A stretch of 64,000 nt of DNA from assembly GCF_900142935.1 (NCBI RefSeq), contig NZ_FSRS01000001.1, positions 2,428,001 through 2,492,000 on the forward strand. The letters are read 5' to 3'. The translations under genes were made by a program, and so were the position numbers. This DNA is from Rhodovulum sp. ES.010. Lineage in GTDB: Bacteria > Pseudomonadota > Alphaproteobacteria > Rhodobacterales > Rhodobacteraceae. The notes beneath the pieces were generated by a model. It was not told the origin of the DNA. It made no database searches and saw only the letters and a list, made by a program, of their open reading frames with translations. This document shows positions 1 through 64,000 of the stretch, piece by piece (the stretch's first letter is position 1; every line of letters begins with the position of its first letter).

Positions 1-2
1 GG

Positions 3-1289
3 CCATCCGCGGTTGCGATCGCGGTCTTCGCCGCGGTCTGGCGCATGCCCCTGCCCGACGATCTGGGCGCGCTGGAGGCGATGGTTGCCGTCGCGCTCGT
101 GTTCCTGATCGGCGCGGTCGGGGCCGTGCCCGCGTTCCATGCCCTCGGCATGCCGCTGCCCGACGCGCTGTTCGAGGCGATGAGCGGGCTGACGACGACC
201 GGCCTCTCGGTCGCCAGCGCCCCCGATGCCTGGCCCTTCGCCGCCCATGCCCTGCGCGCCTGGCTGCAATGGGTGGGCGGTCTCGTGATCGCGACGGCTG
301 TGCTGGCGCTGATCCTGCCGGCCGGGGTTCCGACGCGCCGCCTGGGCGAGGCCGGCATGGACGAGGCCGACCGCATCGCCTCTACAAGGCGCAAGGCGCG
401 GCAGCTTCTCTCGGTCTATCTGGGGCTGACGGTGCTGATGGGCGCGGCCACGCTTGCCGCCATCCCGGACGGGCGGGAGGCGGTGGTTCTGACGCTCGCG
501 GCGATCTCGACCGGGGGGTTCGCCCCGCGCGCCGACAGCCTGGCCTCGTATTCGGGGCTTGCGCAGGGCGTCGTGATGCTGACCTGCCTGCTCGGCTCGG
601 TTTCGCTCCTGACCTATGCGCTGGCGCTGAAGGGCCGGTTCGGCGACGCCTGGCACCTGGGGTCTCTGCGACGGGTTCTGTCGGCGCTTGCGATCCTGTG
701 CGCGATCTATGCGGTAGCGCTTGCCGCCTCGGGCGACGTGACCGCGGCAGAGGGCTATCGCCGCCTGCTCGACCTTGTCTCGGCGCTGACGACAGCGGGG
801 TATTCGACAGGCGGCATGCCGTTGCCCGGCTTCGCGATGACGCTGTTCTTCGTTGCCATGATCCTGGGCGCCGATACCGGGTCCACCGGCGGGGGGCTGA
901 AGCTGTCGCGCGCGGTTCTGATGCTGCAGGCGTTCCGCTACGCGCTGCGCGCGCCCTCGATGCCCGAACGCTCGGTCACGCCGCTGCGCCAGGACGGCGA
1001 GAAGGTGGCGGATCGCACCATCATCGGTGTGCTGGCCCTCGCCTTCATCTATGCCGGGGCGGCCCTGCTGGTCTGCGGGCATTTCACCTGGCGCGGCTAT
1101 CCGCTGGCCCCCGCCCTGTTCGAGACGCTCTCGGCGCTCTCGACGGTGGGGCTATCCGCCGGACTCGTGGGCCCAGACCTGCCGTGGGACCTGAAACTGT
1201 CGTTGATCTTCGCGATGTGGCTGGGGCGCCTGGAGTTCATCGCGGTGCTCGTGCTGTTCCTGCCCCGCACCTGGCAGAAAGGACGCTGA
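3..1289 (+). CDS. trkH: TrkH-family potassium uptake membrane subunit, 5' end cut by window edge
   Basis: This is the membrane translocation subunit of a Trk/Ktr potassium uptake system. The frame is open from base 3, so the true start lies outside the window; about 429 residues are visible, against roughly 480-500 for the family. All four pore loops are present in order as short Gly/Thr-rich segments: SGLTTTGLS, ISTGGFAP, TTAGYSTGG and STVGLSAG. They sit between hydrophobic helices, so only the first one or two helices are missing. The NAD-binding regulatory partner starts one base after the stop, which indicates an operon. The family assignment is secure; ion selectivity (K+ alone or K+/Na+) cannot be read from the sequence. 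Confidence 0.93.
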   Translation, partial: PSAVAIAVFAAVWRMPLPDDLGALEAMVAVALVFLIGAVGAVPAFHALGMPLPDALFEAMSGLTTTGLSVASAPDAWPFAAHALRAWLQWVGGLVIATAVLALILPAGVPTRRLGEAGMDEADRIASTRRKARQLLSVYLGLTVLMGAATLAAIPDGREAVVLTLAAISTGGFAPRADSLASYSGLAQGVVMLTCLLGSVSLLTYALALKGRFGDAWHLGSLRRVLSALAILCAIYAVALAASGDVTAAEGYRRLLDLVSALTTAGYSTGGMPLPGFAMTLFFVAMILGADTGSTGGGLKLSRAVLMLQAFRYALRAPSMPERSVTPLRQDGEKVADRTIIGVLALAFIYAGAALLVCGHFTWRGYPLAPALFETLSALSTVGLSAGLVGPDLPWDLKLSLIFAMWLGRLEFIAVLVLFLPRTWQKGR

Positions 1290-1290
1290 C

Positions 1291-1938
1291 ATGCGCGTTG
1301 TAATCCTGGGCGCCTCGCGTTTCGGCGAAACCATCGCCGAATACCTGATCGGCGCCGACCACGAGGTCGTGCTGATCGACAAGGACCGGACCCGGCTGGA
1401 AAAGCTCGCCGAACGGCTCGATTGCGGCATGATCGAGGGCGACGGCACGATGCCCACAGTCCTGCGCGAGGCGTTCCGCGACGAGAACGACGTGTTCATC
1501 GCAGTGACCAACGCCTCGGACGACAATATACTTGCGTCCGTCGTGGCCCGCTCGGTCGGGTTCGGGCGCGTCATCCCGCAGATCACCGCGAGCGAACTGA
1601 TCGACGTCTGCCACGAACTCGACCTCAACGACCTGATCAACCCGCATGCCACAGTCGCCGAGAATATCTGTGCGGGGCTCGTCGACCAGACGGCGATCGA
1701 CGAGGAAACGGCCTTGCGCAACCAGCTGGCGCTGAAACGGGTCTACGTGCCCGAGCGGATGGCCGGCGCAAGGTTCGGCGATATCGAGACCCCCGAGGAG
1801 GCGCGCGTTGTCGCCCTGATCCGAGACGAGGACGAGATGTTCGCCACGGAAGAAAGCGAACTCCGCGAGGGCGATTACCTGCTGTTCGTGGTCGACCGCG
1901 ACATGCTCGATGCCTTGTCGGACGCGTTTGCCGCCTGA
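1291..1938 (+). CDS. trkA: TrkA-type NAD-binding K+ uptake regulator (single RCK unit)
   Basis: This cytoplasmic 215-residue protein gates the adjacent TrkH channel. It begins with a Rossmann nucleotide-binding fold (VVILGASRFGETIAEYL, residues 3-19) and an acidic strand end (VVLIDKD), followed by an RCK-C/TrkA-C domain from about residue 130. Its length fits the one-unit KtrA/CeoB type rather than the two-unit 458-residue E. coli TrkA. The glycine-rich loop reads GASRFG rather than the usual GxGxxG. The gene begins one base after trkH ends. Its last 64 bases overlap the 3' end of the convergent DUF454 gene. Confidence 0.9.
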   Translation: MRVVILGASRFGETIAEYLIGADHEVVLIDKDRTRLEKLAERLDCGMIEGDGTMPTVLREAFRDENDVFIAVTNASDDNILASVVARSVGFGRVIPQITASELIDVCHELDLNDLINPHATVAENICAGLVDQTAIDEETALRNQLALKRVYVPERMAGARFGDIETPEEARVVALIRDEDEMFATEESELREGDYLLFVVDRDMLDALSDAFAA

Positions 1939-2321
1939 GGCGGGGCCGACGATCCGGAGGGCGGCACCGGGCGGGTCCAGATGAACACGGCGACGGCCGA
2001 CAGGATCACGACCTGAAGCGCAAGGATCGGCACCCCGACACCGAGCGCGAGGCTGATGAGAATCGTCGCCGCCATCGACAGAAGGGCCAGCCGCTTGGCC
2101 CGGGTAGAGATCGCGCGATGCTCGCGCCAATGCAGGATCGGGGTCCCGAGATGGGGGTGCCGGAGCAGCCAGTGGTAGAGAACCGGCGACGACCGCGCGA
2201 AGCAGAAGGCGGCCAGCAGCAGGAACCCCGTCGTGGGCAGCAGCGGCAGGAAGATGCCCAGAACGCCGAGCCCGAGCGCGACGGCCCCCGTGATCAACCA
2301 TGCGGCGCGAACGAAGATCAT
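1875..2321 (-). CDS. DUF454 (YbaN-like) inner-membrane protein
   Basis: This 148-residue protein matches the DUF454/YbaN family. It has an N-terminal pair of hydrophobic helices with the characteristic GVLGIFLPLLPTTGFLLLAA segment, a central charged loop (HPHLGTPI...HRAISTRAKR) and two further hydrophobic helices before a Ser/Ala-rich tail. The family has no established function. The 3' end runs 64 bases into the end of trkA on the other strand, so the last 20 or so residues are encoded opposite the TrkA C-terminus. The low-complexity tail (SGSSAPPQAANASDK) probably has no conserved role. Confidence 0.85.
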   Translation of the reverse strand: MIFVRAAWLITGAVALGLGVLGIFLPLLPTTGFLLLAAFCFARSSPVLYHWLLRHPHLGTPILHWREHRAISTRAKRLALLSMAATILISLALGVGVPILALQVVILSAVAVFIWTRPVPPSGSSAPPQAANASDKASSMSRSTTNSR

Positions 2322-2396
2322 GGCTCGACCCTACAGTGCCGCAACGGCAAGCGCCATGCGGCGGCGGCATCCGGCGGCAAAGGCGTCGCGGGCGCC

Positions 2397-3161
2397 TCAG
2401 TCACCCGAGATGAAGCGTCTCTCGATCTCTGCCTCCTGGCTCCGCATGAGCGCCCAGGCGGTGCGCATATGCGCCTCCATTATCGCGCGGGCGGCCCCGG
2501 CATCGCCCGCGCGAAGCGCCATCACCAGACGCACCTGGTAGTCGCGCCCCTTGGCCCAGAGTTCGGTATTGCGGGGCATGTAGAGCCGGCGGTAGACGGT
2601 CAGGTCGGACAGCAGGCTCACCATGAAATCGATGATGAAGCCCAGAAGCTGGTTCTCCGCTTGCTCGGCCAGTATCGCGTGGAACTTCAGGGAATTGACG
2701 TGCTGCTCGCGCTCTTCGTCGAGCGAGGCGGAGGGCGCGTCATAGGCGGCGATATTGGCCTCGAGCCGCGTGAGAACCTCTTCGGACAGCGTACCCGCCA
2801 GTGCGGCGGCGAGCTGGGGTTCCAGCGCAAGGCGCAGCTGGTAGATGTCGCCGAGGGTCAGGTTCTTGAAGTAGAAGTAGTTGCCCAAGAGCGCCTTGGC
2901 GCGCTGGCGGCTGACCTCGTGAACGAAACTGCCGCCGCCCGGCCCGGTGCGCGTCCGGATCAGCCCCTGCGCTTCCAGTATCCGCATCGCTTCGCGGATC
3001 GTGCCCTTGGACATACCGAAGCGGTCCATGAGGTCGGCCTCGCCCGGCAATCGGTCGCCCGGGCGCAGCTTCTGCGCGACGACCCAATCCTTGATCGCTT
3101 CGGCCACGCGGATCGGGCGGCTGGGCCGTTCAGAAGTTGATCGGGTGGTGGCAGGCGGCAA
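2397..3161 (-). CDS. GntR/FadR-family transcriptional regulator of the peptide-type ABC operon
   Basis: This is a 254-residue regulator with an N-terminal winged-helix GntR domain (residues about 18-85; LPGEADLMDRFGMSKGTIRE is the recognition region) and a C-terminal all-helical FCD ligand-binding domain typical of the FadR subfamily. The longest frame begins at a TTG (3161) inside the end of the upstream ABC ATPase gene, a 32-base overlap; a GTG about 20 codons further in is an alternative start, so the N-terminus is uncertain. It is the last gene of the minus-strand transporter operon. FadR regulators of this kind usually autoregulate, and the repeat pair at 8625-8669 at the head of the operon is its likely operator (inference). 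The effector is unknown. Confidence 0.88.
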   Translation of the reverse strand: MPPATTRSTSERPSRPIRVAEAIKDWVVAQKLRPGDRLPGEADLMDRFGMSKGTIREAMRILEAQGLIRTRTGPGGGSFVHEVSRQRAKALLGNYFYFKNLTLGDIYQLRLALEPQLAAALAGTLSEEVLTRLEANIAAYDAPSASLDEEREQHVNSLKFHAILAEQAENQLLGFIIDFMVSLLSDLTVYRRLYMPRNTELWAKGRDYQVRLVMALRAGDAGAARAIMEAHMRTAWALMRSQEAEIERRFISGD

Positions 3162-4086
3162 GCTGGTCGGTCCCCTTTTCGGTCAGCGGCGGGTCCTCTT
3201 TGCGGCAGATCTCCGTGGCCCGCGGACAGCGCCCGGCAAACGCGCAGCCGGTGGGCGGGTTCAGCGGGTCCGGGAGTTCGCTGTCCTTCTGTTCCGGTGC
3301 GGTCAGCGGTCGGCCGACGACGGGCGCGCTTTCCGCAAGAAGCCTTGTATAGGGATGTTTCGGCGCGTTGAAGATGCGCTCGGCCCGGCCGATCTCGACC
3401 ACCGCGCCGAAGTAGAGCACCACGACCCGGTCGCTGACCGCCTCAACCACCGCCAGATCGTGACTGATGAAGAGATAGGTCAGCGCGAACTCGCGCCGCA
3501 GATCGGCCAGCAGATTCAGCACCTGCGCCTGAACCGACACGTCCAGCGCCGAGACCGGTTCGTCGAGGACGATGATCTCTGGCGCGGCGGCCAGAGCGCG
3601 CGCGATGCCGATGCGCTGCGCCTGCCCGCCCGAGAACTCGTGCGGGTATCGGCTCAGGAACTCCTCGCGCAGGTTGACGCTGTCGAAAATGTCGGCGATG
3701 CGAGTATCCCGGTCCGCGCGGTTCATCCCGTAAAGCCGCTTCAGCGGCGTTTCCATGATCTGCCGGACGGTCTTGCGCGGGTTGAGCGACGAGATCGGGT
3801 CCTGGAAGACATATTGGATCAGCCGCCCGAAGGCCGCCGGATCGGCATTGTCGAGCGCCTTGCCGGCGATCTCGATATGGCCGGTGGTGGGCTCCAGCAG
3901 GCCCACCAGCATCCGCGCGAGCGTGGACTTGCCGCAGCCGGATTCGCCGACGACCCCCAGCGTCTCGCCCGTCTCGACCGAGAACGACATCGGCCGCACC
4001 GCGCGCACGCCGGGCCGCGCCTTGCCGAAGAGCGGCTTGCCGAGGTCGAAGGTCTTGGACAGCTCGGTGACCTTGAGCGCGGGCAT
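3130..4086 (-). CDS. dppF: Oligopeptide/dipeptide-type ABC transporter ATPase (DppF-like)
   Basis: This 318-residue ATPase energises a peptide-type importer. Walker A is GESGCGKS at about residues 47-54, the Q-loop is in VFQDPISSLNPR, the signature is SGGQAQR, Walker B is IIVLDEPVSALD and the switch His is in ISHDL. The C-terminal extension has the cysteine-containing oligopeptide signature (GCAFAGRCP...C...C) found in OppD/OppF-type ATPases. The start is the ATG at 4086, whose A is also the last base of the preceding TGA, so translation is coupled. Its dimer partner is the ATPase half of the upstream fusion protein. Confidence 0.93.
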   Translation of the reverse strand: MPALKVTELSKTFDLGKPLFGKARPGVRAVRPMSFSVETGETLGVVGESGCGKSTLARMLVGLLEPTTGHIEIAGKALDNADPAAFGRLIQYVFQDPISSLNPRKTVRQIMETPLKRLYGMNRADRDTRIADIFDSVNLREEFLSRYPHEFSGGQAQRIGIARALAAAPEIIVLDEPVSALDVSVQAQVLNLLADLRREFALTYLFISHDLAVVEAVSDRVVVLYFGAVVEIGRAERIFNAPKHPYTRLLAESAPVVGRPLTAPEQKDSELPDPLNPPTGCAFAGRCPRATEICRKEDPPLTEKGTDQLAACHHPINF

Positions 4087-5954
4087 CAGACGGCCTCCTC
4101 GGGGTGCAGGCAGCGCACGGCGCGCGGCGCGGTGCCCTCCAGCGGGATGGCGCCCTGGCGGCAATCCTCCTGCGCCTTGTCGCAGCGGGGTGCGAAGGCG
4201 CAGCCCTCGGGCAGATTGTCGACCACCGGCGGCAGGCCCGGGATCGAGGCGAGCTTGCGCTTGCCGGTGCCGAGTTCCGGCACGCAGGCGATCAGGCGCT
4301 TGGTGTAGGGATGCGCGGGGGCGTCGAGCACCTGCCTCGTCGGACCCTCCTCGACGATGCGGCCGGCATACATCACCGCCACCCGGTCGCAAAGCTGTGC
4401 CACCACGCCGAAATCGTGGGTGATGAAGATGATCGCCAGCCCCCGCTCGCGCCGCAGGTCATCGAGCAGCGCGAGGATTTGCGCCTGCACCGTGACGTCG
4501 AGCGCCGTGGTCGGCTCGTCGGCGATGATCACGTCGGGGTCGTTGGCCATCGCCATCGCGATGCCCACCCGCTGGCGCATTCCGCCCGACATCTCGTGCG
4601 GGTAATTGCCGAGCCGGCTTTCCGCATTGGGGATGCGCACCGCCGTCAACAGGTCCAGCGCCTTGGCGCGGGCCGCCCGGTCGGACGTGTCGTGATGCAC
4701 GCGGATCGCCTCGACCAACTGGTCGCCCACCTTGTAGAGCGGGTGCAGCGTCGCCAGCGGGTCCTGGAAGATATAGGCCACGTTCTCGCCCCGGCGGCGG
4801 CGCAGCCGTTCGTAGCGCGCGCCCAGCAGGTCCTCGCCCGCGTAGCGCACCGCGCCGCCGGTGATCACCCCCGGCGGCGAGGGCACGAGCCCCATGACCG
4901 ACAGCGCGGTGACCGACTTGCCCGACCCGGATTCGCCGATCACGCCGACGCATTCGCCGGGCTTTACGTGCAGCGACACCCCGCCCACCGCGCGATAGAC
5001 CCGCGTGCCGACATGGAACTGGGTTTCCAGCGCGTCGAGGTCCAGAAGGCCGCGCTGCTCGGCCGCCGGCACCGGCCCCTTGCGGTCGACCAGCGTCACC
5101 GCCCGCGGCCGCGACAGCGCGCCCGATTTCAGCCGCGGGTCCAGCGCGTCCCGCACCCCGTCGCCCAGCAGGTTGATGCTCATCACGATCAGGAAGATCA
5201 TCACGCCCGGCACGATCGAGGTATGGGGCGCCGTGATCAGCGCCGCCCGCGCCTCGCCCAGCATCGAACCCAGATCGGCCACCGGCGGCTGCGAGCCGAG
5301 CCCGAGGAAGGAAAGCCCCGCGGTTTCCAGGATCATCCAGCCCACCGTGGTCGACATCGCGATGACGATGGTCGAAAGCACGTTCGGCAAAAGCTCGCCG
5401 ACCAGGATGCGGGTATGGCCGAGGCCCGAGAGCTTCGCCGCGTCGATGAACTCGCGCCCCGCCAGCCCCACGGTGATTCCGCGGATGTTCCGGGCGAAGA
5501 AGGGGATGTTGACCGCCGCCACCGCGATCAGCGCGTTCATCAGCCCAGGGCCGAGGGCCGCGACGATGGCCAGCGCCAGCAAGATGTAGGGAAACGCCAT
5601 CAGCATGTCGATGCCGCGCATGATGACGTTGTCGATCCGCCCGCCGAAATAGCCCGCGACAATGCCGATGGTCGACCCGATCGTCGCCGCGATCAGCGCC
5701 GCGGCGATGCCCACGGCCAGCGACAGCCGCGTCCCATGTAGAAGCCGCGAAAGCAAGTCGCGGCCCAGGTGATCGGTGCCGAGGACATGCCCCTCGGTGA
5801 ACGGCCGCGCGAAGCGGTCTGCGGTCGCGGTCGCGTTCGGGTCGGGCAGCGGCAGAAGCGGTGTCACCAACACGAGGATCAGGATCGCACCCAGCACCAC
5901 CGCGCCCAGCGCGGCCAGGCGGTTGCGGAACAGGAGTTTCAGGAACTGCGCCAT
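4086..5954 (-). CDS. Fused DppC permease and DppD ATPase of a peptide-type ABC transporter
   Basis: One continuous 622-residue frame carries two normally separate subunits. Residues 1 to about 282 are a DppC-type permease: N-terminal helix, periplasmic segment, then five helices, with the ATPase-contact EAA loop around 168-191 ([16 protein letters not shown]). After a linker of about 30 residues ([20 protein letters not shown]) comes a complete DppD ATPase: Walker A GESGSGKS at 340-347, signature MSGGMRQR, Walker [13 protein letters not shown] and the cysteine-rich oligopeptide C-terminus. The start chosen is MAQFLKLL at 5954, eight bases after dppB; an upstream in-frame ATG (6026) would overlap dppB and gives a non-homologous leader. 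Such fusions occur in this transporter family, so this looks like a functional fusion, not an error. Confidence 0.9.
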
Positions 5955-5961
5955 GCCTGCC

Positions 5962-6909
5962 TCAGGTCTTGATCCGCGGGTCGAGCAGGCTTTGCGCCAC
6001 GTCGACGGCGATGTTGAACAGCACATAGCAGGCGGCGACGAAGACCACGCCGCCCTGCACCAGCAGGATGTCGCGCTTCAGGATCGCGTCGACCAGCATC
6101 CGGCCCACCCCGGGCCACTGGAACACCATCTCGATATAGACCGCGCCCGACAGCACGAAGCCTGCCTGGATGCCGAGCACCGGGATGATCGACACCATCG
6201 CGGCCCGCAGCGCATGGCCCATGATCACGCGCCGTTCCGGCACCCCCTTGGCGCGCGCGGTGCGGATATAGTCCTGCCGCAGCACCTCCAGCATGGCCGA
6301 GCGCGACAGCCGCGCGATCACACCGGTCGCCACGACCGCCAGCGCGGTGGCCGGCATGACCAGGTGTTTCAGCAGGTCGGGCAGATCGCCGCCGCCATAG
6401 ATCGCGTACATCCCCGAGACCGGCAGCCATTGCAGGTTCACCGCGAAGAGGAGGATCATCATCATGCCGAGGAAGAAGGACGGGATCGAGATGCCGATCA
6501 GCACGGTGAAGGTGATCGCCTTGTCCGCGATCCCGTATTGCCGTGCGGCCGAGACCACGCCGGCCAGAATGCCCAGAACCGAGCAGATCACGAAGCTCGT
6601 GCCGGCCAGGATCAGCGTGGCGTTGAACCGTTCCAGCACCTCGTCGAGCACCGGGCGGTTCAGGCTGAAGCTGCGCCCGAAATCGCCCTGCAGCATGTTG
6701 CCGAGCCAGATGAAGTACCGCTGCACCAGGGGCTTGTCCAAGCCGAGGTCGCGGTTCAGCTTTTCCACGTTCTCGGGCGTGGCATAGCTCCCGAGGATCG
6801 CGGTCGCCGGATCGCCCGGGATCATCGCCATGATCAGGAAGACGATGATCGTGATCCCCAGGAGCACCGGGATCGCCGAGACCAGTCGTTGCAGGATATA
6901 GACGCCCAT
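5962..6909 (-). CDS. dppB: Peptide-type ABC transporter permease (DppB-like)
   Basis: This is a 315-residue inner-membrane permease of the DppB/OppB type. It opens with the family-typical MGVYILQRLVSAIPVLLGI, then a periplasmic domain (IPGDPATAILG...) and five more helices, with the EAA loop in the RTARAKGVPERRVIMGHALR stretch and the C-terminal LLDPRIKT end. The start at 6909 was chosen because upstream in-frame codons give a leader not seen in the family. It lies 103 bases after the binding-protein gene, with an energetically strong hairpin in the gap, and eight bases before the permease-ATPase fusion. Confidence 0.92.
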   Translation of the reverse strand: MGVYILQRLVSAIPVLLGITIIVFLIMAMIPGDPATAILGSYATPENVEKLNRDLGLDKPLVQRYFIWLGNMLQGDFGRSFSLNRPVLDEVLERFNATLILAGTSFVICSVLGILAGVVSAARQYGIADKAITFTVLIGISIPSFFLGMMMILLFAVNLQWLPVSGMYAIYGGGDLPDLLKHLVMPATALAVVATGVIARLSRSAMLEVLRQDYIRTARAKGVPERRVIMGHALRAAMVSIIPVLGIQAGFVLSGAVYIEMVFQWPGVGRMLVDAILKRDILLVQGGVVFVAACYVLFNIAVDVAQSLLDPRIKT

Positions 6910-6975
6910 CGCGGACCTCCAGATGCGGGCAAGAGTCCCCGGGAGTCTTGCCAAGGCTATCGCAGAAGCCTTGGG

Positions 6976-7006
6976 GGCGGGGTCCGGCCCTCGGCCGGAC
7001 CCCGCC
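6976..7006 (-). other. Intercistronic GC hairpin between binding-protein and permease genes
   Basis: A perfect 14-bp inverted repeat with a 3-nt loop starts seven bases after the stop of the binding-protein gene. There is no T-run on the minus strand, so it is not a classical terminator. Hairpins at this position in ABC operons commonly block 3' exonucleases, so that the binding-protein mRNA outlasts the permease part. The repeat is read directly; the role is inferred. Confidence 0.6.
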
Positions 7007-7012
7007 AGGCCG

Positions 7013-8593
7013 TCAGTTCTTCACGACGTTCTCAAGCTGCAGCAGGAAGGAGGGTTCGAGCGAGAAGTTGTCGACCCGGTCCGAGGTCACCGCGTTCTGC
7101 TTCCAGTTCGCGACGAAGACCCAGGGCGCATCCTCGTGGACGATCTCCTGCATCTCCTTGTAAAGCCGCGCGCGCTCTTGCTGATCGGTCGCCACGCGCG
7201 CCTCTTCCAGAAGGCGGTCGACCTCCTCGTTCGAGTAGTAGCCCGAGTTGAACCCGCCTTCGCTCGGCCAGGCCTCGGTCCGGAGCGCCAGATAGGGCAG
7301 CGTGTCGGGATCGTTGGTCATCCAGGCCATCTCGGCCATGTCCGCCTTGCCTTCGAGCCCGGGATTCACCTCGCCGAGGAAGGTGTTCCATTCATAGGTC
7401 TCGATCCTGACGTCGAAGCCCACGGCGTTCAGGTCGGCCTGGATGGCGGTACCCATCGGGATCGGGTCCAGCATGCCCGAGCCGCCCTCGGTAACGTAGA
7501 AGGTCAGCTCGGCCCCTTCCGCGATGCCGGCCTCTTCCAGCAGCGCGCGGGCCTTTTCGGGATCGTAGGGATAGGGTTCCAGCGCCTCGTTATGTGCCCA
7601 CGCGAAGGCGGGCGGCGTCGGCCCGGCGGCGACCTCGGCCGTGCCTTCCAGCACGTCGTTCACGATCGCCTGCTTGTTGATCGCATAATTCGCCGCCTGG
7701 CGCACCCGCTTGTCGGCAAAGGGCCCTTCCTTCGCATTGAGGATCAGGAACCACAGATGGGGACCGGCCTGCTCGACCACGTTGAAGTCCTGGCCCTGGA
7801 ACTGGCTCAGCGAGGTCGGCGGCACCTCGACCATCATGTCGATCCCGCCCGCCAGCATCTCGGCCACGCGCGTGTTGGCGTCGGTGATCGGCCGGAACAC
7901 GACCGCATCGGTCCCCGCCGGGTCGCCCCAGTAGTCCGGGTTGCGCTCGATCACCACCGCCTCGTTCGAGCGCCATTCGGCGAAGGTGAAGGGCCCGGTG
8001 CCCACCGGATTGCGCCCGAAATCCGCGCCGTCCTTTTCCACCGCAGCGGGCGAGACCATCAGCCCGGTCGGGTAGGCGAGGTTCGACAGGAAGGGCGCAT
8101 AGGGCTCGCTGAGGGTGAAATTCACGGTGAGGTCGTCCACCGCCTCGGTTTCTTCGATGGACGAGAAGAAGAAGGCCAGCGGAAACGGGCCGGTATCGTG
8201 ATAGGGGTGATCTTCGTTCAGCATCCGGTCGAAGTTGAACTTCACCGCCTCCGCGTTGAACGGCGTGCCGTCGTGGAAACTCACGCCCTCGCGCAGGGTA
8301 AAGGTGTATTCGGTGCCGTCCTCGGAGATTTCCCAGTCCGTGGCCAGCGCGGGCGCCACCTCCAGGGTGCCGGGCTCGTAGCGCACCAACCCCTCGTAGA
8401 GATTCACCAGGATCCGGAAATCGTTGACCGCCGTCACCGCCGCGGGGTCGAGCGATTTCGGCTCGGCGATCTGGCCGACGATCAGCACGCCCGGCGGTGT
8501 CTGCGCGGATGCGGGCCCGTCGAAGGCGCCCAGCGAAAGCGTTGTCATCGCGGCAAGAATCAGCGCCCGGCGCGTCAGGTCGAGGGTCGTCAT
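7013..8593 (-). CDS. Periplasmic substrate-binding protein, SBP_bac_5 (DppA/OppA-like)
   Basis: This 526-residue exported protein captures the substrate for the DppB/DppCD/DppF transporter. A Sec signal peptide with a twin-arginine-like start (LTRRALILAAMTTLSLGAF, cleavage after ASA) is followed by the SBP family 5 fold: the EPKSLDPAAVTAVNDF region, the family-typical YEGLVRYEPGTLEVAPALATDWE block, and the FAEWRSNEAVVIERNPDYWG block. The start is the ATG at 8593; longer in-frame starts run through the operator-like repeats and are not credible. Family members bind dipeptides, oligopeptides, glutathione, opines or nickel, so the ligand cannot be fixed. The divergent M20 amidohydrolase suggests a peptide, ureido or N-carbamoyl compound. 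Confidence 0.92.
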   Translation of the reverse strand: MTTLDLTRRALILAAMTTLSLGAFDGPASAQTPPGVLIVGQIAEPKSLDPAAVTAVNDFRILVNLYEGLVRYEPGTLEVAPALATDWEISEDGTEYTFTLREGVSFHDGTPFNAEAVKFNFDRMLNEDHPYHDTGPFPLAFFFSSIEETEAVDDLTVNFTLSEPYAPFLSNLAYPTGLMVSPAAVEKDGADFGRNPVGTGPFTFAEWRSNEAVVIERNPDYWGDPAGTDAVVFRPITDANTRVAEMLAGGIDMMVEVPPTSLSQFQGQDFNVVEQAGPHLWFLILNAKEGPFADKRVRQAANYAINKQAIVNDVLEGTAEVAAGPTPPAFAWAHNEALEPYPYDPEKARALLEEAGIAEGAELTFYVTEGGSGMLDPIPMGTAIQADLNAVGFDVRIETYEWNTFLGEVNPGLEGKADMAEMAWMTNDPDTLPYLALRTEAWPSEGGFNSGYYSNEEVDRLLEEARVATDQQERARLYKEMQEIVHEDAPWVFVANWKQNAVTSDRVDNFSLEPSFLLQLENVVKN

Positions 8594-8624
8594 GTCGTGA
8601 AATCTCCCTGTTGGCAGCATCATT

Positions 8625-8669
8625 AATTTATCATGATAATTTACACCGATCAATTCATCATGATAATTT
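8625..8669. promoter_or_regulatory. Paired AT-rich operator-like repeats in a divergent promoter region
   Basis: Two 18-base direct repeats, AATTTATCATGATAATTT (8625-8642) and AATTCATCATGATAATTT (8652-8669), differ at one base and lie 27 bp apart. The first contains the perfect 12-bp palindrome TTATCATGATAA. They stand out as strongly AT-rich in very GC-rich DNA. They occupy the 102-bp gap between the binding-protein gene (start 8593, minus) and the DUF1028 gene (start 8696, plus). Binding by the GntR/FadR protein at 2397-3161, controlling both directions, is inferred. Confidence 0.7.
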
Positions 8670-8695
8670 GGCACCTCCACCAAGACGCGTGATCC

Positions 8696-9364
8696 ATGAC
8701 CTTTTCGATTCTTGCGCGCGACCCCGAGAGCGGGGCGATCGGCGGCGCCGCCGCCACGGGCAGCTACTGCGTGGGCGGCTGGGTGTTGCGCGGCGCGCTG
8801 GATGCCGGGATGTCGGCCAGCCAGGGCGCGGCCCCGTCGACCTTCTGGGGCGAGGATGTTCTGAGCGCCATGCGCGACGGCATGGGGGCCGCCGACGCGG
8901 TCGGCGCGGTCACCGGCACGGATGCGGGGCGGGACTGGCGGCAACTGTCGGCCATGAACCTTGCGGGGGAGGGCGCCGTCTTCACCGGCGTGGCCAACAC
9001 GGGCGAAACTGCGGAGCGCGTCTTCGAGAACGGGGTGGCCGCGGGCAACCTGCTGGCCTCGGCGGGGGTGGTCGAGGCGATGGTCGAGGAGGTCTTGTCC
9101 GCCAAGGGCGCCTTCGACCACCGCCTGCTTTCCGCGCTCCGCGCGGCCGAGGCGGCGGGCAGCGACAGCCGCGGGCTGTTTTCCGCGGCATTGCTGGTAC
9201 TGCATCCCGAGCGGCCGCCGCTCAGCCTGCGGGTGGATTATGATGCCGACGACCCGGTCGGTGCGCTGGCGGTGCTGCGGGAAAAAACCTCGACGGGCGG
9301 CTATGCCGACTGGCTGCGCGAGGTGCCGACCTGGACCGACCGGGGGCGGACCGGTGCGCGGTAA
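8696..9364 (+). CDS. DUF1028 family protein (Ntn-hydrolase-like)
   Basis: This 222-residue protein matches DUF1028 from its start: MTFSILARDPESGAIGGAAATG, then the QGAAPSTFWG block and the conserved DWRQLSAMNLAGEGAVFTG and GNLLAS blocks, with the C-terminal LRVDYDADDPV region. DUF1028 members have an Ntn-hydrolase-like fold and unknown substrates. They often sit beside peptidases or amidohydrolases of amino-acid derivatives. No signal peptide is visible, so it is probably cytoplasmic. It is the first gene of the plus-strand unit and shares its promoter region with the ABC operon. Its last 11 bases overlap the M20 hydrolase gene. Confidence 0.87.
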   Translation: MTFSILARDPESGAIGGAAATGSYCVGGWVLRGALDAGMSASQGAAPSTFWGEDVLSAMRDGMGAADAVGAVTGTDAGRDWRQLSAMNLAGEGAVFTGVANTGETAERVFENGVAAGNLLASAGVVEAMVEEVLSAKGAFDHRLLSALRAAEAAGSDSRGLFSAALLVLHPERPPLSLRVDYDADDPVGALAVLREKTSTGGYADWLREVPTWTDRGRTGAR

Positions 9365-10571
9365 GTGGGGGGCGGAGGCCGCGCGGCGCCTCGCGCGTCT
9401 GGCCGAGGTCTCGGAGCCCGGGCCCGGTGTCACCCGCCTGCCCTTCAAGCCCGAGCATCGTGCCGCACTCGACCTGCTGTCGGGCTGGATCGCGGAGGCC
9501 GGGCTGAGCGTCACGCTCGACGATGCCGGCACGCTGGTCGGGCGCCATGAGGGGCCGCCCGGCGCCCGCACCTTCTACCTTGGCTCGCACCAGGATTCGG
9601 TGCGCGAGGGTGGGGCCTATGACGGCATCATGGGGGTCGTCCTGCCGCTGCTCGCGCTTGAAAAGCTGCGCCGTGACGGGGTTTCGCTGCCCTGCGCCGT
9701 CGAGGTGCTGGCCTTCGCCGACGAGGAGGGCGTGCGCTTTCCGACCGCGCTGATCGGCTCGCGGGCGCTCGCGGGTAGCTATGACTCGGCGGTGCTGGAG
9801 ACGGCCGATGGCGACGGCGTGACCCTGCGCGCGGCGATGGAGGATTTCGGCCTCGACCCCGACCGCATCCCGGAGCTGAAGCGTCCGCGCGAGACCGCTC
9901 TCGGCTTTCTGGAGACTCATATCGAGCAAGGCCCGGTGCTGGAAGCGGCGGGCGAGGCGCTTGGCGTCGTCACCGCGATCTGCGGGATCGAGCGGCACCG
10001 GATCACCGTCACCGGAAAGACGGGCCATGCCGGCACGCTGCCGATGGCGGGGCGGCGCGACGCACTCGTCGGCGCGGCGGCACTGGTGGAGGAGGTCCGC
10101 CGCCTTGCCTTGGCGACGCCCGGCCTGCGCGGCACCGTGGGCTCGCTGAGCATCCGTCCGAACGTGGTGAACGCGGTGCCCCGCGAGGCCCTAATGACGG
10201 CCGAGTTTCGCGCGGCCGATGATGCGGACCGCGCGGCGGCAGGCCGCGCGCTTCATCGCTTCGCCGCCGAGTTGGCCGCGCGCGAGGGGCTGCAGATCGA
10301 TATCGCGCGCAGCTATGTGCAACCGGTGCAGCTCTGCGATCCCGACTTGTCCCGCCGCTTGCGCGCATCGGTGATGGACTCCGGCGGTCGCGGCATGGAC
10401 GTGCCCTCGGGCGCGACGCACGATGCCTCGGCGATGGCCGATCTCTGCCCGATGGCGATGCTGTTCGTGCGCTGTCGCGGCGGTGTAAGCCACAGCCCCG
10501 ACGAATATGCCGCCCCGGACGATCTCGACATGGCGATTCGCGCGATCGCGCACTTTCTTGCCAGCCTTTGA
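9354..10571 (+). CDS. M20-family Zn-dependent amidohydrolase (allantoate / N-carbamoyl-L-amino-acid hydrolase type)
   Basis: The protein belongs to the AllC/HyuC/beta-ureidopropionase branch of M20, which hydrolyses carbamoyl or ureido C-N bonds using a di-metal site. Expected ligands are visible in order: His/Asp in GSHQDSV, Asp in DGIMGV, Glu-Glu in DEEGVRF, His in THIEQGP and a C-terminal His in SGATHDASAMA. The start is taken as the GTG at 9354, overlapping the DUF1028 gene by 11 bases; this gives 405 residues, the usual length. Earlier in-frame ATGs lie deep inside DUF1028. Together with the transporter it suggests uptake and cleavage of an N-carbamoyl/ureido amino acid or related amide (inference). 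Confidence 0.88.
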   Translation: MRGKWGAEAARRLARLAEVSEPGPGVTRLPFKPEHRAALDLLSGWIAEAGLSVTLDDAGTLVGRHEGPPGARTFYLGSHQDSVREGGAYDGIMGVVLPLLALEKLRRDGVSLPCAVEVLAFADEEGVRFPTALIGSRALAGSYDSAVLETADGDGVTLRAAMEDFGLDPDRIPELKRPRETALGFLETHIEQGPVLEAAGEALGVVTAICGIERHRITVTGKTGHAGTLPMAGRRDALVGAAALVEEVRRLALATPGLRGTVGSLSIRPNVVNAVPREALMTAEFRAADDADRAAAGRALHRFAAELAAREGLQIDIARSYVQPVQLCDPDLSRRLRASVMDSGGRGMDVPSGATHDASAMADLCPMAMLFVRCRGGVSHSPDEYAAPDDLDMAIRAIAHFLASL

Positions 10572-10723
10572 ACCGGTACGAGACGGCCCGCGAGTATAAC
10601 GGGCCCCAAGGGCACGAGACGCATTCGCAAGGCACCGCCGTCCATCGCGGGCGGCAAGGCGCATGGACCGAACCCACCCGTTCGGAGAAATCGCGTGGGG
10701 TTTCACACGGGTGTCACGCGCGT

Positions 10724-10737
10724 TGCTCATACGAGCA
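10724..10737. promoter_or_regulatory. Short inverted repeat before the DeoR-regulator gene, possible operator
   Basis: TGCTC-N4-GAGCA lies 14 bases before the ATG of the DeoR regulator, and a second short repeat (ACAC-N2-GTGT) lies about 20 bases further upstream. Autoregulation would be normal for this family. The arms are only five bases, so chance is a real alternative. Confidence 0.25.
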
Positions 10738-10751
10738 GGCGAGGTGCGCTT

Positions 10752-11519
10752 ATGGACAGACGGACAGCGATTCTAGAGACGGCGCAAAGCCAGGGACGTG
10801 TCACGGTCGACCGCCTGGCCGCGCAATTCGGAGTGTCGGCCCATACGATCCGACGCGATCTCAACGCGCTCTGCGAGGAAGCGAAGCTGCGGCGGTTGCA
10901 CGGGGGCGCCGAGTTCATCGACGGCAGCGCCAACATGCCCTACGCGGCGCGCGCGATCCTGAACCTGGAGGCGAAGCAGGCAATCGCGACCACGGTCGCG
11001 AAGATGGTCTTTGACGGCGCAACCGTCTTCATCTCGATTGGGACGACGCCGGCCATCGTTGCCCGTGCCCTGCTGGCGAAGGAGGGGCTGACCGTCATCA
11101 CGAACAATCTCAACGCGGCGATGACCCTGTCGGAGAACGCCACCTGCCGGATCATCCTGCCCGGTGGCGAAATGCGCCTACCGGACCGGGACTTTCTCAA
11201 CGCCGCGGCGATCGGCCTGTTCGATGCCTACAGGGCGGATTTCGGGATTTTCGGCGTCGGCGGCATCGACGAGGACGGCAGCCTGCTGGATTTCCACGCG
11301 CCCGAGGTGGCCGCCCGCGAAGCGATCCGCAGAAACAGCCGACGCGCCGTTTTGGTGGCCGACCACACCAAGTTCGGGCGCCGCGCCGCGGCCGTGGGCG
11401 GTCGCCTAGACGAGCAGGACCTCGTGGTGCTCGATTCCCGGCCGCAGCCTCCGTTCGCAGCATTGCTTCCCCCCATCGCGGCGCGTCTCGTCATTGCGGA
11501 CCAGGAGCGGCCGAGATGA
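10752..11519 (+). CDS. DeoR/GlpR-family transcriptional regulator of the ugp-like operon
   Basis: This 255-residue regulator has an N-terminal DeoR helix-turn-helix (RVTVDRLAAQFGVSAHTIRR, residues about 17-36, then the wing RLHGGAEF) and a C-terminal DeoRC sugar-phosphate sensor domain (FISIGTTPAIVARAL, LTVITNNLNAA, DFGIFGVGGID). ATG 10752 follows a GAGG ribosome site; an in-frame ATG 57 bases upstream gives an extra leader outside the HTH and is less likely. Its last four bases overlap the start of the ATPase gene, so it leads the transporter operon. DeoR proteins usually respond to phosphorylated sugars, consistent with repression of this importer until substrate is present. Confidence 0.9.
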   Translation: MDRRTAILETAQSQGRVTVDRLAAQFGVSAHTIRRDLNALCEEAKLRRLHGGAEFIDGSANMPYAARAILNLEAKQAIATTVAKMVFDGATVFISIGTTPAIVARALLAKEGLTVITNNLNAAMTLSENATCRIILPGGEMRLPDRDFLNAAAIGLFDAYRADFGIFGVGGIDEDGSLLDFHAPEVAAREAIRRNSRRAVLVADHTKFGRRAAAVGGRLDEQDLVVLDSRPQPPFAALLPPIAARLVIADQERPR

Positions 11520-12616
11520 GCGAGGAGCCTTATGTTGCGCTGTCGGAGGTGACGCGCCAATGGGCCGGGCACGGGGGCGTGCGCGACATCTCGCTCGACG
11601 TCACGCGGGGCAGCTTCGTGTCCGTTCTCGGCCCGTCCGGCTGCGGGAAATCGACCCTGTTGCGCCTGATTTCGGGGTTGGAGCGCCCCGAGGCGGGCCG
11701 CGTGCATATCGCCGGTCGCGACGTAACCCACCTGCAAGCCTCGCGCCGGGGTCTGTCGATGGTGTTCCAGTCCTATGCCCTGTTCCCGCACCTGAACGTC
11801 CGCGAGAACATCCTGTTCGGCATGCGGGTGCGGCGCGCATCGCGGCACGAGTGCGCGGCCAAGCTCGCCGACGCCGTCGAGATGCTGGGGCTCGCGGGGC
11901 TGGAGGGGCGCAAACCCGCGGCGCTCTCGGGCGGTCAGCGGCAGCGCGTCGCCCTGGCCCGCGCCGTTGTGTCGGGCCACCCACTGTGCCTGATGGATGA
12001 GCCGCTGTCCAACCTCGACGCCAAGCTGCGGCACTCGGTGCGCCGCGACATCAAGACGTTGCAACGGCGGCTCGGTCTGACGGTCGTCTACGTGACCCAC
12101 GACCAGACCGAGGCGATGTCGCTGTCGGACAAGGTGGTGCTGATGCGCCAAGGCCGGGTCGAACAGATCGGCGCGCCCGAGGCGCTTTATGCCGCCCCTG
12201 TCAGCAGCTTCGCCGCCGAGTTCATCGGCGATCCGCCGATGGCGATGATCGATGGCGCGGCGCTGGGCGCACCCGGCGCGCGGGTCGGCATCCGCCCGGC
12301 GCACCTGACCATCGCCGAGCCGCGCCGGGCCGATCTGGAAGGCACGGTCCGCGACGTCGAGTACATGGGCGCGCACACCCACATCGTGATCGACCATCCG
12401 GCCGCGCGCGGGCTGGTGATCTCCGTCCAGGGGCATGCCGACCGGCGTCCGGGCGAGGCCATCGGGCTGGTGCTGCCGCGGGAACACCGGGTCCTTTTCG
12501 ACGCCGACACCGGTCGGGTCAAAAAGGACCCGCAGCAGGATTGCGGGACCAACCATCGCCAAACGGGACCCCGCGATAGCCGCAAGGCACTTCAACCCCA
12601 TCCGTCAAACGATTGA
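11516..12616 (+). CDS. ugpC: ABC transporter ATPase, UgpC/MalK type
   Basis: This 366-residue ATPase powers carbohydrate-class (CUT1) importers. Walker A is GPSGCGKS (about residues 39-46), the Q-loop is VFQSYALFPHLNVREN, the signature is LSGGQRQR, Walker B is LCLMDEPLSNLDAKLR and the H-loop is THDQTEAM. A C-terminal OB-like regulatory domain follows (GIRPAHLTIAEP). The last 30 or so residues (KKDPQQDCGTNHRQ...) look like non-conserved read-through to the next stop. It overlaps the DeoR gene by four bases (ATGA) and precedes the binding protein by 12 bases. The ugp name reflects similarity; MalK-like ATPases of other sugars are hard to exclude. Confidence 0.85.
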   Translation: MSEEPYVALSEVTRQWAGHGGVRDISLDVTRGSFVSVLGPSGCGKSTLLRLISGLERPEAGRVHIAGRDVTHLQASRRGLSMVFQSYALFPHLNVRENILFGMRVRRASRHECAAKLADAVEMLGLAGLEGRKPAALSGGQRQRVALARAVVSGHPLCLMDEPLSNLDAKLRHSVRRDIKTLQRRLGLTVVYVTHDQTEAMSLSDKVVLMRQGRVEQIGAPEALYAAPVSSFAAEFIGDPPMAMIDGAALGAPGARVGIRPAHLTIAEPRRADLEGTVRDVEYMGAHTHIVIDHPAARGLVISVQGHADRRPGEAIGLVLPREHRVLFDADTGRVKKDPQQDCGTNHRQTGPRDSRKALQPHPSND

Positions 12617-12628
12617 AGAGGAAGACCC

Positions 12629-13891
12629 ATGCTGCGCTATGCACCTGCCACCGTCATGCTCGCCGCGAGCACGGCGCTTGTCAATCCGGCCGCGGCCGAG
12701 ACCGAACTGACCATGTATTACCCCATCGCCGTGGGCGGACCGCTGACCCAGGTGGTCGACGGGATCGTCGCCGAGTTCGAGGACCGGAACCCCGACATCA
12801 CCGTCAACGCGATCTATGCCGGCAATTACGACGACACCCGCATCAAGGCGCTGTCGGCGCTGAACTCGGGCGATCCGGCACAGCTGGCCGTGATGTTCTC
12901 GATCGACGTCTACGACCTGATCGAGCAAGACCTGATCGTGCCCTTCGACGACGTGGTCGAGACCGAAGAAGAGCGTGCGTGGCTGGACAGCTTCTACCCC
13001 GCGCTGATGGCCAATGGCACCGTCGAGGGCCAGACATGGGGCGTGCCCTTCCAGCGTTCGACCATCGTGGCCTACTACAACAAGGACATGTTCCGCGACG
13101 CCGGGCTCGCCCCCGAAAAGGCGCCGACGACGTGGGACGAGATGGTCGAGATGGGCAGGGCGCTGACCACCGACGACCGCTGGGGCCTGATGATCCCGTC
13201 GACCGGCTACCCCTACTGGATGTTCCAGGCGCTGGCGATCCAGAACGGCAAGGAGTTGATGTCCGATGACGGGCTCACCACCTATTTCGACGCCCCGGCG
13301 GTGGTGGACACGCTGGCGTTCTGGAAATCGCTTTCGACCGAGCATGGCATCATGCCCGAGGGCACGGTCGAATGGGGCACGCTGCGCCAGGCTTTCCTCG
13401 AGGGGCAGACCGCGATGATGTGGCATTCCACCGGCAACCTGACCGCGGTCAAGGACAACGCGGAGTTCGATTTCGGGGTCGCCATGCTGCCCGCGAACGG
13501 GCGCCTGGGGTCGCCCACCGGCGGCGGCAACTTCTACCTCTTCAAGGACTCGACCGACGAAGAGAAGCAGGCCGCGCTGAAACTGATCAAGTTCATGACC
13601 TCGCCCGAGCAGGCCGCCGAATGGTCGATCGCCACCGGCTACATGGGCGTCTCGCCGGCGGCGTATGAAACCGAGGCACTGAAGGCCTATACCGCCGAGT
13701 TCCCGCCCGCGCTGGTCGCGCGCGATCAGCTGGACCACGCGGTGGCCGAGTTCTCGACCTTCGAGACCGCTCGCGTGCGCGAGGGGCTGAACAACGCGAT
13801 CCAGGCCGCGCTGACCGGCACCAAGTCGCCGGAAGAGGCACTGGGCGAGGCGCAGGCCGCCGCCGAACGCCTGCTGTCGGCCTACCAGTAA
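12629..13891 (+). CDS. ugpB: Carbohydrate/glycerol-phosphate ABC substrate-binding protein (UgpB-like)
   Basis: This 420-residue periplasmic protein is of solute-binding family 1. A signal peptide covers about residues 1-23 (cleavage after AAA). The mature part shows the UgpB pattern: the VDGIVAEFEDRNPDITV opening, a GNYDDTRIKALSAL segment, an NGTVEGQTWGVPFQRSTIVAYYNKDMFRDAG hinge region and GGGNFYLFKDS near residue 295, which resembles the UgpB GGxxxW/Y phosphate-ligand region. The ligand is probably sn-glycerol-3-phosphate, a glycerophosphodiester or a sugar. It is third in the operon, followed 52 bases later by the first permease. Confidence 0.85.
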   Translation: MLRYAPATVMLAASTALVNPAAAETELTMYYPIAVGGPLTQVVDGIVAEFEDRNPDITVNAIYAGNYDDTRIKALSALNSGDPAQLAVMFSIDVYDLIEQDLIVPFDDVVETEEERAWLDSFYPALMANGTVEGQTWGVPFQRSTIVAYYNKDMFRDAGLAPEKAPTTWDEMVEMGRALTTDDRWGLMIPSTGYPYWMFQALAIQNGKELMSDDGLTTYFDAPAVVDTLAFWKSLSTEHGIMPEGTVEWGTLRQAFLEGQTAMMWHSTGNLTAVKDNAEFDFGVAMLPANGRLGSPTGGGNFYLFKDSTDEEKQAALKLIKFMTSPEQAAEWSIATGYMGVSPAAYETEALKAYTAEFPPALVARDQLDHAVAEFSTFETARVREGLNNAIQAALTGTKSPEEALGEAQAAAERLLSAYQ

Positions 13892-13943
13892 GCCGATGCA
13901 CCGGCGCCGGGTCCGCCCGGCGCCGGCACACGAAAGGCCGCGC

Positions 13944-14837
13944 ATGTCCGACCAAGCCGCCCTATGCCGCCGCCGGCAGGCCATCCATGGATGGCTGCTG
14001 CTGACGCCCGCGCTCGTGATGCTGACGACCTTCGCCTTCTACCCCACGGTCGCGACGGTCTGGACCAGCCTGTTCTCCCGCGGCACAAGGCGGCGGCCCG
14101 CGGAGTTCGTCGGGGCCGAGAACTACCAGCGGCTGTTCGACGACCCGACCTTCTGGCTGGTGGTCAAGAACAACCTCTTCTACGCGGGCGTAACGATCCC
14201 GATTTCCATCGCGATCGCGCTGGCCATGGCGCTTTGGGCCAATTCCAGGATCCCCGCGCGCAGCTTCGTGCGCACCGCCTATTTCACGCCGACGGTCCTG
14301 CCGATGATAGCAGCGGGCAACCTGTGGCTGTTCTTCTACACCCCCGGTTTCGGCGTGCTCGACCAGATCGGCGCGCTGTTCGGCGCAGGGTCCGTCAACT
14401 GGCTGGGCCAGCCGGAAACCGCGCTCTGGGCGGTCTGCGCGGTGACGATCTGGAAGGAGGCGGGGTTCTTCATGATATTCTACCTTGCCGCGCTGCAGAC
14501 CATCCCGCCCGACCTGAAGGAGGCCGCCGAGATCGAGGGCGCCTCCCGCTGGGCTTATACGCGGCGGGTGGTGCTGCCGCTGTTGATGCCGACGACGCTG
14601 TTCATCCTGGTCAACGCGATGATCAACTCGGTCAAGCTGATCGATCATCTGTTCATCCTGACCAAGGGCGGGCCGTCGGATGCCTCGAAACTCATCCTCT
14701 ACTACATCTGGGAAAACGCCTTCGCCTTCTTCGACGCGCCGGCGGCCGCGGCGATGACGATGCTGGTGCTCTGCGTGCTCGGCGCCCTCGCCGCCTTCCA
14801 GTTCTTCGTCATCGACCGCCGGACCCACTACAGATGA
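13944..14837 (+). CDS. ugpA: Carbohydrate ABC permease, UgpA-like
   Basis: This is a 297-residue six-helix permease of the MalF/UgpA class. It contains IHGWLLLTPALVMLTTFAFYP as helix 1, the PISIAIALAMALWAN helix, the ATPase-contact EAA loop in LKEAAEIEGASRWAYTRRVVLPLL, and the family-typical LFILTKGGPSDAS segment before the last helix. The ATG at 13944 was chosen over one at 13896, which adds a proline/arginine-rich leader. Its stop overlaps the start of ugpE by four bases. Confidence 0.88.
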   Translation: MSDQAALCRRRQAIHGWLLLTPALVMLTTFAFYPTVATVWTSLFSRGTRRRPAEFVGAENYQRLFDDPTFWLVVKNNLFYAGVTIPISIAIALAMALWANSRIPARSFVRTAYFTPTVLPMIAAGNLWLFFYTPGFGVLDQIGALFGAGSVNWLGQPETALWAVCAVTIWKEAGFFMIFYLAALQTIPPDLKEAAEIEGASRWAYTRRVVLPLLMPTTLFILVNAMINSVKLIDHLFILTKGGPSDASKLILYYIWENAFAFFDAPAAAAMTMLVLCVLGALAAFQFFVIDRRTHYR

Positions 14838-15640
14838 GCGTTCTCAACCGTCTCGAACCGTTGCTTGCGCTGCTGCTGGCGATTGCGTGGATCTCGCCGC
14901 TTGTCTTCTCGGTCTGGGCGGCATTTCATTCCAGCACCGACGCGGTCAACTTCAACCTGGCCGCGCCATGGACGCTGGAGAATTTCCGCACCGCTTGGGC
15001 CGGGGCCGACTGGCTGCGCTATGCGCTCAATTCGTTCCTGCTTGTGACGTCCGTCCTTATCGGGCAGTTCGTCCTCTGCACGCTTGCCGGCTTTGCCTTC
15101 GCGCAGGTCGCGTTCCGGGGCAAGGATGTGGTGTTCGTCCTCGTCCTGTTGCAACTGTTCATTCTTCCCGAAGTGCTGATCGTCGAGAACTACAAGGTGG
15201 CCACGGAACTGGGCCTGCTCGACAGCATCCTCGGCATCGGCGCGCCCTACATGGCGTCGGCCTTCGGCATCTTCCTGATGCGACAGGCCTTCAAGTCGGT
15301 GCCAAAGGAACTGGACGAGGCCGCGCGGGTCGAGGGTTGTTCGCTTCTGGGCGTGCTGTGGCGGGTCTACGTTCCGGCGGCACGGCCCACCTATCTGGCC
15401 TATGCGCTGGTCTCGGTTTCGACGCACTGGAACAATTTCCTCTGGCCGCTGGTCGTCACCAATACGGAGGCCGCGCGCCCCCTCACCGTGGGGCTGTCGA
15501 TCTTCGGCGCGCCGGAGAACGGGGTCGACATATCGGTGATCTCGGCCGCGACCCTGATGGTGATCGCACCACTCCTGGTGCTGTTCCTGCTGTTCCAGAG
15601 GCGGTTCGTCCAGGCCTTCCTGCGGGCGGGCATAAAGTAG
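14834..15640 (+). CDS. ugpE: Carbohydrate ABC permease, UgpE-like
   Basis: This is a 268-residue permease of the MalG/UgpE class, completing the transporter. Helix 1 is LLALLLAIAWISPLVFSVWAAF; the EAA loop reads ELDEAARVEGCSLLGVLWRVYVP; the next segment has the family-typical HWNNFLWPLVV. Start ATG 14834 overlaps the ugpA stop (ATGA), indicating translational coupling. No glycerophosphodiester phosphodiesterase, kinase or dehydrogenase follows, so the substrate must be metabolised by genes elsewhere. Confidence 0.88.
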   Translation: MSVLNRLEPLLALLLAIAWISPLVFSVWAAFHSSTDAVNFNLAAPWTLENFRTAWAGADWLRYALNSFLLVTSVLIGQFVLCTLAGFAFAQVAFRGKDVVFVLVLLQLFILPEVLIVENYKVATELGLLDSILGIGAPYMASAFGIFLMRQAFKSVPKELDEAARVEGCSLLGVLWRVYVPAARPTYLAYALVSVSTHWNNFLWPLVVTNTEAARPLTVGLSIFGAPENGVDISVISAATLMVIAPLLVLFLLFQRRFVQAFLRAGIK

Positions 15641-15731
15641 GACGAGGGCCGGTGGCAGCAGGGCGCGGCGGTCTTTCCCGTGTCGTTCATGGCGCGCGCC
15701 CGGTTTCGGCCAAGCCGCCCGGTTCATGCGG

Positions 15732-15756
15732 ACCGCGGGCGGTTGGCCCGCGGTTT
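15732..15756. terminator. Hairpin terminator between convergent ugpE and cytochrome b561 genes
   Basis: A perfect 9-bp GC-rich stem (15732-15740 with 15746-15754) has a 5-nt loop and a short T-run on the plus strand. It lies between two converging transcripts and is placed to end the ugp operon. Within the 130-bp gap nothing else is evident. Confidence 0.55.
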
Positions 15757-15770
15757 GCCATGTTTCGCGT

Positions 15771-16415
15771 TCAGGCGCGCTTGTCTCCGGTGATCATCGC
15801 GTGGGCGAGGTTTTCGCGATGGACCATGCTGGCCCAGGCCACGCCGCCGACATGCAGCAGGATCAAGAGCACGGAGAGGTTCGCGGCGGTCTCGTGGATG
15901 TCCTCCCACGCGGTCTCGCCGCCCGCGTGGCCCTCGCGTTCCTCATGTTCCTGGCGCTCGTAGCTTGCGACGCCGCCCTCGCCGCCGCTCTCGCTCTGCG
16001 CGATCAGCCCGGCCAGCGGACCTTCGCCTTCCTCTTCGGCCAGCACCGCCATGCCGGAAAACGCGGTGGCGCCCAGCATGACCAGGAGCGCCACGGTCAT
16101 CGCGCCGCCGGCGGGGCTGTGGCCTATATGGCGTTCGGCCGAGCCCGCGACCAGCCGCTTGAGATAGGCGACGACCTTGCCGGGCCCGGTCACGAAGTCG
16201 GAGAAGCGCGCGCGCTCGGGCCCCACGAGGCCCCAGAAGATGCGCAGCGTCACCGTGGCCGCGATCGCGTAGCCGGCCCAGACATGGAGCCATTCCGGCT
16301 CGCCCTCGGTGAGGTAGGCGGTGGCGAAACCCGCCACCAGGACCCAGTGCCCGACGCGCACCACCGGGTCCCAGACCCGGACGCGCGCCTCGGCTTGCGC
16401 CGTCTGCTCCGCCAT
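15771..16415 (-). CDS. Cytochrome b561 family di-heme membrane protein
   Basis: This 214-residue inner-membrane cytochrome has four predicted helices and the histidines expected for two b-type hemes: VGHWV in helix 1, LHVWAGY in helix 2, and HETAANLSVLLILLHVGG in the last helices. Members of this family oxidise or reduce quinone, superoxide or periplasmic cytochromes. A long acidic, Glu/Gly/His-rich loop (about residues 135-175) separates helices 3 and 4, unusual for the short E. coli homologue. The gene follows a PepSY gene with a one-base overlap and is divergent from the PepSY two-component operon. The start MAEQTAQAE at 16415 is set by that overlap. Confidence 0.85.
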   Translation of the reverse strand: MAEQTAQAEARVRVWDPVVRVGHWVLVAGFATAYLTEGEPEWLHVWAGYAIAATVTLRIFWGLVGPERARFSDFVTGPGKVVAYLKRLVAGSAERHIGHSPAGGAMTVALLVMLGATAFSGMAVLAEEEGEGPLAGLIAQSESGGEGGVASYERQEHEEREGHAGGETAWEDIHETAANLSVLLILLHVGGVAWASMVHRENLAHAMITGDKRA

Positions 16416-16714
16416 CAGTCGTCGTCCCGGCCGAGGCGGGTCGCGGGGGCGCCGGTGGCCGGATCCAGATAGGCCTCGACCACCATCCCGTTGGCGTCGC
16501 GCATCTTGACCTCCCAGTAGCGGCCGTCCTCGCGCTCGGCCTCGAGGACGGTGTAGCCCTGGCTCTCCAGTTTCGCGATCAGCTCGCCGAGCGGCATCCA
16601 CCGGGCGGGCTGGGCCATCGCGGGTGCGGTTTCGGGCGAGGCTTGCGCCTCGCCGAGGGCGACCAGGCCCGCGGCGGAAGCCAGGGCGGCGGTGAACAGG
16701 ATCGTGCGTTTCAT
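16415..16714 (-). CDS. Secreted PepSY-domain protein (partner of cytochrome b561)
   Basis: This is a 99-residue exported protein: a signal peptide over residues 1-25 (MKRTILFTAALASAAG..., cleavage after AQA), then one PepSY_2-type domain with the pattern LIAKLESQGYTVLEAEREDGRYWEV...GMVVEAYLDPATGAP. PepSY domains are small periplasmic ligand or inhibitor domains found beside redox proteins and sensor kinases. Its TGA shares a base with the ATG of the cytochrome gene. It probably modulates the cytochrome or carries its signal to the adjacent sensor (inference). Confidence 0.82.
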   Translation of the reverse strand: MKRTILFTAALASAAGLVALGEAQASPETAPAMAQPARWMPLGELIAKLESQGYTVLEAEREDGRYWEVKMRDANGMVVEAYLDPATGAPATRLGRDDD

Positions 16715-16789
16715 GGGGGTCTCCCGTGCTTGGTTTCACCTTGCCGGCACGTGGACCGGCTGCGATGGGACCGGTCTATCCGCAGGCGC

Positions 16790-16828
16790 CTGACGCCGGC
16801 CTGACCGCGCTTGTCAGCGCCCTGTCAG
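16790..16828. promoter_or_regulatory. Four-half-site operator array, CTGAC-N6-CTGAC-N7-GTCAG-N6-GTCAG
   Basis: Half-sites begin at 16790, 16801, 16813 and 16824: two direct repeats with 11-bp phasing, followed by the same pair inverted. The layout is symmetric while the bases between half-sites are not, which points to protein binding rather than an RNA stem. It lies in the divergent promoter region between the PepSY-cytochrome unit (start 16714) and the PepSY-regulator-kinase unit (start 16853). Direct repeats one helical turn apart are typical of OmpR-family response regulators, so the regulator at 17152-17823 is the obvious candidate (inference). Confidence 0.7.
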
Positions 16829-16852
16829 GCGGGGCAGAGTAGCGCCGTCACC

Positions 16853-17152
16853 ATGAAACGGTTCGCTCTCCTCGCCTCGATCCTGGTCCTCGCCGCGCCC
16901 GCGCCGGCCGAGCGCGATCACGACCGCGCGCGCCGCGCCCTTGAACGGGGCGAGATCCGGCCCCTGCACAGAATCCTGCCCGAGGTGGAAGACCGTTTCG
17001 ACGCGCGGCTTCTGGAGGTCGAGCTGGAACGCGAGGAGGGCCGCCTGGTCTACGAGATGGAACTGATCACGCGGGACGGACGACTTCTGGAGGTGCTCGT
17101 CGACGCCGCCTCGGGCCAGGTGCTGGAGCACGAGATCGAGGACGACGACTGA
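16853..17152 (+). CDS. Secreted PepSY-domain protein leading the two-component operon
   Basis: This 99-residue protein has a signal peptide (MKRFALLASILVLAAPAPA) and a single short PepSY domain (EIRPLHRILPEVEDRF...LLEVELEREEGRLVYEMELI...GRLLEVLVDAASGQVLE). The C-terminus is acidic (HEIEDDD). ATG 16853 is chosen because it places the signal peptide at the N-terminus; the frame extends 14 codons further upstream into the operator array. The stop overlaps the regulator ATG by one base. Periplasmic PepSY proteins in such operons are thought to tune the sensor kinase. Confidence 0.85.
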   Translation: MKRFALLASILVLAAPAPAERDHDRARRALERGEIRPLHRILPEVEDRFDARLLEVELEREEGRLVYEMELITRDGRLLEVLVDAASGQVLEHEIEDDD

Positions 17153-17823
17153 TGCGCGTGCTCGCCGTCGAGGACGACCCGCGGATCGCGGCCGACCTGT
17201 CGGCCGCGCTGGAAGCCGCGGGGTTCCGCGTGGAAACCTGCGCCGATGGCGAGGAGGCGTGGTTCCTGGGCGATACCGAGGCGTACGGGCTGGTGGTTCT
17301 GGATCTCGGCCTGCCGGGGCTCGACGGGCTGACGGTCCTGAAACGCTGGCGCGCGAACGGGCGCGAGATGCCGGTTCTGGTGCTGACCGCGCGCGGCACC
17401 TGGACGGAACGCGTCGAGGGCATCGACGCCGGCGCCGACGACTACCTGCCCAAACCGTTCCGGATGGAGGAGCTGGTGGCCCGCGCCCGCGCGCTGGTGC
17501 GCCGCTCGGCGGGGCGCGGCAGCGCGCTGCAGGAGGCGGGCGCGCTCGCGCTCGACACGACCCGCATGGCGGTCAGCTTGCGCGGCGTGCCGGTGCAGAC
17601 CACGGCGCTGGAGTATCGCCTGCTCGCCTACCTGATGCTCAACCGCGACCGCGTGGTGCCGCCCACGGAACTGCTGGAACACCTCTACGGCGACGACGAT
17701 GCGCGCGAGGCCAACGCGCTGGAGGCGCTGGTGGCGCGGCTGCGGCGCAAGCTGGGCGCGGGCGTGATCGGCACGCGCCGCGGCTTCGGCTATTTCCTCG
17801 AAGCCGGGGCGCCCGCGCCGTGA
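17152..17823 (+). CDS. OmpR-family response regulator
   Basis: This 223-residue transcription factor has a receiver domain with Asp8/Asp9, phosphoacceptor Asp51 (VVLDLGLPGLDG), Thr79 and Lys101 (LPKPF), then a winged-helix DNA-binding domain from about residue 125 (LEYRLLAYLMLNRDRVVPPTELLEHLYGDD, ending LRRKLG...IGTRRGFGYFLE). It resembles the QseB/PmrA/FeuP group. It is co-transcribed with PepSY upstream (one-base overlap) and with the kinase downstream (GTGA overlap). It is the likely ligand of the arrays at 16790-16828 and 19164-19202. Confidence 0.93.
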   Translation: MRVLAVEDDPRIAADLSAALEAAGFRVETCADGEEAWFLGDTEAYGLVVLDLGLPGLDGLTVLKRWRANGREMPVLVLTARGTWTERVEGIDAGADDYLPKPFRMEELVARARALVRRSAGRGSALQEAGALALDTTRMAVSLRGVPVQTTALEYRLLAYLMLNRDRVVPPTELLEHLYGDDDAREANALEALVARLRRKLGAGVIGTRRGFGYFLEAGAPAP

Positions 17824-19178
17824 GGCGGCTGTCGCTGCGGCTGCGGCTGGCGCTGGCCGGGGCGGTCGCGGTGACGCTCGCGATCCTCTTGTCCTCGCTG
17901 GGGCTCGCCGCGCTCTTCGGCGCGCATGTCGAACGCCGCGCGCTGGCCGAACTCTCGGTGCAGCTCGACCAGGTGCTGGCCGGGGTCGAGCGCGCCCCCG
18001 ACGGCACGCTGGAACTGACGACCGCCCCCGCCGATCCGCGCTTCCGGCAGGTCTATGGCGGGCTCTACTGGCAGATCGAGGCGGGCGGGCAGGTGCTGCG
18101 CGCGCGCGCGCTCTGGGATTACGAAATCCCGCTGCCCGCCGACACGCTGGGCGACGGGGCCGAGCATGTGCACGACCTGCCGGGCCCGGCGGGCCAGCCG
18201 CTGCTGGCGATCGAGCGCAGCGTGACCCTGCCCGACCGGCTGGGCGGCGACGCGATGCGCGCGGCCGTGGCGATGGACCGGACGGACCTCGCCGCCGCGC
18301 GCGCCGGGTTCCTGCGCGACCTCATCCCCTATTCGGCGCTGCTCGCGGCGGCGCTGATCCTCGCGGGCTGGGCGCAGATCGCCGTGGGTCTCCGCCCGCT
18401 CGGCGCGATCCGCGCCCGCGTGGCCGATATCCGCACCGGCCGGGCGCGTCGCGTGGGGGGCGATGTCCCCGCCGAGGTGCAGCCGCTCGCCGCCGAGGTC
18501 GACGGCCTGCTGGCCGCCCGCGAACAGGAGGTCGCGCGCGCCCGCACCCGGGCGGGCGACCTCGCGCACGGGCTCAAGACGCCGCTCCAGGCGCTGATGG
18601 GCGAGGCCGGGCGGCTCCGGGCCGAGGGGCGCGGTGCCGCGGCCGACGCGGTCGAGGAGATCGCCGGCGCGATGCGCGCCCATGTCGACCGCGAGCTTGC
18701 GCGCACCCGCGTCGCCATGCGGGGGCGCCAGGGCCGCGCCGACCTTGCCGATGTCGTCGCGGGGCTCGTGCGGGTCATGCGCCGCACCGGGGAAGGGGCG
18801 CGGTGCGACTGGCGCGTGGACCTGCCCGAAGGTCTCGCGGTCGCCGCCGATCCCGGCGACCTCTCCGAGGCGCTGGGGGCGCTGATCGAAAACGCCGCGC
18901 GCCATGCCCGCACGCGGGTCGAGATCGGCGCGCAGCCCCGCGGGGGCCGGGTCCAGATCGTCCTCCGCGACGACGGCCCCGGCATCCCGCCCGACCGGAT
19001 CGACGCGCTGATGGCGCGCGGCGCGCGGGCCGACACCCGCGGCTCGGGCCTCGGCCTCGCCATCGCGCGCGACATCGCCGAGGCGCTGGACGGCACGCTT
19101 TCGCTGCGCCCGGCCTCGCCCGGGCTCGAGGCGCGCCTGTCCCTGCCCGCAGCCGACAGCGTCCTGACAGATCGCTGA
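17820..19178 (+). CDS. Sensor histidine kinase of the PepSY two-component system
   Basis: This 452-residue membrane kinase starts at a GTG that overlaps the regulator stop. Helix 1 covers about residues 8-32, a periplasmic sensor of roughly 130 residues follows, and helix 2 is at about 168-190. A HAMP-like linker is followed by the phosphoacceptor His250 in DLAHGLKTPLQALMGE, the N-box ENAARHA, the G1 box DDGPGIP and the G2 box GSGLGLAIARDI. The F-box is weak, as in QseC/PhoQ-type kinases. The last codons and stop lie inside the second operator array. Confidence 0.92.
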   Translation: MRRLSLRLRLALAGAVAVTLAILLSSLGLAALFGAHVERRALAELSVQLDQVLAGVERAPDGTLELTTAPADPRFRQVYGGLYWQIEAGGQVLRARALWDYEIPLPADTLGDGAEHVHDLPGPAGQPLLAIERSVTLPDRLGGDAMRAAVAMDRTDLAAARAGFLRDLIPYSALLAAALILAGWAQIAVGLRPLGAIRARVADIRTGRARRVGGDVPAEVQPLAAEVDGLLAAREQEVARARTRAGDLAHGLKTPLQALMGEAGRLRAEGRGAAADAVEEIAGAMRAHVDRELARTRVAMRGRQGRADLADVVAGLVRVMRRTGEGARCDWRVDLPEGLAVAADPGDLSEALGALIENAARHARTRVEIGAQPRGGRVQIVLRDDGPGIPPDRIDALMARGARADTRGSGLGLAIARDIAEALDGTLSLRPASPGLEARLSLPAADSVLTDR

Positions 19179-19202
19179 CACCCCGGGTCAGCCCGGTGTC
19201 AG
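19164..19202. promoter_or_regulatory. Second four-half-site operator array, same spacing as at 16790-16828
   Basis: CTGAC begins at 19164 and 19175, and GTCAG at 19187 and 19198, reproducing exactly the 11-12-11 spacing of the array before the operon. It covers the last codons and the stop of the kinase gene. The inner arms also form a hairpin (GCTGACACC with GGTGTCAGC, 19174-19203) that could help end the transcript. The 272-base stretch after it (19179-19450) holds no convincing protein gene; an unannotated small RNA is possible. Confidence 0.6.
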
Positions 19203-19450
19203 CCACCCCGTGCGATGACCGCCGCGGTTGAGGCGTAGGACGCGCGCGACAGCGCGGAGCGGTTTCGGCGAGGACCTTGCCAATGGCGGTTGATCGGCGT
19301 TGATCGCGAAGGCCGGCCAAAGTGGGGACGCGCGCAGACATCGGGTTCTGTTGCGAACCGCCTGCCTTCCACACCGCAAGCGTCCGGTGGGACGCATCCT
19401 CGTTCCCGACAGGGCCTGCGTTTGGCGCATGGCCCCGTCCGACCGCACGA

Positions 19451-19942
19451 TCATCCGTCCGGTTGCGGCATAACGCTGAGCGCCTGGCCGTTGCTCCAGA
19501 CCACCGCCTCGTAGCAGACTTGGGCGCCGGCCCCGCCGCACCACCCGCCATCCCGCGCGATGAGCAGGATCGGGCGGCCGTCCCACTCGACCATCCGCCA
19601 GCCTTCCGCCTGGAAGGAGCGCACGGCATCCTCGACAACGGCATGCAGCATGCAGCCCCCCGAACCGCAATAGGCCGACATCATCGACGAACAGGAAAAA
19701 GCGCTTTCGTCCACGATACGGTCAATCGGCTCCTGACCGTCGAGATTCATCTCGCGAACAGCGGCGCCGGCGTCGAAGCGGCCGTTCTCGTAGCTCTCGC
19801 AAAAGGCGCGGGCCTCGCCGAGGATCGCGGCGACCGGGTCGGCCTGCTGTGCGGACGCACCCGCCGCGGCCAAGGACAGGCCTATGCAGGCAAGCAGCCC
19901 GCCGGCCGTAGCGGTGACGGGGCCAAGTTGTCTGGGGGTCAT
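19451..19942 (-). CDS. Hypothetical secreted cysteine-containing protein
   Basis: I do not recognise this 163-residue protein. It has a convincing signal peptide (about residues 10-32, ending ASAQ), and the mature part contains seven cysteines, including FSCSSMMSAYCGSGGCML and WCGGAGAQVC. That suggests disulfide bonds in the periplasm. The C-terminal half (GWRMVEWDGRPILLIARDGG) looks globular. It stands alone on the minus strand, upstream of a small stress-type membrane protein gene, and its 3' end faces the two-component operon. Confidence 0.7.
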   Translation of the reverse strand: MTPRQLGPVTATAGGLLACIGLSLAAAGASAQQADPVAAILGEARAFCESYENGRFDAGAAVREMNLDGQEPIDRIVDESAFSCSSMMSAYCGSGGCMLHAVVEDAVRSFQAEGWRMVEWDGRPILLIARDGGWCGGAGAQVCYEAVVWSNGQALSVMPQPDG

Positions 19943-20078
19943 GCGGGTCCTCCGGTTCGGGCGGCGCGGCGTCCTGCCGCCTCCGCAGTATTCGCCGTGT
20001 CAGTCGATGCCGACGCCGATAACCATGCGACGGGCTGCGCGCCGCCCCGCACTGCGCGTTTCGGATCGGCGTCCGGGC

Positions 20079-20435
20079 TCAATTCGCGGCCTTGCGGATC
20101 AGCCGGACGATCACGATCAGCAGGACGGCGCCAATCACTGCACCGACGAAGCTGCCGACCCAACCGCCGAGCGGGATGCCGAGCGCCGGCAGGACCCGCC
20201 CGGCGAGGAGCGCCCCGCCGATGCCGATCAGCACGTCGCCCCAGAAGCCCGAGCCGCTGCCCTTGACGATCAGGCTGGTCAGCCAGCCCACGAGGGCACC
20301 GATCAGGATCAGGACAACGATCCCGATCAGTCCGCCGATCACCGCGCCCATGGCGTTCGGCCCCGGCCCCTGGACCTGGGCGAGGGCGGGCGGTGCAACC
20401 ACCATCGCAGCGGCAAGTATCTGCGTTTTCATCAT
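20079..20435 (-). CDS. GlsB/YeaQ/YmgE-family stress-response membrane protein with extra leader
   Basis: This is a 118-residue, glycine-rich membrane protein. Its core (GALVGWLTSLIVKGSGSGFWGDVLIGIGGALLAGRVL) carries the transglycosylase-associated/GlsB family signature, a short three-helix protein linked to envelope stress. Unlike the usual 80-85 residue members, it begins with a signal-like segment ending PPALAQ and a short GPGPN linker. Two adjacent ATGs (20435, 20432) are possible starts. It precedes the L,D-transpeptidase gene divided from it by the strand-wise gap at 20436-20474. Confidence 0.82.
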   Translation of the reverse strand: MMKTQILAAAMVVAPPALAQVQGPGPNAMGAVIGGLIGIVVLILIGALVGWLTSLIVKGSGSGFWGDVLIGIGGALLAGRVLPALGIPLGGWVGSFVGAVIGAVLLIVIVRLIRKAAN

Positions 20436-20474
20436 TCTTCTCTCTCCGATCGCGTTCCGGCTGGCGGACGGTTC

Positions 20475-21455
20475 TCACGACATGATGACGAAGTCGCGGC
20501 CCGAGCGGCGGTCCGGGTGGAGCGGCAGGTCTGTGAAGACGAAGAGCATGCCCGGATGGACGTGGCGCTTGAGGTCGCGGGCGAACTCCGGCTCGGTGCG
20601 CACCCGGCGCAGGTCGTGCATCGCCTCTGCCCCCGCGCCGTCATAGCTCAGCGCCGCCCAGTGCATGCCCCGCGCGCCGTCATGGGCGCCGGTCAGCACG
20701 TAGACATGGGCCCCCAGCGGGTCGCCGTCCCAGAGCAGCCGCCCCTCGGCCACCGCGCGGTCGTTCTCGATCACCACGAGCTTCGCGTCGTAGGAGGAGG
20801 CGATCAGCGAGGTGATCGGATGGGCGTCGTCCAGCGCCCAGTCCGACGGGTGCTTGCGGTCCTCCAGCGTGGCCAGCACCTCCTCGAACTCGGCTTCCGC
20901 GTAGCCCGAGAGCACCAGCCCCGGATGCACCACCTCGGCCGGCGCGCTGTGGCTGTCGGCGATGATCACCGGCGTGCCCAGATGCGTGACCTCGAACAGC
21001 AGCGCCGAGAATCTCAGCGGCAGCCGCACGCAGCCGTGCGACGCCGGGTAGCCCGGCAGGTTGCCCGCGTGCAGCGCGATCCCGTCCCAGGTCAGCCGGT
21101 TGGTGTTGGGCATCGGCGCGTTGTTGTAGGTCGAGGAGCGGTGGTCGCGATCCTTCTGCAGCACCACGAAGACGCCGGTGGGCGTCTCGTGCCCCGGCTT
21201 GCCGGTGGAGCAGGTCGAGACCGCGATCCGCACGCCGCCCCGGTAGACATGCACCCGCTGCTCGTCGAGCGACACGATCACCGCCACGGGCCCGCGGGGC
21301 TGGCGCTCGGGATGCCAGGTGAACTCGCCGGGCTGCAATTCGTGGAGTTCCTTGAAGACATGCTGGCCCAGCGCGCCCGAGGCCGCCAGCAGCACGCCCC
21401 CCGCGCCCGCGAGAAACGCCCGGCGCCCCGGCCGGAACCCGAGATCCTGCGTCAT
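20475..21455 (-). CDS. L,D-transpeptidase (YkuD domain), exported
   Basis: This 326-residue periplasmic enzyme has a YkuD catalytic domain, which cross-links peptidoglycan or attaches proteins to it through an active-site cysteine. A Tat-like signal (GRRAFLAGAGGVLLAASGALG) precedes the catalytic domain, where VIVSLDEQRVHVYRGG, TPTGVF and the motif HAGNLPGYPASHGCVRLP mark the His/Cys site. The C-terminal 140 residues are outside YkuD and not recognised. The start at 21455 (MTQDLGFRPGRR) puts the twin arginines at the N-terminus; the frame extends 18 codons upstream without signal character. Confidence 0.88.
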   Translation of the reverse strand: MTQDLGFRPGRRAFLAGAGGVLLAASGALGQHVFKELHELQPGEFTWHPERQPRGPVAVIVSLDEQRVHVYRGGVRIAVSTCSTGKPGHETPTGVFVVLQKDRDHRSSTYNNAPMPNTNRLTWDGIALHAGNLPGYPASHGCVRLPLRFSALLFEVTHLGTPVIIADSHSAPAEVVHPGLVLSGYAEAEFEEVLATLEDRKHPSDWALDDAHPITSLIASSYDAKLVVIENDRAVAEGRLLWDGDPLGAHVYVLTGAHDGARGMHWAALSYDGAGAEAMHDLRRVRTEPEFARDLKRHVHPGMLFVFTDLPLHPDRRSGRDFVIMS

Positions 21456-21516
21456 GTCCTGTCCTGTCCCCCCTGCTTCGATTGCCACCCCACCGAAGGG
21501 CGGCACCACCGTCCCC

Positions 21517-21813
21517 TCACTCGGAGGCGGCGGCCCGCATCTCGTCCATGAAGGTAGCGCAATCGGTGGGGCCCTCGGCCATCTCGGTCCCTTCCGGCAT
21601 CTCGCCGCCCAGCGTCGCGGGCACCCGCGCCAGCACCCGGTCGACCTGCTCTGCGGTCATCAGCCCTTCGTCCTGCGCGGCCTGCACGACCGCGCACACG
21701 CCCGTCATCAGGCCGGTGCTGGCGCCGACGCCCATCCCCGCGCCGAGCATCAGGAAGCCGCTGACGCCCCCCAACAGCAGGCCGATAACCAGCCCGATCA
21801 AGACTTTACCCAT
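21517..21813 (-). CDS. Small hypothetical membrane-anchored protein
   Basis: This 98-residue protein of unknown function begins with a glycine-rich hydrophobic segment (VLIGLVIGLLLGGVSGFLMLG, residues 4-24), followed by a shorter hydrophobic stretch and a charged C-terminal half with two cysteines. It lies just upstream of the L,D-transpeptidase gene on the same strand (61-base gap), in a run of small envelope protein genes. No motif identifies a role. Confidence 0.65.
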   Translation of the reverse strand: MGKVLIGLVIGLLLGGVSGFLMLGAGMGVGASTGLMTGVCAVVQAAQDEGLMTAEQVDRVLARVPATLGGEMPEGTEMAEGPTDCATFMDEMRAAASE

Positions 21814-21930
21814 CTTACGTCCTTTCGTTATGCATCAAGACCATCGACGTTCCGACCTGCGCTGCAGCATGCCGCCCAAGCGTGTCGGCATCGCGGCAGT
21901 CAGGCGGGGCACCGTGGCCGTTCAGGCCCG

Positions 21931-22236
21931 TCAAAGCCCGCCTTCGCCGCCCCCGATATATTCGATGCCGGCGGTGGTTCCGTCGCGATAGGCGATGCAG
22001 CGCCATGGCGCGCGCCCGTACTCGCCGGCGCCGACCCCCACGATCACCTCTGTCCCGGCTTCGGAGAAGCTCGAGCTCTGGACGATGACGTCCCCGTTGT
22101 TGGCCGCGCGCGAGACATCGCGAAGGCAGGCCTGCTCGGCGGGAGTCGGGGTGCCGCTCGACACGCTCGCGGTGTCTTCGATGCATCCCGCAAGGCCGAA
22201 AAGCGCGACGGCGCTGAGCGCGAGTTTGAGTTTCAT
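21931..22236 (-). CDS. Small putative lipoprotein
   Basis: This is a 101-residue predicted lipoprotein: the signal sequence ends in the lipobox LAGC (Cys18), followed by IEDTASVSSGTP. The mature part contains two further cysteines (EQACLRDV and APWRCIAY) and a C-terminal region that resembles small DUF-type lipoproteins with a single beta-sheet domain. Its leader and first mature residues closely resemble those of the next lipoprotein (22316-22615), suggesting common ancestry. Function unknown. Confidence 0.75.
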   Translation of the reverse strand: MKLKLALSAVALFGLAGCIEDTASVSSGTPTPAEQACLRDVSRAANNGDVIVQSSSFSEAGTEVIVGVGAGEYGRAPWRCIAYRDGTTAGIEYIGGGEGGL

Positions 22237-22315
22237 GGGGGGCTCCTCTTGTCTGGATAGCGGTTCGGGATGCCCCGGCGCCGATCTCGAGCGCGCCGGG
22301 GCGGCAAGCCTGACC

Positions 22316-22615
22316 TCAGCAGTCCTCGGCGGGCAGCATGGTGACGTCGGAATACCGCCCGTCCGAGGTGGTGATCCGCGCGCAAGCGCCTGTCGAACGG
22401 TTGAAATACCACGTCGTCAGTCCCTGAGAGCGGACGGGTTCGTAGCCGAGATTCCTGATGCCCATCTCCGCCTGCCCGGCGCGGGCGCCCTCGAAGGAGG
22501 AAAGGTCGTATTCGCTGCCCACCATCGGGCGGCCCGGCTCGGTCGTGGCGGTTTCCTCGACACAGCCCGCGAGGGCCAGCAAAGCGGCGGCGCCGCCGAT
22601 CAGTTTGGTCTTCAT
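22316..22615 (-). CDS. Small putative lipoprotein, possible paralogue of its neighbour
   Basis: This 99-residue predicted lipoprotein has the lipobox LAGC at about Cys18, followed by VEETATTEPGRP. The mature domain contains GYEPVRSQGLTTWYFN and STGACARITTSDGRYSDV, a pattern seen in small secreted proteins with a conserved C-terminal Cys pair (here ACARI and the final AEDC). It sits 24 bases after the SH3-META gene and 79 bases before the other lipoprotein gene, all on the minus strand. Function unknown. Confidence 0.75.
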   Translation of the reverse strand: MKTKLIGGAAALLALAGCVEETATTEPGRPMVGSEYDLSSFEGARAGQAEMGIRNLGYEPVRSQGLTTWYFNRSTGACARITTSDGRYSDVTMLPAEDC

Positions 22616-22639
22616 GGGTGTTGTCGCTCCTTGGTTGGG

Positions 22640-23965
22640 TCAGCCGCCGTAAAGGACGGCATCGGGAATTTCATAGCGTTCCGCCCCCACCCGGACGCGG
22701 ATCAGGTCGCCCTCGCGGGCGGCGGAGCTGTCCGGGTAGCCGTCAGCCTGGGACGTATCGGCACTTAGGAACGTGCCGTTTTCGAAGAACAGCGCCCGCC
22801 TTTGCGCGTCCGGCCCTATCACGACCACAGTGGCCGAGCCGCCGCCGTCGCGCGCCACGCCGAATTCGCAACGCACCGTGGGCTGACCGGCTGCCTGAGC
22901 ACAGGGCAGATGCCCGATCGCGTCGAAGATATCCTGGCCCGCGCGGAGCGCGGACCCGGCGGACTCCAGGTAGTCCGCCGCCACCCAGCCGCGGGTCTGC
23001 GTTCCGTCCAGCGTCTCGACCTCGCACCAGCGGCGGGCGTCGCCCTCGCGGCAGCCGGCATTGCGCAGGACGCTGCCGGGCAGGAGTTGCGCGAGCACCG
23101 CGGCCCCGGCGCTGGCCTCGGCCCGAAGGTTGAGATGGCTGTCGACCCCGACGACGGACCAGTATTCCGCCGCCTCCCCGGGCGCCGGGCTGAAGCCGTG
23201 GGCCGCCTCCTCGGTGCCCTGCGCCGTGCCAGGCATCAGCGTCAGCGTGACACCGGCATTCGAAAGCCCGAGCCGGCCGGTCAACGGGTCGAAGGCGACC
23301 GCGATCCGGCCCTGCATCGCCGAGAGGATCCGGCTCTCCTGCGCATCCATTGCGCCGGAGCAGGCCATCCGGGTGGTGGCCACCGGGTCCTCGACCACGA
23401 GGCTGCCGTCCTCCATGCGGCCCCGCGCCTGGAACCGATTGCAACCCGTGCTGCCCGAGATCGCGCCATCCCGGGCGAAGCCGATCTCGGGCTTTCCCTC
23501 GACCGGGGCGCCGTTCACCGCGACAAGGCGCCAGGGCACGGGGTCGTCGGCCTCGGCGGCCGCCGGAGCGGGCGCGCTGCCTTCGGCCAGGAAGCGTGCC
23601 GCCGCCCACCCCTCGACGCCTTCGAACACGACACGGCACCAGCGGTCCCGCGCCGCGGCCTCGCGCTCGGCCTCGGTCGCGGCCTGCCAGTCGGCAAAGC
23701 CCAGCCCGCCCTTGCAGCCCCTATTGCGCAAGCCATCCGCACCGGGCGGGATTTCCCCGACCTTGCCGGCACGCGCATCCGGCGCCGCACGGATATTCAG
23801 AACGTCGTCCGCCGCCACCCCTGTGACACGAAAGAAATCCGGGCCGTCCGCCTCTGCCCGGCCGGGTGGGGCGGCAACGACAAGGCCGATCAGGACACCG
23901 GCGCAGCCCAGCGGCGCCAGGCGCCGCGCCGGATGGCCACCGGGCCGGTGCTGGTTTGTCTTCAT
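22640..23965 (-). CDS. Secreted protein with SH3b - META/HslJ - SH3b architecture
   Basis: This 441-residue exported protein has a signal peptide (about residues 15-38). A bacterial SH3-like domain follows (VAADDVLNIRAAPDARAGKVGEIP...GWAAARFL, about 47-130). The centre is a META/HslJ-type domain (WRLVAVNGAPVEGKPEIGF...GSTGCNRFQ...TRMACSG..., about 145-255). A second SH3-like domain comes next (SHLNLRAEASAGAAVLAQL...WVAADYL, about 285-350), and an unrecognised C-terminal domain of about 90 residues. Each SH3 has its own Cys pair. SH3b domains often bind peptidoglycan; META domains are linked to heat-shock and envelope stress. Start 23965 is chosen for the signal peptide; the frame runs open further upstream. 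Confidence 0.8.
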   Translation of the reverse strand: MKTNQHRPGGHPARRLAPLGCAGVLIGLVVAAPPGRAEADGPDFFRVTGVAADDVLNIRAAPDARAGKVGEIPPGADGLRNRGCKGGLGFADWQAATEAEREAAARDRWCRVVFEGVEGWAAARFLAEGSAPAPAAAEADDPVPWRLVAVNGAPVEGKPEIGFARDGAISGSTGCNRFQARGRMEDGSLVVEDPVATTRMACSGAMDAQESRILSAMQGRIAVAFDPLTGRLGLSNAGVTLTLMPGTAQGTEEAAHGFSPAPGEAAEYWSVVGVDSHLNLRAEASAGAAVLAQLLPGSVLRNAGCREGDARRWCEVETLDGTQTRGWVAADYLESAGSALRAGQDIFDAIGHLPCAQAAGQPTVRCEFGVARDGGGSATVVVIGPDAQRRALFFENGTFLSADTSQADGYPDSSAAREGDLIRVRVGAERYEIPDAVLYGG

Positions 23966-24119
23966 CGTTCGTCCGCCCCCCCTCTTCGTCGGCTCCTGCC
24001 GGCTTGGGCCGCAAGACGCCCGGTGCGGAACGACGCGCGTCACCCCGTCGACGCCGCTGCCGCCTTGCCCACAGATGTCGCGCGGCCCCGGACGCGACAC
24101 AATCCGATTTGCGCAGGCG

Positions 24120-25153
24120 TTATCCGAATTCCGCAGCCCCTTGAAAAAATGTCCGCGCGGTGTCTTTTGGGCCATGCCGCACCGCTCCGCGCCGGGACCG
24201 CGTCGTCGAGGGCGCTTCGCCGAACCGTGCGCGATAGGCCGCCGCGAACCGGCCAAGATGGCTGAACCCGCACGCGATTGCCGCCTCCGTCACCGTCGGT
24301 GCGCTGTCGGGCCGGCTCAGCAGACGCCGCGCCTCTTCCAGGCGGAAGGCGGTCAGCACCGCGTAAGGCCGCGTCCCGAGCACCAGACGAAAGGCGGACT
24401 CGAGTGTGCGCGTGCTGATGCCGCAGGCGTCCGCGACCTCGACCATCGTGTCGATATCGGAGAAATGCGCACGCATGTAGTCGAGCGCCGTGCCGACATG
24501 CCGGTACGCACGCCGAAGCTCGACCGTGGTGGGCAGGTGCAATACCTCGACCGCCGCGAGCACCTCGACCAGCTTCTCCGAGAGCATGCGGCTCCAGTTC
24601 AGGCAGGACGCGGCACGCGCCATCCGGGGCGAGCCCGTTCGAGTTCGGACACGAGAACACGCACGAGACCGAGCAATTCGTCCAGTTCGGGCAACTTGCC
24701 GCCGCCCAGCGCCAGCGCGATGCTGCCGAACCGGGAACATCGGATGCGGGTGTCCAGCCGGTTCGCCGCGTCTTCGAGGGTTTCGACCGGAAGAGTGATC
24801 GGGGCACCCAGGAACTGACTATCGGCTTCCGGGACCACACGGGTCTGCCGGCGGTTCGGTGAGAACAGCAGCGCCTCGCCCGGCCGTGCGGACAGGCCGG
24901 TTTCCCCGACCGCCGACACGAGGCGCCCGGAGAACGGGACGACGAGGCTGACGGCGACATGCTCGGACAGGTCGACTTCGTGTCCGGTCGACCGCACCCG
25001 GCCCACCGAGATCGGCCCCAACATCGCGCGGTCGATCCGGCAAAAGCCGTTCGCCGCCGGCAGCAGCGTGAGACTGTCGCATCCGCTGAACAGACCCGAA
25101 GGCCGATGTCCGGAGGCGCCGGTCCTGTGCGTCATCAAGGTCTCGAAGCGCAT
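24120..25153 (-). pseudogene. AraC-family transcriptional regulator broken by a -1 frameshift
   Basis: Two overlapping minus-strand frames together make one AraC-type regulator. The N-terminal part (start 25153) gives an AraC-binding-like sensor domain (PISVGRVRSTGHEVDLSEHVA...ARPGEALLFSPN) and stops at 24599. The C-terminal part, in another frame, contains the two HTH motifs (DTMVEVADACGISTRTLESAF and PTVTEAAIACGFSHLGRFAAAYRARFGE) and ends at 24120. The total, 1034 bases, is one short of a whole number of codons, so a single-base loss between about 24602 and 24740 explains the break. It could be a real inactivation or a sequencing error. The intact protein would have about 344 residues. Confidence 0.75.
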
Positions 25154-25506
25154 TTCCCGGGCCTGATCCCCCTGCAATGGCCACGCCGCGTTTCCACGGC
25201 AGGCTAGCAGGAAACGGCCGCGAAGTCTCGCCCGGCCGGCGCATGCCGGTTCGCAGCGATCTGCCGCACGCGAGACACGGTGGCCCATCGCGGTATCGAA
25301 TAACGACGCGTGCACGCGGGCGCGGCAGGCGACCGAGAGCGCAAAATCGACGACGCGGTCGCCGGGGCCGGAACGGTCCAAGACTGGCCCGGCGCCGGGC
25401 ACGCCTAGGTGGACGCGCGGCCCGCAAAACGTTTCCCCGCCCCCGTTAATCGCATGTTCACCTCGATGCGAACAAAGTGCCTGAAACGCAGCGGGAGAAT
25501 CCGCGT
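25154..25506. other. 353-bp divergent intergenic region
   Basis: This stretch separates the broken AraC gene (minus) from the hybrid kinase gene (plus), so it should hold both promoters. Frames run open through it in several directions, but none has recognisable content or a good ribosome site. I see no tRNA, terminator or strong inverted repeat. The last 35 bases are less GC-rich and include a GGGAG ribosome site for the kinase. Confidence 0.5.
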
Positions 25507-28107
25507 ATGGACATGTCCGAGAAACTGGCGGCCGAGCGGCGCAAGCGGCTTGCCGCCGAGCGCCTGCTCGACCAGAAGAGCCGCGAACTGTTCGAGGCCA
25601 ATCGCCGTCTCGCGCAGCACGCGCGCCATCTCTCGGAAGAAATCATCGAGACCCGACAGACGGCCGAGGAACTGCGCGGGCGCAATTCCGAGGTGCTCTC
25701 GGAACTCGCCGAGGTCTCACAGGAGGCCGATGTTGCCAAGCAGCGCCTCTGGGACTCCCTGGAAACGGTGAAGGACGGCTTTGCGCTGTTCGACGCCAAG
25801 GACCGGCTGGTGATCGCGAACCGCGCCTATCTGGGCGTGTTCGAGGGGCTCGACGCCATGGTGCCCGGCGTCCGCTACGACGAAATCGTGCGCCTTTCCG
25901 TGGAGGAGGGCATCGTCGATATCGGCAAGAAGGACCCGCTGGGCTTCATCGAGGAGATGCTCACCCGCTGGCACGAGGACCCGGTGCCGTCGCGCGTGAT
26001 CCGCCTGTGGAGCGGCGACTACATCAAGCTGGTGGACCGGCGCACGCCCTCGGGCGACATGGTTTGCCTGTCGATGAACATCACCGAGATGATGCGGATG
26101 TGGGCCGCGGTCGAGGCGATCCCCGACGGCTTCGTGCTCTACGATCACGAGGACCGGCTGGTGATGTGCAACGATCGCTACCGCGAGTTCTACACCGAAA
26201 GCGCGGACGTGATGGAGCCCGGCACGCGGTTCGAGGACATCCTGCGCCACGGGCTGGAACGCGGCCAGTACCCCGACGCGGTCGGCCGCGAAGAGGAATG
26301 GCTGAACGACCGGATGACGCGGCATCACCGGCCCAAGGGCATGGTCGAGCAGCAACTGACCGACGGACGCTGGCTGCGCATACTCGAGCAGCGCACCCCC
26401 GATGGCGGGCTGGTCGGGCTGCGCGTCGACATCACCGAGCAGAAGCGCCAGCAGGAGGCGCTGGAGCGCTCGCGCGTTGCTGCCGAGGCCGCCAACCGCG
26501 CCAAGTCGGCCTTCCTCGCCAACATGAGCCACGAGTTGCGTACCCCCATGAACGGGGTCGTCGGCATGGCGGAACTGCTGTGCGAAACCCAACTCACCGA
26601 GGAACAGCGCCTCTATGCCCATACGATGAAGGAGTCAGGCGAGGCGCTGCTGAGCCTGCTGAACGACGTGCTCGATTATTCCAAGATCGAGGCGGACAAG
26701 CTGCAGTTGCACCCCGAGCCGTTCGACCTGGAACGCACGATCTACGAGATCGTGATGCTGCTGCAGGCGCCCGCGCGCGACAAGAATCTCGACGTGCTGA
26801 TCGACTACGACATGTTCCTGCCGACGCGGTTCATCGGCGACCGGGGGCGCGTCCGCCAGGTCCTGACCAACCTGATCGGCAACGCGGTCAAATTCACCGA
26901 CGAGGGCCATGTGCTGGTGCGCGTCGTCGGCGTCGAAGCGCCCGACGGCACCCCGCATCACATCCACATCACCGTGGAGGATACCGGGATCGGTGTCAGC
27001 GACGAGATGAAGGATCACATCTTCGGCGAGTTCAACCAGGTCGACGATCAGCAGAACCGCAAGTTCGAGGGCACCGGGCTCGGCCTCGCGATCACCAAGC
27101 GGCTTGTCCAGATGATGGACGGCGAGATTTGGCTTGACTCGGTCAAGGGCGAGGGCGCCTGCTTCGGCATCCGCCTGCCCCTGCCGGTGGCCGAGGAGCG
27201 CGAGACGCTGCCGCAGCCCAGCAACGGCGGGATCCGCAATGTCCTCGTCGTCGACGACCACGAGGTGAACCGCACGATCCTGGAGCGCCAAATCTCGCAG
27301 CTCGGGCTGGAGGTGACCTGCCACATGTCCGCCGAGGCGGCGCTTTCGGAAGCCGCCGGCACCGACCTTGTGATCACCGACCACCGGATGCCGGGGATGG
27401 ACGGCAGCGCCTTCGCCCGCGAATTGCGACGCACCGGGTTCGGCGGCCCGATCCTGATGCTGACCTCGAATCCCGCCCTTCTGGGCAGTTCTTCCGAGGC
27501 GGCCGAGGCCGGAATCGATCAGGTGCTGCAGAAGCCGGTCTTGCGCCGTCACCTCTACGCGACGATCGCCGACCTCGCCGGCGCGTCCGAAGTCGAGGAC
27601 ATGCCGGCCGACGCGCCCGCCACCGGTCCCGCCCGGCGAATGCGACTCCTGGCCGCCGAGGACAACCGCACCAATCGCCTCGTGCTGGAAAAGATGATTT
27701 CGGGGCTCGATGTCGAGATTCGCTTCGCCGAGGATGGGAACGCCGCCATCGCGGCCTATCGCGAGGAACGCCCCGACCTCGTCTTCATGGACATTTCCAT
27801 GCCCGGCTGCGACGGAAAGGAAGCGACGCAAACGATCCGGCGCCTCGAAGCGGAAAACGGCGACTCGCCGGTGCCCGTGATCGCGCTGACCGCCCATGCC
27901 CTCGCGGGTGACGCCGACGACATCCTGGCCGCCGGGCTCGATGCCTGCCTGACCAAGCCGCTACGCAAGAGCGACATCATCGCCATGATCGAAGCCCACC
28001 ACCCGGACGAATGTGCGCCCCTCGTGGCGGCCGCAGAGGATCCGGCCCAGTCGCCGCCAGCGGTCGAAAACACGTCGGAAACGCCGACGCGGCTGCGTGC
28101 GCTCTAG
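25507..28107 (+). CDS. Hybrid sensor histidine kinase with two PAS and two receiver domains
   Basis: This 866-residue cytoplasmic kinase has no membrane helix. An N-terminal coiled coil (residues about 1-85) is followed by two PAS domains with matching starts ([21 protein letters not shown] and [21 protein letters not shown]). The HisKA domain has phosphoacceptor His342 ([11 protein letters not shown]). The ATPase domain has [21 protein letters not shown] and [13 protein letters not shown]. Two receiver domains follow, with Asp625 ([13 protein letters not shown]) and Asp762 ([13 protein letters not shown]). No Hpt domain is present, so the phosphorelay must continue through a separate protein. 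ATG 25507 follows a GGGAG site; a longer start at 25477 is possible. It ends overlapping yaaA by four bases. Confidence 0.93.
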
Positions 28108-28880
28108 GCGCCGTCATCCCCCCGCAGATAGACTGGCCGGTCGGGTTCGGACATTTCGGGGACGTAGCGATAGCCGCCCGTGTCGAAATCGGCGAGGCCT
28201 TCAGGATCGGTCAACCGCCGCTCGACGATGAAGCGCGCCATCGCGCCGCGCGCCTTCTTGGCGAAGAAGCTGACGATCTTGGGCCCGCTGGGCCGTTCCT
28301 CGAAGAACACAGGCGTGATCACCCGCAGTCGCAGCGCTGCCCGGTCCACCGCGCCGAAATACTCCTGGCTCGCGCAATTCACCAGGATGTCCGTCCCCGC
28401 CTCCCGCGCGGCCTCGTTCAGCGCATGGGCGAGCCGGTCGCCCCAGTAGTCGTAAAGGCTCTTGCCGTTCTCGGTTTCCAGCCTTGAGCCCATTTCCAAC
28501 CGATAGGGCTGGATCGCGTCGAGCGGACGCAACAGGCCATAGAGCCCGGAGAGAATCCGCAGACGGTCCTGGGCGACGCGCAGGTCGTCGGGGTCCAGCG
28601 ATGCGGCCTCGAGCCCGGCATAGGTATCGCCGGCGAAGGCGAGCGCGGCGGGTTTCACCGCCTCGGGCGCGGGATCAGCTGCGAAGTCGCGGAACCGTTC
28701 TGCGTTGAGTTTCGCCAGCTTATCGCTGATGCCCATGAGCCTTGACAATTCCGCCGGGCTCAACCCCCGCGCCACCTCGGCCAGATGCACCGCATCGCCC
28801 TGAAACGCGGGCGCGGTGCAGGGAACGTCCTCGACGGGCGCGAGGTCCAGGCGTTTCGCGGGCGATATCACGACAAGCAT
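28104..28880 (-). CDS. yaaA: Peroxide-stress protein YaaA (DUF328/UPF0246)
   Basis: This 258-residue cytoplasmic protein matches YaaA along its whole length: MLVVISPAKRLDL at the start, LMGISDKLAKLNAERF, RILSGLYGLLRPLDAIQPYRLEMG, NCASQEYFGAVD and the C-terminal KIVSFFAKKARGAMARF. YaaA limits free iron and DNA damage during peroxide stress in E. coli and has a DNA-binding fold. The gene converges with the hybrid kinase, overlapping by four bases, and is followed upstream by recQ on the same strand. Confidence 0.94.
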   Translation of the reverse strand: MLVVISPAKRLDLAPVEDVPCTAPAFQGDAVHLAEVARGLSPAELSRLMGISDKLAKLNAERFRDFAADPAPEAVKPAALAFAGDTYAGLEAASLDPDDLRVAQDRLRILSGLYGLLRPLDAIQPYRLEMGSRLETENGKSLYDYWGDRLAHALNEAAREAGTDILVNCASQEYFGAVDRAALRLRVITPVFFEERPSGPKIVSFFAKKARGAMARFIVERRLTDPEGLADFDTGGYRYVPEMSEPDRPVYLRGDDGA

Positions 28881-28940
28881 TCGGGTCCCTTCCCAATGGG
28901 TCGCCGCCCGATCTAGCAGACTGGCCGGGCGCGTCCAGCC

Positions 28941-30992
28941 TCACGCCTCGGACAGCACCTCCAGAAAGGCGCGACCGAACCGGTCGGCCCGGCGTGCGCC
29001 GACGAGCCGGGTCAGCGCGTCCATGTCGCGCGGCCTCAGCTCGGCGAGCTTGGCCACCAGCGAGGCAGAGCAGGACAGCGGCTTGTCGCAGCCGTCCTCG
29101 CCGCGCGAAAGCCGGGACTGCACCTCCATCAGCCGGTCGAACAGGTCCCCGGCATCGCGGCCCGCAAGCCTGCGCCGCGCGGGGTGCGGCAGCTCGGCCG
29201 ACGCGCCCGTGACGACCTCCAGGAACGCGGCGCCGTAGCGGTCCAGCTTGGTCGCCCCCACACCGCCGATCCGCGCCATCTCGTCGAGGCTTTGGGGGCG
29301 CGTTTCCGCCATCTCGATCAGGGTCCGGTCGGTGAATATGATATAGGCGGGCACGCCGGCGGCCTCGGCCAGCGCGCGGCGCTTGGCCTTCAACGCCGAG
29401 AGCAGCGGCGCATCCTCCTCCGAGACCAGCGCCTTGACCACGGGCCGCGCCTTCGCCGCGGCGATGGTGTCGCGGCGAAGCTCGATCGTTTGCTCGCCCT
29501 TCAGGATCGGCCGCGCGGCCTGCATCATCCTGAGCGCGCCATGCCGCTCGGGGTCGGGGCGCACGAGGTCCCGGCCCATCATCTGGCGGAACACCGCCTG
29601 CCAACCGCGCCGGTCGAATTCCCGCCCGACGCCGAAGGTCGGCAGGCGGTCGTGGCCGCGCGCGCGAACCTTGTCGGTCTCGGAGCCGGTCAGGATGTCG
29701 ACCAGGTGCCCGGTGCCGAAACTCTCACCAGTCCGCAGCATGGCCGAGAGCGCCTTTTGCACCGCCTCCGTTCCATCGAACCGCGCGGGCGGGCTGTCGC
29801 AGAGATCGCAATGGCCGCAGGACTCGGGCACCGCCTCTCCGAAATAGGCCAAAAGCGTCTGCCGACGGCAGCCCGGCGCCTCGGCCAGGCCGAGAAGGGC
29901 ATTCAGCCGCGCATGGTCGGCGGCGCGGCGTTCGGGGGGCGCGAGGCTTTCATCGATCTGCGCACGGCGCAGGCGGATATCGTCGGCACCATACAACGTC
30001 ATCGTTTCGGACGGCGCCCCGTCACGACCGGCACGCCCGATTTCCTGGTAATAGGCTTCGATGGATTTCGGCAGGTCGGCATGGGCCACCCAGCGGATGT
30101 CGGGCTTGTCGACGCCCATGCCGAAGGCCACCGTCGCCACCACGATCAGCCCATCCTCCTGCTGGAATCGCGCCTCGACGTCCCGGCGCGGCCCAGCTTC
30201 CATCCCGCCGTGATAGGCGCAGGCGAGATGCCCGGCCTCGGTGAGCGCGGCGGCCAGCGTCTCGGTCTTGGCGCGCGTTGCGCAGTAGACGATGCCGGAC
30301 TGGCCACGGCGCGCGGCGGCAAAGGTCAGGATCTGCTGGCGCGGCTTGTCCTTGGGGGAAAAGGCGAGGTGGATGTTCGGCCGGTCGAAGCCCCGCAGGA
30401 AGGTCTGTGGCGCCGCGCCGTCGAACAGCCGTGCCACGATCTCGTCCCGGGTCTCGGCATCCGCCGTCGCGGTGAAGGCGGCAAGCGGAACGTCGAGCGC
30501 CCGGCGCAGGTCGCCGATGCGCAGGTAGTCGGGGCGGAAATCATGGCCCCACTGGCTGACGCAATGCGCCTCGTCCACCGCGATCAGGCCCACGCCGACC
30601 CGGCGCAACAGGTTGAGCGTGCCACCGGAGGCCAGCCGTTCGGGCGCCATGTAGAGGAGCTTGAGGTTGCCGACGTCGAGCGCATCGAAGACCGCGCGCG
30701 TCTCGTCCTCGGTATTGCCCGAGGTCAGCGCGCCGGCCGCCACGCCCGCCTCGGTCAGCGCACGCACCTGGTCGCGCATCAGCGCGATGAGCGGCGAAAT
30801 CACCACCGTCACGCCATCGCGCATCAGCGCGGGCAACTGGTAGCACAGAGACTTGCCCCCGCCGGTGGGCATGATCGCCAGCGTGTTCCGGCCCGCAGCG
30901 ACGGCGGCCACGATGTCTTCCTGGCCCGGCCGGAAGGCGTCGAATCCGAAGACGGATGACAGAAGATCCTGCGCGGGCGGCATCGTCCCCAT
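28941..30992 (-). CDS. recQ: ATP-dependent DNA helicase RecQ with tandem HRDC domains
   Basis: This 683-residue superfamily 2 helicase has Walker A in MPTGGGKSLCYQLPAL, the DEAH box VDEAHCVSQWGHDFRPDY, motif III AFTATAD, motif VI QEIGRAGRDG, and a zinc-binding RecQ-C region with cysteines in CRRQTLLAYFGE...CGHCDLCD. A first HRDC domain ends GATKLDRYGAAFLEVV, and a second at the C-terminus ends GARRADRFGRAFLEVLSEA, so the protein is about 75 residues longer than E. coli RecQ. The start is the ATG at 30992; an ATG three codons in (30983) is equally plausible. It acts in recombinational repair and replication-fork restart. Confidence 0.95.
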   Translation of the reverse strand: MGTMPPAQDLLSSVFGFDAFRPGQEDIVAAVAAGRNTLAIMPTGGGKSLCYQLPALMRDGVTVVISPLIALMRDQVRALTEAGVAAGALTSGNTEDETRAVFDALDVGNLKLLYMAPERLASGGTLNLLRRVGVGLIAVDEAHCVSQWGHDFRPDYLRIGDLRRALDVPLAAFTATADAETRDEIVARLFDGAAPQTFLRGFDRPNIHLAFSPKDKPRQQILTFAAARRGQSGIVYCATRAKTETLAAALTEAGHLACAYHGGMEAGPRRDVEARFQQEDGLIVVATVAFGMGVDKPDIRWVAHADLPKSIEAYYQEIGRAGRDGAPSETMTLYGADDIRLRRAQIDESLAPPERRAADHARLNALLGLAEAPGCRRQTLLAYFGEAVPESCGHCDLCDSPPARFDGTEAVQKALSAMLRTGESFGTGHLVDILTGSETDKVRARGHDRLPTFGVGREFDRRGWQAVFRQMMGRDLVRPDPERHGALRMMQAARPILKGEQTIELRRDTIAAAKARPVVKALVSEEDAPLLSALKAKRRALAEAAGVPAYIIFTDRTLIEMAETRPQSLDEMARIGGVGATKLDRYGAAFLEVVTGASAELPHPARRRLAGRDAGDLFDRLMEVQSRLSRGEDGCDKPLSCSASLVAKLAELRPRDMDALTRLVGARRADRFGRAFLEVLSEA

Positions 30993-31079
30993 GGGTGGTC
31001 GGAAGAACTGCTCGGGTTTTCACGACCATCCCATACCGGGGTGCGGCAGGCAAGGCCGCCCGCGGGATCAGTAGCGGGA

Positions 31080-31370
31080 TCAGTAGAAGTTCATGGCGAT
31101 CGACGGCAGGATGATGTCGCGCAGCGCGATCACGATCACGAACACCACCAGCGGGGCCAGATCGAGCGCGCCGGTATTGGGCAGCACGCGGCGGATCGGC
31201 GCGTAGATCGGCTCGAGCAGGCGGGAAAGACCGTCCCAGAGCTGCATCACGAATTGCTGGCGCGTGTTCAGCACCTGGAAGGCGATGAGCCAGCTGAGCA
31301 CGATATGGACGATCATGATGAAGAACACGACGTCCAGGATGAGGTCCAGCACACCAAAGATTGCCATCAT
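31080..31370 (-). CDS. YggT-family membrane protein
   Basis: This 96-residue protein has two hydrophobic segments (residues 2-27 and about 68-90) around the family hallmark LEPIYAPIRRVLPNTGALDLAPLVVF. YggT proteins are implicated in cell division or envelope processes in several lineages, without a biochemical role. The start is set at the tandem ATGs (31370/31367); an upstream extension to 31433 is hydrophilic and not conserved. It diverges from the thioesterase gene. Confidence 0.9.
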   Translation of the reverse strand: MMAIFGVLDLILDVVFFIMIVHIVLSWLIAFQVLNTRQQFVMQLWDGLSRLLEPIYAPIRRVLPNTGALDLAPLVVFVIVIALRDIILPSIAMNFY

Positions 31371-31513
31371 GTCGGGGACTTTCCGGATCGGGAACGTTTC
31401 CTGACAGGTAAGCCTGTCGTCCCCCGCGCGCAACCGCCTTTCCGCCGCGTTCCCCCTTGACTGGGCCGCAGCCCCGCGCGACCCAGTAGCCTGCGCCCGA
31501 CGGAGCCCCTCGC

Positions 31514-32047
31514 ATGTATCCCTTCCTGCGCCTGGCCAAGGAATTCCACGTCCATCGCGACGCCCCGCCCCTGCCGCTGACAGGCACGCATGTCTCGCGG
31601 CATGTCTGCTGGCCTTGGGATCTCGATATCTGGATGGAGTTGAACAACGGGCGCACGCTGACCCTGCTGGACCTCGGGCGGCTGCCGCTGGCCAAGCGGG
31701 TGGGACTGATCGACACGCTGAAGGCCGAGCGTTGGGGGCTGACCATGGCCGGCGTCTCGGTGCGCTATCGCCGCCGCGTGAAGATGTTCGACCGGTTCGA
31801 GATTCGCTCGCGTTGCGTCGGCTGGGACGAACGGTTCATCTATATCGAGCAGGGCATGTGGCGCGTGGCCGACTGTGCCAACCACGCGCTCTACCGATCG
31901 GCCGTGACCGACGCGAATGGCATCGTCACGCCCGACCGGGTGATGCGCGCCATGGGGCACGACACCGCGTCGCCGCCGCTGCCCCACTGGGTGCGCGCGT
32001 GGATCGAAGCCGAGGCACAGCGCCCCTGGCCGCCCATGGCCGACTGA
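31514..32047 (+). CDS. Hotdog-fold thioesterase-like protein
   Basis: This 177-residue protein resembles the 4-hydroxybenzoyl-CoA thioesterase-like/THEM6 group. HVCWPWDLDIWMELNNGRTLTLLDLGR carries the central helix with the N/D-type active-site region, followed by VSVRYRRRVKMFDRFEIRSRCVGWDERFIYIEQGMW of the hotdog sheet. The substrate, an acyl-CoA, is unknown. It begins a plus-strand run of five genes; the next gene follows after 83 bases. Confidence 0.8.
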   Translation: MYPFLRLAKEFHVHRDAPPLPLTGTHVSRHVCWPWDLDIWMELNNGRTLTLLDLGRLPLAKRVGLIDTLKAERWGLTMAGVSVRYRRRVKMFDRFEIRSRCVGWDERFIYIEQGMWRVADCANHALYRSAVTDANGIVTPDRVMRAMGHDTASPPLPHWVRAWIEAEAQRPWPPMAD

Positions 32048-32130
32048 CCATAGGTCAACGCCGCAGTTGCGTGCGCGCCGGAACCCCGGTCATATGCACC
32101 GAACGACCATGCAATGCGGGGACAGGCGGA

Positions 32131-33483
32131 ATGACGGGCGCGGAGCGGCGGCGCATCTGGGGCTGGTGGTTCTTCGACTGGGCCGCACAGCCCTATGCCA
32201 CGCTGCTTCTGACCTTCATCTTCGCGCCTTACATAAAGGAGCTCCTGGGCGACGGTAGCGCGGCGCAGGCCGCGTGGGGCTATGGCGTGGGGGCCGCGGG
32301 CATCGTCATCGCCGTGCTCGCCCCCATCATCGGCGCCATCGCCGACAAGAGCGGCTACCGCCTGCGCTGGATGGCCTTGTTCTCGGCGCTCTACATGGCC
32401 GGCGCGGCGGGGCTGTGGTGGTCGCACCCGGAGGCGTTCAGCCTGGTGTTCCTGCTGGTCTGCTTCGGGCTCGGCCTCGTCGGCATGGAGTTCGCCACGA
32501 TCTTCGTCAACGCGATGCTGCCCGATCTGGGACCGCGGTCGCGAATGGGACGCATTTCAGGGACGGGCTGGGCCTTCGGCTATGCCGGCGGGCTGCTGTC
32601 GCTGATGCTGATGCTGGCGCTGTTCGCGGAGGGCGACACCGGCCTGACCCTTGTCGGTCTCGAACCCGCGCTGGGCCTCGACCCGGAGGCACGGGAGGGC
32701 ACGCGGTTCGTCGGTCCCTTCACCGCGCTGTGGTACGCGCTCTTCATGATCCCGTTCTTCCTGTGGGTCCGCCTGCCCCGCAAGGCGGATGCGCAACCGC
32801 TGCGCCGGTCGCTGTCCGAGGCGCTGCCCGAGTTGCGGGCGACGCTGGCCCGGCTGCCGCGCACGCCCAGCCTTTTCGCCTATCTCGGCTCATCGATGTT
32901 CTATCGCGATGCACTGAACGGGATGTATGTCTTCGGCGGCATCTACGCGGCCGGCGTGCTGGACTGGACGGTGGTCGATGTGGGAATCTTCGGCATCGTC
33001 GCGGCGCTGGCCGCGGCCGTCTTCTCCTGGGTGGGCGGACAGGCCGACCACGTCTTCGGCCCGAAGCCGGTGATCCTGTTCAACGTGGTCCTGCTCACGC
33101 TGGTCGGTATCGCGGTCATCTTCGTCTCGCGCGAGGCGGTGTTCGGAATGCCGGTCGCCGCGGGCTCCGCCCTGCCCGACATCACCTTCTACGTTCTTGG
33201 GGCGACGATCGGGGCGGCCGGCGGCGCGCTGCAGACCGCAAGCCGCACGATGATGGTGCGCCAGGCGAATCCTACCCGGATGACCGAGTGCTTCGGCCTC
33301 TACGCGCTGGCCGGCAAGGCGACCTCCTTCCTCGCCCCGCTCGCCATCGGCATCATGACCGATGTCACTGGCTCGCAGCAGGCCGGAATTACACCCCTGG
33401 TTGTGCTTTTCCTGATCGGGCTCGGTCTGCTATTCTTTGTTCGGGCGGATGGCGAACCGGAGGACCGATGGCACGCATCCTGA
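32131..33483 (+). CDS. MFS transporter, UMF1/Atg22-like
   Basis: This 450-residue protein has 12 predicted helices. The N-terminal WWFFDWAAQPYATLLLTFIFAPY segment is the signature of the UMF1 (Atg22-like) family, followed by the loop IADKSGYRLRWM and a second repeat beginning SLFAYLGSSMFYRDALNGMYVFGG. Bacterial members have no agreed substrate; yeast Atg22 exports amino acids from the vacuole. The ATG at 32131 is preceded by AGGCGGA. The stop overlaps mepA by 16 bases, so the two are probably co-translated. Confidence 0.88.
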   Translation: MTGAERRRIWGWWFFDWAAQPYATLLLTFIFAPYIKELLGDGSAAQAAWGYGVGAAGIVIAVLAPIIGAIADKSGYRLRWMALFSALYMAGAAGLWWSHPEAFSLVFLLVCFGLGLVGMEFATIFVNAMLPDLGPRSRMGRISGTGWAFGYAGGLLSLMLMLALFAEGDTGLTLVGLEPALGLDPEAREGTRFVGPFTALWYALFMIPFFLWVRLPRKADAQPLRRSLSEALPELRATLARLPRTPSLFAYLGSSMFYRDALNGMYVFGGIYAAGVLDWTVVDVGIFGIVAALAAAVFSWVGGQADHVFGPKPVILFNVVLLTLVGIAVIFVSREAVFGMPVAAGSALPDITFYVLGATIGAAGGALQTASRTMMVRQANPTRMTECFGLYALAGKATSFLAPLAIGIMTDVTGSQQAGITPLVVLFLIGLGLLFFVRADGEPEDRWHAS

Positions 33484-34355
33484 CGGCACTCATCCTGGGG
33501 CTCGGGCTTGCCGGACCGGCGGCCGCAGCCCCGACGGCAAGTGCGCTCTTCGGGGCGCACCGCGACGGATCGAAACAGGCGCCGGAGGCGATCGGCAGTT
33601 ATGCCAAGGGCTGCGCCGCGGGGCTGGTCCAGTTGCGCGAAACGGGGCCCACCTGGCAGGCGATGCGCCTGTCGCGCAACCGCAACTGGGGCCACCCCGA
33701 GACCATTGCCTTCATCGAACGGCTCAGCGCCCAGGCGACCCGCTACGGCTGGAAGGGACTCTATATAGGCGATATCAGCCAGCCGCGTGGCGGACCGATG
33801 ACCAGCGGTCATCGCAGTCACCAGATCGGGCTCGATGTCGACATCTGGATGCGCCCGCCCCACCGGCTGAACCTTTCGCGCGCCGAACGCGAAAACTTGT
33901 CCTCGATCTCCGTGCGCAGCGCGGACCAGCGCCGCGTCAACGGCAATTTCACGCGCACGCACATCGCGATCCTGCAGACCGCGGCGATGGACCCGGCCGT
34001 CGACCGCATCTTCGTCACCGCGCCGGTCAAGATCGAGATGTGCAAGCGGGCGACCCGGGCCGACCGGGCCTGGCTGCAGAAGATCCGCCCGCTCTACGGA
34101 CATCACTACCACTTCCACGTGCGTCTGAAATGCCCGACCGGTAACCGGCAGTGCGAAACCCAGCGCCCGACCGTCGCCAAACTGTCGAAGGGTGGCGACG
34201 GCTGCGACGAGACGCTGGACTGGTGGGTGACCGACTACCTCGATCCGCCCAAGCCGAAGCCGGGGGCGAAACCCGCCCCCAAGCGCCGCCACCCGCGGGA
34301 ATACACGATGGCCGACCTGCCCGCACAATGCCAAAACGTGCTGGCCGCCGACTAG
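33468..34355 (+). CDS. mepA: Penicillin-insensitive murein endopeptidase MepA
   Basis: This 295-residue exported zinc peptidase of family M74 cleaves D-Ala-meso-DAP cross-links in peptidoglycan. A signal peptide covers residues 1-20 (ending AAA). The catalytic core has SRNRNWGHPETIAFIE, the zinc motif SGHRSHQIGLDVDIW and the second His motif GHHYHFHVRL. Six cysteines can form the family disulfides. The C-terminal tail is proline/lysine-rich (PPKPKPGAKPAPKRRHP). It overlaps the MFS gene by 16 bases and the downstream esterase-like gene by 28 bases. Confidence 0.94.
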   Translation: MARILTALILGLGLAGPAAAAPTASALFGAHRDGSKQAPEAIGSYAKGCAAGLVQLRETGPTWQAMRLSRNRNWGHPETIAFIERLSAQATRYGWKGLYIGDISQPRGGPMTSGHRSHQIGLDVDIWMRPPHRLNLSRAERENLSSISVRSADQRRVNGNFTRTHIAILQTAAMDPAVDRIFVTAPVKIEMCKRATRADRAWLQKIRPLYGHHYHFHVRLKCPTGNRQCETQRPTVAKLSKGGDGCDETLDWWVTDYLDPPKPKPGAKPAPKRRHPREYTMADLPAQCQNVLAAD

Positions 34356-35284
34356 CGGGCGCCCTGCTGCTGGGGCTCGCCTTCGCTTGCCCCGGCGCGG
34401 CCGATACGGCGCGTCTGGTGGCCCGGCTGGGCTTGCCCTCCAGCGCCGCGACACACGGCCTGTCGGGCATTGAGATTTCGTCCGGGGGCACCGACCTCCT
34501 CGCGATCACGGACAAGGGGCTTTTCGTCACCGGCCGCATCGCGCGGCGCGACGGCCGGCCCGTGACGGTTGACCTCGACCCTCCCCCGATCGAGATGACG
34601 GGCTTTCACGAAGTGCACCTGCCCAGCCGCCACGGCGACGCGGAAGGACTAGCGGTCGGGCCAGACGGGCGGGTCCATGTCGCGTTCGAGGGCTATCACC
34701 GGGTCCGGGTCTGGAGCGACCTGCGCAAGCCGGCCCACTGGATGCCCGATCTGCCCGACGCCGCGGACCTGGGCTCCAATGCCGGGATGGAGGCGCTGGC
34801 CTATGGCCCCGGGGGCGTGCTCTACGCGGTGCCGGAAACGGTGACGCCGGGCACAGGCGGCTTTCGCGTGCTGCGCTTTGTCCTGCCCGCGCCCTGGGCC
34901 TACGAGAACGGCGAACCTGTCTACCGCTACCGCTTCACGCCGTGGACCCGGGCGTTCACCCTGCCAAGGCGGGGCCTGTTCCGCCCGGTCGGCGCCGATT
35001 TCGGCCCGGACGGGCGGTTCTACCTTCTCGAACGGGCATTCATCCCGCCTCTGGGCTTCCGCACGCGGGTGCGCCGCTTCGTGATGGGGGCCGAGGGCCC
35101 CGAGGACGAAACCGTCCTGCTGAGCACGGTCGTGGGGCGCCACGGCAATCTCGAGGGCCTCGCGGTGTGGCGGGACGCGACCGGCGCCATCCGCCTGACG
35201 ATGGCAGCCGACGACAACGGCGCCTTCTTCCAGCGCAGCGAGATCGTGGAATACCGGGTTGTCAGCGCGCCCGGCGACGGCTAG
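34328..35284 (+). CDS. Secreted esterase-like/phytase-like beta-propeller protein
   Basis: This 318-residue protein starts with a signal peptide (LAGALLLGLAFACPGAADT). The mature part fits the esterase-like activity of phytase family: HGLSGIEI...LLAITDKGLF, DAEGLAVGPDGRVHVAFEGYHRV, GMEALAYGPGGVLYAVPE, FGPDGRFYLLER and GNLEGLAVW form repeated blades of a propeller. Substrates for such proteins are rarely known. The start ATG lies inside mepA (28-base overlap), so expression is probably coupled to it. Confidence 0.85.
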   Translation: MPKRAGRRLAGALLLGLAFACPGAADTARLVARLGLPSSAATHGLSGIEISSGGTDLLAITDKGLFVTGRIARRDGRPVTVDLDPPPIEMTGFHEVHLPSRHGDAEGLAVGPDGRVHVAFEGYHRVRVWSDLRKPAHWMPDLPDAADLGSNAGMEALAYGPGGVLYAVPETVTPGTGGFRVLRFVLPAPWAYENGEPVYRYRFTPWTRAFTLPRRGLFRPVGADFGPDGRFYLLERAFIPPLGFRTRVRRFVMGAEGPEDETVLLSTVVGRHGNLEGLAVWRDATGAIRLTMAADDNGAFFQRSEIVEYRVVSAPGDG

Positions 35285-35348
35285 GAAACCCCGTCCGTCG
35301 CCGCTGGCGGACCAAGTCTCCGCAACCTTGCCAAAACGGAAACCAGAC

Positions 35349-35969
35349 ATGTCCCGCATTCTTCCCGGCATCCTCGCCATGGCCGCCATCGTTGTGGCCT
35401 CGAACATCCTCGTGCAGTTCCTGTTCGGCCAATGGCTGACCTGGGGCGCCTTCACCTACCCGCTGGCCTTCCTCGTCACCGACGTGATGAACCGAGTCTA
35501 CGGACCCGGCCCGGCGCGCAAGGTCGTCTTCGCGGGCTTCGTGGTGGGCGTGGCCTGTTCCTTCATCGGCACGCAGATCAGCGGCGAGTTCGGCCCGCTG
35601 GTGACGCTGCGCATCGCGATGGGCTCGGGCCTCGCCTTCCTGACGGCGCAACTTCTTGACGTGGCCGTGTTCGACCGGCTGCGCGAGGGCCGCTGGTGGC
35701 GCGCGCCGCTTGCCTCCACGCTGATCGGGTCGACCGTCGATACGGCGCTCTTCTTCACCATCGCCTTCTCGGGCTGGCTGACCGTGCTGGAGCCCGCGAA
35801 CGACGTGTCCTGGGCCAACGCGGCGCTGCCGCTGCTGGGCCTTGGGCCGGTCGTCCCGCTGTGGATGTCGCTCGCCGTGGCCGACTGGAGTGTCAAACTC
35901 GCCCTCGCCTTGATCGCGCTTGTCCCATTCCGCCTGATTGTTGGGCGGCTCACGGCACAGCTTGCGTGA
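35349..35969 (+). CDS. Queuosine precursor transporter (YhhQ/VUT family)
   Basis: This 206-residue protein with about six hydrophobic helices matches the YhhQ/QPTR family of 7-deazaguanine (preQ0/preQ1) importers. Diagnostic features are LTWGAFTYPLAFLVTDVMNRVYG near residue 30 and the SGLAFLTAQLLDVAVFDRLR and STLIGSTVDTALFF segments. The ATG at 35349 is chosen since upstream in-frame starts overlap the previous gene and are hydrophilic. I looked for a preQ1 riboswitch in the 64-base gap before it and did not find a convincing one. Confidence 0.9.
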   Translation: MSRILPGILAMAAIVVASNILVQFLFGQWLTWGAFTYPLAFLVTDVMNRVYGPGPARKVVFAGFVVGVACSFIGTQISGEFGPLVTLRIAMGSGLAFLTAQLLDVAVFDRLREGRWWRAPLASTLIGSTVDTALFFTIAFSGWLTVLEPANDVSWANAALPLLGLGPVVPLWMSLAVADWSVKLALALIALVPFRLIVGRLTAQLA

Positions 35970-35975
35970 ATAAAT

Positions 35976-36006
35976 TTGACAGATACCAAATCTGTGGCAC
36001 GCTACC
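35976..36006 (+). promoter_or_regulatory. Candidate sigma-70 promoter of the arfB leader
   Basis: A perfect -35 hexamer TTGACA (35976-35981) is followed 17-19 bases later by a poor -10 region around GCTACC (36001-36006). It lies seven bases after the preceding stop codon, in a short AT-richer stretch, and about 20 bases before the long ribosome-binding site of the mini-ORF. Confidence 0.4.
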
Positions 36007-36038
36007 CCTGACGGCAACAGCAGAAAGGAGGTGGTCCA

Positions 36039-36095
36039 GTGTCTAGAGTGATATTGGAGAGAGGTGTTGGAACAGTCGCGGAGGCCGTGGTCTGA
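36039..36095 (+). CDS. 18-codon mini-ORF with near-full-length anti-SD complement
   Basis: A GTG at 36039 opens an 18-residue peptide, MSRVILERGVGTVAEAVV, ending TGA at 36095. The preceding AGAAAGGAGGTGGTCC (36022-36037) is complementary to the whole 3' tail of alphaproteobacterial 16S rRNA, with one G-U wobble; GGAGG lies seven bases from the GTG. Codons 3 and 8 are AGA and codon 5 is ATA, which are very rare in neighbouring GC-rich genes. That suggests selection on the nucleotide sequence or on slow translation. Too short for homology; it is called on ribosome site and position. Confidence 0.5.
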   Translation: MSRVILERGVGTVAEAVV

Positions 36096-36165
36096 GGGCA
36101 GTCCCAAGGACCGAACATTCGCGATTGGGCCCCAAGCTCTAACCGGCCCATCTCCGTAGCTCTCG

Positions 36166-36191
36166 GGGCCGCCTTCATCAGGCGGCCCTTT
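36166..36191 (+). terminator. Intrinsic terminator between mini-ORF and arfB
   Basis: GGGCCGCC and GGCGGCCC form a perfect 8-bp stem with a 7-nt loop, followed by TTT. It ends 33 bases before the arfB start, so any arfB transcript from the upstream promoter must read through it. Confidence 0.65.
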
Positions 36192-36223
36192 CCATTTCCG
36201 GCCGGCTGCCCCACCCTGCCCGC

Positions 36224-36646
36224 ATGCTGCGCATCACCGACGACATCGCCATCGCGGACTGGGAACTGACCGAGGTGTTCTCGCGCGCCTCGGGCCCCGG
36301 CGGGCAGAACGTCAACAAGGTCTCTACCGCCGTCGACCTGCGATTCGAGGCCGCACGGTCGCCCAACCTGCCCGGACCGGTGAAGACGCGGTTGAAGCGG
36401 CTCGCAGGGCGGCGCTGGACCCAGGACGGCGCGGTGCTGATCCAGGTGCAGGAAACGCGCAGCCAGACCCGAAACCGCGAGATCGCCCGCGAACGGCTGG
36501 CCGACCTGATCCGAAAGGCGCTGGAACGGCCGAAACGCCGGGTGCCGACGCGGCCGACTTTGGGGGCGAAGAAGCGCCGCCTGAAAGCCAAGAAGGTGCG
36601 CGGCGAGGTCAAGGCCCTCCGCGGCAAGGTCGCTCCGGACGAATGA
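36224..36646 (+). CDS. arfB: Alternative ribosome-rescue factor ArfB (peptidyl-tRNA hydrolase)
   Basis: This 140-residue release-factor-like protein rescues ribosomes stalled at mRNA ends by hydrolysing the peptidyl-tRNA. The catalytic GGQ motif (SGPGGQNVNKVST, residues 23-35) is intact, and the C-terminal tail from about residue 100 is Lys/Arg-rich (RPKRRVPTRPTLGAKKRRLKAKKVRGEVKALRG), as needed to enter the empty mRNA channel. It lacks the codon-recognition domain of true release factors. It lies behind a terminator-bearing leader and converges with serB with a 13-base gap. Confidence 0.95.
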   Translation: MLRITDDIAIADWELTEVFSRASGPGGQNVNKVSTAVDLRFEAARSPNLPGPVKTRLKRLAGRRWTQDGAVLIQVQETRSQTRNREIARERLADLIRKALERPKRRVPTRPTLGAKKRRLKAKKVRGEVKALRGKVAPDE

Positions 36647-36659
36647 CGCGAGCGCCCTC

Positions 36660-37535
36660 TCAGGCCGCGAACTCCTCCCGCGCGTAGCCCTGCAGATACA
36701 ACAGCGCCGTGAGGTCCCCTTGATCGATGCGGATATCGCATTGCGCCGCAACCGCCGGCTTGGCGTGCAGCGCGACCCCTGCACCGGCCAGCCCCAGCAT
36801 GCCCAGGTCGTTCGCCCCGTCGCCGACCGCCATGACTTCGCCAAGGTCCATGCCACGGCCGGCCGCAACGCGGCGCAGCGCCTCGACCTTGGCGTCGCGC
36901 CCCAGGATCGGTTCCGCCACGCGTCCTGTCAGGCAGCCGTCCTCGACCAGAAGCGTGTTGGCCTGGTGCTCGTCAAAGCCGAGGTCCTCTGCGACCTTCT
37001 CGGCGAAATTCGTGAAGCCGCCCGAAACCAGAACGCAATAAGCACCTTGCGCCTTCATCGTCGCGACAAGCGCGCGCCCGCCCGGCATGTAACTGATCCG
37101 CTCGGCCAGAACCTTGCCGATCACGCCCGCGTCGAGCCCGGCAAGCAACCCCACCCGCTCGCGCAGCGCCCCCTCGAAATCGAGCTCGCCATTCATCGCC
37201 CGCGCGGTAATCTCGGCCACCTGCCCGCCAACCCCAGCCATATCGGCCAATTCGTCGATGCACTCCTGTTCGATCATGGTGGAGTCCATGTCCGCGATCA
37301 GCAGCCGCTTGCGCCGCCCCGCCGCCGGCTGCGCCACAAGGTCGATACCACGCGCGCCCAGTTGGTCCCGCACCGCGGCAATGTTGCCCGGCACCATCTC
37401 GACCGGGAATTCGGCGGCGATCTCGGGGGCCAGCCAGCGCAAGCCCCCGCCGCCCCAGGCGTTGCGCAGCGCCGCGACGGTCGCAGGATCGAGCGCGGGG
37501 CGGGCAGGATCGGTCAAAAGCGTGATCACATGCAT
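36660..37535 (-). CDS. serB: Phosphoserine phosphatase SerB
   Basis: This 291-residue HAD-superfamily enzyme makes L-serine from phosphoserine, the last step of serine synthesis. The catalytic DMDST motif places nucleophile Asp82 and Asp84; SGGFTNFAEKVAEDLGF carries motif II Ser, and AVGDGANDLGML carries motif IV. The N-terminal 75 residues are an ACT-like regulatory domain. It is divergent from serC, so the three-step serine pathway is clustered here with serC and serA. Confidence 0.95.
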   Translation of the reverse strand: MHVITLLTDPARPALDPATVAALRNAWGGGGLRWLAPEIAAEFPVEMVPGNIAAVRDQLGARGIDLVAQPAAGRRKRLLIADMDSTMIEQECIDELADMAGVGGQVAEITARAMNGELDFEGALRERVGLLAGLDAGVIGKVLAERISYMPGGRALVATMKAQGAYCVLVSGGFTNFAEKVAEDLGFDEHQANTLLVEDGCLTGRVAEPILGRDAKVEALRRVAAGRGMDLGEVMAVGDGANDLGMLGLAGAGVALHAKPAVAAQCDIRIDQGDLTALLYLQGYAREEFAA

Positions 37536-37651
37536 GGGTCGGTTTCCGATCGGCTACGGGGAATGTCGCGAATGGGCGGTCAAGCGGCGCAATAGCGCAG
37601 CTTTGCCGCTTGCGCCAGAGCGGGAACGGGCGTAATGGCGGCGGTGGGACA

Positions 37652-37687
37652 CCCCTCCCCAACGAGGGGCGAATATCTGGAAGGATA
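37652..37687 (+). promoter_or_regulatory. Structured 5' leader of serC (candidate serC RNA motif)
   Basis: Just before serC, CCCCTC (37652-37657) pairs with GAGGGG (37664-37669), and TATC (37674-37677) with GATA (37684-37687), the latter enclosing the ribosome-binding site GGAAGGA. A conserved RNA structure named serC has been described, from memory, in alphaproteobacterial serC leaders. Whether this leader fits that model needs a covariance search. Confidence 0.45.
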
Positions 37688-37689
37688 CC

Positions 37690-38847
<1,158 letters not shown>

Positions 38848-38869
38848 GCCCCTTGCGCGCGATTTTGCG

Positions 38870-38893
38870 ACGGGCGCGCCGCCGCGCGCCCGT
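38870..38893 (+). terminator. GC hairpin between serC and serA (partial terminator or mRNA stabiliser)
   Basis: ACGGGCGCGC pairs with GCGCGCCCGT (10 bp, 4-nt loop). The following bases are TCTCCCC, so the T-run is poor. It probably sets a serC:serA expression ratio rather than fully ending transcription. Confidence 0.4.
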
Positions 38894-38930
38894 TCTCCCC
38901 TGATATCCCTGTATCGAAGGAGTGCCCGAG

Positions 38931-40526
38931 ATGGCCCCCAAGGTTCTCGTTTCCGACAAGCTGTCCCCCACCGCCGTCCAGATCTTCCGCGACCGCGGGA
39001 TTGAGGTGGATTTCGAACCCGATCTCGGCAAGGACAAGGAGCGCCTCGCCGAGGTGATCGGCCAGTATGACGGCCTCGCCATCCGCTCGGCGACGAAGGT
39101 GACCGAAAAGCTCATCGCCGCTGCCGACAATCTCAAGGTCGTCGGCCGCGCCGGCATCGGGGTCGACAACGTGGATATCCACGCCGCCTCGAAGAAGGGC
39201 ATCATCGTGATGAACACCCCCTTCGGCAACTCGATCACCACCGCCGAGCACGCGGTCTCGATGATGATGGCGGTCGCCCGCCAGATTCCCGAGGCCAACG
39301 CCTCCACCCATGCCGGCAAGTGGGAGAAATCCCGCTTCATGGGGGTCGAGCTGACCGGCAAGACGCTGGGCCTGATCGGCTGCGGCAATATCGGCTCGAT
39401 CGTGGCCGACCGCGCGCTGGGGCTGAAGATGAAGGTGCTGGCCTACGACCCGTTCCTGTCCGAAGAGCGCGCCGACAAGCTGGGCGTGCACAAGGTTGAG
39501 CTGGACGAACTGCTGGGCCGTGCCGATTTTATCACCCTGCACGTTCCGATGACCGAGAAGACGGCGAACATCCTGTCCGCCGAGAACCTCAAGAAGACCA
39601 AGAAGGGCGTGCGCATCGTCAACTGCGCCCGCGGCGGCCTTGTGGACGAAGCGGCGCTGGCGGAGCTTCTGAGGGAGGGCCATGTCGCCGGCGCGGCCTT
39701 CGACGTGTTCGCCGAGGAACCGGCGAAGGACAACCCGCTGTTCAACCTGTCCAATGTCGTCGTCACCCCGCACTTGGGGGCCTCCACCAGCGAAGCGCAG
39801 GAGAACGTCGCCCTGCAGGTGGCCGAGCAGATGTCGGACTACCTGCTGACAGGCGCCGTGACCAACGCGATCAACATGCCTTCGATCACCGCCGAAGAAG
39901 CCAAGGTGATGGGCCCCTGGATCGCGCTGGCGGGCCATCTGGGCGCCTTCGTCGGGCAGATGACCGACGAGCCGGTCAAGGCGATCAACATCCTCTACGA
40001 CGGGATGGCCGCCGGAATGAATACAGAGGCGCTGAACGCCGCCGTCATTGCCGGGGTGCTGAAGGAGGCGAATCCGGCGATCAACATGGTTTCCGCCCCG
40101 ATCGTGGCAAAGGAACGTGGCATCGCCACCTCGACCACGACGCAAGGCAAATCGGGCGTGTTCGAGGGCTACATCAAGCTGACCGTGGTCACCGACAAGC
40201 GCGAGCGGGCGATCGGCGGCACCGTGTTCTCCGACGGCAAGCCCCGATTCATCCAGATCAAGGGCATCAATATCGACGCCGAGATCGGGGAATACATGCT
40301 CTACACCACCAACAAGGACGTCCCCGGCATCATCGGCGCGCTGGGCGCCACGATGGGGGCGCATGGGGTGAACATCGCGAACTTCACCCTCGGCCGCACC
40401 GGCGCGGGCGAAAGCGCCATTGCGCTTCTGTATCTCGACCAGCCGATCCCGGAGCACGTGGTCGAGGAACTGAAGGCCACCGGCCTGTTCCAGCAGGTGC
40501 GCCCGCTGGAGTTCGAGGTCGCCTAA
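38931..40526 (+). CDS. serA: D-3-phosphoglycerate dehydrogenase SerA, long form with ASB and ACT domains
   Basis: This 531-residue enzyme is the first committed step of serine synthesis. The substrate and NAD domains show VVGRAGIGVDNVD, the NAD loop GLIGCGNIGSIVA, catalytic Arg in NCARGGLVDE, Glu in FAEEPAKDNPLF and His in TPHLGASTSEAQ. After about residue 320 come the allosteric substrate-binding domain and a C-terminal ACT domain (YMLYTTNKDVPGIIGALGATMG), which usually binds serine for feedback control. ATG 38931 is preferred to GTG 38922 because GAAGGAG lies 8 bases before it. Confidence 0.96.
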   Translation: MAPKVLVSDKLSPTAVQIFRDRGIEVDFEPDLGKDKERLAEVIGQYDGLAIRSATKVTEKLIAAADNLKVVGRAGIGVDNVDIHAASKKGIIVMNTPFGNSITTAEHAVSMMMAVARQIPEANASTHAGKWEKSRFMGVELTGKTLGLIGCGNIGSIVADRALGLKMKVLAYDPFLSEERADKLGVHKVELDELLGRADFITLHVPMTEKTANILSAENLKKTKKGVRIVNCARGGLVDEAALAELLREGHVAGAAFDVFAEEPAKDNPLFNLSNVVVTPHLGASTSEAQENVALQVAEQMSDYLLTGAVTNAINMPSITAEEAKVMGPWIALAGHLGAFVGQMTDEPVKAINILYDGMAAGMNTEALNAAVIAGVLKEANPAINMVSAPIVAKERGIATSTTTQGKSGVFEGYIKLTVVTDKRERAIGGTVFSDGKPRFIQIKGINIDAEIGEYMLYTTNKDVPGIIGALGATMGAHGVNIANFTLGRTGAGESAIALLYLDQPIPEHVVEELKATGLFQQVRPLEFEVA

Positions 40527-40538
40527 CCGCCTCGCGAT

Positions 40539-40567
40539 TTGACAATGACGGGGCCTGCCGCGACATA
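40539..40567 (+). promoter_or_regulatory. Candidate promoter for the phosphatase gene, inside the serA terminator
   Basis: TTGACA (40539-40544), a 17-base spacer and GACATA (40562-40567) form a good sigma-70 pattern; transcription would start about 30 bases before the phosphatase ATG. The -10 hexamer falls in the loop of the serA terminator. Confidence 0.4.
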
Positions 40568-40582
40568 GGCGGCGGGCCCTTT
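40551..40582 (+). terminator. Intrinsic terminator of serA
   Basis: An 11-bp stem (GGGCCTGCCGC with GCGGCGGGCCC, one G-T pair) with a 7-nt loop is followed by a T-rich tract (TTTGCTTTT). It begins 24 bases after the serA stop. Confidence 0.75.
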
Positions 40583-40605
40583 GCTTTTGCCAGGTCGGGT
40601 TTGCC

Positions 40606-41331
40606 ATGCTGAGCTACGCCATCGGCGACATCCACGGACAGCTCGAGAAGCTGCAAGGCGCGCACGAACTGATCGCGGCAGACCGGGCGCGTGTCGGCGA
40701 AGCTGACGCGCCCGTGGTGCATCTCGGAGATTACGTCGACCGCGGCCCCGACAGTGCTGGCGTTCTGGAGTTTCTGGCGGCGGCTCTGCGCGCAGGGGAA
40801 CCCTGGGTTCTTCTCAAGGGCAACCATGACGAGGTGATGCGCGCCACCCTCGACCCGGCCGCGCCCGACAGTTACGCCGCCTCGTGGATCACGGGAAATT
40901 TCGGCGGATGGGCGACGCTGCACTCCTACGGGATCGAAACCACGCCGCTGCCCCCACTTCCCGATTTTCGCGCGCGTGCAAGGACGACGGTGCCCGTCGC
41001 CCACCAGGCGTTGCTGGACGATCTGGTGCTCTCCTACCGGCGCGACGCCGCGTTCTTTTGCCATGCCGGCGTGCGGCCGGGCCTGCCTTTGGACGCGCAG
41101 CGCGAAGACGACCTGATCTGGATCCGCGACGAGTTCCTGCTGGACAGGCGCGACCACGGCGCGCTGGTCGTCCATGGTCATACGCCGGGGGACGCAGTCC
41201 GCCATCACGGCAACCGGGTGAATCTCGACACCGGCGCGGGCTTCGGCGGCCCGGTGTCGGCCGTCGCGATCGAAGGGCGCGCGGTGTTCCTGCTGACCCC
41301 CGATGGCCGCCAGCCCGTTCTGCCCGAGTAG
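40606..41331 (+). CDS. PPP-type metallophosphatase (serine/threonine phosphatase or Ap4A-hydrolase-like)
   Basis: This 241-residue cytoplasmic protein has all metal-binding motifs of the calcineurin-like PPP family: GDIHGQ (residues 7-12), GDYVDRGPDS (about 41-50), KGNHD (about 70-74), a later His in FFCHAGVRPG and the last in VVHGHTPG. It fits bacterial PrpA/PphA-like protein phosphatases and their diadenosine-tetraphosphatase relatives, which cannot be separated by motif. It is followed four bases later by a DUF1643 gene. Confidence 0.9.
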   Translation: MLSYAIGDIHGQLEKLQGAHELIAADRARVGEADAPVVHLGDYVDRGPDSAGVLEFLAAALRAGEPWVLLKGNHDEVMRATLDPAAPDSYAASWITGNFGGWATLHSYGIETTPLPPLPDFRARARTTVPVAHQALLDDLVLSYRRDAAFFCHAGVRPGLPLDAQREDDLIWIRDEFLLDRRDHGALVVHGHTPGDAVRHHGNRVNLDTGAGFGGPVSAVAIEGRAVFLLTPDGRQPVLPE

Positions 41332-41335
41332 CCCC

Positions 41336-41842
41336 ATGATCACGCGCACGCACCAGAAGGGCGACGCCGCCTCGGAAGCCGTCTATTCCGATTGCCAGGC
41401 CTATCGTTACCTGCTGACCCGCGTCTGGAACCCGGCCGGCCCCAAGGCGCTTTTCGTCATGCTGAACCCCTCCACCGCGACCGAACTGCAGAACGACCCC
41501 ACCGTGGAGCGCTGCGAACGCCGCGCGCGGACGCTGGGTTTCGGAGCCTTCCGGGTGACCAACATCTTCGCCTACCGCGCCACCAACCCCAAGGTCATGC
41601 GCGCCGCCTCCGACCCGGTGGGACCGGACAATGACGCCGCGATCCGCGACAGCGCCCCGTGGGCCGACCGGATCATCTGCGCCTGGGGCGCACATGGGGC
41701 GCATCTGGGCCGGGGCCCGACGGTGGAAACGCTGCTGCGCTCGACGGGCCGTCCGCTCTACCATCTGGGCCTCACGCAGGGCGGGCACCCGAAACACCCG
41801 CTCTATATCGGCTACGCGCAGGCACCCGAACTGTGGACCTGA
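41336..41842 (+). CDS. DUF1643 family protein
   Basis: This 168-residue protein has the DUF1643 pattern: YRYLLTRVWNPAGPKALFVMLNPSTATELQNDPTVERCERRA near the N-terminus, then FRVTNIFAYRATNP and the C-terminal LTQGGHPKHPLYIGY block. The family has no assigned function; it occurs in phages and bacteria. ATG 41336 lies four bases after the phosphatase stop, so it is probably co-transcribed. An in-frame ATG at 41303 inside the phosphatase gene is less likely. Confidence 0.88.
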   Translation: MITRTHQKGDAASEAVYSDCQAYRYLLTRVWNPAGPKALFVMLNPSTATELQNDPTVERCERRARTLGFGAFRVTNIFAYRATNPKVMRAASDPVGPDNDAAIRDSAPWADRIICAWGAHGAHLGRGPTVETLLRSTGRPLYHLGLTQGGHPKHPLYIGYAQAPELWT

Positions 41843-41880
41843 ACCGGATGGCCCCCTAGGATCCCTTCGGGGGGGCCAGA

Positions 41881-42792
41881 ATGACGTCCGCACTCACCGC
41901 GTTCAGGCAAGAGCACATCGCCACCAACGGCATCCGACTGTCGGTCCACCGGGCGGGGAGCGGCGCGCCGCTCATCCTGCTGCACGGCTATCCGCAGAAC
42001 CACATGTGCTGGCTGAACGTGGCCCCGGCCTTCGCCGAGCATTTCCACGTCATCGTGCCAGACCTGCGCGGCTACGGCGAGAGCGACGCGCCCCCCGACG
42101 ACGTGGCCCACACCGTCTATTCCAAACGCGAAATGGCCCACGACATTGTCGGGCTGATGGATACGCTCGGCCTGCAGCGGGCCCACATCCTCGGCCACGA
42201 CCGCGGCGCGCGCGTCGCCTACCGCTTTGCGCTGGACCATCCCGGCCGCCTCGCCCGGCTCGGCATCGTCGAGATCGTGCCCACGGGCGATTTCTGGGCG
42301 TCCTGGCAGGCCGATCTCGCGCTCAGAGCCTATCACTGGACCTTCCTCGCCCAGCCCAGCCCCTTGCCGGAACGCCTGATCGGCGCCGATCCGGTCGGCT
42401 ATATCGAGCATACCTTGGCAAGCTGGACGCGTGCGAAGTCGCTCGAGACGTTCCCGCCCGCTGCGCTCGACGCCTATCGCCGTCAGGCGGCAGACCCTGC
42501 CCGCATCGCGGCGATGTGCGCCGACTACCGCGCCGGCGCGACCACCGACCGACAACTCGACGATGACGACCGCGCCGCGGGCCGCCGCATCGCGGCGCCG
42601 CTGATGTTCCTGTGGGCGGAAACGGGGTTTCCGGCACAGACCGGGCAGCCCGCGGCGCTGTGGCGGGCCTGGGTCGACGACGTGCGCGATGCCGCCTGCG
42701 CCTCGGGCCATTTCCCGATGGAGGAAAACCCGCAAGCGGTTCTGGATGCCTTCCTGCCGTTTTTCTTGGCCTCGGACGGTCCGGCCGGTTAA
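41881..42792 (+). CDS. Alpha/beta hydrolase of the fluoroacetate/haloacetate dehalogenase type
   Basis: This 303-residue enzyme fits the fluoroacetate dehalogenase (FAcD) group. Against the Rhodopseudomonas enzyme (residues from memory), a constant offset of three matches the key positions. These are nucleophile Asp107 with Arg108 and Arg111 (GHDRGAR, carboxylate binding), halide-pocket His152, Trp153 and Tyr216 (YHW and DYRAG), and catalytic His277 (SGHFP). The triad acid, Asp134 in FAcD, appears as Glu131 here (VEIVPTGDF), which is unusual. The oxyanion segment is HGYPQN. Epoxide hydrolase is an alternative, but the His-Trp-Tyr pocket favours haloacetate. It follows DUF1643 by 38 bases. Confidence 0.82.
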   Translation: MTSALTAFRQEHIATNGIRLSVHRAGSGAPLILLHGYPQNHMCWLNVAPAFAEHFHVIVPDLRGYGESDAPPDDVAHTVYSKREMAHDIVGLMDTLGLQRAHILGHDRGARVAYRFALDHPGRLARLGIVEIVPTGDFWASWQADLALRAYHWTFLAQPSPLPERLIGADPVGYIEHTLASWTRAKSLETFPPAALDAYRRQAADPARIAAMCADYRAGATTDRQLDDDDRAAGRRIAAPLMFLWAETGFPAQTGQPAALWRAWVDDVRDAACASGHFPMEENPQAVLDAFLPFFLASDGPAG

Positions 42793-42799
42793 CCAATAC

Positions 42800-42814
42800 G
42801 CGCAAAAGTTGCGC
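42800..42814 (+). terminator. Small hairpin after the dehalogenase-type gene
   Basis: GCGCAA-N3-TTGCGC is a perfect 6-bp inverted repeat eight bases after the stop codon. There is no T-run, so termination is uncertain. The rest of the 222-bp gap to 43014 holds no gene I can support. Confidence 0.35.
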
Positions 42815-43014
42815 CTGAGCGTTCGCGCGATATCAGCGACTTGCAGGAGATCAACCATCCGCACGCGCCTGAAACCCCCTCGTTCGGGTAGTTTTCCGGC
42901 CGCCGTGTTTACCAGTTAACCGGAACCGTTTCACACCTGTTGCATCACCGGCGTATGTTGGTGTCGGTAGCGCTGTCGAACGGCGGGGAGTGGGCAAGTG
43001 CGAAGGATCGATCG

Positions 43015-43581
43015 ATGATTGCTTTTGCAAGTCTGCTGGGCCTGATGATGGCCGGAACGGTTGTCGATTTCGGCGACGCGGTCGACCGCGCTCCGGATGA
43101 CGACGACGACATGCCGGACGCGGACGGCAACGGCTACGCGGCCGAGATGCCGCGCTTCAGCTTTGAGGATCTTCTCAGCGGCGCGATGACCACGGAGGCC
43201 TTCGCCGATCCCGAATACGAACTGGAAAGCTATCTGGAGGACGAAGCGGCCCTCGACGCCGTGCCCGAGGGCGCGCTGACGAGCGAGGACGCGCCGGACT
43301 GGTCCAGCCTGGACGAATGGCTGGCGCTCACCGGCGACGGGCCGACCGTGATCGACGAGTTCGACGAAGCGGAAGACGCGCTTTTCGTCGTCTACGACGC
43401 GACCGCGCACCCCGCCCCGGTCCTGACCGTGGAGGCGTCCGATACCGGCGACGAGGACGCGATGCTGATGCTCGACGGCATGCCGCTGGCGGTGGTCGGC
43501 GGCGGGGCCGGGCTCGACCCCGACGCGGTGCGCCTGGTGCCCGAGGGCCAGTTGCCGGAGGCGTTGGCCGCCGGCGTCTGA
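43015..43581 (+). CDS. Hypothetical strongly acidic protein with N-terminal hydrophobic segment
   Basis: I do not recognise this 188-residue protein. ATG 43015 gives a short hydrophobic start (MIAFASLLGLMMAGTVVDFG), followed by a very acidic region (RAPDDDDDMPDADGNGY) and an Asp/Glu-rich body with almost no Lys. The DADGNGY stretch resembles a calcium-binding loop, and the start resembles that of Rhodobacterales RTX-like secreted proteins, but no RTX nonapeptides follow. An upstream in-frame ATG (42940) lacks a good ribosome site. It may be surface-exposed or secreted. Confidence 0.6.
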   Translation: MIAFASLLGLMMAGTVVDFGDAVDRAPDDDDDMPDADGNGYAAEMPRFSFEDLLSGAMTTEAFADPEYELESYLEDEAALDAVPEGALTSEDAPDWSSLDEWLALTGDGPTVIDEFDEAEDALFVVYDATAHPAPVLTVEASDTGDEDAMLMLDGMPLAVVGGGAGLDPDAVRLVPEGQLPEALAAGV

Positions 43582-43656
43582 TCCGGGCGGCGTGCGCTTG
43601 GCGGGGGTCACGACGTTGGTTAGGGTCGAACCCGACCAGTTTAACGCGAGACCCCG

Positions 43657-43956
43657 ATGCCCGACTCCACAGATGCCGCCCGCGCCGAGAACCGGCTTGC
43701 CAATGAAGTCGCCGCGCTTCGCCGCGAGGTCGAAGCGCTGAACGGTCAACGCTTCTTCTACATCAACGGCTCCGTCTGGCGGCTGATGGGGGTGCAGTTC
43801 CTTCGCGGCCTCGCCATGGGCCTGGGCACCGTCGTCGGGGCAACCGCGCTGGTTTCGGTCATCGCCTATTCGCTCAGCCAGATCGATTTCATCCCGATCA
43901 TCGGCGACTGGGCCGGCGATATCGCGCGCGAGATCGAGGAAACCGCCGATCAATAG
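43657..43956 (+). CDS. DUF5665 small membrane protein
   Basis: This 99-residue protein has a coiled-coil N-terminus (ARAENRLANEVAALRREVEALNGQ) and one hydrophobic helix (VQFLRGLAMGLGTVVGATALVSVIAYSL), ending with a short amphipathic tail (IPIIGDWAGDIAREIEETADQ). This matches DUF5665 proteins, which are widespread in Rhodobacterales and uncharacterised. It lies upstream of rpsO on the same strand; the rpsO promoter begins just after its stop. Confidence 0.8.
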   Translation: MPDSTDAARAENRLANEVAALRREVEALNGQRFFYINGSVWRLMGVQFLRGLAMGLGTVVGATALVSVIAYSLSQIDFIPIIGDWAGDIAREIEETADQ

Positions 43957-43968
43957 AAACGCCCGGCC

Positions 43969-43997
43969 TTTACAACGCGGCAGCGAATCCCCTATAC
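43969..43997 (+). promoter_or_regulatory. Strong sigma-70-type promoter of rpsO
   Basis: TTTACA (43969-43974), an exact 17-base spacer and CTATAC (43992-43997) give the best promoter match in the window. Transcription would start near 44004, leaving an 85-base leader before rpsO. Confidence 0.65.
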
Positions 43998-44003
43998 GCG
44001 CGC

Positions 44004-44026
44004 ATCCGCGCCCTGCGCGGATTTTT
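44004..44026 (+). terminator. Terminator-like hairpin at the predicted 5' end of the rpsO transcript
   Basis: ATCCGCGC pairs with GCGCGGAT (8 bp, 3-nt loop), followed by TTTT. It could stop read-through from the DUF5665 gene. Because it starts at the predicted transcription start, it would also form a 5' hairpin on the rpsO mRNA. Confidence 0.6.
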
Positions 44027-44088
44027 CTCCACGGGCCTTGCTGGACGACATCCCGGCTTGTGCCATGGACCCATGAAAGGAGACCCTG

Positions 44089-44358
44089 ATGTCGATCACG
44101 GCCGAAGAAAAGACCCGGCTCATCAAGGAATACGGCACCAAGGACGGCGACACCGGCTCGCCGGAGGTCCAGGTGGCGATCCTGACCAGCCGCATTGCGA
44201 CGCTGACCGAGCATTTCAAGACCCACGCCAAGGACAACCATTCCCGGCGCGGCCTGCTCAAGCTTGTCGCGCAGCGCCGCAAGCTGCTCGACTACCTCAA
44301 GGGCAAGGACGAGGGCCGCTACCGCGACCTCATCAAGCGCCTCGGCATCCGCCGCTGA
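44089..44358 (+). CDS. rpsO: 30S ribosomal protein S15
   Basis: This 89-residue protein binds the central domain of 16S rRNA and nucleates platform assembly. The S15 signature is complete: [50 protein letters not shown], ending [13 protein letters not shown] good ribosome site (AAAGGAGA) precedes ATG 44089. It has its own promoter and terminator, so read-through to pnp, common in other bacteria, must pass the terminator and bciA. Confidence 0.98.
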
Positions 44359-44380
44359 GCAAGCGCCCATCCGACGGAGA

Positions 44381-44406
44381 GGCCGCCCGACCGAGGCGGC
44401 CTTTTT
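44381..44406 (+). terminator. Intrinsic terminator of rpsO
   Basis: GGCCGCC and GGCGGCC form a perfect 7-bp stem with a 7-nt loop, followed by TTTTT. It lies 22 bases after the rpsO stop. Confidence 0.85.
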
Positions 44407-44467
44407 CGTTGGGCGCTCCGCCGGATTTGCCGGTTGCGTTGCCCCGCCCGCCGTCTAGGTTGGCGCC

Positions 44468-45439
44468 ATGAACCAGACGAGCGTAACGGGCAAGACGGTC
44501 CTGTTGGTCGGCGGAACCGGCAGCATCGGCCGGGCGACGGCGGCGGCCTTGCGCGCCGCGGGCCACGACGTGACCGCGCTGGTCCGCCCTGGCGCCGACA
44601 CCAAGGCGCTCGCGGGGTGCACCTTGATCGAGGGCGCGGTGACCGCGCCCGAGACTCGGCAGCGCGCGCTCGCGGGGGGTATCGACGCCGTGGTGTCCTG
44701 CCTTGCCTCGCGCATGGGCGGCAAGAAAGACGCCTGGGCCATCGACTATCAGGCGCATTCCGACCTGCTCAAGGACGCCCGCGCAGCCGGTATCGGCCAG
44801 TTCGTGCTGCTTTCGGCGATCTGCGTGCAGAAACCGACCCTCGCCTTCCAGCAGGCCAAGCTGGCCTTCGAGGACGAGTTGCAGGCCGCCGGCCTGACCT
44901 GGTCCATCGTCCGGCCCACCGCCTTCTTCAAGTCGCTGTCGGGGCAAATCGAGCGGGTGAAGGCAGGCAAGCCCTTCCTCGTGTTCGGCGACGGCCGGCT
45001 GACCGCCTGCAAGCCGATCAGTGACGCCGATCTCGGCAGCTACATCGCGCGCTGCCTGACGGATCCGGCGCTGCAGAACCGCATCCTGCCCATCGGCGGC
45101 CCGGGCCCCGCGCTCACCCCGCTCGACCAGGGCCGCATGCTCTTCGACCTTGTCGGGCAAGAGCCCCGGTTCCGCCACGTGCCCTTGCGTTTCCTCGACA
45201 CGATCATCGGCGGGCTCGCCTTGGCCGGCCGCCTTTTCCCCAAAGCCGCCGAAAAGGCCGAATTCGCCAGGATCGGGCGATACTATGCCAGCGAGTCGAT
45301 GCTGGTGCTCGATCCCGCAACGGGGCGCTACGACGCCGATGCAACACCGGAATTCGGCACCGACACCCTGAGCGAGCATTACCAGAAAGCGCTTCGCGGC
45401 GAAATTGCAGACGATCGCGGCGACCACGCGGTGTTCTGA
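44468..45439 (+). CDS. bciA: NADPH-dependent 3,8-divinyl (proto)chlorophyllide a 8-vinyl reductase, BciA type
   Basis: This 323-residue protein of the NmrA-like/atypical SDR group reduces the C8 vinyl group during (bacterio)chlorophyll synthesis. The Rossmann motif is [18 protein letters not shown]. The BciA-specific core is very well kept: [62 protein letters not shown] and ILPIGGPG. It sits between rpsO and pnp on the same strand, away from any photosynthesis gene cluster visible here. It implies bacteriochlorophyll synthesis or a relic of it; other NAD(P) reductase roles are less likely given the core match. Confidence 0.87.
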
Positions 45440-45550
45440 CGGGGACCGGCGCGGACAAATTCCTTCCAAAACGCACCCATCTCCTGTATGGCCGCTCCAT
45501 CTGAGACGTGACGCCTTTGGCCCCCGGGCGCGTGCGAGAGGATTGGGGGC

Positions 45551-45608
45551 GGCGGCAATGGGGCCGCCAATTCAACGGGAGACCCGGGATACGCCCGGGA
45601 GCGCTCCC
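45551..45608 (+). promoter_or_regulatory. Double stem-loop in the pnp 5' leader
   Basis: Hairpin 1 pairs GGCGGC (45551-45556) with GCCGCC (45563-45568). Hairpin 2 has an outer stem GGGAG/CTCCC (45577-45581 with 45604-45608) around CCCGGG/CCCGGG (45583-45588 with 45594-45599). Leader hairpins processed by RNase III mediate pnp autoregulation in E. coli; the same role here is inferred. The leader ends 15 bases before the pnp ATG. Confidence 0.5.
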
Positions 45609-45623
45609 AGACAGGATAGACGT

Positions 45624-47762
<2,139 letters not shown>

Positions 47763-47785
47763 GTCGACCCCTCTTCGGAAACGCG

Positions 47786-47812
47786 AAAGGCCCCGGATGA
47801 CCGGGGCCTTTT
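47786..47812. terminator. Bidirectional terminator between pnp and the peroxiredoxin gene
   Basis: AAAGGCCCCGG and CCGGGGCCTTT form a perfect 11-bp stem with a 4-nt loop; A and T runs on either side let it work on both strands. It lies between two converging genes. Confidence 0.85.
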
Positions 47813-47832
47813 CTTGTTGGCGGGCGCTGTCC

Positions 47833-48489
47833 TCAGGCGGCGGGCGACTTCACCTTGCGCAGGTAGGGGAAGATTTCCTCGACCTCGCCGAACCTGGTCT
47901 GCGCGTCCTCGGTGCTGACATCGAGGCGCAGGATCACGTCGTCGCCGGGGCGCCAGTCGGCCGGTGTGGCGACGGGGGCAGCGGCATTGTTGCGGATCGC
48001 GTCCAGCGCGCGCAGGATCTCGTCGAAGTTCCGGCCGACCGTCATCGGATAGATCAGCATCAGCTCGATCTTCTTGTCCGGATTGATGATGAAGGTCGTC
48101 CGCACCGTCGCGGTGTCGGCGCGGGCCTTGCCATCGGCGCCATAGGCCTCGGCCGGCAACATGTCATAGAGTTTCGCGATCTCCAGCCGGTCGTCGGCGA
48201 TGATCGGGAAGGCCATGTCCGTGCCGGCATATTTCTCTACATCGGCCTTCCATTTCAGGTGCTCGTCCACCGGATCGACCGAGATGCCGATCACCTTGGC
48301 GTTGCGCTGGGCGAATTGGTCCGCCAGACGCGCAGCCGCCGCGAACTCAGTGGTGCAGACCGGGGTGAAATCCGCCGGGTGCGAGAACAGCACCGCGTAG
48401 CTGTCGCCGATCCATTCGTGGAAATCGATCTTGCCTTCCGTGGTCTCGGCGGTGAAGTTCGGGGCGATATCGTTGATGCGCAGGGTCAA
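47833..48489 (-). CDS. 1-Cys peroxiredoxin (Prx6 type)
   Basis: This 218-residue thiol peroxidase reduces hydrogen peroxide and alkyl hydroperoxides. The peroxidatic Cys45 lies in HPADFTPVCTTE, with the Thr and Arg of the active site (RTTFIINPDKKI). It is the only cysteine in the protein, so it is a 1-Cys enzyme needing an external reductant. The C-terminal extension (GEVEEIFPYLRKVK) is typical of Prx6. It is transcribed toward pnp and has its own promoter region with an Irr-box-like palindrome 34 bases before the ATG. Confidence 0.94.
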   Translation of the reverse strand: MTLRINDIAPNFTAETTEGKIDFHEWIGDSYAVLFSHPADFTPVCTTEFAAAARLADQFAQRNAKVIGISVDPVDEHLKWKADVEKYAGTDMAFPIIADDRLEIAKLYDMLPAEAYGADGKARADTATVRTTFIINPDKKIELMLIYPMTVGRNFDEILRALDAIRNNAAAPVATPADWRPGDDVILRLDVSTEDAQTRFGEVEEIFPYLRKVKSPAA

Positions 48490-48522
48490 GGTTTGGTCCT
48501 TTCCGTGGCTGTTTGAAGGATA

Positions 48523-48545
48523 GCATTTAGATACATTCTAAATGC
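48523..48545. promoter_or_regulatory. Irr-box (ICE)-like palindrome upstream of the peroxiredoxin gene
   Basis: GCATTTAGA-N5-TCTAAATGC is a perfect 9-bp inverted repeat. Its core TTTAGATACATTCTAAA differs at one base from the alphaproteobacterial iron-control element as I recall it (TTTAGAA-N3-TTCTAAA), bound by Irr. It lies in the 124-bp divergent region between the peroxiredoxin and aldehyde dehydrogenase genes, closer to the former. Another redox or Fe-S regulator is possible. Confidence 0.55.
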
Positions 48546-48613
48546 ACCTTTGACACCCCCGAAATGCGCCTGCGCGGCAGAAAACCGGCATGAAGGTCCC
48601 GTGGGAGGAGCGA

Positions 48614-50095
<1,482 letters not shown>

Positions 50096-50167
50096 ACTGC
50101 GCGCGCTGGCGCACGCATGCCTTTTGCCGCCCTGCGGGCGGGGTGAGTATTTGGGCCAAGAAGAAGC

Positions 50168-50815
50168 TCAGAAGGGACAGCGGACCCGGAAGCTCATGCC
50201 CCGGCCACCATCGGGGTGCCGCAGCCGCAACTCCTCGGCGTGAAGCATCAGGCGCGGGGCCGCGCGGGCGGCCCCCTCGGCGTAGAACGGGTCGCCGAGA
50301 ATGGGGTGGCCGAGTTCCTTCATGTGGACGCGCAACTGGTGGCTGCGCCCGGTCCTGGGCGAGAGGCGGACACGGGTCGTTTCGCCCTCGTGCCGCTGGA
50401 CCCGCCAGTTGGTGACGGCGGGCTTGCCGGTGTCGTGGTCGACCTTCTGGCAGGGGCGGTTCGGCCAGTCGACGATCAGCGGCAGGTCCACCGTTCCGGT
50501 CTTCGGTTCGAGCCGCCCCCAGACCCTGGCCGCATAGGTCTTCCTGACCTGCCGCTTTTCGAATTGCAGCCCGAGATGACGTTGCGCCGGCGGCGTCAGC
50601 GCGAACACCATGACGCCGGAGGTATCCCGGTCGAGCCTGTGCACCAGAAGCGCCTCGGGGAAGGCCGCCAGCACGCGGGCCAGAAGGCAGTCGGCAAGAT
50701 GCGCGCCCTTGCCCGGCACAGAAAGCAATCCGGACGGCTTGTTCACGACGAGGAGTTCGTGGTCCTGGTGAACGATTTCGAGGGGGGTATCGGGGGGCGC
50801 GTAGGTCTCGCTCAT
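50168..50815 (-). CDS. rluA: Pseudouridine synthase, RluA type (short form)
   Basis: This 215-residue enzyme converts specific uridines to pseudouridine in 23S rRNA and tRNA. The catalytic Asp is in HRLDRDTSGVMVFAL; other family blocks are DHELLVVNKPSGLLSVPGKG, RVRLSPRTGRSHQLRVHMKELGHPILGD and MLHAEELRLRHP. No S4 domain is present and the length matches E. coli RluA (219) rather than RluC/RluD. The start MSETYAPPDT at 50815 is preferred over a longer in-frame extension. It is followed upstream by the GAF-type methionine sulfoxide reductase. Confidence 0.9.
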   Translation of the reverse strand: MSETYAPPDTPLEIVHQDHELLVVNKPSGLLSVPGKGAHLADCLLARVLAAFPEALLVHRLDRDTSGVMVFALTPPAQRHLGLQFEKRQVRKTYAARVWGRLEPKTGTVDLPLIVDWPNRPCQKVDHDTGKPAVTNWRVQRHEGETTRVRLSPRTGRSHQLRVHMKELGHPILGDPFYAEGAARAAPRLMLHAEELRLRHPDGGRGMSFRVRCPF

Positions 50816-50867
50816 GGGAGTGGGCGGTAGCGGCTTCGGCGGTGCGGCGCAAGCGTGCGGCCGTGGT

Positions 50868-51323
50868 TCACCGGCCGAAGACCTGCGCAAGGAGCGCCGA
50901 AAGCCCCGTGGCGTCGGCGTCGGCGAAGGCGGCGGGGCGGTCGCTGTCGACGTCGAGCACGGCGATGAGGTCGCCCGCCGCATCCCGCACAGGCACCACG
51001 ATCTCCGACCGCGTGGAGGCGGCGCAGGCGATGTGGCCGGGAAAGGCGTCGACATCGGCCACGATCTGCACCTCGCCGGTGCGGGCGGCGGCGCCGCAGA
51101 CCCCGCGATCGAACGGGATCGTGAGACAGCCATGCCCGCCCTGGTAGGGGCCGATCTTCAGCAGGCCCGGCTCGGTGACGCGATAGAAGCCCGTCCAGTC
51201 GAACCGGTCGTCGGCGTGATGCAACTCGCAGACCATCGTCGCCATCAGTGCCACGCTGTCGGTTTCGCCCTCGGTCAGGGTGGCGAGCGTCTTCGCGATT
51301 GCTTCGTAGTCTATCCGCATCAT
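50868..51323 (-). CDS. msrC: Free methionine-(R)-sulfoxide reductase (GAF domain)
   Basis: This 151-residue single-GAF-domain enzyme reduces free Met-R-sulfoxide. The three expected cysteines are present: Cys66 (QGGHGCLTIPF), Cys76 (GVCGAAA) and Cys100 (GHIACAA). The substrate-binding pattern SEIVVPV and AVLDVDSDRPAAF also matches fRMsr. It begins at tandem ATGs (51323/51320), the first overlapping the thiolase stop by four bases, so it follows the thiolase in one transcript. Confidence 0.9.
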   Translation of the reverse strand: MMRIDYEAIAKTLATLTEGETDSVALMATMVCELHHADDRFDWTGFYRVTEPGLLKIGPYQGGHGCLTIPFDRGVCGAAARTGEVQIVADVDAFPGHIACAASTRSEIVVPVRDAAGDLIAVLDVDSDRPAAFADADATGLSALLAQVFGR

Positions 51324-52492
51324 GGTCGCTCGATCGCGATCGCGGTGCCTTCGCCGCCGCCGATGCAGATCGCCGCAACGCCCCGTTTCAACCCGCGCTT
51401 CTCCAGCGCGTTCAGAAGCGTCACGATGATCCGCGCGCCGGAGACCCCGATCGGGTGGCCCAGCGCGCAGGCACCGCCGTTCACATTCACCTTGTCGCGC
51501 GGCAGCCCCAGCTCGTGCATGAATGCCATCGGCACCACGGCGAAGGCCTCGTTCACCTCCCACAGCTCCACGTCATCCGTCGTCCAGCCAAGTCTGGACA
51601 GCAGCTTCCGCGCGGCGGGCACGGGCGCGGTGGTGAACCAGCCCGGCGCCTGGGCATGGCCGGCATGTCCGAGGATACGAGCGCGAACCGGCAGGCCGCG
51701 CGCCTCGGCCTCGGCGCGGGTGGCCAGCACCAGCGCCGCCGCGCCGTCCGAGATCGACGAGGAATTGGCCGGCGTCACCGTGCCGCCCTTGCGGAAGGCG
51801 GGCTTGAGGTGGGGGATCTTTTCGGGGCGCGCATTGCCGGGCTGTTCGTCCTCGTGGATCACCGTATCGACCTTGCGCGAGGTCACGGTGACGGGCGTGA
51901 TCTCTTCCTCAAAGGCGCCGGATTTCTGCGCTTCGAGCGCGTTCGAGAGCGAGCGCAGCGCGTACTCGTCCTGCGCCTGGCGCGTGAACTGGAAGCTCTC
52001 GGCGCAATCCTCGGCAAAGGTCCCCATGAGGCGCCCCGTGTCATAGGCGTCCTCCAGCCCGTCGAGAAACATGTGGTCGATGACCTGGCCATGGCCGATC
52101 CGGGCGCCTGCACGCATCGCGGGAAGCAGGTAGGGCGCACCCGTCATGCTCTCCATGCCACCGGCACAAATGACCTGTACGGCCCCGAGCCGCAGCTGGT
52201 CATGGGCGATCATCACCGTCTTCATGCCCGAGCCGCACATCTTGTTGAGCGTGGTGGCCGGCACGTCTTCGCCGAGCCCCGCCTTGAACCCGGCCTGGCG
52301 CGCGGGGGCCTGGCCCTGCCCGGCCGGCAAAACGCAGCCCATCAACAGTTCATCAACGCGGTCGACTCCCGCGCCCTCCATGGCGGCGCGAATCGCGCGC
52401 CCCCCCAGCGTCGGGGCATCGACCCCGGCGAAAACCCCTTGGAACCCGCCCATCGGGGTGCGGGATGCCCCGCAGATCACCACCTCGTCCAT
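51320..52492 (-). CDS. Acetyl-CoA C-acetyltransferase (thiolase)
   Basis: This 390-residue type II thiolase has nucleophile Cys86 in LNKMCGSGMK, NEAFAVVPMAF, and the GGACALGHPIGVSGARI block with the catalytic His and Cys near residue 345-375. It condenses or cleaves acetoacetyl-CoA, for PHB synthesis, ethylmalonyl-CoA or degradation pathways. The start is ATG 52492; the frame runs open further upstream antisense to the STAS gene, which is not coding. It leads a two-gene unit with msrC. Confidence 0.93.
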   Translation of the reverse strand: MDEVVICGASRTPMGGFQGVFAGVDAPTLGGRAIRAAMEGAGVDRVDELLMGCVLPAGQGQAPARQAGFKAGLGEDVPATTLNKMCGSGMKTVMIAHDQLRLGAVQVICAGGMESMTGAPYLLPAMRAGARIGHGQVIDHMFLDGLEDAYDTGRLMGTFAEDCAESFQFTRQAQDEYALRSLSNALEAQKSGAFEEEITPVTVTSRKVDTVIHEDEQPGNARPEKIPHLKPAFRKGGTVTPANSSSISDGAAALVLATRAEAEARGLPVRARILGHAGHAQAPGWFTTAPVPAARKLLSRLGWTTDDVELWEVNEAFAVVPMAFMHELGLPRDKVNVNGGACALGHPIGVSGARIIVTLLNALEKRGLKRGVAAICIGGGEGTAIAIERP

Positions 52493-52580
52493 GAACACCT
52501 CCCTATTTCTCCGGCAAACACTTACCGAATGGTAAGGATTGGCGTCTAGCCTCGGCCGCGCATCACAGGAGAGAGCCCGA

Positions 52581-52925
52581 ATGGAACTCAAGACCGAAGA
52601 GCGCGACGACGCCATCCATGTCATCGTCGCCGAACCGCGAATCGACTCTGCCGTGGCCATTCGGTTCAAGGACCGCATGCGCGAGGTTGTGGGCGAGGGC
52701 CCCGGACGCGTGGTTCTCGATCTCGGGGCGGTGGATTTCCTCGACAGCAGCGGCCTTGGGGCCGTGGTCGCGGTAATGAAGCTGCTGGGCCCCGATCGCA
52801 GGCTGGAACTCTGCAACCTGACCCCGAACGTCGAAAAGGTCTTCCGCCTGACCCGGATGGACCGCGTGTTCACCATTCACGCCGATTGTGAAGCAGCCTT
52901 CGCGGAAAAGCGGTCGATCGCATGA
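52581..52925 (+). CDS. STAS-domain anti-anti-sigma factor
   Basis: This 114-residue single STAS domain has the phosphorylatable serine region VVLDLGAVDFLDSSGLGAVVAVM (Ser at about 59-60), as in SpoIIAA/RsbV. In partner switching it binds the serine kinase to release a sigma factor or other target. ATG 52581 follows AGGAGAG. It overlaps the kinase gene by four bases, so the two are produced together. No PP2C/SpoIIE phosphatase or sigma-factor gene is nearby. Confidence 0.9.
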   Translation: MELKTEERDDAIHVIVAEPRIDSAVAIRFKDRMREVVGEGPGRVVLDLGAVDFLDSSGLGAVVAVMKLLGPDRRLELCNLTPNVEKVFRLTRMDRVFTIHADCEAAFAEKRSIA

Positions 52926-53407
52926 CACTCTCCACCCCCTCGCCAGAGGATCCGGGGCCTTCCCCGATGCCGGGCGATGGCGCGACGGACCCCATCGTGG
53001 TGGAGGCCACGCCCATGGGCGTGCGCGAGGCACTGGCCCGGATGCGCGCGCGCTACACGCCCCTGCAGCAGGGGCCGGACACGCTGGGGATGGCCGAGAC
53101 GGTTCTTGCCGAGGTGCTGAACAACGTCGTCGAACACGCCTACGGCCAGGGCGACAGCGGGCCCATCGAACTCCGGCTGGAGCGGCGAGGCGGCCGCCTT
53201 CTGGTCGATGTGCGCGACTTCGGCATACCGATGCCCGATGGCATCATGCCCTGCGGCACGCTGCCGACCGATGACGACACGGGCGACGGGCCGCCCGAGG
53301 GTGGCTTCGGCTGGTTCCTGATCCGCGCCCTCGCCCGGGACCTGTGCTACGCCCGTGTCGGCGATCAGAACCGCCTGTCCTTCTGCGTCCCCCTCGCCGA
53401 GACCTGA
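52922..53407 (+). CDS. RsbW/SpoIIAB-like serine kinase (HATPase_c anti-sigma factor)
   Basis: This 161-residue protein is a GHKL ATPase of the anti-sigma kinase type. The N-box is in VLAEVLNNVVEHAYG, the G1 box is VDVRDFGIPMP, and GGFGWFLIRALARDLCY carries G2. An N-terminal Pro-rich segment of about 25 residues is non-conserved. It should phosphorylate the STAS protein encoded immediately upstream. Related pairs in alphaproteobacteria can act on non-sigma targets such as secretion or c-di-GMP signalling, so the output is open. Confidence 0.88.
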   Translation: MTLSTPSPEDPGPSPMPGDGATDPIVVEATPMGVREALARMRARYTPLQQGPDTLGMAETVLAEVLNNVVEHAYGQGDSGPIELRLERRGGRLLVDVRDFGIPMPDGIMPCGTLPTDDDTGDGPPEGGFGWFLIRALARDLCYARVGDQNRLSFCVPLAET

Positions 53408-53644
53408 CCACGCCGGCGGAGTAGCCTTGCCGCGGGCCCGATGCGGAAAGCCCGGCACGATGCCGCCCAGCGCACGGCCCAAATCGACTGGCGGATCAAG
53501 GCGCCAGCTCAAAGCCGCACGCGCCCTCCTGCAGACGCGCCATCAGGACCATAGCCCCCTCCTCCTTGTCGATCCGCCGCGAAAAACGCGTTGGCTTCGG
53601 TCGGCGTGCCGCCTAGGTTGCCTCCGGCAAACAGGGAGGCATGC

Positions 53645-55225
53645 ATGCGGGATTTCCAGGCACCGGGACGCTCGGCTGTTTTCGCCACCAACGGCATGTG
53701 CGCGACGTCGCACCCACTCGCGGCCAAGGTCGCCGTCCAGATGCTCGAGTCCGGCGGCAACGCGGCTGACGCGGCCATTGCCGCGGCCGTCCTTCTGGGT
53801 ATCTGCGAACCCCACATGACCGGGATCGGCGGCGACTGCTTCGTGTTGCTCAAGCCCGCGGGCGAGGACCGCATCCTCGCACTGAACGGGTCGGGGCGGG
53901 CACCCGCCGGTCTTAACGCCGAACGCCTGCGCGACCGCGGTCTGTCCGCCATGCCCACCACAACGGCCGATGCCGTGACCGTGCCCGGCGCCATCGACGC
54001 GTTCTGCCGGCTGTCGACAGACTGGGCGCGCGCCGGCCTGAAGGCCAGCCTCGCGCCGGCGATCCACTATGCCGAGGCGGGCGTCCCCGTCGGCCCGCGC
54101 ACCGCCTGGGACTGGAGTTGTACCGAAGCCAACCTGCAGGGCGATGCGCGGCGGTTCTACTTGCTCGACGGCAAGGCCCCGCAACCGGGCCAGGTGTTCC
54201 GGGCGCCGCTGCAGGCAGAGGTGCTGCGCCGCGTCGCCCTGGACGGGCGCGCCGGGTTCTACGAGGGCGAGGTGGCCGAAGACATGGTCGACTCGCTGCG
54301 CGCGCTGGGCGGCACCCACAGCCTGGACGATTTCGCCGCCACGGCCTGCGACTGGACCGAGCCGGTGAGCGGCACCTACAAGGGCGTCGAGCTGGTTGAG
54401 CACCCGCCGAACGGCCAGGGCGCGACCGCGATCCTGATGGCGAACATCCTGTCGCATTTCGATCTCGCGGCACTGGATCCTCTGGGCGCGCAGCGCGCCC
54501 ACCTGGAAGCGGAGGCAGCGAAACTCGCCTACGACGCGCGCAACCGGTTCATCGCCGACCCGGGTCACGTCGGCCGGCTCGACCACATGCTGGCCCCCGA
54601 GACGGCCGCGCGGCTGGCGGCCCTGATCGACCCCGACCGCGCGATGGACAGCCCCGCCGCCCTGTCGGAAGCGGTGCACAAGGAGACCGTCTATCTCACG
54701 GTGGTCGATCGCGACCGGATGGCGGTGTCGCTCATCTACTCGATCTTCCACGCCTTCGGATCGGGCCTCGCCTCGGCCAAGTTCGGGATCAACTTCCAGA
54801 ACCGCGGCGCCGGCTTCACCCTCGCCGCGGGGCATCCGAACGAGGCCGGCGGCGGCAAGCGCCCGATGCACACGATCATCCCGGCCATGCTGCGGCGCAA
54901 CGGCAAGGTCATCATGCCCTTCGGCGTGATGGGCGGCGCCTATCAGCCAAACGGCCATGCCCGCGTGCTGACCAACATCGTGGATTACGGCATGCACCCA
55001 CAACAGGCCATCGACGCGCCGCGCAGCTTCAGCGATGCCGGGGTCATGCAGGTGGAGCGGGGCTACCCGGACTCCGTGCGAGAGGCCCTTGCCGCAATGG
55101 GACACGAAGCGGTGATCCCGGACAATCCCATCGGCGGCGCCCAGGCAATCCTGATCGACGAGGAAACCGGCGTGCTGCAAGGCGCGTCCGACCCGCGCAA
55201 GGACGGCTGCGCGCTGGGCTACTGA
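53645..55225 (+). CDS. Gamma-glutamyltranspeptidase family protein
   Basis: This 526-residue Ntn-hydrolase is a GGT homologue. The large-subunit part has GGNAADAAIAAAVLLGICEPHMTGIGGDCF and the NGSGRAP block. The small subunit begins near the Thr of HKETVYLTVVD, the expected self-cleavage nucleophile, and has IYSIFHAFGSGL and KRPMHTIIPAMLRRNGK. No signal peptide is seen, unlike classical periplasmic GGT, so it fits cytoplasmic GGT-like amidases. ATG 53645 is in frame; one four bases earlier is not. The preceding 237 bases hold no gene I can support. Confidence 0.9.
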   Translation: MRDFQAPGRSAVFATNGMCATSHPLAAKVAVQMLESGGNAADAAIAAAVLLGICEPHMTGIGGDCFVLLKPAGEDRILALNGSGRAPAGLNAERLRDRGLSAMPTTTADAVTVPGAIDAFCRLSTDWARAGLKASLAPAIHYAEAGVPVGPRTAWDWSCTEANLQGDARRFYLLDGKAPQPGQVFRAPLQAEVLRRVALDGRAGFYEGEVAEDMVDSLRALGGTHSLDDFAATACDWTEPVSGTYKGVELVEHPPNGQGATAILMANILSHFDLAALDPLGAQRAHLEAEAAKLAYDARNRFIADPGHVGRLDHMLAPETAARLAALIDPDRAMDSPAALSEAVHKETVYLTVVDRDRMAVSLIYSIFHAFGSGLASAKFGINFQNRGAGFTLAAGHPNEAGGGKRPMHTIIPAMLRRNGKVIMPFGVMGGAYQPNGHARVLTNIVDYGMHPQQAIDAPRSFSDAGVMQVERGYPDSVREALAAMGHEAVIPDNPIGGAQAILIDEETGVLQGASDPRKDGCALGY

Positions 55226-55239
55226 GCCACGCGAGCCGG

Positions 55240-55569
55240 TCAGTTCAGTTGGAACTGCAGCGGGTAATGCCCGTCCTCGAACTCTCCAAACAGATCGGCA
55301 AGGTCGGGATGGTCCACGGGCTCGCCGGTGTCGTCGGGCAGCAGGTTCTGCTCCGAGACATAGGCGACGTAATAGCTGTGGTCGTTCTCGGCGAGCAGGT
55401 GGTAGAATGGCTGGTCCTTCGAAGGGCGGCTGTCCTCGGGGATGGCGTCATACCATTCGTCGGTGTTCGAGAACATCGCGTCGACATCGAACACGACACC
55501 CCGGAACGGGTGCTTCCGATGCCGGACCACCTGCCCAAGATGATATTTCGCGCGTGTCGTCCGCATCAT
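55240..55569 (-). CDS. hspQ: Heat-shock protein HspQ (YccV-like)
   Basis: This 109-residue protein has the hemimethylated-DNA-binding YccV domain: KYHLGQVVRHRKHPFRGVVFDVDAMF, then DQPFYHLLAENDHSYYVAYVSEQNLLPDDTGEPVDHP. In E. coli HspQ is a specificity factor of Lon protease. Tandem ATGs at 55569 and 55566 are possible starts. It converges with the GGT gene (14-base gap) and is divergent from the AEC transporter gene. Confidence 0.93.
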   Translation of the reverse strand: MMRTTRAKYHLGQVVRHRKHPFRGVVFDVDAMFSNTDEWYDAIPEDSRPSKDQPFYHLLAENDHSYYVAYVSEQNLLPDDTGEPVDHPDLADLFGEFEDGHYPLQFQLN

Positions 55570-55650
55570 GTTGCAACCCCCTTGTCGTCACACTAAAGCC
55601 CCGGATGGGGCAATGTCCATGCGACAGGGCGGATTTCCGGGAAACAGAGT

Positions 55651-56532
55651 GTGAACCTCGTCCTCACAGTGCTGGAGATCGTCGCGCCGGTTTTTCTGCT
55701 GGCGGGCGTTGGGTTTGCATGGGTCCGCCTCGGCAACGAGTACCGCGTCCAGTTCGTCACCCAGCTTGCGATGACGCTGTCGGTGCCCTGCCTGATCTTC
55801 ACCGCCCTGATGCAGACCGAGATCGACCCCCAGGCGCTTACGGCGCTCTCGCTCGCGGCCTTGGTGGCCTACGGGGTGGTGACGGTGCTGTGCATCGGCG
55901 TCGTCGCGCTGGCGCGGCTCGAGCGGCGGACCTACCTCGCCCCGATCATCTTCGGCAACACGGGCAACATGGGCCTGCCGCTGGCGCTGTTCGCGTTCGG
56001 CGACGCGGGGCTGGGCTATGCCGTCGTCGTCTTCGCGGTGATGGCGGTCTATTCCTTCACCTTCGGGGTCTGGCTCGTCTCGGGCGGCGGGTCGCTCGTC
56101 AAGGTGGTCAAGGAGCCCTTGGTCGCGGCGACTCTTCTGGGCGGGCTGTTCCTGTGGCAGGGCTGGGAAACGCCGGTATTCCTCACCAACACGCTCGAGT
56201 TGATTGGGCAAATGGCGATACCACTGATGCTGATCACGCTGGGCGTCGCCATCGCGCGGCTGCATCCGGGCCACCTGCCGCGCGCGATGTGGCTGTCGGC
56301 CGTCAAGCTGGCGCTCTGCCTTGCCGCTACCGTCGCCGTGGGGCGCTGGTTCGCCCTCGACCCGGTGCCCTTCGCCGTTCTCGTGCTGCAGATATCCACG
56401 CCGGTGGCCGTGACCTCCTATCTGCTGGCCGAGAAATACGGCGCCGATGCGGAGGCTGTCGCGGGTCTCGTCGTCGTCTCCACCCTGCTCTCGGTCATCA
56501 CGCTGCCCGTCACTCTCGCGTTTCTGATCTGA
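55651..56532 (+). CDS. AEC-family (auxin efflux carrier-like) transporter
   Basis: This 293-residue protein has about ten hydrophobic helices. Family blocks are VAPVFLLAGVGFAWVRLG, LSVPCLIFTALM, FGNTGNMGLPLALFAFG with the conserved Asn-Thr-Gly-Asn segment, and GQMAIPLMLITLGVAIARL. Bacterial members move malonate, malate, lactate or amino acids. The start is GTG 55651. It stands alone between hspQ (divergent) and the transglycosylase gene. Confidence 0.9.
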   Translation: MNLVLTVLEIVAPVFLLAGVGFAWVRLGNEYRVQFVTQLAMTLSVPCLIFTALMQTEIDPQALTALSLAALVAYGVVTVLCIGVVALARLERRTYLAPIIFGNTGNMGLPLALFAFGDAGLGYAVVVFAVMAVYSFTFGVWLVSGGGSLVKVVKEPLVAATLLGGLFLWQGWETPVFLTNTLELIGQMAIPLMLITLGVAIARLHPGHLPRAMWLSAVKLALCLAATVAVGRWFALDPVPFAVLVLQISTPVAVTSYLLAEKYGADAEAVAGLVVVSTLLSVITLPVTLAFLI

Positions 56533-56614
56533 TCGCGCAGCTTTGTCGTTTTCCCGGCGGCCGAATTCGCCTATGCTGGGATCAAACAAAAGAACAAGAG
56601 CAGACGAGGGGCAG

Positions 56615-57190
56615 ATGAGCAGACTCCTTCTCGTGGCGACGATTCTGGCGGTTGCGGGCTGTGGCGGCGGGTATTCGCCTCCGCGCGATCTCGACAACGC
56701 CTGCGCGATCGCGAAAGAACGGCCGAAATACATGCGCGCGATGGAGCGGACCGAGCGGCGCTGGGGCGTGCCGGTTCCCGTGCAGATGGCGATGATCCAC
56801 CAGGAAAGCAAGTTCATCGGCGACGCGCGCACACCGCATCGCTACGTGCTGGGTATCATTCCGATGGGGCGGCAAAGCTCGGCCTACGGCTACGCCCAGG
56901 CCCTGGACGGGACCTGGGACGATTATCGCCGGGACACCGGCCAGCGCCGCGCCCGCCGCGACGACATCTACGACGCGACGGATTTCATGGGCTGGTACAT
57001 GGCGCAGACGCGGGAAAAGCTGGGCATTCCGCTGACGGACACCCGCAACCAGTATCTTGCCTACCATGACGGCCATGCGGGCTACGCGCGCGGCAGCTAC
57101 CGGCGAAAAGGGTGGCTGACGGACGTGTCCAGCCGCGTCGCTGCCCGGGCGCACAGCTACAACGCCCAACTGGCCGCCTGCCGTTACTAG
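56615..57190 (+). CDS. Outer-membrane lipoprotein with lytic transglycosylase (SLT-like) domain
   Basis: This 191-residue protein has a lipoprotein signal (LLLVATILAVAGC, lipobox Cys17) and a transglycosylase-like domain with the catalytic Glu in MAMIHQESKFIGDA, then SSAYGYAQALDGTWDDYRRDTG and YLAYHDGHAGYARGSYRRK. It would cut peptidoglycan glycan strands with formation of 1,6-anhydro ends. The start at 56615 places the lipobox correctly; a frame extension to 56543 does not. It converges with lolA, one base apart. Confidence 0.88.
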   Translation: MSRLLLVATILAVAGCGGGYSPPRDLDNACAIAKERPKYMRAMERTERRWGVPVPVQMAMIHQESKFIGDARTPHRYVLGIIPMGRQSSAYGYAQALDGTWDDYRRDTGQRRARRDDIYDATDFMGWYMAQTREKLGIPLTDTRNQYLAYHDGHAGYARGSYRRKGWLTDVSSRVAARAHSYNAQLAACRY

Positions 57191-57191
57191 C

Positions 57192-57794
57192 TCAGTCCTG
57201 AATCCGCGCGGCCGTTTCCTGAACGATGCTGAACAGCCGCGCCGAGAGGTCCACGCCGGTCTTCATCTCGCCAAGGATCACCGTCGTCGCCTGGCCGGTA
57301 TCGTCGGTAATGACCCATTGCCGGAGTTCGACCGGATCTCCGGTGAAGACCAGCGCGATGGTGCCATATTCGGGATGCTCGGGGTCCTGGGCCACCACGC
57401 GGGTCGACGTCGCGTCGCCGTCATGGCCCACGACCATCCGCGCGCGCGTCAGGTCAACGTTGCGCTGCAGTATGATGCTCAGCGGCGTCTTGGCCAGCGG
57501 GTATTTCTCGGGCGGCTGGTTCGACTTGGCGTCGAAGATCGCCACCTGCCCCCCGCCCGCGATCACCAGCCCCTCGTTCGGCGGGTCGTATTCGAACCGC
57601 GCCCGGCCGGGGCGCTGTAGCGATAGCCGCCCGGTCGAGATCGACCCGTCGGCGTTCACCTGGGTGAAATCCGCCTGCGCCGTCGTGAAGCTGTTGAGAT
57701 AGGCCGAGACCCGCGAAAGCGGAATCCGGTCGGCAAGGCCGGGTGCTGCGGCCGCCACCCAGAGGGCGAGGCATAGGGCAAGGCGCTTCATCAT
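57192..57794 (-). CDS. lolA: Outer-membrane lipoprotein carrier protein LolA
   Basis: This 200-residue periplasmic chaperone carries lipoproteins from LolCDE to the outer membrane. A signal peptide covers residues 1-21. The LolA fold is recognisable from AYLNSFTTAQADFTQVNADGSISTGRLSLQRPGRARFEYDPPNEGLVIAGG and the later TIALVFTGDPVELRQWVITDD. The gene starts at tandem ATGs at 57794. It follows ftsK on the same strand with an 80-base gap, a common order in alphaproteobacteria. Confidence 0.92.
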   Translation of the reverse strand: MMKRLALCLALWVAAAAPGLADRIPLSRVSAYLNSFTTAQADFTQVNADGSISTGRLSLQRPGRARFEYDPPNEGLVIAGGGQVAIFDAKSNQPPEKYPLAKTPLSIILQRNVDLTRARMVVGHDGDATSTRVVAQDPEHPEYGTIALVFTGDPVELRQWVITDDTGQATTVILGEMKTGVDLSARLFSIVQETAARIQD

Positions 57795-57874
57795 GATGTC
57801 AATCTAGGCCCTCTCGCGGCCCGATGCATCTGCCAATGCGTCACGAAAGGGCGAGGGGCTCGCGCCCCCGCCGG

Positions 57875-60577
57875 TCACGCCTGTTCGGGTACCAGGATTT
57901 CCCGCTTGCCCACGTGGTTGGCGGGGCTCACGACGCCCTGCTCCTCCATCTGCTCGACCAGCCGCGCGGCCTTGTTGTAGCCGATGGCAAGTTTGCGCTG
58001 GATGTAGGAGGTGGAGCATTTGCGGTCCTTCAACACAATGGCCACCGCCTGGTCGTAAAGCGCGTCCTCGCCGTCGGTGTTGCCGCCGAGCCCCAGAACA
58101 AGGTCGATATCGCTTTCCTTGTCGTCGTCGGGGCCTTCGACCACGCCACCGACATAGTCGGGCGGACCATAGGCCTTGAGGAAATTGACGATCTCCTCGA
58201 CCTCCTCGTCCGACACGAACGGCCCATGCACGCGGCCGATCCGCCCACCGCCGGCCATATAGAGCATGTCGCCCATGCCGAGCAGCTGTTCCGCCCCCTG
58301 CTCGCCCAGGATCGTGCGGCTGTCGACCTTGGACGTCACTTGGAAACTGATCCGCGTGGGGAAGTTGGCCTTGATCGTGCCGGTTATCACGTCGACCGAG
58401 GGGCGCTGGGTCGCCATGATGAGGTGGATGCCGGAGGCCCGCGCCATCTGCGCCAGGCGCTGGATGCAGGCCTCGATCTCCTTGCCCGCGACCATCATCA
58501 GGTCGGCCATCTCGTCGACGATCACGACGATATAAGGCAAGGTCTCGGGCTGGAATTCCTCGGTCTCGAAGACGGGTTCGCCGGTCTCGTCGTCGAAGCC
58601 GGTCTGGACCGTGCGCTTGAACATCTCGCCCTTGGCCAGCGCGTCGCGCACCCGGCCGTTATAGCCCTCGATGTTACGCACGCCCATCTTGGACATCTTG
58701 CGGTAGCGTTCTTCCATCTCGGCCACGACCCATTTCAGCGCGACGACGGCCTTTTTCGGGTCGGTGACGACGGGCGACAGCAGATGCGGAATGCCGTCAT
58801 AGACGCTGAGTTCCAGCATCTTCGGGTCGATCATGATCAGCCGGCATTCGTCGGGCGTGAGGCGATAGAGCAACGACAGGATCATGGTGTTGATCGCCAC
58901 GGATTTCCCCGAGCCGGTGGTCCCCGCGATCAAGAGGTGGGGCATCTTGGCAAGGTTGGCCACGATGGGCTCGCCCCCGATATCCTTGCCAAGCGCCAGC
59001 GGCAAGCGCGCCGCGTTGTCTCCGAAATGGCGAGACGACAGGATCTCGCGCAGAACCACCTTTTCACGGTTGGCGTTGGGCAGCTCGATCCCGATGACGC
59101 TGCGCCCCGGCACGGTGGACACACGCGCCGACAGTGCCGACATGCTGCGCGCGATGTCATCGGCCAGCCCGATGACGCGCGATGCCTTGAGCCCCGGGGC
59201 GGGTTCCAGTTCGTACATCGTGACGACGGGGCCGGGGCGGACACTGACGATCTCGCCCTTCACGCCATAGTCGTCGAGCACGTTTTCCAGCATGCGCGCG
59301 TTTTCTTCCAGCGCCTCGTCGGGCAGGACGTGCCGTTCGACCGAGTCGGGCGAGGTCAGAAGCGACAGAGGCGGGTGTTCGTAGCCGTTGGCGGGGTCGT
59401 CGAATTGCAGCGCGGGCTGCGCCTCTTCCTGCGCCCGGCGCGACGGCGGCACGGGTTTCTTCGGCGGGTGCTGAACCACGCCGCGGCGCGGCTCCTCGAC
59501 CGGGGCGCGCGGACCCGGCATGGCGAGGCTTTCGGCGCTTACCGGCGGCTCGGACGGTAGTTCATCGAAGGCGGTCTCGACCCCGCGCACGACGGGGGGC
59601 TCGGCGCGGTGCACCGGGCGCGCACCGCCATTGCGGTTGCGGATGACATCGGCGATGCGCGCCTTGATCCGCTCTTCCGAGATCGGGCCGAACGCCTCGG
59701 CGTCGAAATCGACGTCGCGCTCGACCAGTTCCGGCTCGGGCTCTGTCACCCGCCGCCGCAGACTGGGAAGACGGGCGAGCAAGCCCGTTCGGGCGGGCGG
59801 GGCGGTCACGACCTCGGGCTCCGCCGGGCGGGTCAGGCGCGGCTCGCCCTGGGCCGCCTGCGCCGGTGCTGCGCGGCGGGCGCGGATCTCGGCGCCGATG
59901 CGCTGGCCCGCGCCCAGCGCCCCCTGCGCGGATTGCCCCAGCGCCCTCCGCAGGCCCGCATAGGTCAGGATCACCCCGATCAGCAGGAACCGGCCGAACC
60001 GGCGCAACTCGTCGCGGTCGGTGCCGAGCACGAACAGCCCCGTCGCCAACGCGCCGAGCCAGACGAGCGCGGCCACCACGCGCAACCCGAATACCGTGTC
60101 CACCGGCGCCACGCCGAGGATCGCGCCCAGCACCGTGTCGCCGAAAAGCCCGCCCATGCCGAAGCTGTGGGTCCAGGAGGCGGGCGGCACATGGGTCGAG
60201 GCATAGACCGCCGCGAGCGCGATAGCCACCGGCGCGAAGATTAGCCGCGACAGCGCGCGCTCTTCCCCGACATGGGTGACAAAGCGCAGGCCCCAAGCGG
60301 CCGGGATCGCGACAAGCCCCCAGGCGCCCCAGCCCACGATGATGAAGAGAGGCGAGGCGATCGAGGCGCCGAACCGGCCCATGACGTTCTCGGCCGGGGC
60401 ATCGGTGGCCGACAGCCAGCTCGGGTCCTCGGGGACGTAGCTGCCCAGGATCAGCGTCATCAGAATCGCGGCGCCGATCAGCGTGAAGCCGATGAGTTCC
60501 TTGCCCCGTCGCTCGATCGCCGCCTGCATGCTGGAATCGAGAAGCGGTTCGCGTCCCTTCATCTGATACGATGCCAT
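57875..60577 (-). CDS. ftsK: DNA translocase FtsK
   Basis: This 900-residue septal motor pumps chromosome ends at division and activates dimer resolution. The N-terminus has four membrane helices (residues about 28-200). A Pro/Arg-rich linker (about 210-400) follows, then the motor with [54 protein letters not shown] (Walker A), VDEMADLMM (Walker B) and [25 protein letters not shown]-terminal gamma winged helix ([33 protein letters not shown]) reads KOPS sites. The start is 60577 or an in-frame ATG at 60562. Confidence 0.96.
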
Positions 60578-60590
60578 ACCCTAACCATCC

Positions 60591-61772
60591 TCAACCAAAG
60601 AGGCAGCCACGGAGCCGCGTGAGCCCGTGCCGCAATTCCTGCTCCGGCGCGACCATCGCGACGCGGATATACCCCTTCCCGGGGTTCTCGCCCGCGACCT
60701 CGCGCGAGAGATACGCGCCCGGCAGCACCCGCACCCCGGTCATCCGCCAGGTTTCCAGCGCGGCCGCCTCGCCGTCCTCCACCGGCAGCCACAGGAAGAA
60801 CCCGGCTTCCGGGGGCCGGTACCCAGGCACATCGCCCAGGATTTCGTCGGCGATCTCGTATTTGCGCCGATAAAGTCGGCGGTTCTCTTCCACATGGGCC
60901 TCGTCGGCCCAGACCTTCTCGGCCACGCGCTGAAGCGGCAGCGGCATCGGCGCCCCGGCATAGGCGCGCAACTGCCGGATGCGGCTCATGCTTTGCGGAC
61001 CGCCCGCGCAGAACCCCGAGCGCAGGCCCGGCAGGTTCGACCGCTTGGACAGCGAGTGGAACACCAGCACCCGCTCGGGGTCGGCGCCGATTTCGTCGGC
61101 CACCTCCAACGCGCCGGCGGGCGGGTCGTCGCGGTAGACCTCGGAATAGCACTCGTCGGCGAAGACCTGGAAATCGTGCTTCTCGGCAAGGCGCAGCAGG
61201 TCCGCCCAGTAGCCCTTGTCGGCGACGGCGCCCTGCGGGTTCGACGGCGAGCAGAGATAGGCGATCGCGACGCGGTCGAGGAGGTCTGGCGCCAACGCCC
61301 CGTAATCGGGCAGAAACCCGGTCTCGGCGGTCGCCGGCACGTAGACCGGGTCCGCCGCGACCGCGAGCGCGGCCACGGAATACACCTGGTAGAACGGGTT
61401 GGGTGTCAGGACGACCGGGCGGTGCCCCGCCTTTTCCTCGGGGCATAGCGCGAGGGCGGCGTTGAACAGCCCTTCGCGTGTGCCGTTCAGCACGGAAATC
61501 CGGCTGTCGGGTTCGACGATCACGCGGTACCGCCGCGCGATCCAGTCCGAGATCGCGCTCAGCAGCTCGGGCGTGCCGTCATTGGGGGGGTATTTGCCGA
61601 ACTCCTGGGCATGCTCGGCGATTATACCCGCGACCCAGGGCGGGAAGGCGTGCTGGGGCTCGCCAATGCTCATGCGCAGCGGCGCGCCGCCCGGCCCGTG
61701 GCAGTCCAGCAGCCGCCGGAGCCGCGGAAACGCGTATTCTGGCAGGTTCGAAAACCGCTTGGGAAAGGTCAT
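60591..61772 (-). CDS. Class I/II PLP aminotransferase, DapC-like
   Basis: This 393-residue enzyme has the fold-type I pattern: LRMSIGEPQHAFPPWV, YPPNDGTPELLSAISDWI, LTPNPFYQVYSVAAL, YLCSPSNPQGAVAD, FADECYSEVYRD and the PLP Lys in HSLSKRSNLPGLRSGF. It most resembles N-succinyldiaminopimelate aminotransferase DapC, which would serve lysine and peptidoglycan synthesis. Other substrate assignments are possible. The start at 61772 (MTFPKRFSNL) is preferred over upstream extensions. It ends 14 bases before ftsK begins. Confidence 0.88.
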   Translation of the reverse strand: MTFPKRFSNLPEYAFPRLRRLLDCHGPGGAPLRMSIGEPQHAFPPWVAGIIAEHAQEFGKYPPNDGTPELLSAISDWIARRYRVIVEPDSRISVLNGTREGLFNAALALCPEEKAGHRPVVLTPNPFYQVYSVAALAVAADPVYVPATAETGFLPDYGALAPDLLDRVAIAYLCSPSNPQGAVADKGYWADLLRLAEKHDFQVFADECYSEVYRDDPPAGALEVADEIGADPERVLVFHSLSKRSNLPGLRSGFCAGGPQSMSRIRQLRAYAGAPMPLPLQRVAEKVWADEAHVEENRRLYRRKYEIADEILGDVPGYRPPEAGFFLWLPVEDGEAAALETWRMTGVRVLPGAYLSREVAGENPGKGYIRVAMVAPEQELRHGLTRLRGCLFG

Positions 61773-61908
61773 GGACCCCTGTCTGCCTGTGCTGCCTCTG
61801 ATCGGGGCGTCTCCCGCGCCCCGTTTGAGCATCACGATATCGGGTGTTCCCGTTCCGGTCCAGACGCGCACCGGCCCCGCCACAGAGGCAAGGCCCGGGC
61901 TGTGGCAT

Positions 61909-63240
61909 TTAGGCCAGCGCCGCCTCGGCCGCCGCGCCCAGGCGCAGCAGACGCTCTTCCGATCCGGCCGGCCCCATCAGGGAAATGCCCGCCGAGGGCA
62001 CGCCGGTCGGCAGGGTCAGCACCGCAAGACCCATCAGGTTGCCAATCCGCGTATTACGCAACGTCATCAGGTTCTCGGACACGAAGAGGTCCGCATCGGC
62101 CAGCAGGGCGGCGGTGTTTGGCGGCAGGATCGGCACCGTCGGCACCAGCACCGCATCGAAGCCCGCCACCCGCGCGGCGTAGCCAAGGCGGAGCCTGTCG
62201 AGCTTCTGCGAGGCGGCGACATAGTCCATGCCAGAGAAGTCGCGCCCGCCGCGGAAGCGCTTGAGCACCTCGGGGAACATCTTTTCCGGCGCGGCTTCGA
62301 TGGCGTCGGACCAAGTCGCATACGCTTCGGTCGCGTAGAGCACGCCGGACAGCGTCATCGCCTCGGACACCTCGGGGATATCGGCCCGCACTACCGTGGC
62401 ACCGGCCCGTCCGAGGCGATCCACCGCGCTTTCGAAGCCGGTTTTCGGCGCCTCGCGGATATCGTCGAAGGCGACGGTGTCCAGCACCATCAGCCGCGCG
62501 CCCTTCAGGGTCGCGCCCCGCAGATCGGCCGGCTGTCCACCCTCCAGCGCGGCCAGCAGCAGGGCCGCGTCCTCCACCGTGCGGGTCAACGGCCCGACCG
62601 TGTCGAACCGGGGCGCCAGCGGCACGACCCCCGCCAGCGACACACGGCCCGCCCCGGTCTTGAGCCCGACGAGGTCGTTCCACGCGGCCGGCACCCGGAC
62701 CGAGCCGCCGGTATCCGACCCGATCCCGCCCGCGGCCAGCCCGAACGCGACTGAGGTCGCCGCCCCCGAAGACGATCCGCCCGGCGCCGCGTCCGGGTCG
62801 TTGACGCAAGGCGGCGTCTCGGTCACCGGGTTCAGCCCCAGCCCCGAGAAGGCCAGTTCGGTCATGTGCGTCTTGCCCAGGCAGACGAGGCCGCAAGCGG
62901 TCGCATTCGCCAGGACCTCGGCATCGCGTCCCGGGACACGTCCCTTCAGCAGGGACGAGCCCGCCTCGGTCGCCACGCCGGCACTGTCGAACAGGTCCTT
63001 CCACGAGATCGGCACCCCGTCGATCGGCCCGCGCCGCAGGCCCAGCCTTGCCCGGGTGCGCGCGGCCTCGGCCTCGGACAGGGCGCGGTCGCGGGTCACG
63101 CGGGCATAGATGCGGTCGCCATGCTCATGCGCCGCGATCGCGTCGAGAAAGGCGGCGGTCAGGTCCACCGGGTCGATCTCGCCCGAACCGATCCCCCGGC
63201 CCAGCGCCCCCGCGCTCATGCGCCGCCAGTCACTCGCCAT
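61909..63240 (-). CDS. Amidase-signature family hydrolase
   Basis: This 443-residue amidase has the Ser-cisSer-Lys triad: Lys81 (PISWKDLF), cis-Ser156 (PGGSSSGAA) and nucleophile Ser180 (GSDTGGSVRVPA), with the standard 24-residue spacing. The sequence VGLKTGAGRVSLAGVVPLAPRFDTVGPLTRTVEDAALLL is typical of the family. It lacks the C-terminal features of GatA and no gatB/gatC is adjacent, so it is probably a catabolic or detoxifying amidase of unknown substrate. The start ATG 63240 places the catalytic core correctly. Confidence 0.9.
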   Translation of the reverse strand: MASDWRRMSAGALGRGIGSGEIDPVDLTAAFLDAIAAHEHGDRIYARVTRDRALSEAEAARTRARLGLRRGPIDGVPISWKDLFDSAGVATEAGSSLLKGRVPGRDAEVLANATACGLVCLGKTHMTELAFSGLGLNPVTETPPCVNDPDAAPGGSSSGAATSVAFGLAAGGIGSDTGGSVRVPAAWNDLVGLKTGAGRVSLAGVVPLAPRFDTVGPLTRTVEDAALLLAALEGGQPADLRGATLKGARLMVLDTVAFDDIREAPKTGFESAVDRLGRAGATVVRADIPEVSEAMTLSGVLYATEAYATWSDAIEAAPEKMFPEVLKRFRGGRDFSGMDYVAASQKLDRLRLGYAARVAGFDAVLVPTVPILPPNTAALLADADLFVSENLMTLRNTRIGNLMGLAVLTLPTGVPSAGISLMGPAGSEERLLRLGAAAEAALA

Positions 63241-63325
63241 CGTCCGTCCTCCAAGCTGGTCCGCGCCGACGCTAGCGGGCGCGCCGCTTATGGACAATCC
63301 CGCCCGCACCGCCATATAGCGGGGC

Positions 63326-64000
63326 ATGGCATTCGACTCCGACATCCTGATCGTGGGCGGCGGGCTCAACGGCCCGGCACTGGCCCTGGCACTGGCGCAA
63401 GGCGGGCTTTCGGTCACGGTGATCGACGCGCTCCCCAAGGACACGCGGGCGGAGGACAGGTTCGACGGGCGCTCCTATGCGCTGGCGCTGGCCTCGACTC
63501 GGCTCCTGCAGGCCATCGGCCTTTGGAACGAAGTGCATGCGCGCAGCCAGCCGATCCTCGAGATCGTCGCCTCGGACGGGCGCGCGGGCGAGGGACCGGC
63601 GCCGTTCTTCCTGGATTTCCACCACGGCGAGATCGAGGAAGGCCCGATGGGCTACATGCTGGAGGACCGGTACCTTCGGCGCGCCTTCCTCGACGCGATG
63701 GCGGCGGACCCCAGGATCACGACGCTTTCGGAGGAAACCGTCGTCGCGCAGGCGCCGGATGCCACTGGCGTGACGGTAACGCTCGCCTCTGGCAAGACAC
63801 TGCGGGGCCGGGTTCTCGTGGGCTGCGACGGACGCCGATCCGGCACGGCGATGCGCGCCGGGATCCGGCGCACCGGGTGGGATTACGGGCAGACCGCGCT
63901 GGTCTGCGCCATCGCCCACGAGAAACCGCATAACGGCGCGGCGCACCAGTTCTTCATGCCCGAGGGACCGCTCGCGATCCTGCCGCTGCCGGGCAACCGC
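63326..64000 (+). CDS. UbiH/UbiF-family FAD-dependent ubiquinone hydroxylase, 3' end outside window
   Basis: The 225 visible residues are the N-terminal part of a flavoprotein hydroxylase of ubiquinone synthesis (about 400 residues when complete). The FAD motif is ILIVGGGLNGPALALALAQ; FDGRSYALALASTRLLQAIGLW and YMLEDRYLRRAFLDAM match UbiH/VisC; the second FAD motif is VLVGCDGRRSGTAMRAGI. It diverges from the amidase gene. Whether it acts on C5, C6 or C1 of the ring cannot be decided here. Confidence 0.9.
   Translation, partial: MAFDSDILIVGGGLNGPALALALAQGGLSVTVIDALPKDTRAEDRFDGRSYALALASTRLLQAIGLWNEVHARSQPILEIVASDGRAGEGPAPFFLDFHHGEIEEGPMGYMLEDRYLRRAFLDAMAADPRITTLSEETVVAQAPDATGVTVTLASGKTLRGRVLVGCDGRRSGTAMRAGIRRTGWDYGQTALVCAIAHEKPHNGAAHQFFMPEGPLAILPLPGNR

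Follow-up and report, generated by a model that had tools for sequence, protein, structure and literature searches.

Mirror-paired GTCAG direct repeats as predicted operators of a PepSY two-component operon and an SHP cytochrome operon in Rhodovulum

The window, the whole 64,000-nucleotide stretch of Rhodovulum sp. ES.010 DNA that was analysed, contains two divergent transcription units. On the + strand lie genes for a presumably periplasmic PepSY-domain protein (16853..17152, chosen ATG start; PF03413, E 2.8e-11), a response regulator (17152..17823) and a sensor histidine kinase (17820..19178, chosen start codon; PF02518). On the - strand a gene for a PepSY_2 protein, again presumably periplasmic (16415..16714; PF13670, E 1e-15), is followed by a second for a cytochrome b561 family membrane protein (15771..16418, chosen start codon; PF01292, E 1.7e-22). 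The regulator combines a receiver domain (PF00072, E 3.8e-27) with a C-terminal winged helix (PF00486, Trans_reg_C, E 1.6e-17), domains that place it in the OmpR/PhoB family, and it has full-length matches to 1kgs, 4s04 (BasR) and others; its scores fall below the NCBIfam cut-offs for PmrA (192 against 330 bits), QseB (176 against 345) and PhoB (146 against 296). The kinase carries GGLYWQ and RARALWD, variants of the periplasmic motifs SGVYWQ and RSRSLWD of the SK1 kinases.

An initial annotation of this DNA had described two identical arrays of the form CTGAC-N6-CTGAC-N7-GTCAG-N6-GTCAG, with half-site starts spaced 11-12-11, one between the divergent units and one over the kinase stop codon. 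A pattern scan of the window recovers both with 0 mismatches and with precisely this spacing, array 1 at 16790-16828 and array 2 at 19164-19202, the latter overlapping the stop codon of a kinase frame that ends at 19178; no further match with up to 3 mismatches is found in the window, and none of 100 dinucleotide shuffles matches. A search of all 3.83 Mb of the genome gives the exact pattern in 4 places only, which correspond to the two arrays in each of two copies of the segment discussed below, along with one additional site with 2 mismatches (C1:93001), and a backwards control pattern has no match anywhere in the genome. The unit of the array is the direct repeat GTCAG-N6-GTCAG, and the full array is two such units in mirror orientation. 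The arrays are identical in half-sites and spacing, but in array-1-type and array-2-type sequences mismatches fall at different places.

The annotation had further held that the bases between half-sites are not self-complementary, which is not wholly right for array 2 because it contains a perfect 9-bp inverted repeat (19174-19182/19195-19203). It could be imagined from this stem that array 2 is a terminator-like RNA hairpin or a product of coding constraint, with array 1 a coincidence. A terminator scan, however, called none at array 2, the half-sites and their spacing recur in relatives, where the 9-bp stem, judged by eye, is not among the features common to the arrays, and the arrays of SHP operons in four genomes (G051, G301, G303, G295) lie away from any kinase end. 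The comparative data thus already refute this explanation.

The position of array 2, with no + strand gene recognised directly past it in a mechanical list of open reading frames, had led to proposals of DNA looping across the operon, of a roadblock where the kinase gene ends or of a small RNA in 19203-19450. A different picture emerges from the rest of the genome. The segment 15714..19219 is present a second time (G000:C1:3164670-3168175), the two copies of 3506 bp aligning without gaps at 99.857% identity, and the 5 mismatches between them, all inside 19004-19101, argue against an assembly error. The window copy ends 17 bp past array 2. At the second location this array is followed, after 59 bp, by an operon encoding a cytochrome b561/diheme cytochrome c fusion, a DUF1924 protein and a diheme cytochrome c, with matches to PF01292, PF09086 (DUF1924) and, twice, PF09626; we take DUF1924 to be SHP, the sphaeroides heme protein. 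The window copy has none of these SHP operon genes, and array 2 also stands upstream of the cytochrome operon in other Rhodovulum species.

These alignments are best read as a recent, incomplete duplication, with array 2 of the window copy driving nothing recognisable; array 2 is very probably a promoter operator orphaned by the duplication. It seems purposeless in the window as a result of the duplication, whose edge falls right after it, and since it fronts the SHP operon in the other copy neither looping, nor a roadblock, nor a small RNA is needed to account for it. The two operons, regulator and SHP, are moreover on separate contigs in G051 (contigs C5 and C4) and G301 (C1 and C2), each operon with an array, so that looping is not required. 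As to a small RNA, a TGCGAA-type element that is conserved after SHP-type arrays (here TGCGATG, 19211..19217, + strand), a presumed -10 region, is retained within the duplicated piece and could give rise to a stray transcript, but the sequence past 19219 is outside the duplicated segment and in 16600-19700 no Rfam match up to E 1 lies past array 2, the sole match being a sub-threshold one within the kinase gene (17.8 bits, gathering score 65.3). We consider all three proposals highly improbable.

In order to establish how the arrays are distributed we have scanned relatives, gathering arrays under a mismatch limit by which all half-site counts given here are bounded. Among 295 genomes of the family an array with at most 1 mismatch occurs in 15, and the backwards control in none. 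All 15 belong to the 19 genomes with a close kinase (best match 1.3e-83 or better, a cut set afterwards at a gap, the next best match being 3.6e-67) and likewise to the 49 with any kinase match at 1e-30, corresponding to hypergeometric p values, calculated ignoring shared ancestry, of 6.5e-22 and 2.7e-13, respectively. Within the genus the array is found in 7/7 genomes with the close kinase and 0/9 without. Where an SHP operon is present, an array (at most 2 mismatches) precedes it in 8 of 9 genomes that possess the close kinase, as against none of 5 that do not (p 0.003; for family genomes alone 3/4 against 0/5, p 0.048; kinship ignored in both), where the single-repeat search at the five operons without the kinase covered 180-345 bases upstream. 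An exact direct repeat pointing at the gene is present within 700 bp upstream of 18 of the 19 close regulator genes. G170 is without an exact repeat, and its one array has 3 mismatches. For the 30 more distant kinase matches 8 were retrieved and 7 tested, G008 being excluded for its short contig, and none of the 7 has an upstream direct repeat even at 1 mismatch.

The arrays sit upstream of the regulator operon or of the SHP operon. Mirror repeats abutting at N7 are seen beside such operons in 31 genomes, 29 of which form the regulator-operon set used below: 14 of the 15 family genomes, 2 of 12 named loci (Roseicyclus and Poseidonocella; the distant L088-L093 were left out), 5 of 6 other array-bearing Rhodovulum and, besides the genome studied here, 6 of 7 matches from a class-level and 2 of 3 from a phylum-level scan. 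The other two are G130, whose array comes after the kinase gene, at a place where no SHP operon is present, and was excluded as not preceding the operon, and G303, where the array stands between, and would serve, cytochrome b561-PepSY-regulator-kinase genes and SHP and is counted only within a set of 8 SHP arrays; a second SHP array of G051 (2 mismatches) is outside these 8. Three sets of sites were set aside as chance, since no related operon adjoins them: one in G551, excluded from the class and phylum counts alike, one in G297 (contig C19, 3 mismatches), and the same 2-mismatch site found twice on contig C2 of G303 near genes that we read as TetR-like and oxidoreductase-like. The backwards control itself gave single matches in 1 genome each of the class, phylum and genus scans, the last with 3 mismatches.

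The initial annotation was prepared to give up its reading if the pattern proved abundant at random in the genome or was not conserved at either position in related species; the array is rare and is conserved at both positions. The idea of a protein operator with dimer-type half-sites is supported as a prediction, and so is divergent control by array 1, which is flanked on both sides by -10-like elements; what is lost from the earlier interpretation is the looping, the roadblock and the dedicated small RNA at array 2.

It might be argued that a different DNA-binding protein recognises the arrays and that the kinase/regulator operon is merely one of its targets, as contact between regulator and array is deduced from sequence. 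Against this, arrays in the family and genus scans are confined to genomes that possess a close relative of the kinase, and the 11-base spacing of half-sites fits OmpR/PhoB dimers, as in the ArcA boxes described in PMC3798270, making another binder improbable. A comparison of recognition helices did not cleanly separate relatives with arrays from those without, and nothing is drawn from it.

In the window a -10-like TA lies at offset 12-13 past array 1 on the PepSY-regulator-kinase side (16840..16841, + strand) and another at the same offset outward on the PepSY_2/cytochrome b561 side (16777..16778, - strand). In the regulator-operon set a TA begins at offset 12 from the array end in 23/29 cases and an A is at 13 in 28/29, no other offset between 1 and 26 having TA in more than 3/29; on the mirror side A is at 13 in 27/29 and TA at 12 in 12/29. 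Because the PepSY ATG is at offset 25 from the end of array 1 the PepSY-regulator-kinase message may be leaderless, and an ATG is at offset 21-28 in 26/29 arrays, the misses being G401, G687 and G648. In SHP-type arrays offset 10 is G in 8/8, and T (offset 9) and A (offset 13) are found in 7/8; the TGCGAA presumed to be their -10 departs widely from the standard consensus. The far repeat is perfect in 8/8 of these, yet 7/8 are without a -10-like TA on that side. Two genomes depart from the fused layout: in G225 both promoters retain a single direct repeat apiece, and in G046 the two repeats stand at a distance from one another and a TA lies at offset 12 from each.

PhoB-dependent promoters have a spacing typical of OmpR/PhoB-type activation, with a direct repeat replacing the -35 region. 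The arrays could instead be operators at which the encoded regulator represses, to be relieved by a signal or by dephosphorylation; the operon-proximal half-sites do cover the presumed -35 region, and dimers bound to an array between two promoters could also exclude polymerase. A repeat in the -35 place with a -10 at a fixed 12 bases nevertheless resembles activation of the PhoB kind, and a consensus scan of 16600-19700 in the window found no sigma-70-type promoter, so repression appears unlikely. We infer that the regulator binds the arrays, that it activates rather than represses, and that binding is cooperative.

Taken together, we assign a probability of roughly 85% to the arrays being operators through which the encoded regulator acts as activator of the SHP operon as well as of its own. 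In the mechanism that we propose a phosphorylated regulator dimer would occupy GTCAG-N6-GTCAG, a pattern that fits direct repeats with half-sites about one helical turn apart; the bound repeat would replace or overlap the -35 region, with the -10 beginning 12 bases past it, and transcription would be activated from there. Because most operators have two repeats back to back in mirror orientation two dimers could bind, probably cooperatively. Two units would then be read divergently from array 1, the regulator's own PepSY-regulator-kinase operon, by autoactivation, and PepSY_2-cytochrome b561. Array 2 of the ancestral locus copy would serve the operon for the cytochrome b561/diheme cytochrome c fusion, SHP and the second diheme cytochrome c. 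The regulator thereby very probably controls nearby genes for oxygen-binding cytochromes through paired operators. More speculatively, and with considerable doubt, the four half-sites may form a two-way switch, a regulator tetramer firing two equidistant promoters, one with a leaderless message, and the Rhodovulum regulon may comprise the SHP pathway and possibly nifB, linking SHP to the protection or control of nitrogen fixation.

A recognisable operator turns a suspected SK1-SHP link into a defined, testable regulon, including in genomes where the two are apart, and one repeat, two fused mirror repeats and two separated repeats offer a natural series on how OmpR/PhoB-type promoters are built. 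Our literature search found no published description of this operator or regulon. At PmrA/BasR, QseB and PhoB operators, which lie close to the -35 region, short half-sites recur in direct orientation with spacers of 5-6 bp; the present arrays differ in their half-site, GTCAG, and in their mirror-paired layout. A site of the type bound by UzcR of Caulobacter, like ours the spaced two-part site of an alphaproteobacterial two-component regulator, was rejected, its CATTAC-N6-TTAA (reviewed in PMC8963506) being unrelated to GTCAG.

The link between SHP and the SK1 kinase, and regulation of SHP by SK1, were proposed in 2010 (Meyer et al., PMC2909971). The SHP operon of that paper resembles ours in gene order, with SHP, a soluble diheme cytochrome c and a fusion of cytochrome b to a membrane diheme cytochrome c like that of Rb. 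sphaeroides. Its Orf1/RR/SK1 cluster is likewise similar, in that a kinase with SK1-like motifs and a response regulator lie beside the SHP genes and a small protein gene precedes the regulator. Here a PepSY gene precedes the regulator, and our guess is that Orf1 is the PepSY protein. The same paper proposes a divergent promoter for Rhodospirillaceae, reports no regulatory genes observed with SHP in Rhodobacteraceae and does not contain the words 'operator' or 'PepSY'; here, in contrast, several Rhodovulum genomes have the regulator operon next to SHP, elsewhere it sits on another contig, and the two operons have a candidate operator in common. A likeness in layout is seen with ArcA of E. coli, an OmpR/PhoB-family regulator whose boxes, according to PMC3798270, are direct-repeat elements 11 bp apart, with between three and five elements at many sites. 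A second, weaker two-repeat site is present at dctA on the opposite strand, 24 bp away, whereas the repeats described here abut at N7 in mirror orientation.

The initial annotation placed the array, CTGAC-N6-CTGAC-N7-GTCAG-N6-GTCAG, at positions 16790-16828, before the operon for PepSY, response regulator (RR) and histidine kinase (HK), and at 19164-19202, over the kinase stop codon, and a pattern scan returns both, with no site within 3 mismatches elsewhere in the window and a match in 0 of 100 shuffles of its sequence. The whole genome (G000; 3,832,939 bases) contains just four exact copies of the pattern, along with one further site carrying 2 mismatches, and a backwards control pattern has no match. 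The second pair starts at C1:3165746 and 3168120 (C1 being a contig), with the same spacing of 2,374 bases as in the window. That there are four places instead of two is due to duplication of a 3,506-bp block containing both arrays (window 15714-19219; second copy G000:C1:3164670-3168175), the copies differing by 5 mismatches, all within 19004-19101, in the final stretch of the kinase gene; this accounts simply for the odd second array. The arrays are real and conserved, and we put at roughly 85% the probability that they are operators through which the regulator encoded between them activates transcription, a value that allows for the post hoc kinase cut and the single matches of the backwards control described below. 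The regulator is of a known type; no description of this layout was found in the literature searched.

The duplication is recent and partial, and the two-component system is present in full in both copies. One edge of the block lies 57 bp past the stop codon of cytochrome b561, and the other lies 17 bp beyond array 2, the one over the kinase stop codon. In the other copy (extracted locus L039) 59 bp separate the end of array 2 from a downstream cytochrome b561/diheme cytochrome c fusion gene (L039 10219-11340), followed by the sphaeroides heme protein gene (SHP, DUF1924; 11340-11729), a second diheme cytochrome c gene (DHC; 11749-12180) and a P-type ATPase gene (12277-14175). The common order, cytochrome b561, PepSY_2, array, PepSY, RR, HK, array, cytochrome b561, DHC, SHP, DHC, is found as well in R. 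euryhalinum (L082) and R. robiginosum (L083), and we therefore take L039 as ancestral and the window copy as truncated, which explains the lack of a gene after array 2 in the initial annotation. The block took along the presumed -10 element of array 2 (19211-19217), so a stray transcript could run toward convergent reading frame 19451-19942, with no evident purpose.

The array is kept in related genomes together with the kinase. Of 295 family genomes, 49 match the window kinase at 1e-30 or better, and 19 of these do so at no weaker than 1.3e-83 (the close kinase, cut at a gap above the next best value of 3.6e-67 and chosen after the arrays were seen). All 15 family genomes whose array has 1 mismatch or none (backwards control 0/295) fall among these 19 (p 6.5e-22) and among the 49 (p 2.7e-13), kinship being ignored in both values; the other four close-kinase genomes are G182, with GTCAG three times in tandem, G170, with a 3-mismatch array only, and G225 and G046, whose single or separated repeats are described below. 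Within the genus, an array with up to 3 mismatches is present in 7 of 16 genomes (the control matches one, G297), and the close kinase is present in exactly these 7; one of the nine others, G308, has a distant kinase match (3.6e-23). Matches number 8/385 in the class, own genome included (control 1); six of the other seven adjoin RR-HK genes, with PepSY detected in five of these, and G551 lacks such neighbors. The phylum scan gives 4/398 (own, G551 and two more, both adjoining PepSY-RR-HK; control 1), with no match in genomes listed outside the class.

SHP is present in 9/295 family and 6/16 genus genomes, the window's own in both counts. Where it accompanies the close kinase, 8 of 9 distinct genomes have an array (at most 2 mismatches) before the SHP operon and the ninth, G225, has a single exact repeat there; the five SHP genomes without the close kinase have none, their best sites in the locus showing 7 or 8 mismatches and the 180-345 bases of upstream sequence searched containing no GTCAG-N6-GTCAG repeat within 1 mismatch (p 0.003, or 0.048 with family genomes alone). 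Regulator and SHP operons lie on different contigs in G051 and G301, with an array at each. Several other arrangements are seen. In G303 one array (L112 6250-6288), with TAAA next to one end and TGCGAAA next to the opposite end, is common to two divergent operons, one for cytochrome b561-PepSY-RR-HK and one for SHP; G051 has two arrays (starting 68 bases apart at L119 8137 and 8205, with 1 and 2 mismatches) ahead of one SHP operon; and in G130 an array (L024 5833-5871) follows the kinase gene with no SHP operon there, and the open frame that comes next (5125-5787 on the minus strand) resembles, in our reading, an RTX-type repeat protein.

Counting bases outward from the array end, TA stands at offset 12-13 on the PepSY side of 23 of 29 regulator-operon arrays (A at 13 in 28) and in at most 3 at any of the remaining offsets between 1 and 26. 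The mirror side has A at 13 in 27/29 and TA at 12 in 12/29. Were this TA the -10 box, half-sites 3 and 4 would fall near -39 to -35 and -28 to -24, occupying the place of the -35 element, and the transcript would begin at the PepSY start codon or immediately beside it. This codon lies at offset 21-28 in 26/29 operons, and because it sits where transcription should begin, these operons and window 16829-16853 suggest a leaderless PepSY message. The SHP-type arrays (n=8) have a conserved TGCGAA-like stretch at offsets 9-14 in place of TA, and on their far side TA appears at offset 12 in G303 only, where the divergent operon sits. Half-sites 1 to 4 are intact in 27, 16, 29 and 27 of the 29 regulator arrays and in 8, 8, 5 and 6 of the 8 SHP arrays, counts bounded by the limits used in gathering them (at most 1 mismatch; SHP, at most 2). 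The weak half-site is thus the second in regulator arrays and the two nearest the operon in SHP arrays, a difference that could let the promoters respond at different regulator levels.

Natural variants bear on the binding unit. G046 has two repeats 61 bp apart in opposite orientation, each with TA at offset 12, and G225 has one exact repeat before the regulator operon, with TAAGAA at offset 12, and one remaining before the SHP operon, so that the unit appears to be the direct repeat, and the array a pair of such units set back to back. The second unit is kept in 7 of 8 SHP promoters without a recognizable second promoter, which speaks for two dimers binding the array together.

Arrays with 1 or 2 mismatches also lie between nifA (named from our reading of the ORFs) and nifB in four Rhodovulum genomes (G000, G295, G297, G299), 156 to 214 bases ahead of nifB, which encodes radical SAM and Nitro_FeMo-Co domains; they are at G000:C1:93001-93039 (L094 5002), L106 6195, L107 6096 and L108 5749. 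Such an array precedes nifB in 4/6 evaluable close-kinase genomes vs 0/8 without the close kinase (p 0.015, kinship ignored; G306, with nifB at a contig edge, and G298, with no nifB match, left out). The G000 array has no TA at offset 12. In G000 and G297 it is followed by a common TGTCGCGTTTCCGAC stretch, which we take to resemble a NifA upstream site. The nifB gene is a possible third target, offered as a lead and no more.

The domain pair of OmpR/PhoB proteins is present in the regulator, which matches full-length regulators of solved structure and falls below every NCBIfam cut-off among the matches listed (25 of 92). In the kinase, GGLYWQ and RARALWD are variants of the SK1 motifs described by Meyer et al. 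2010 (PMC2909971). There SK1 is linked to SHP by gene neighborhood in other families, and regulatory genes with SHP are given as not observed in Rhodobacteraceae; with the present data the SK1-SHP link now reaches that family.
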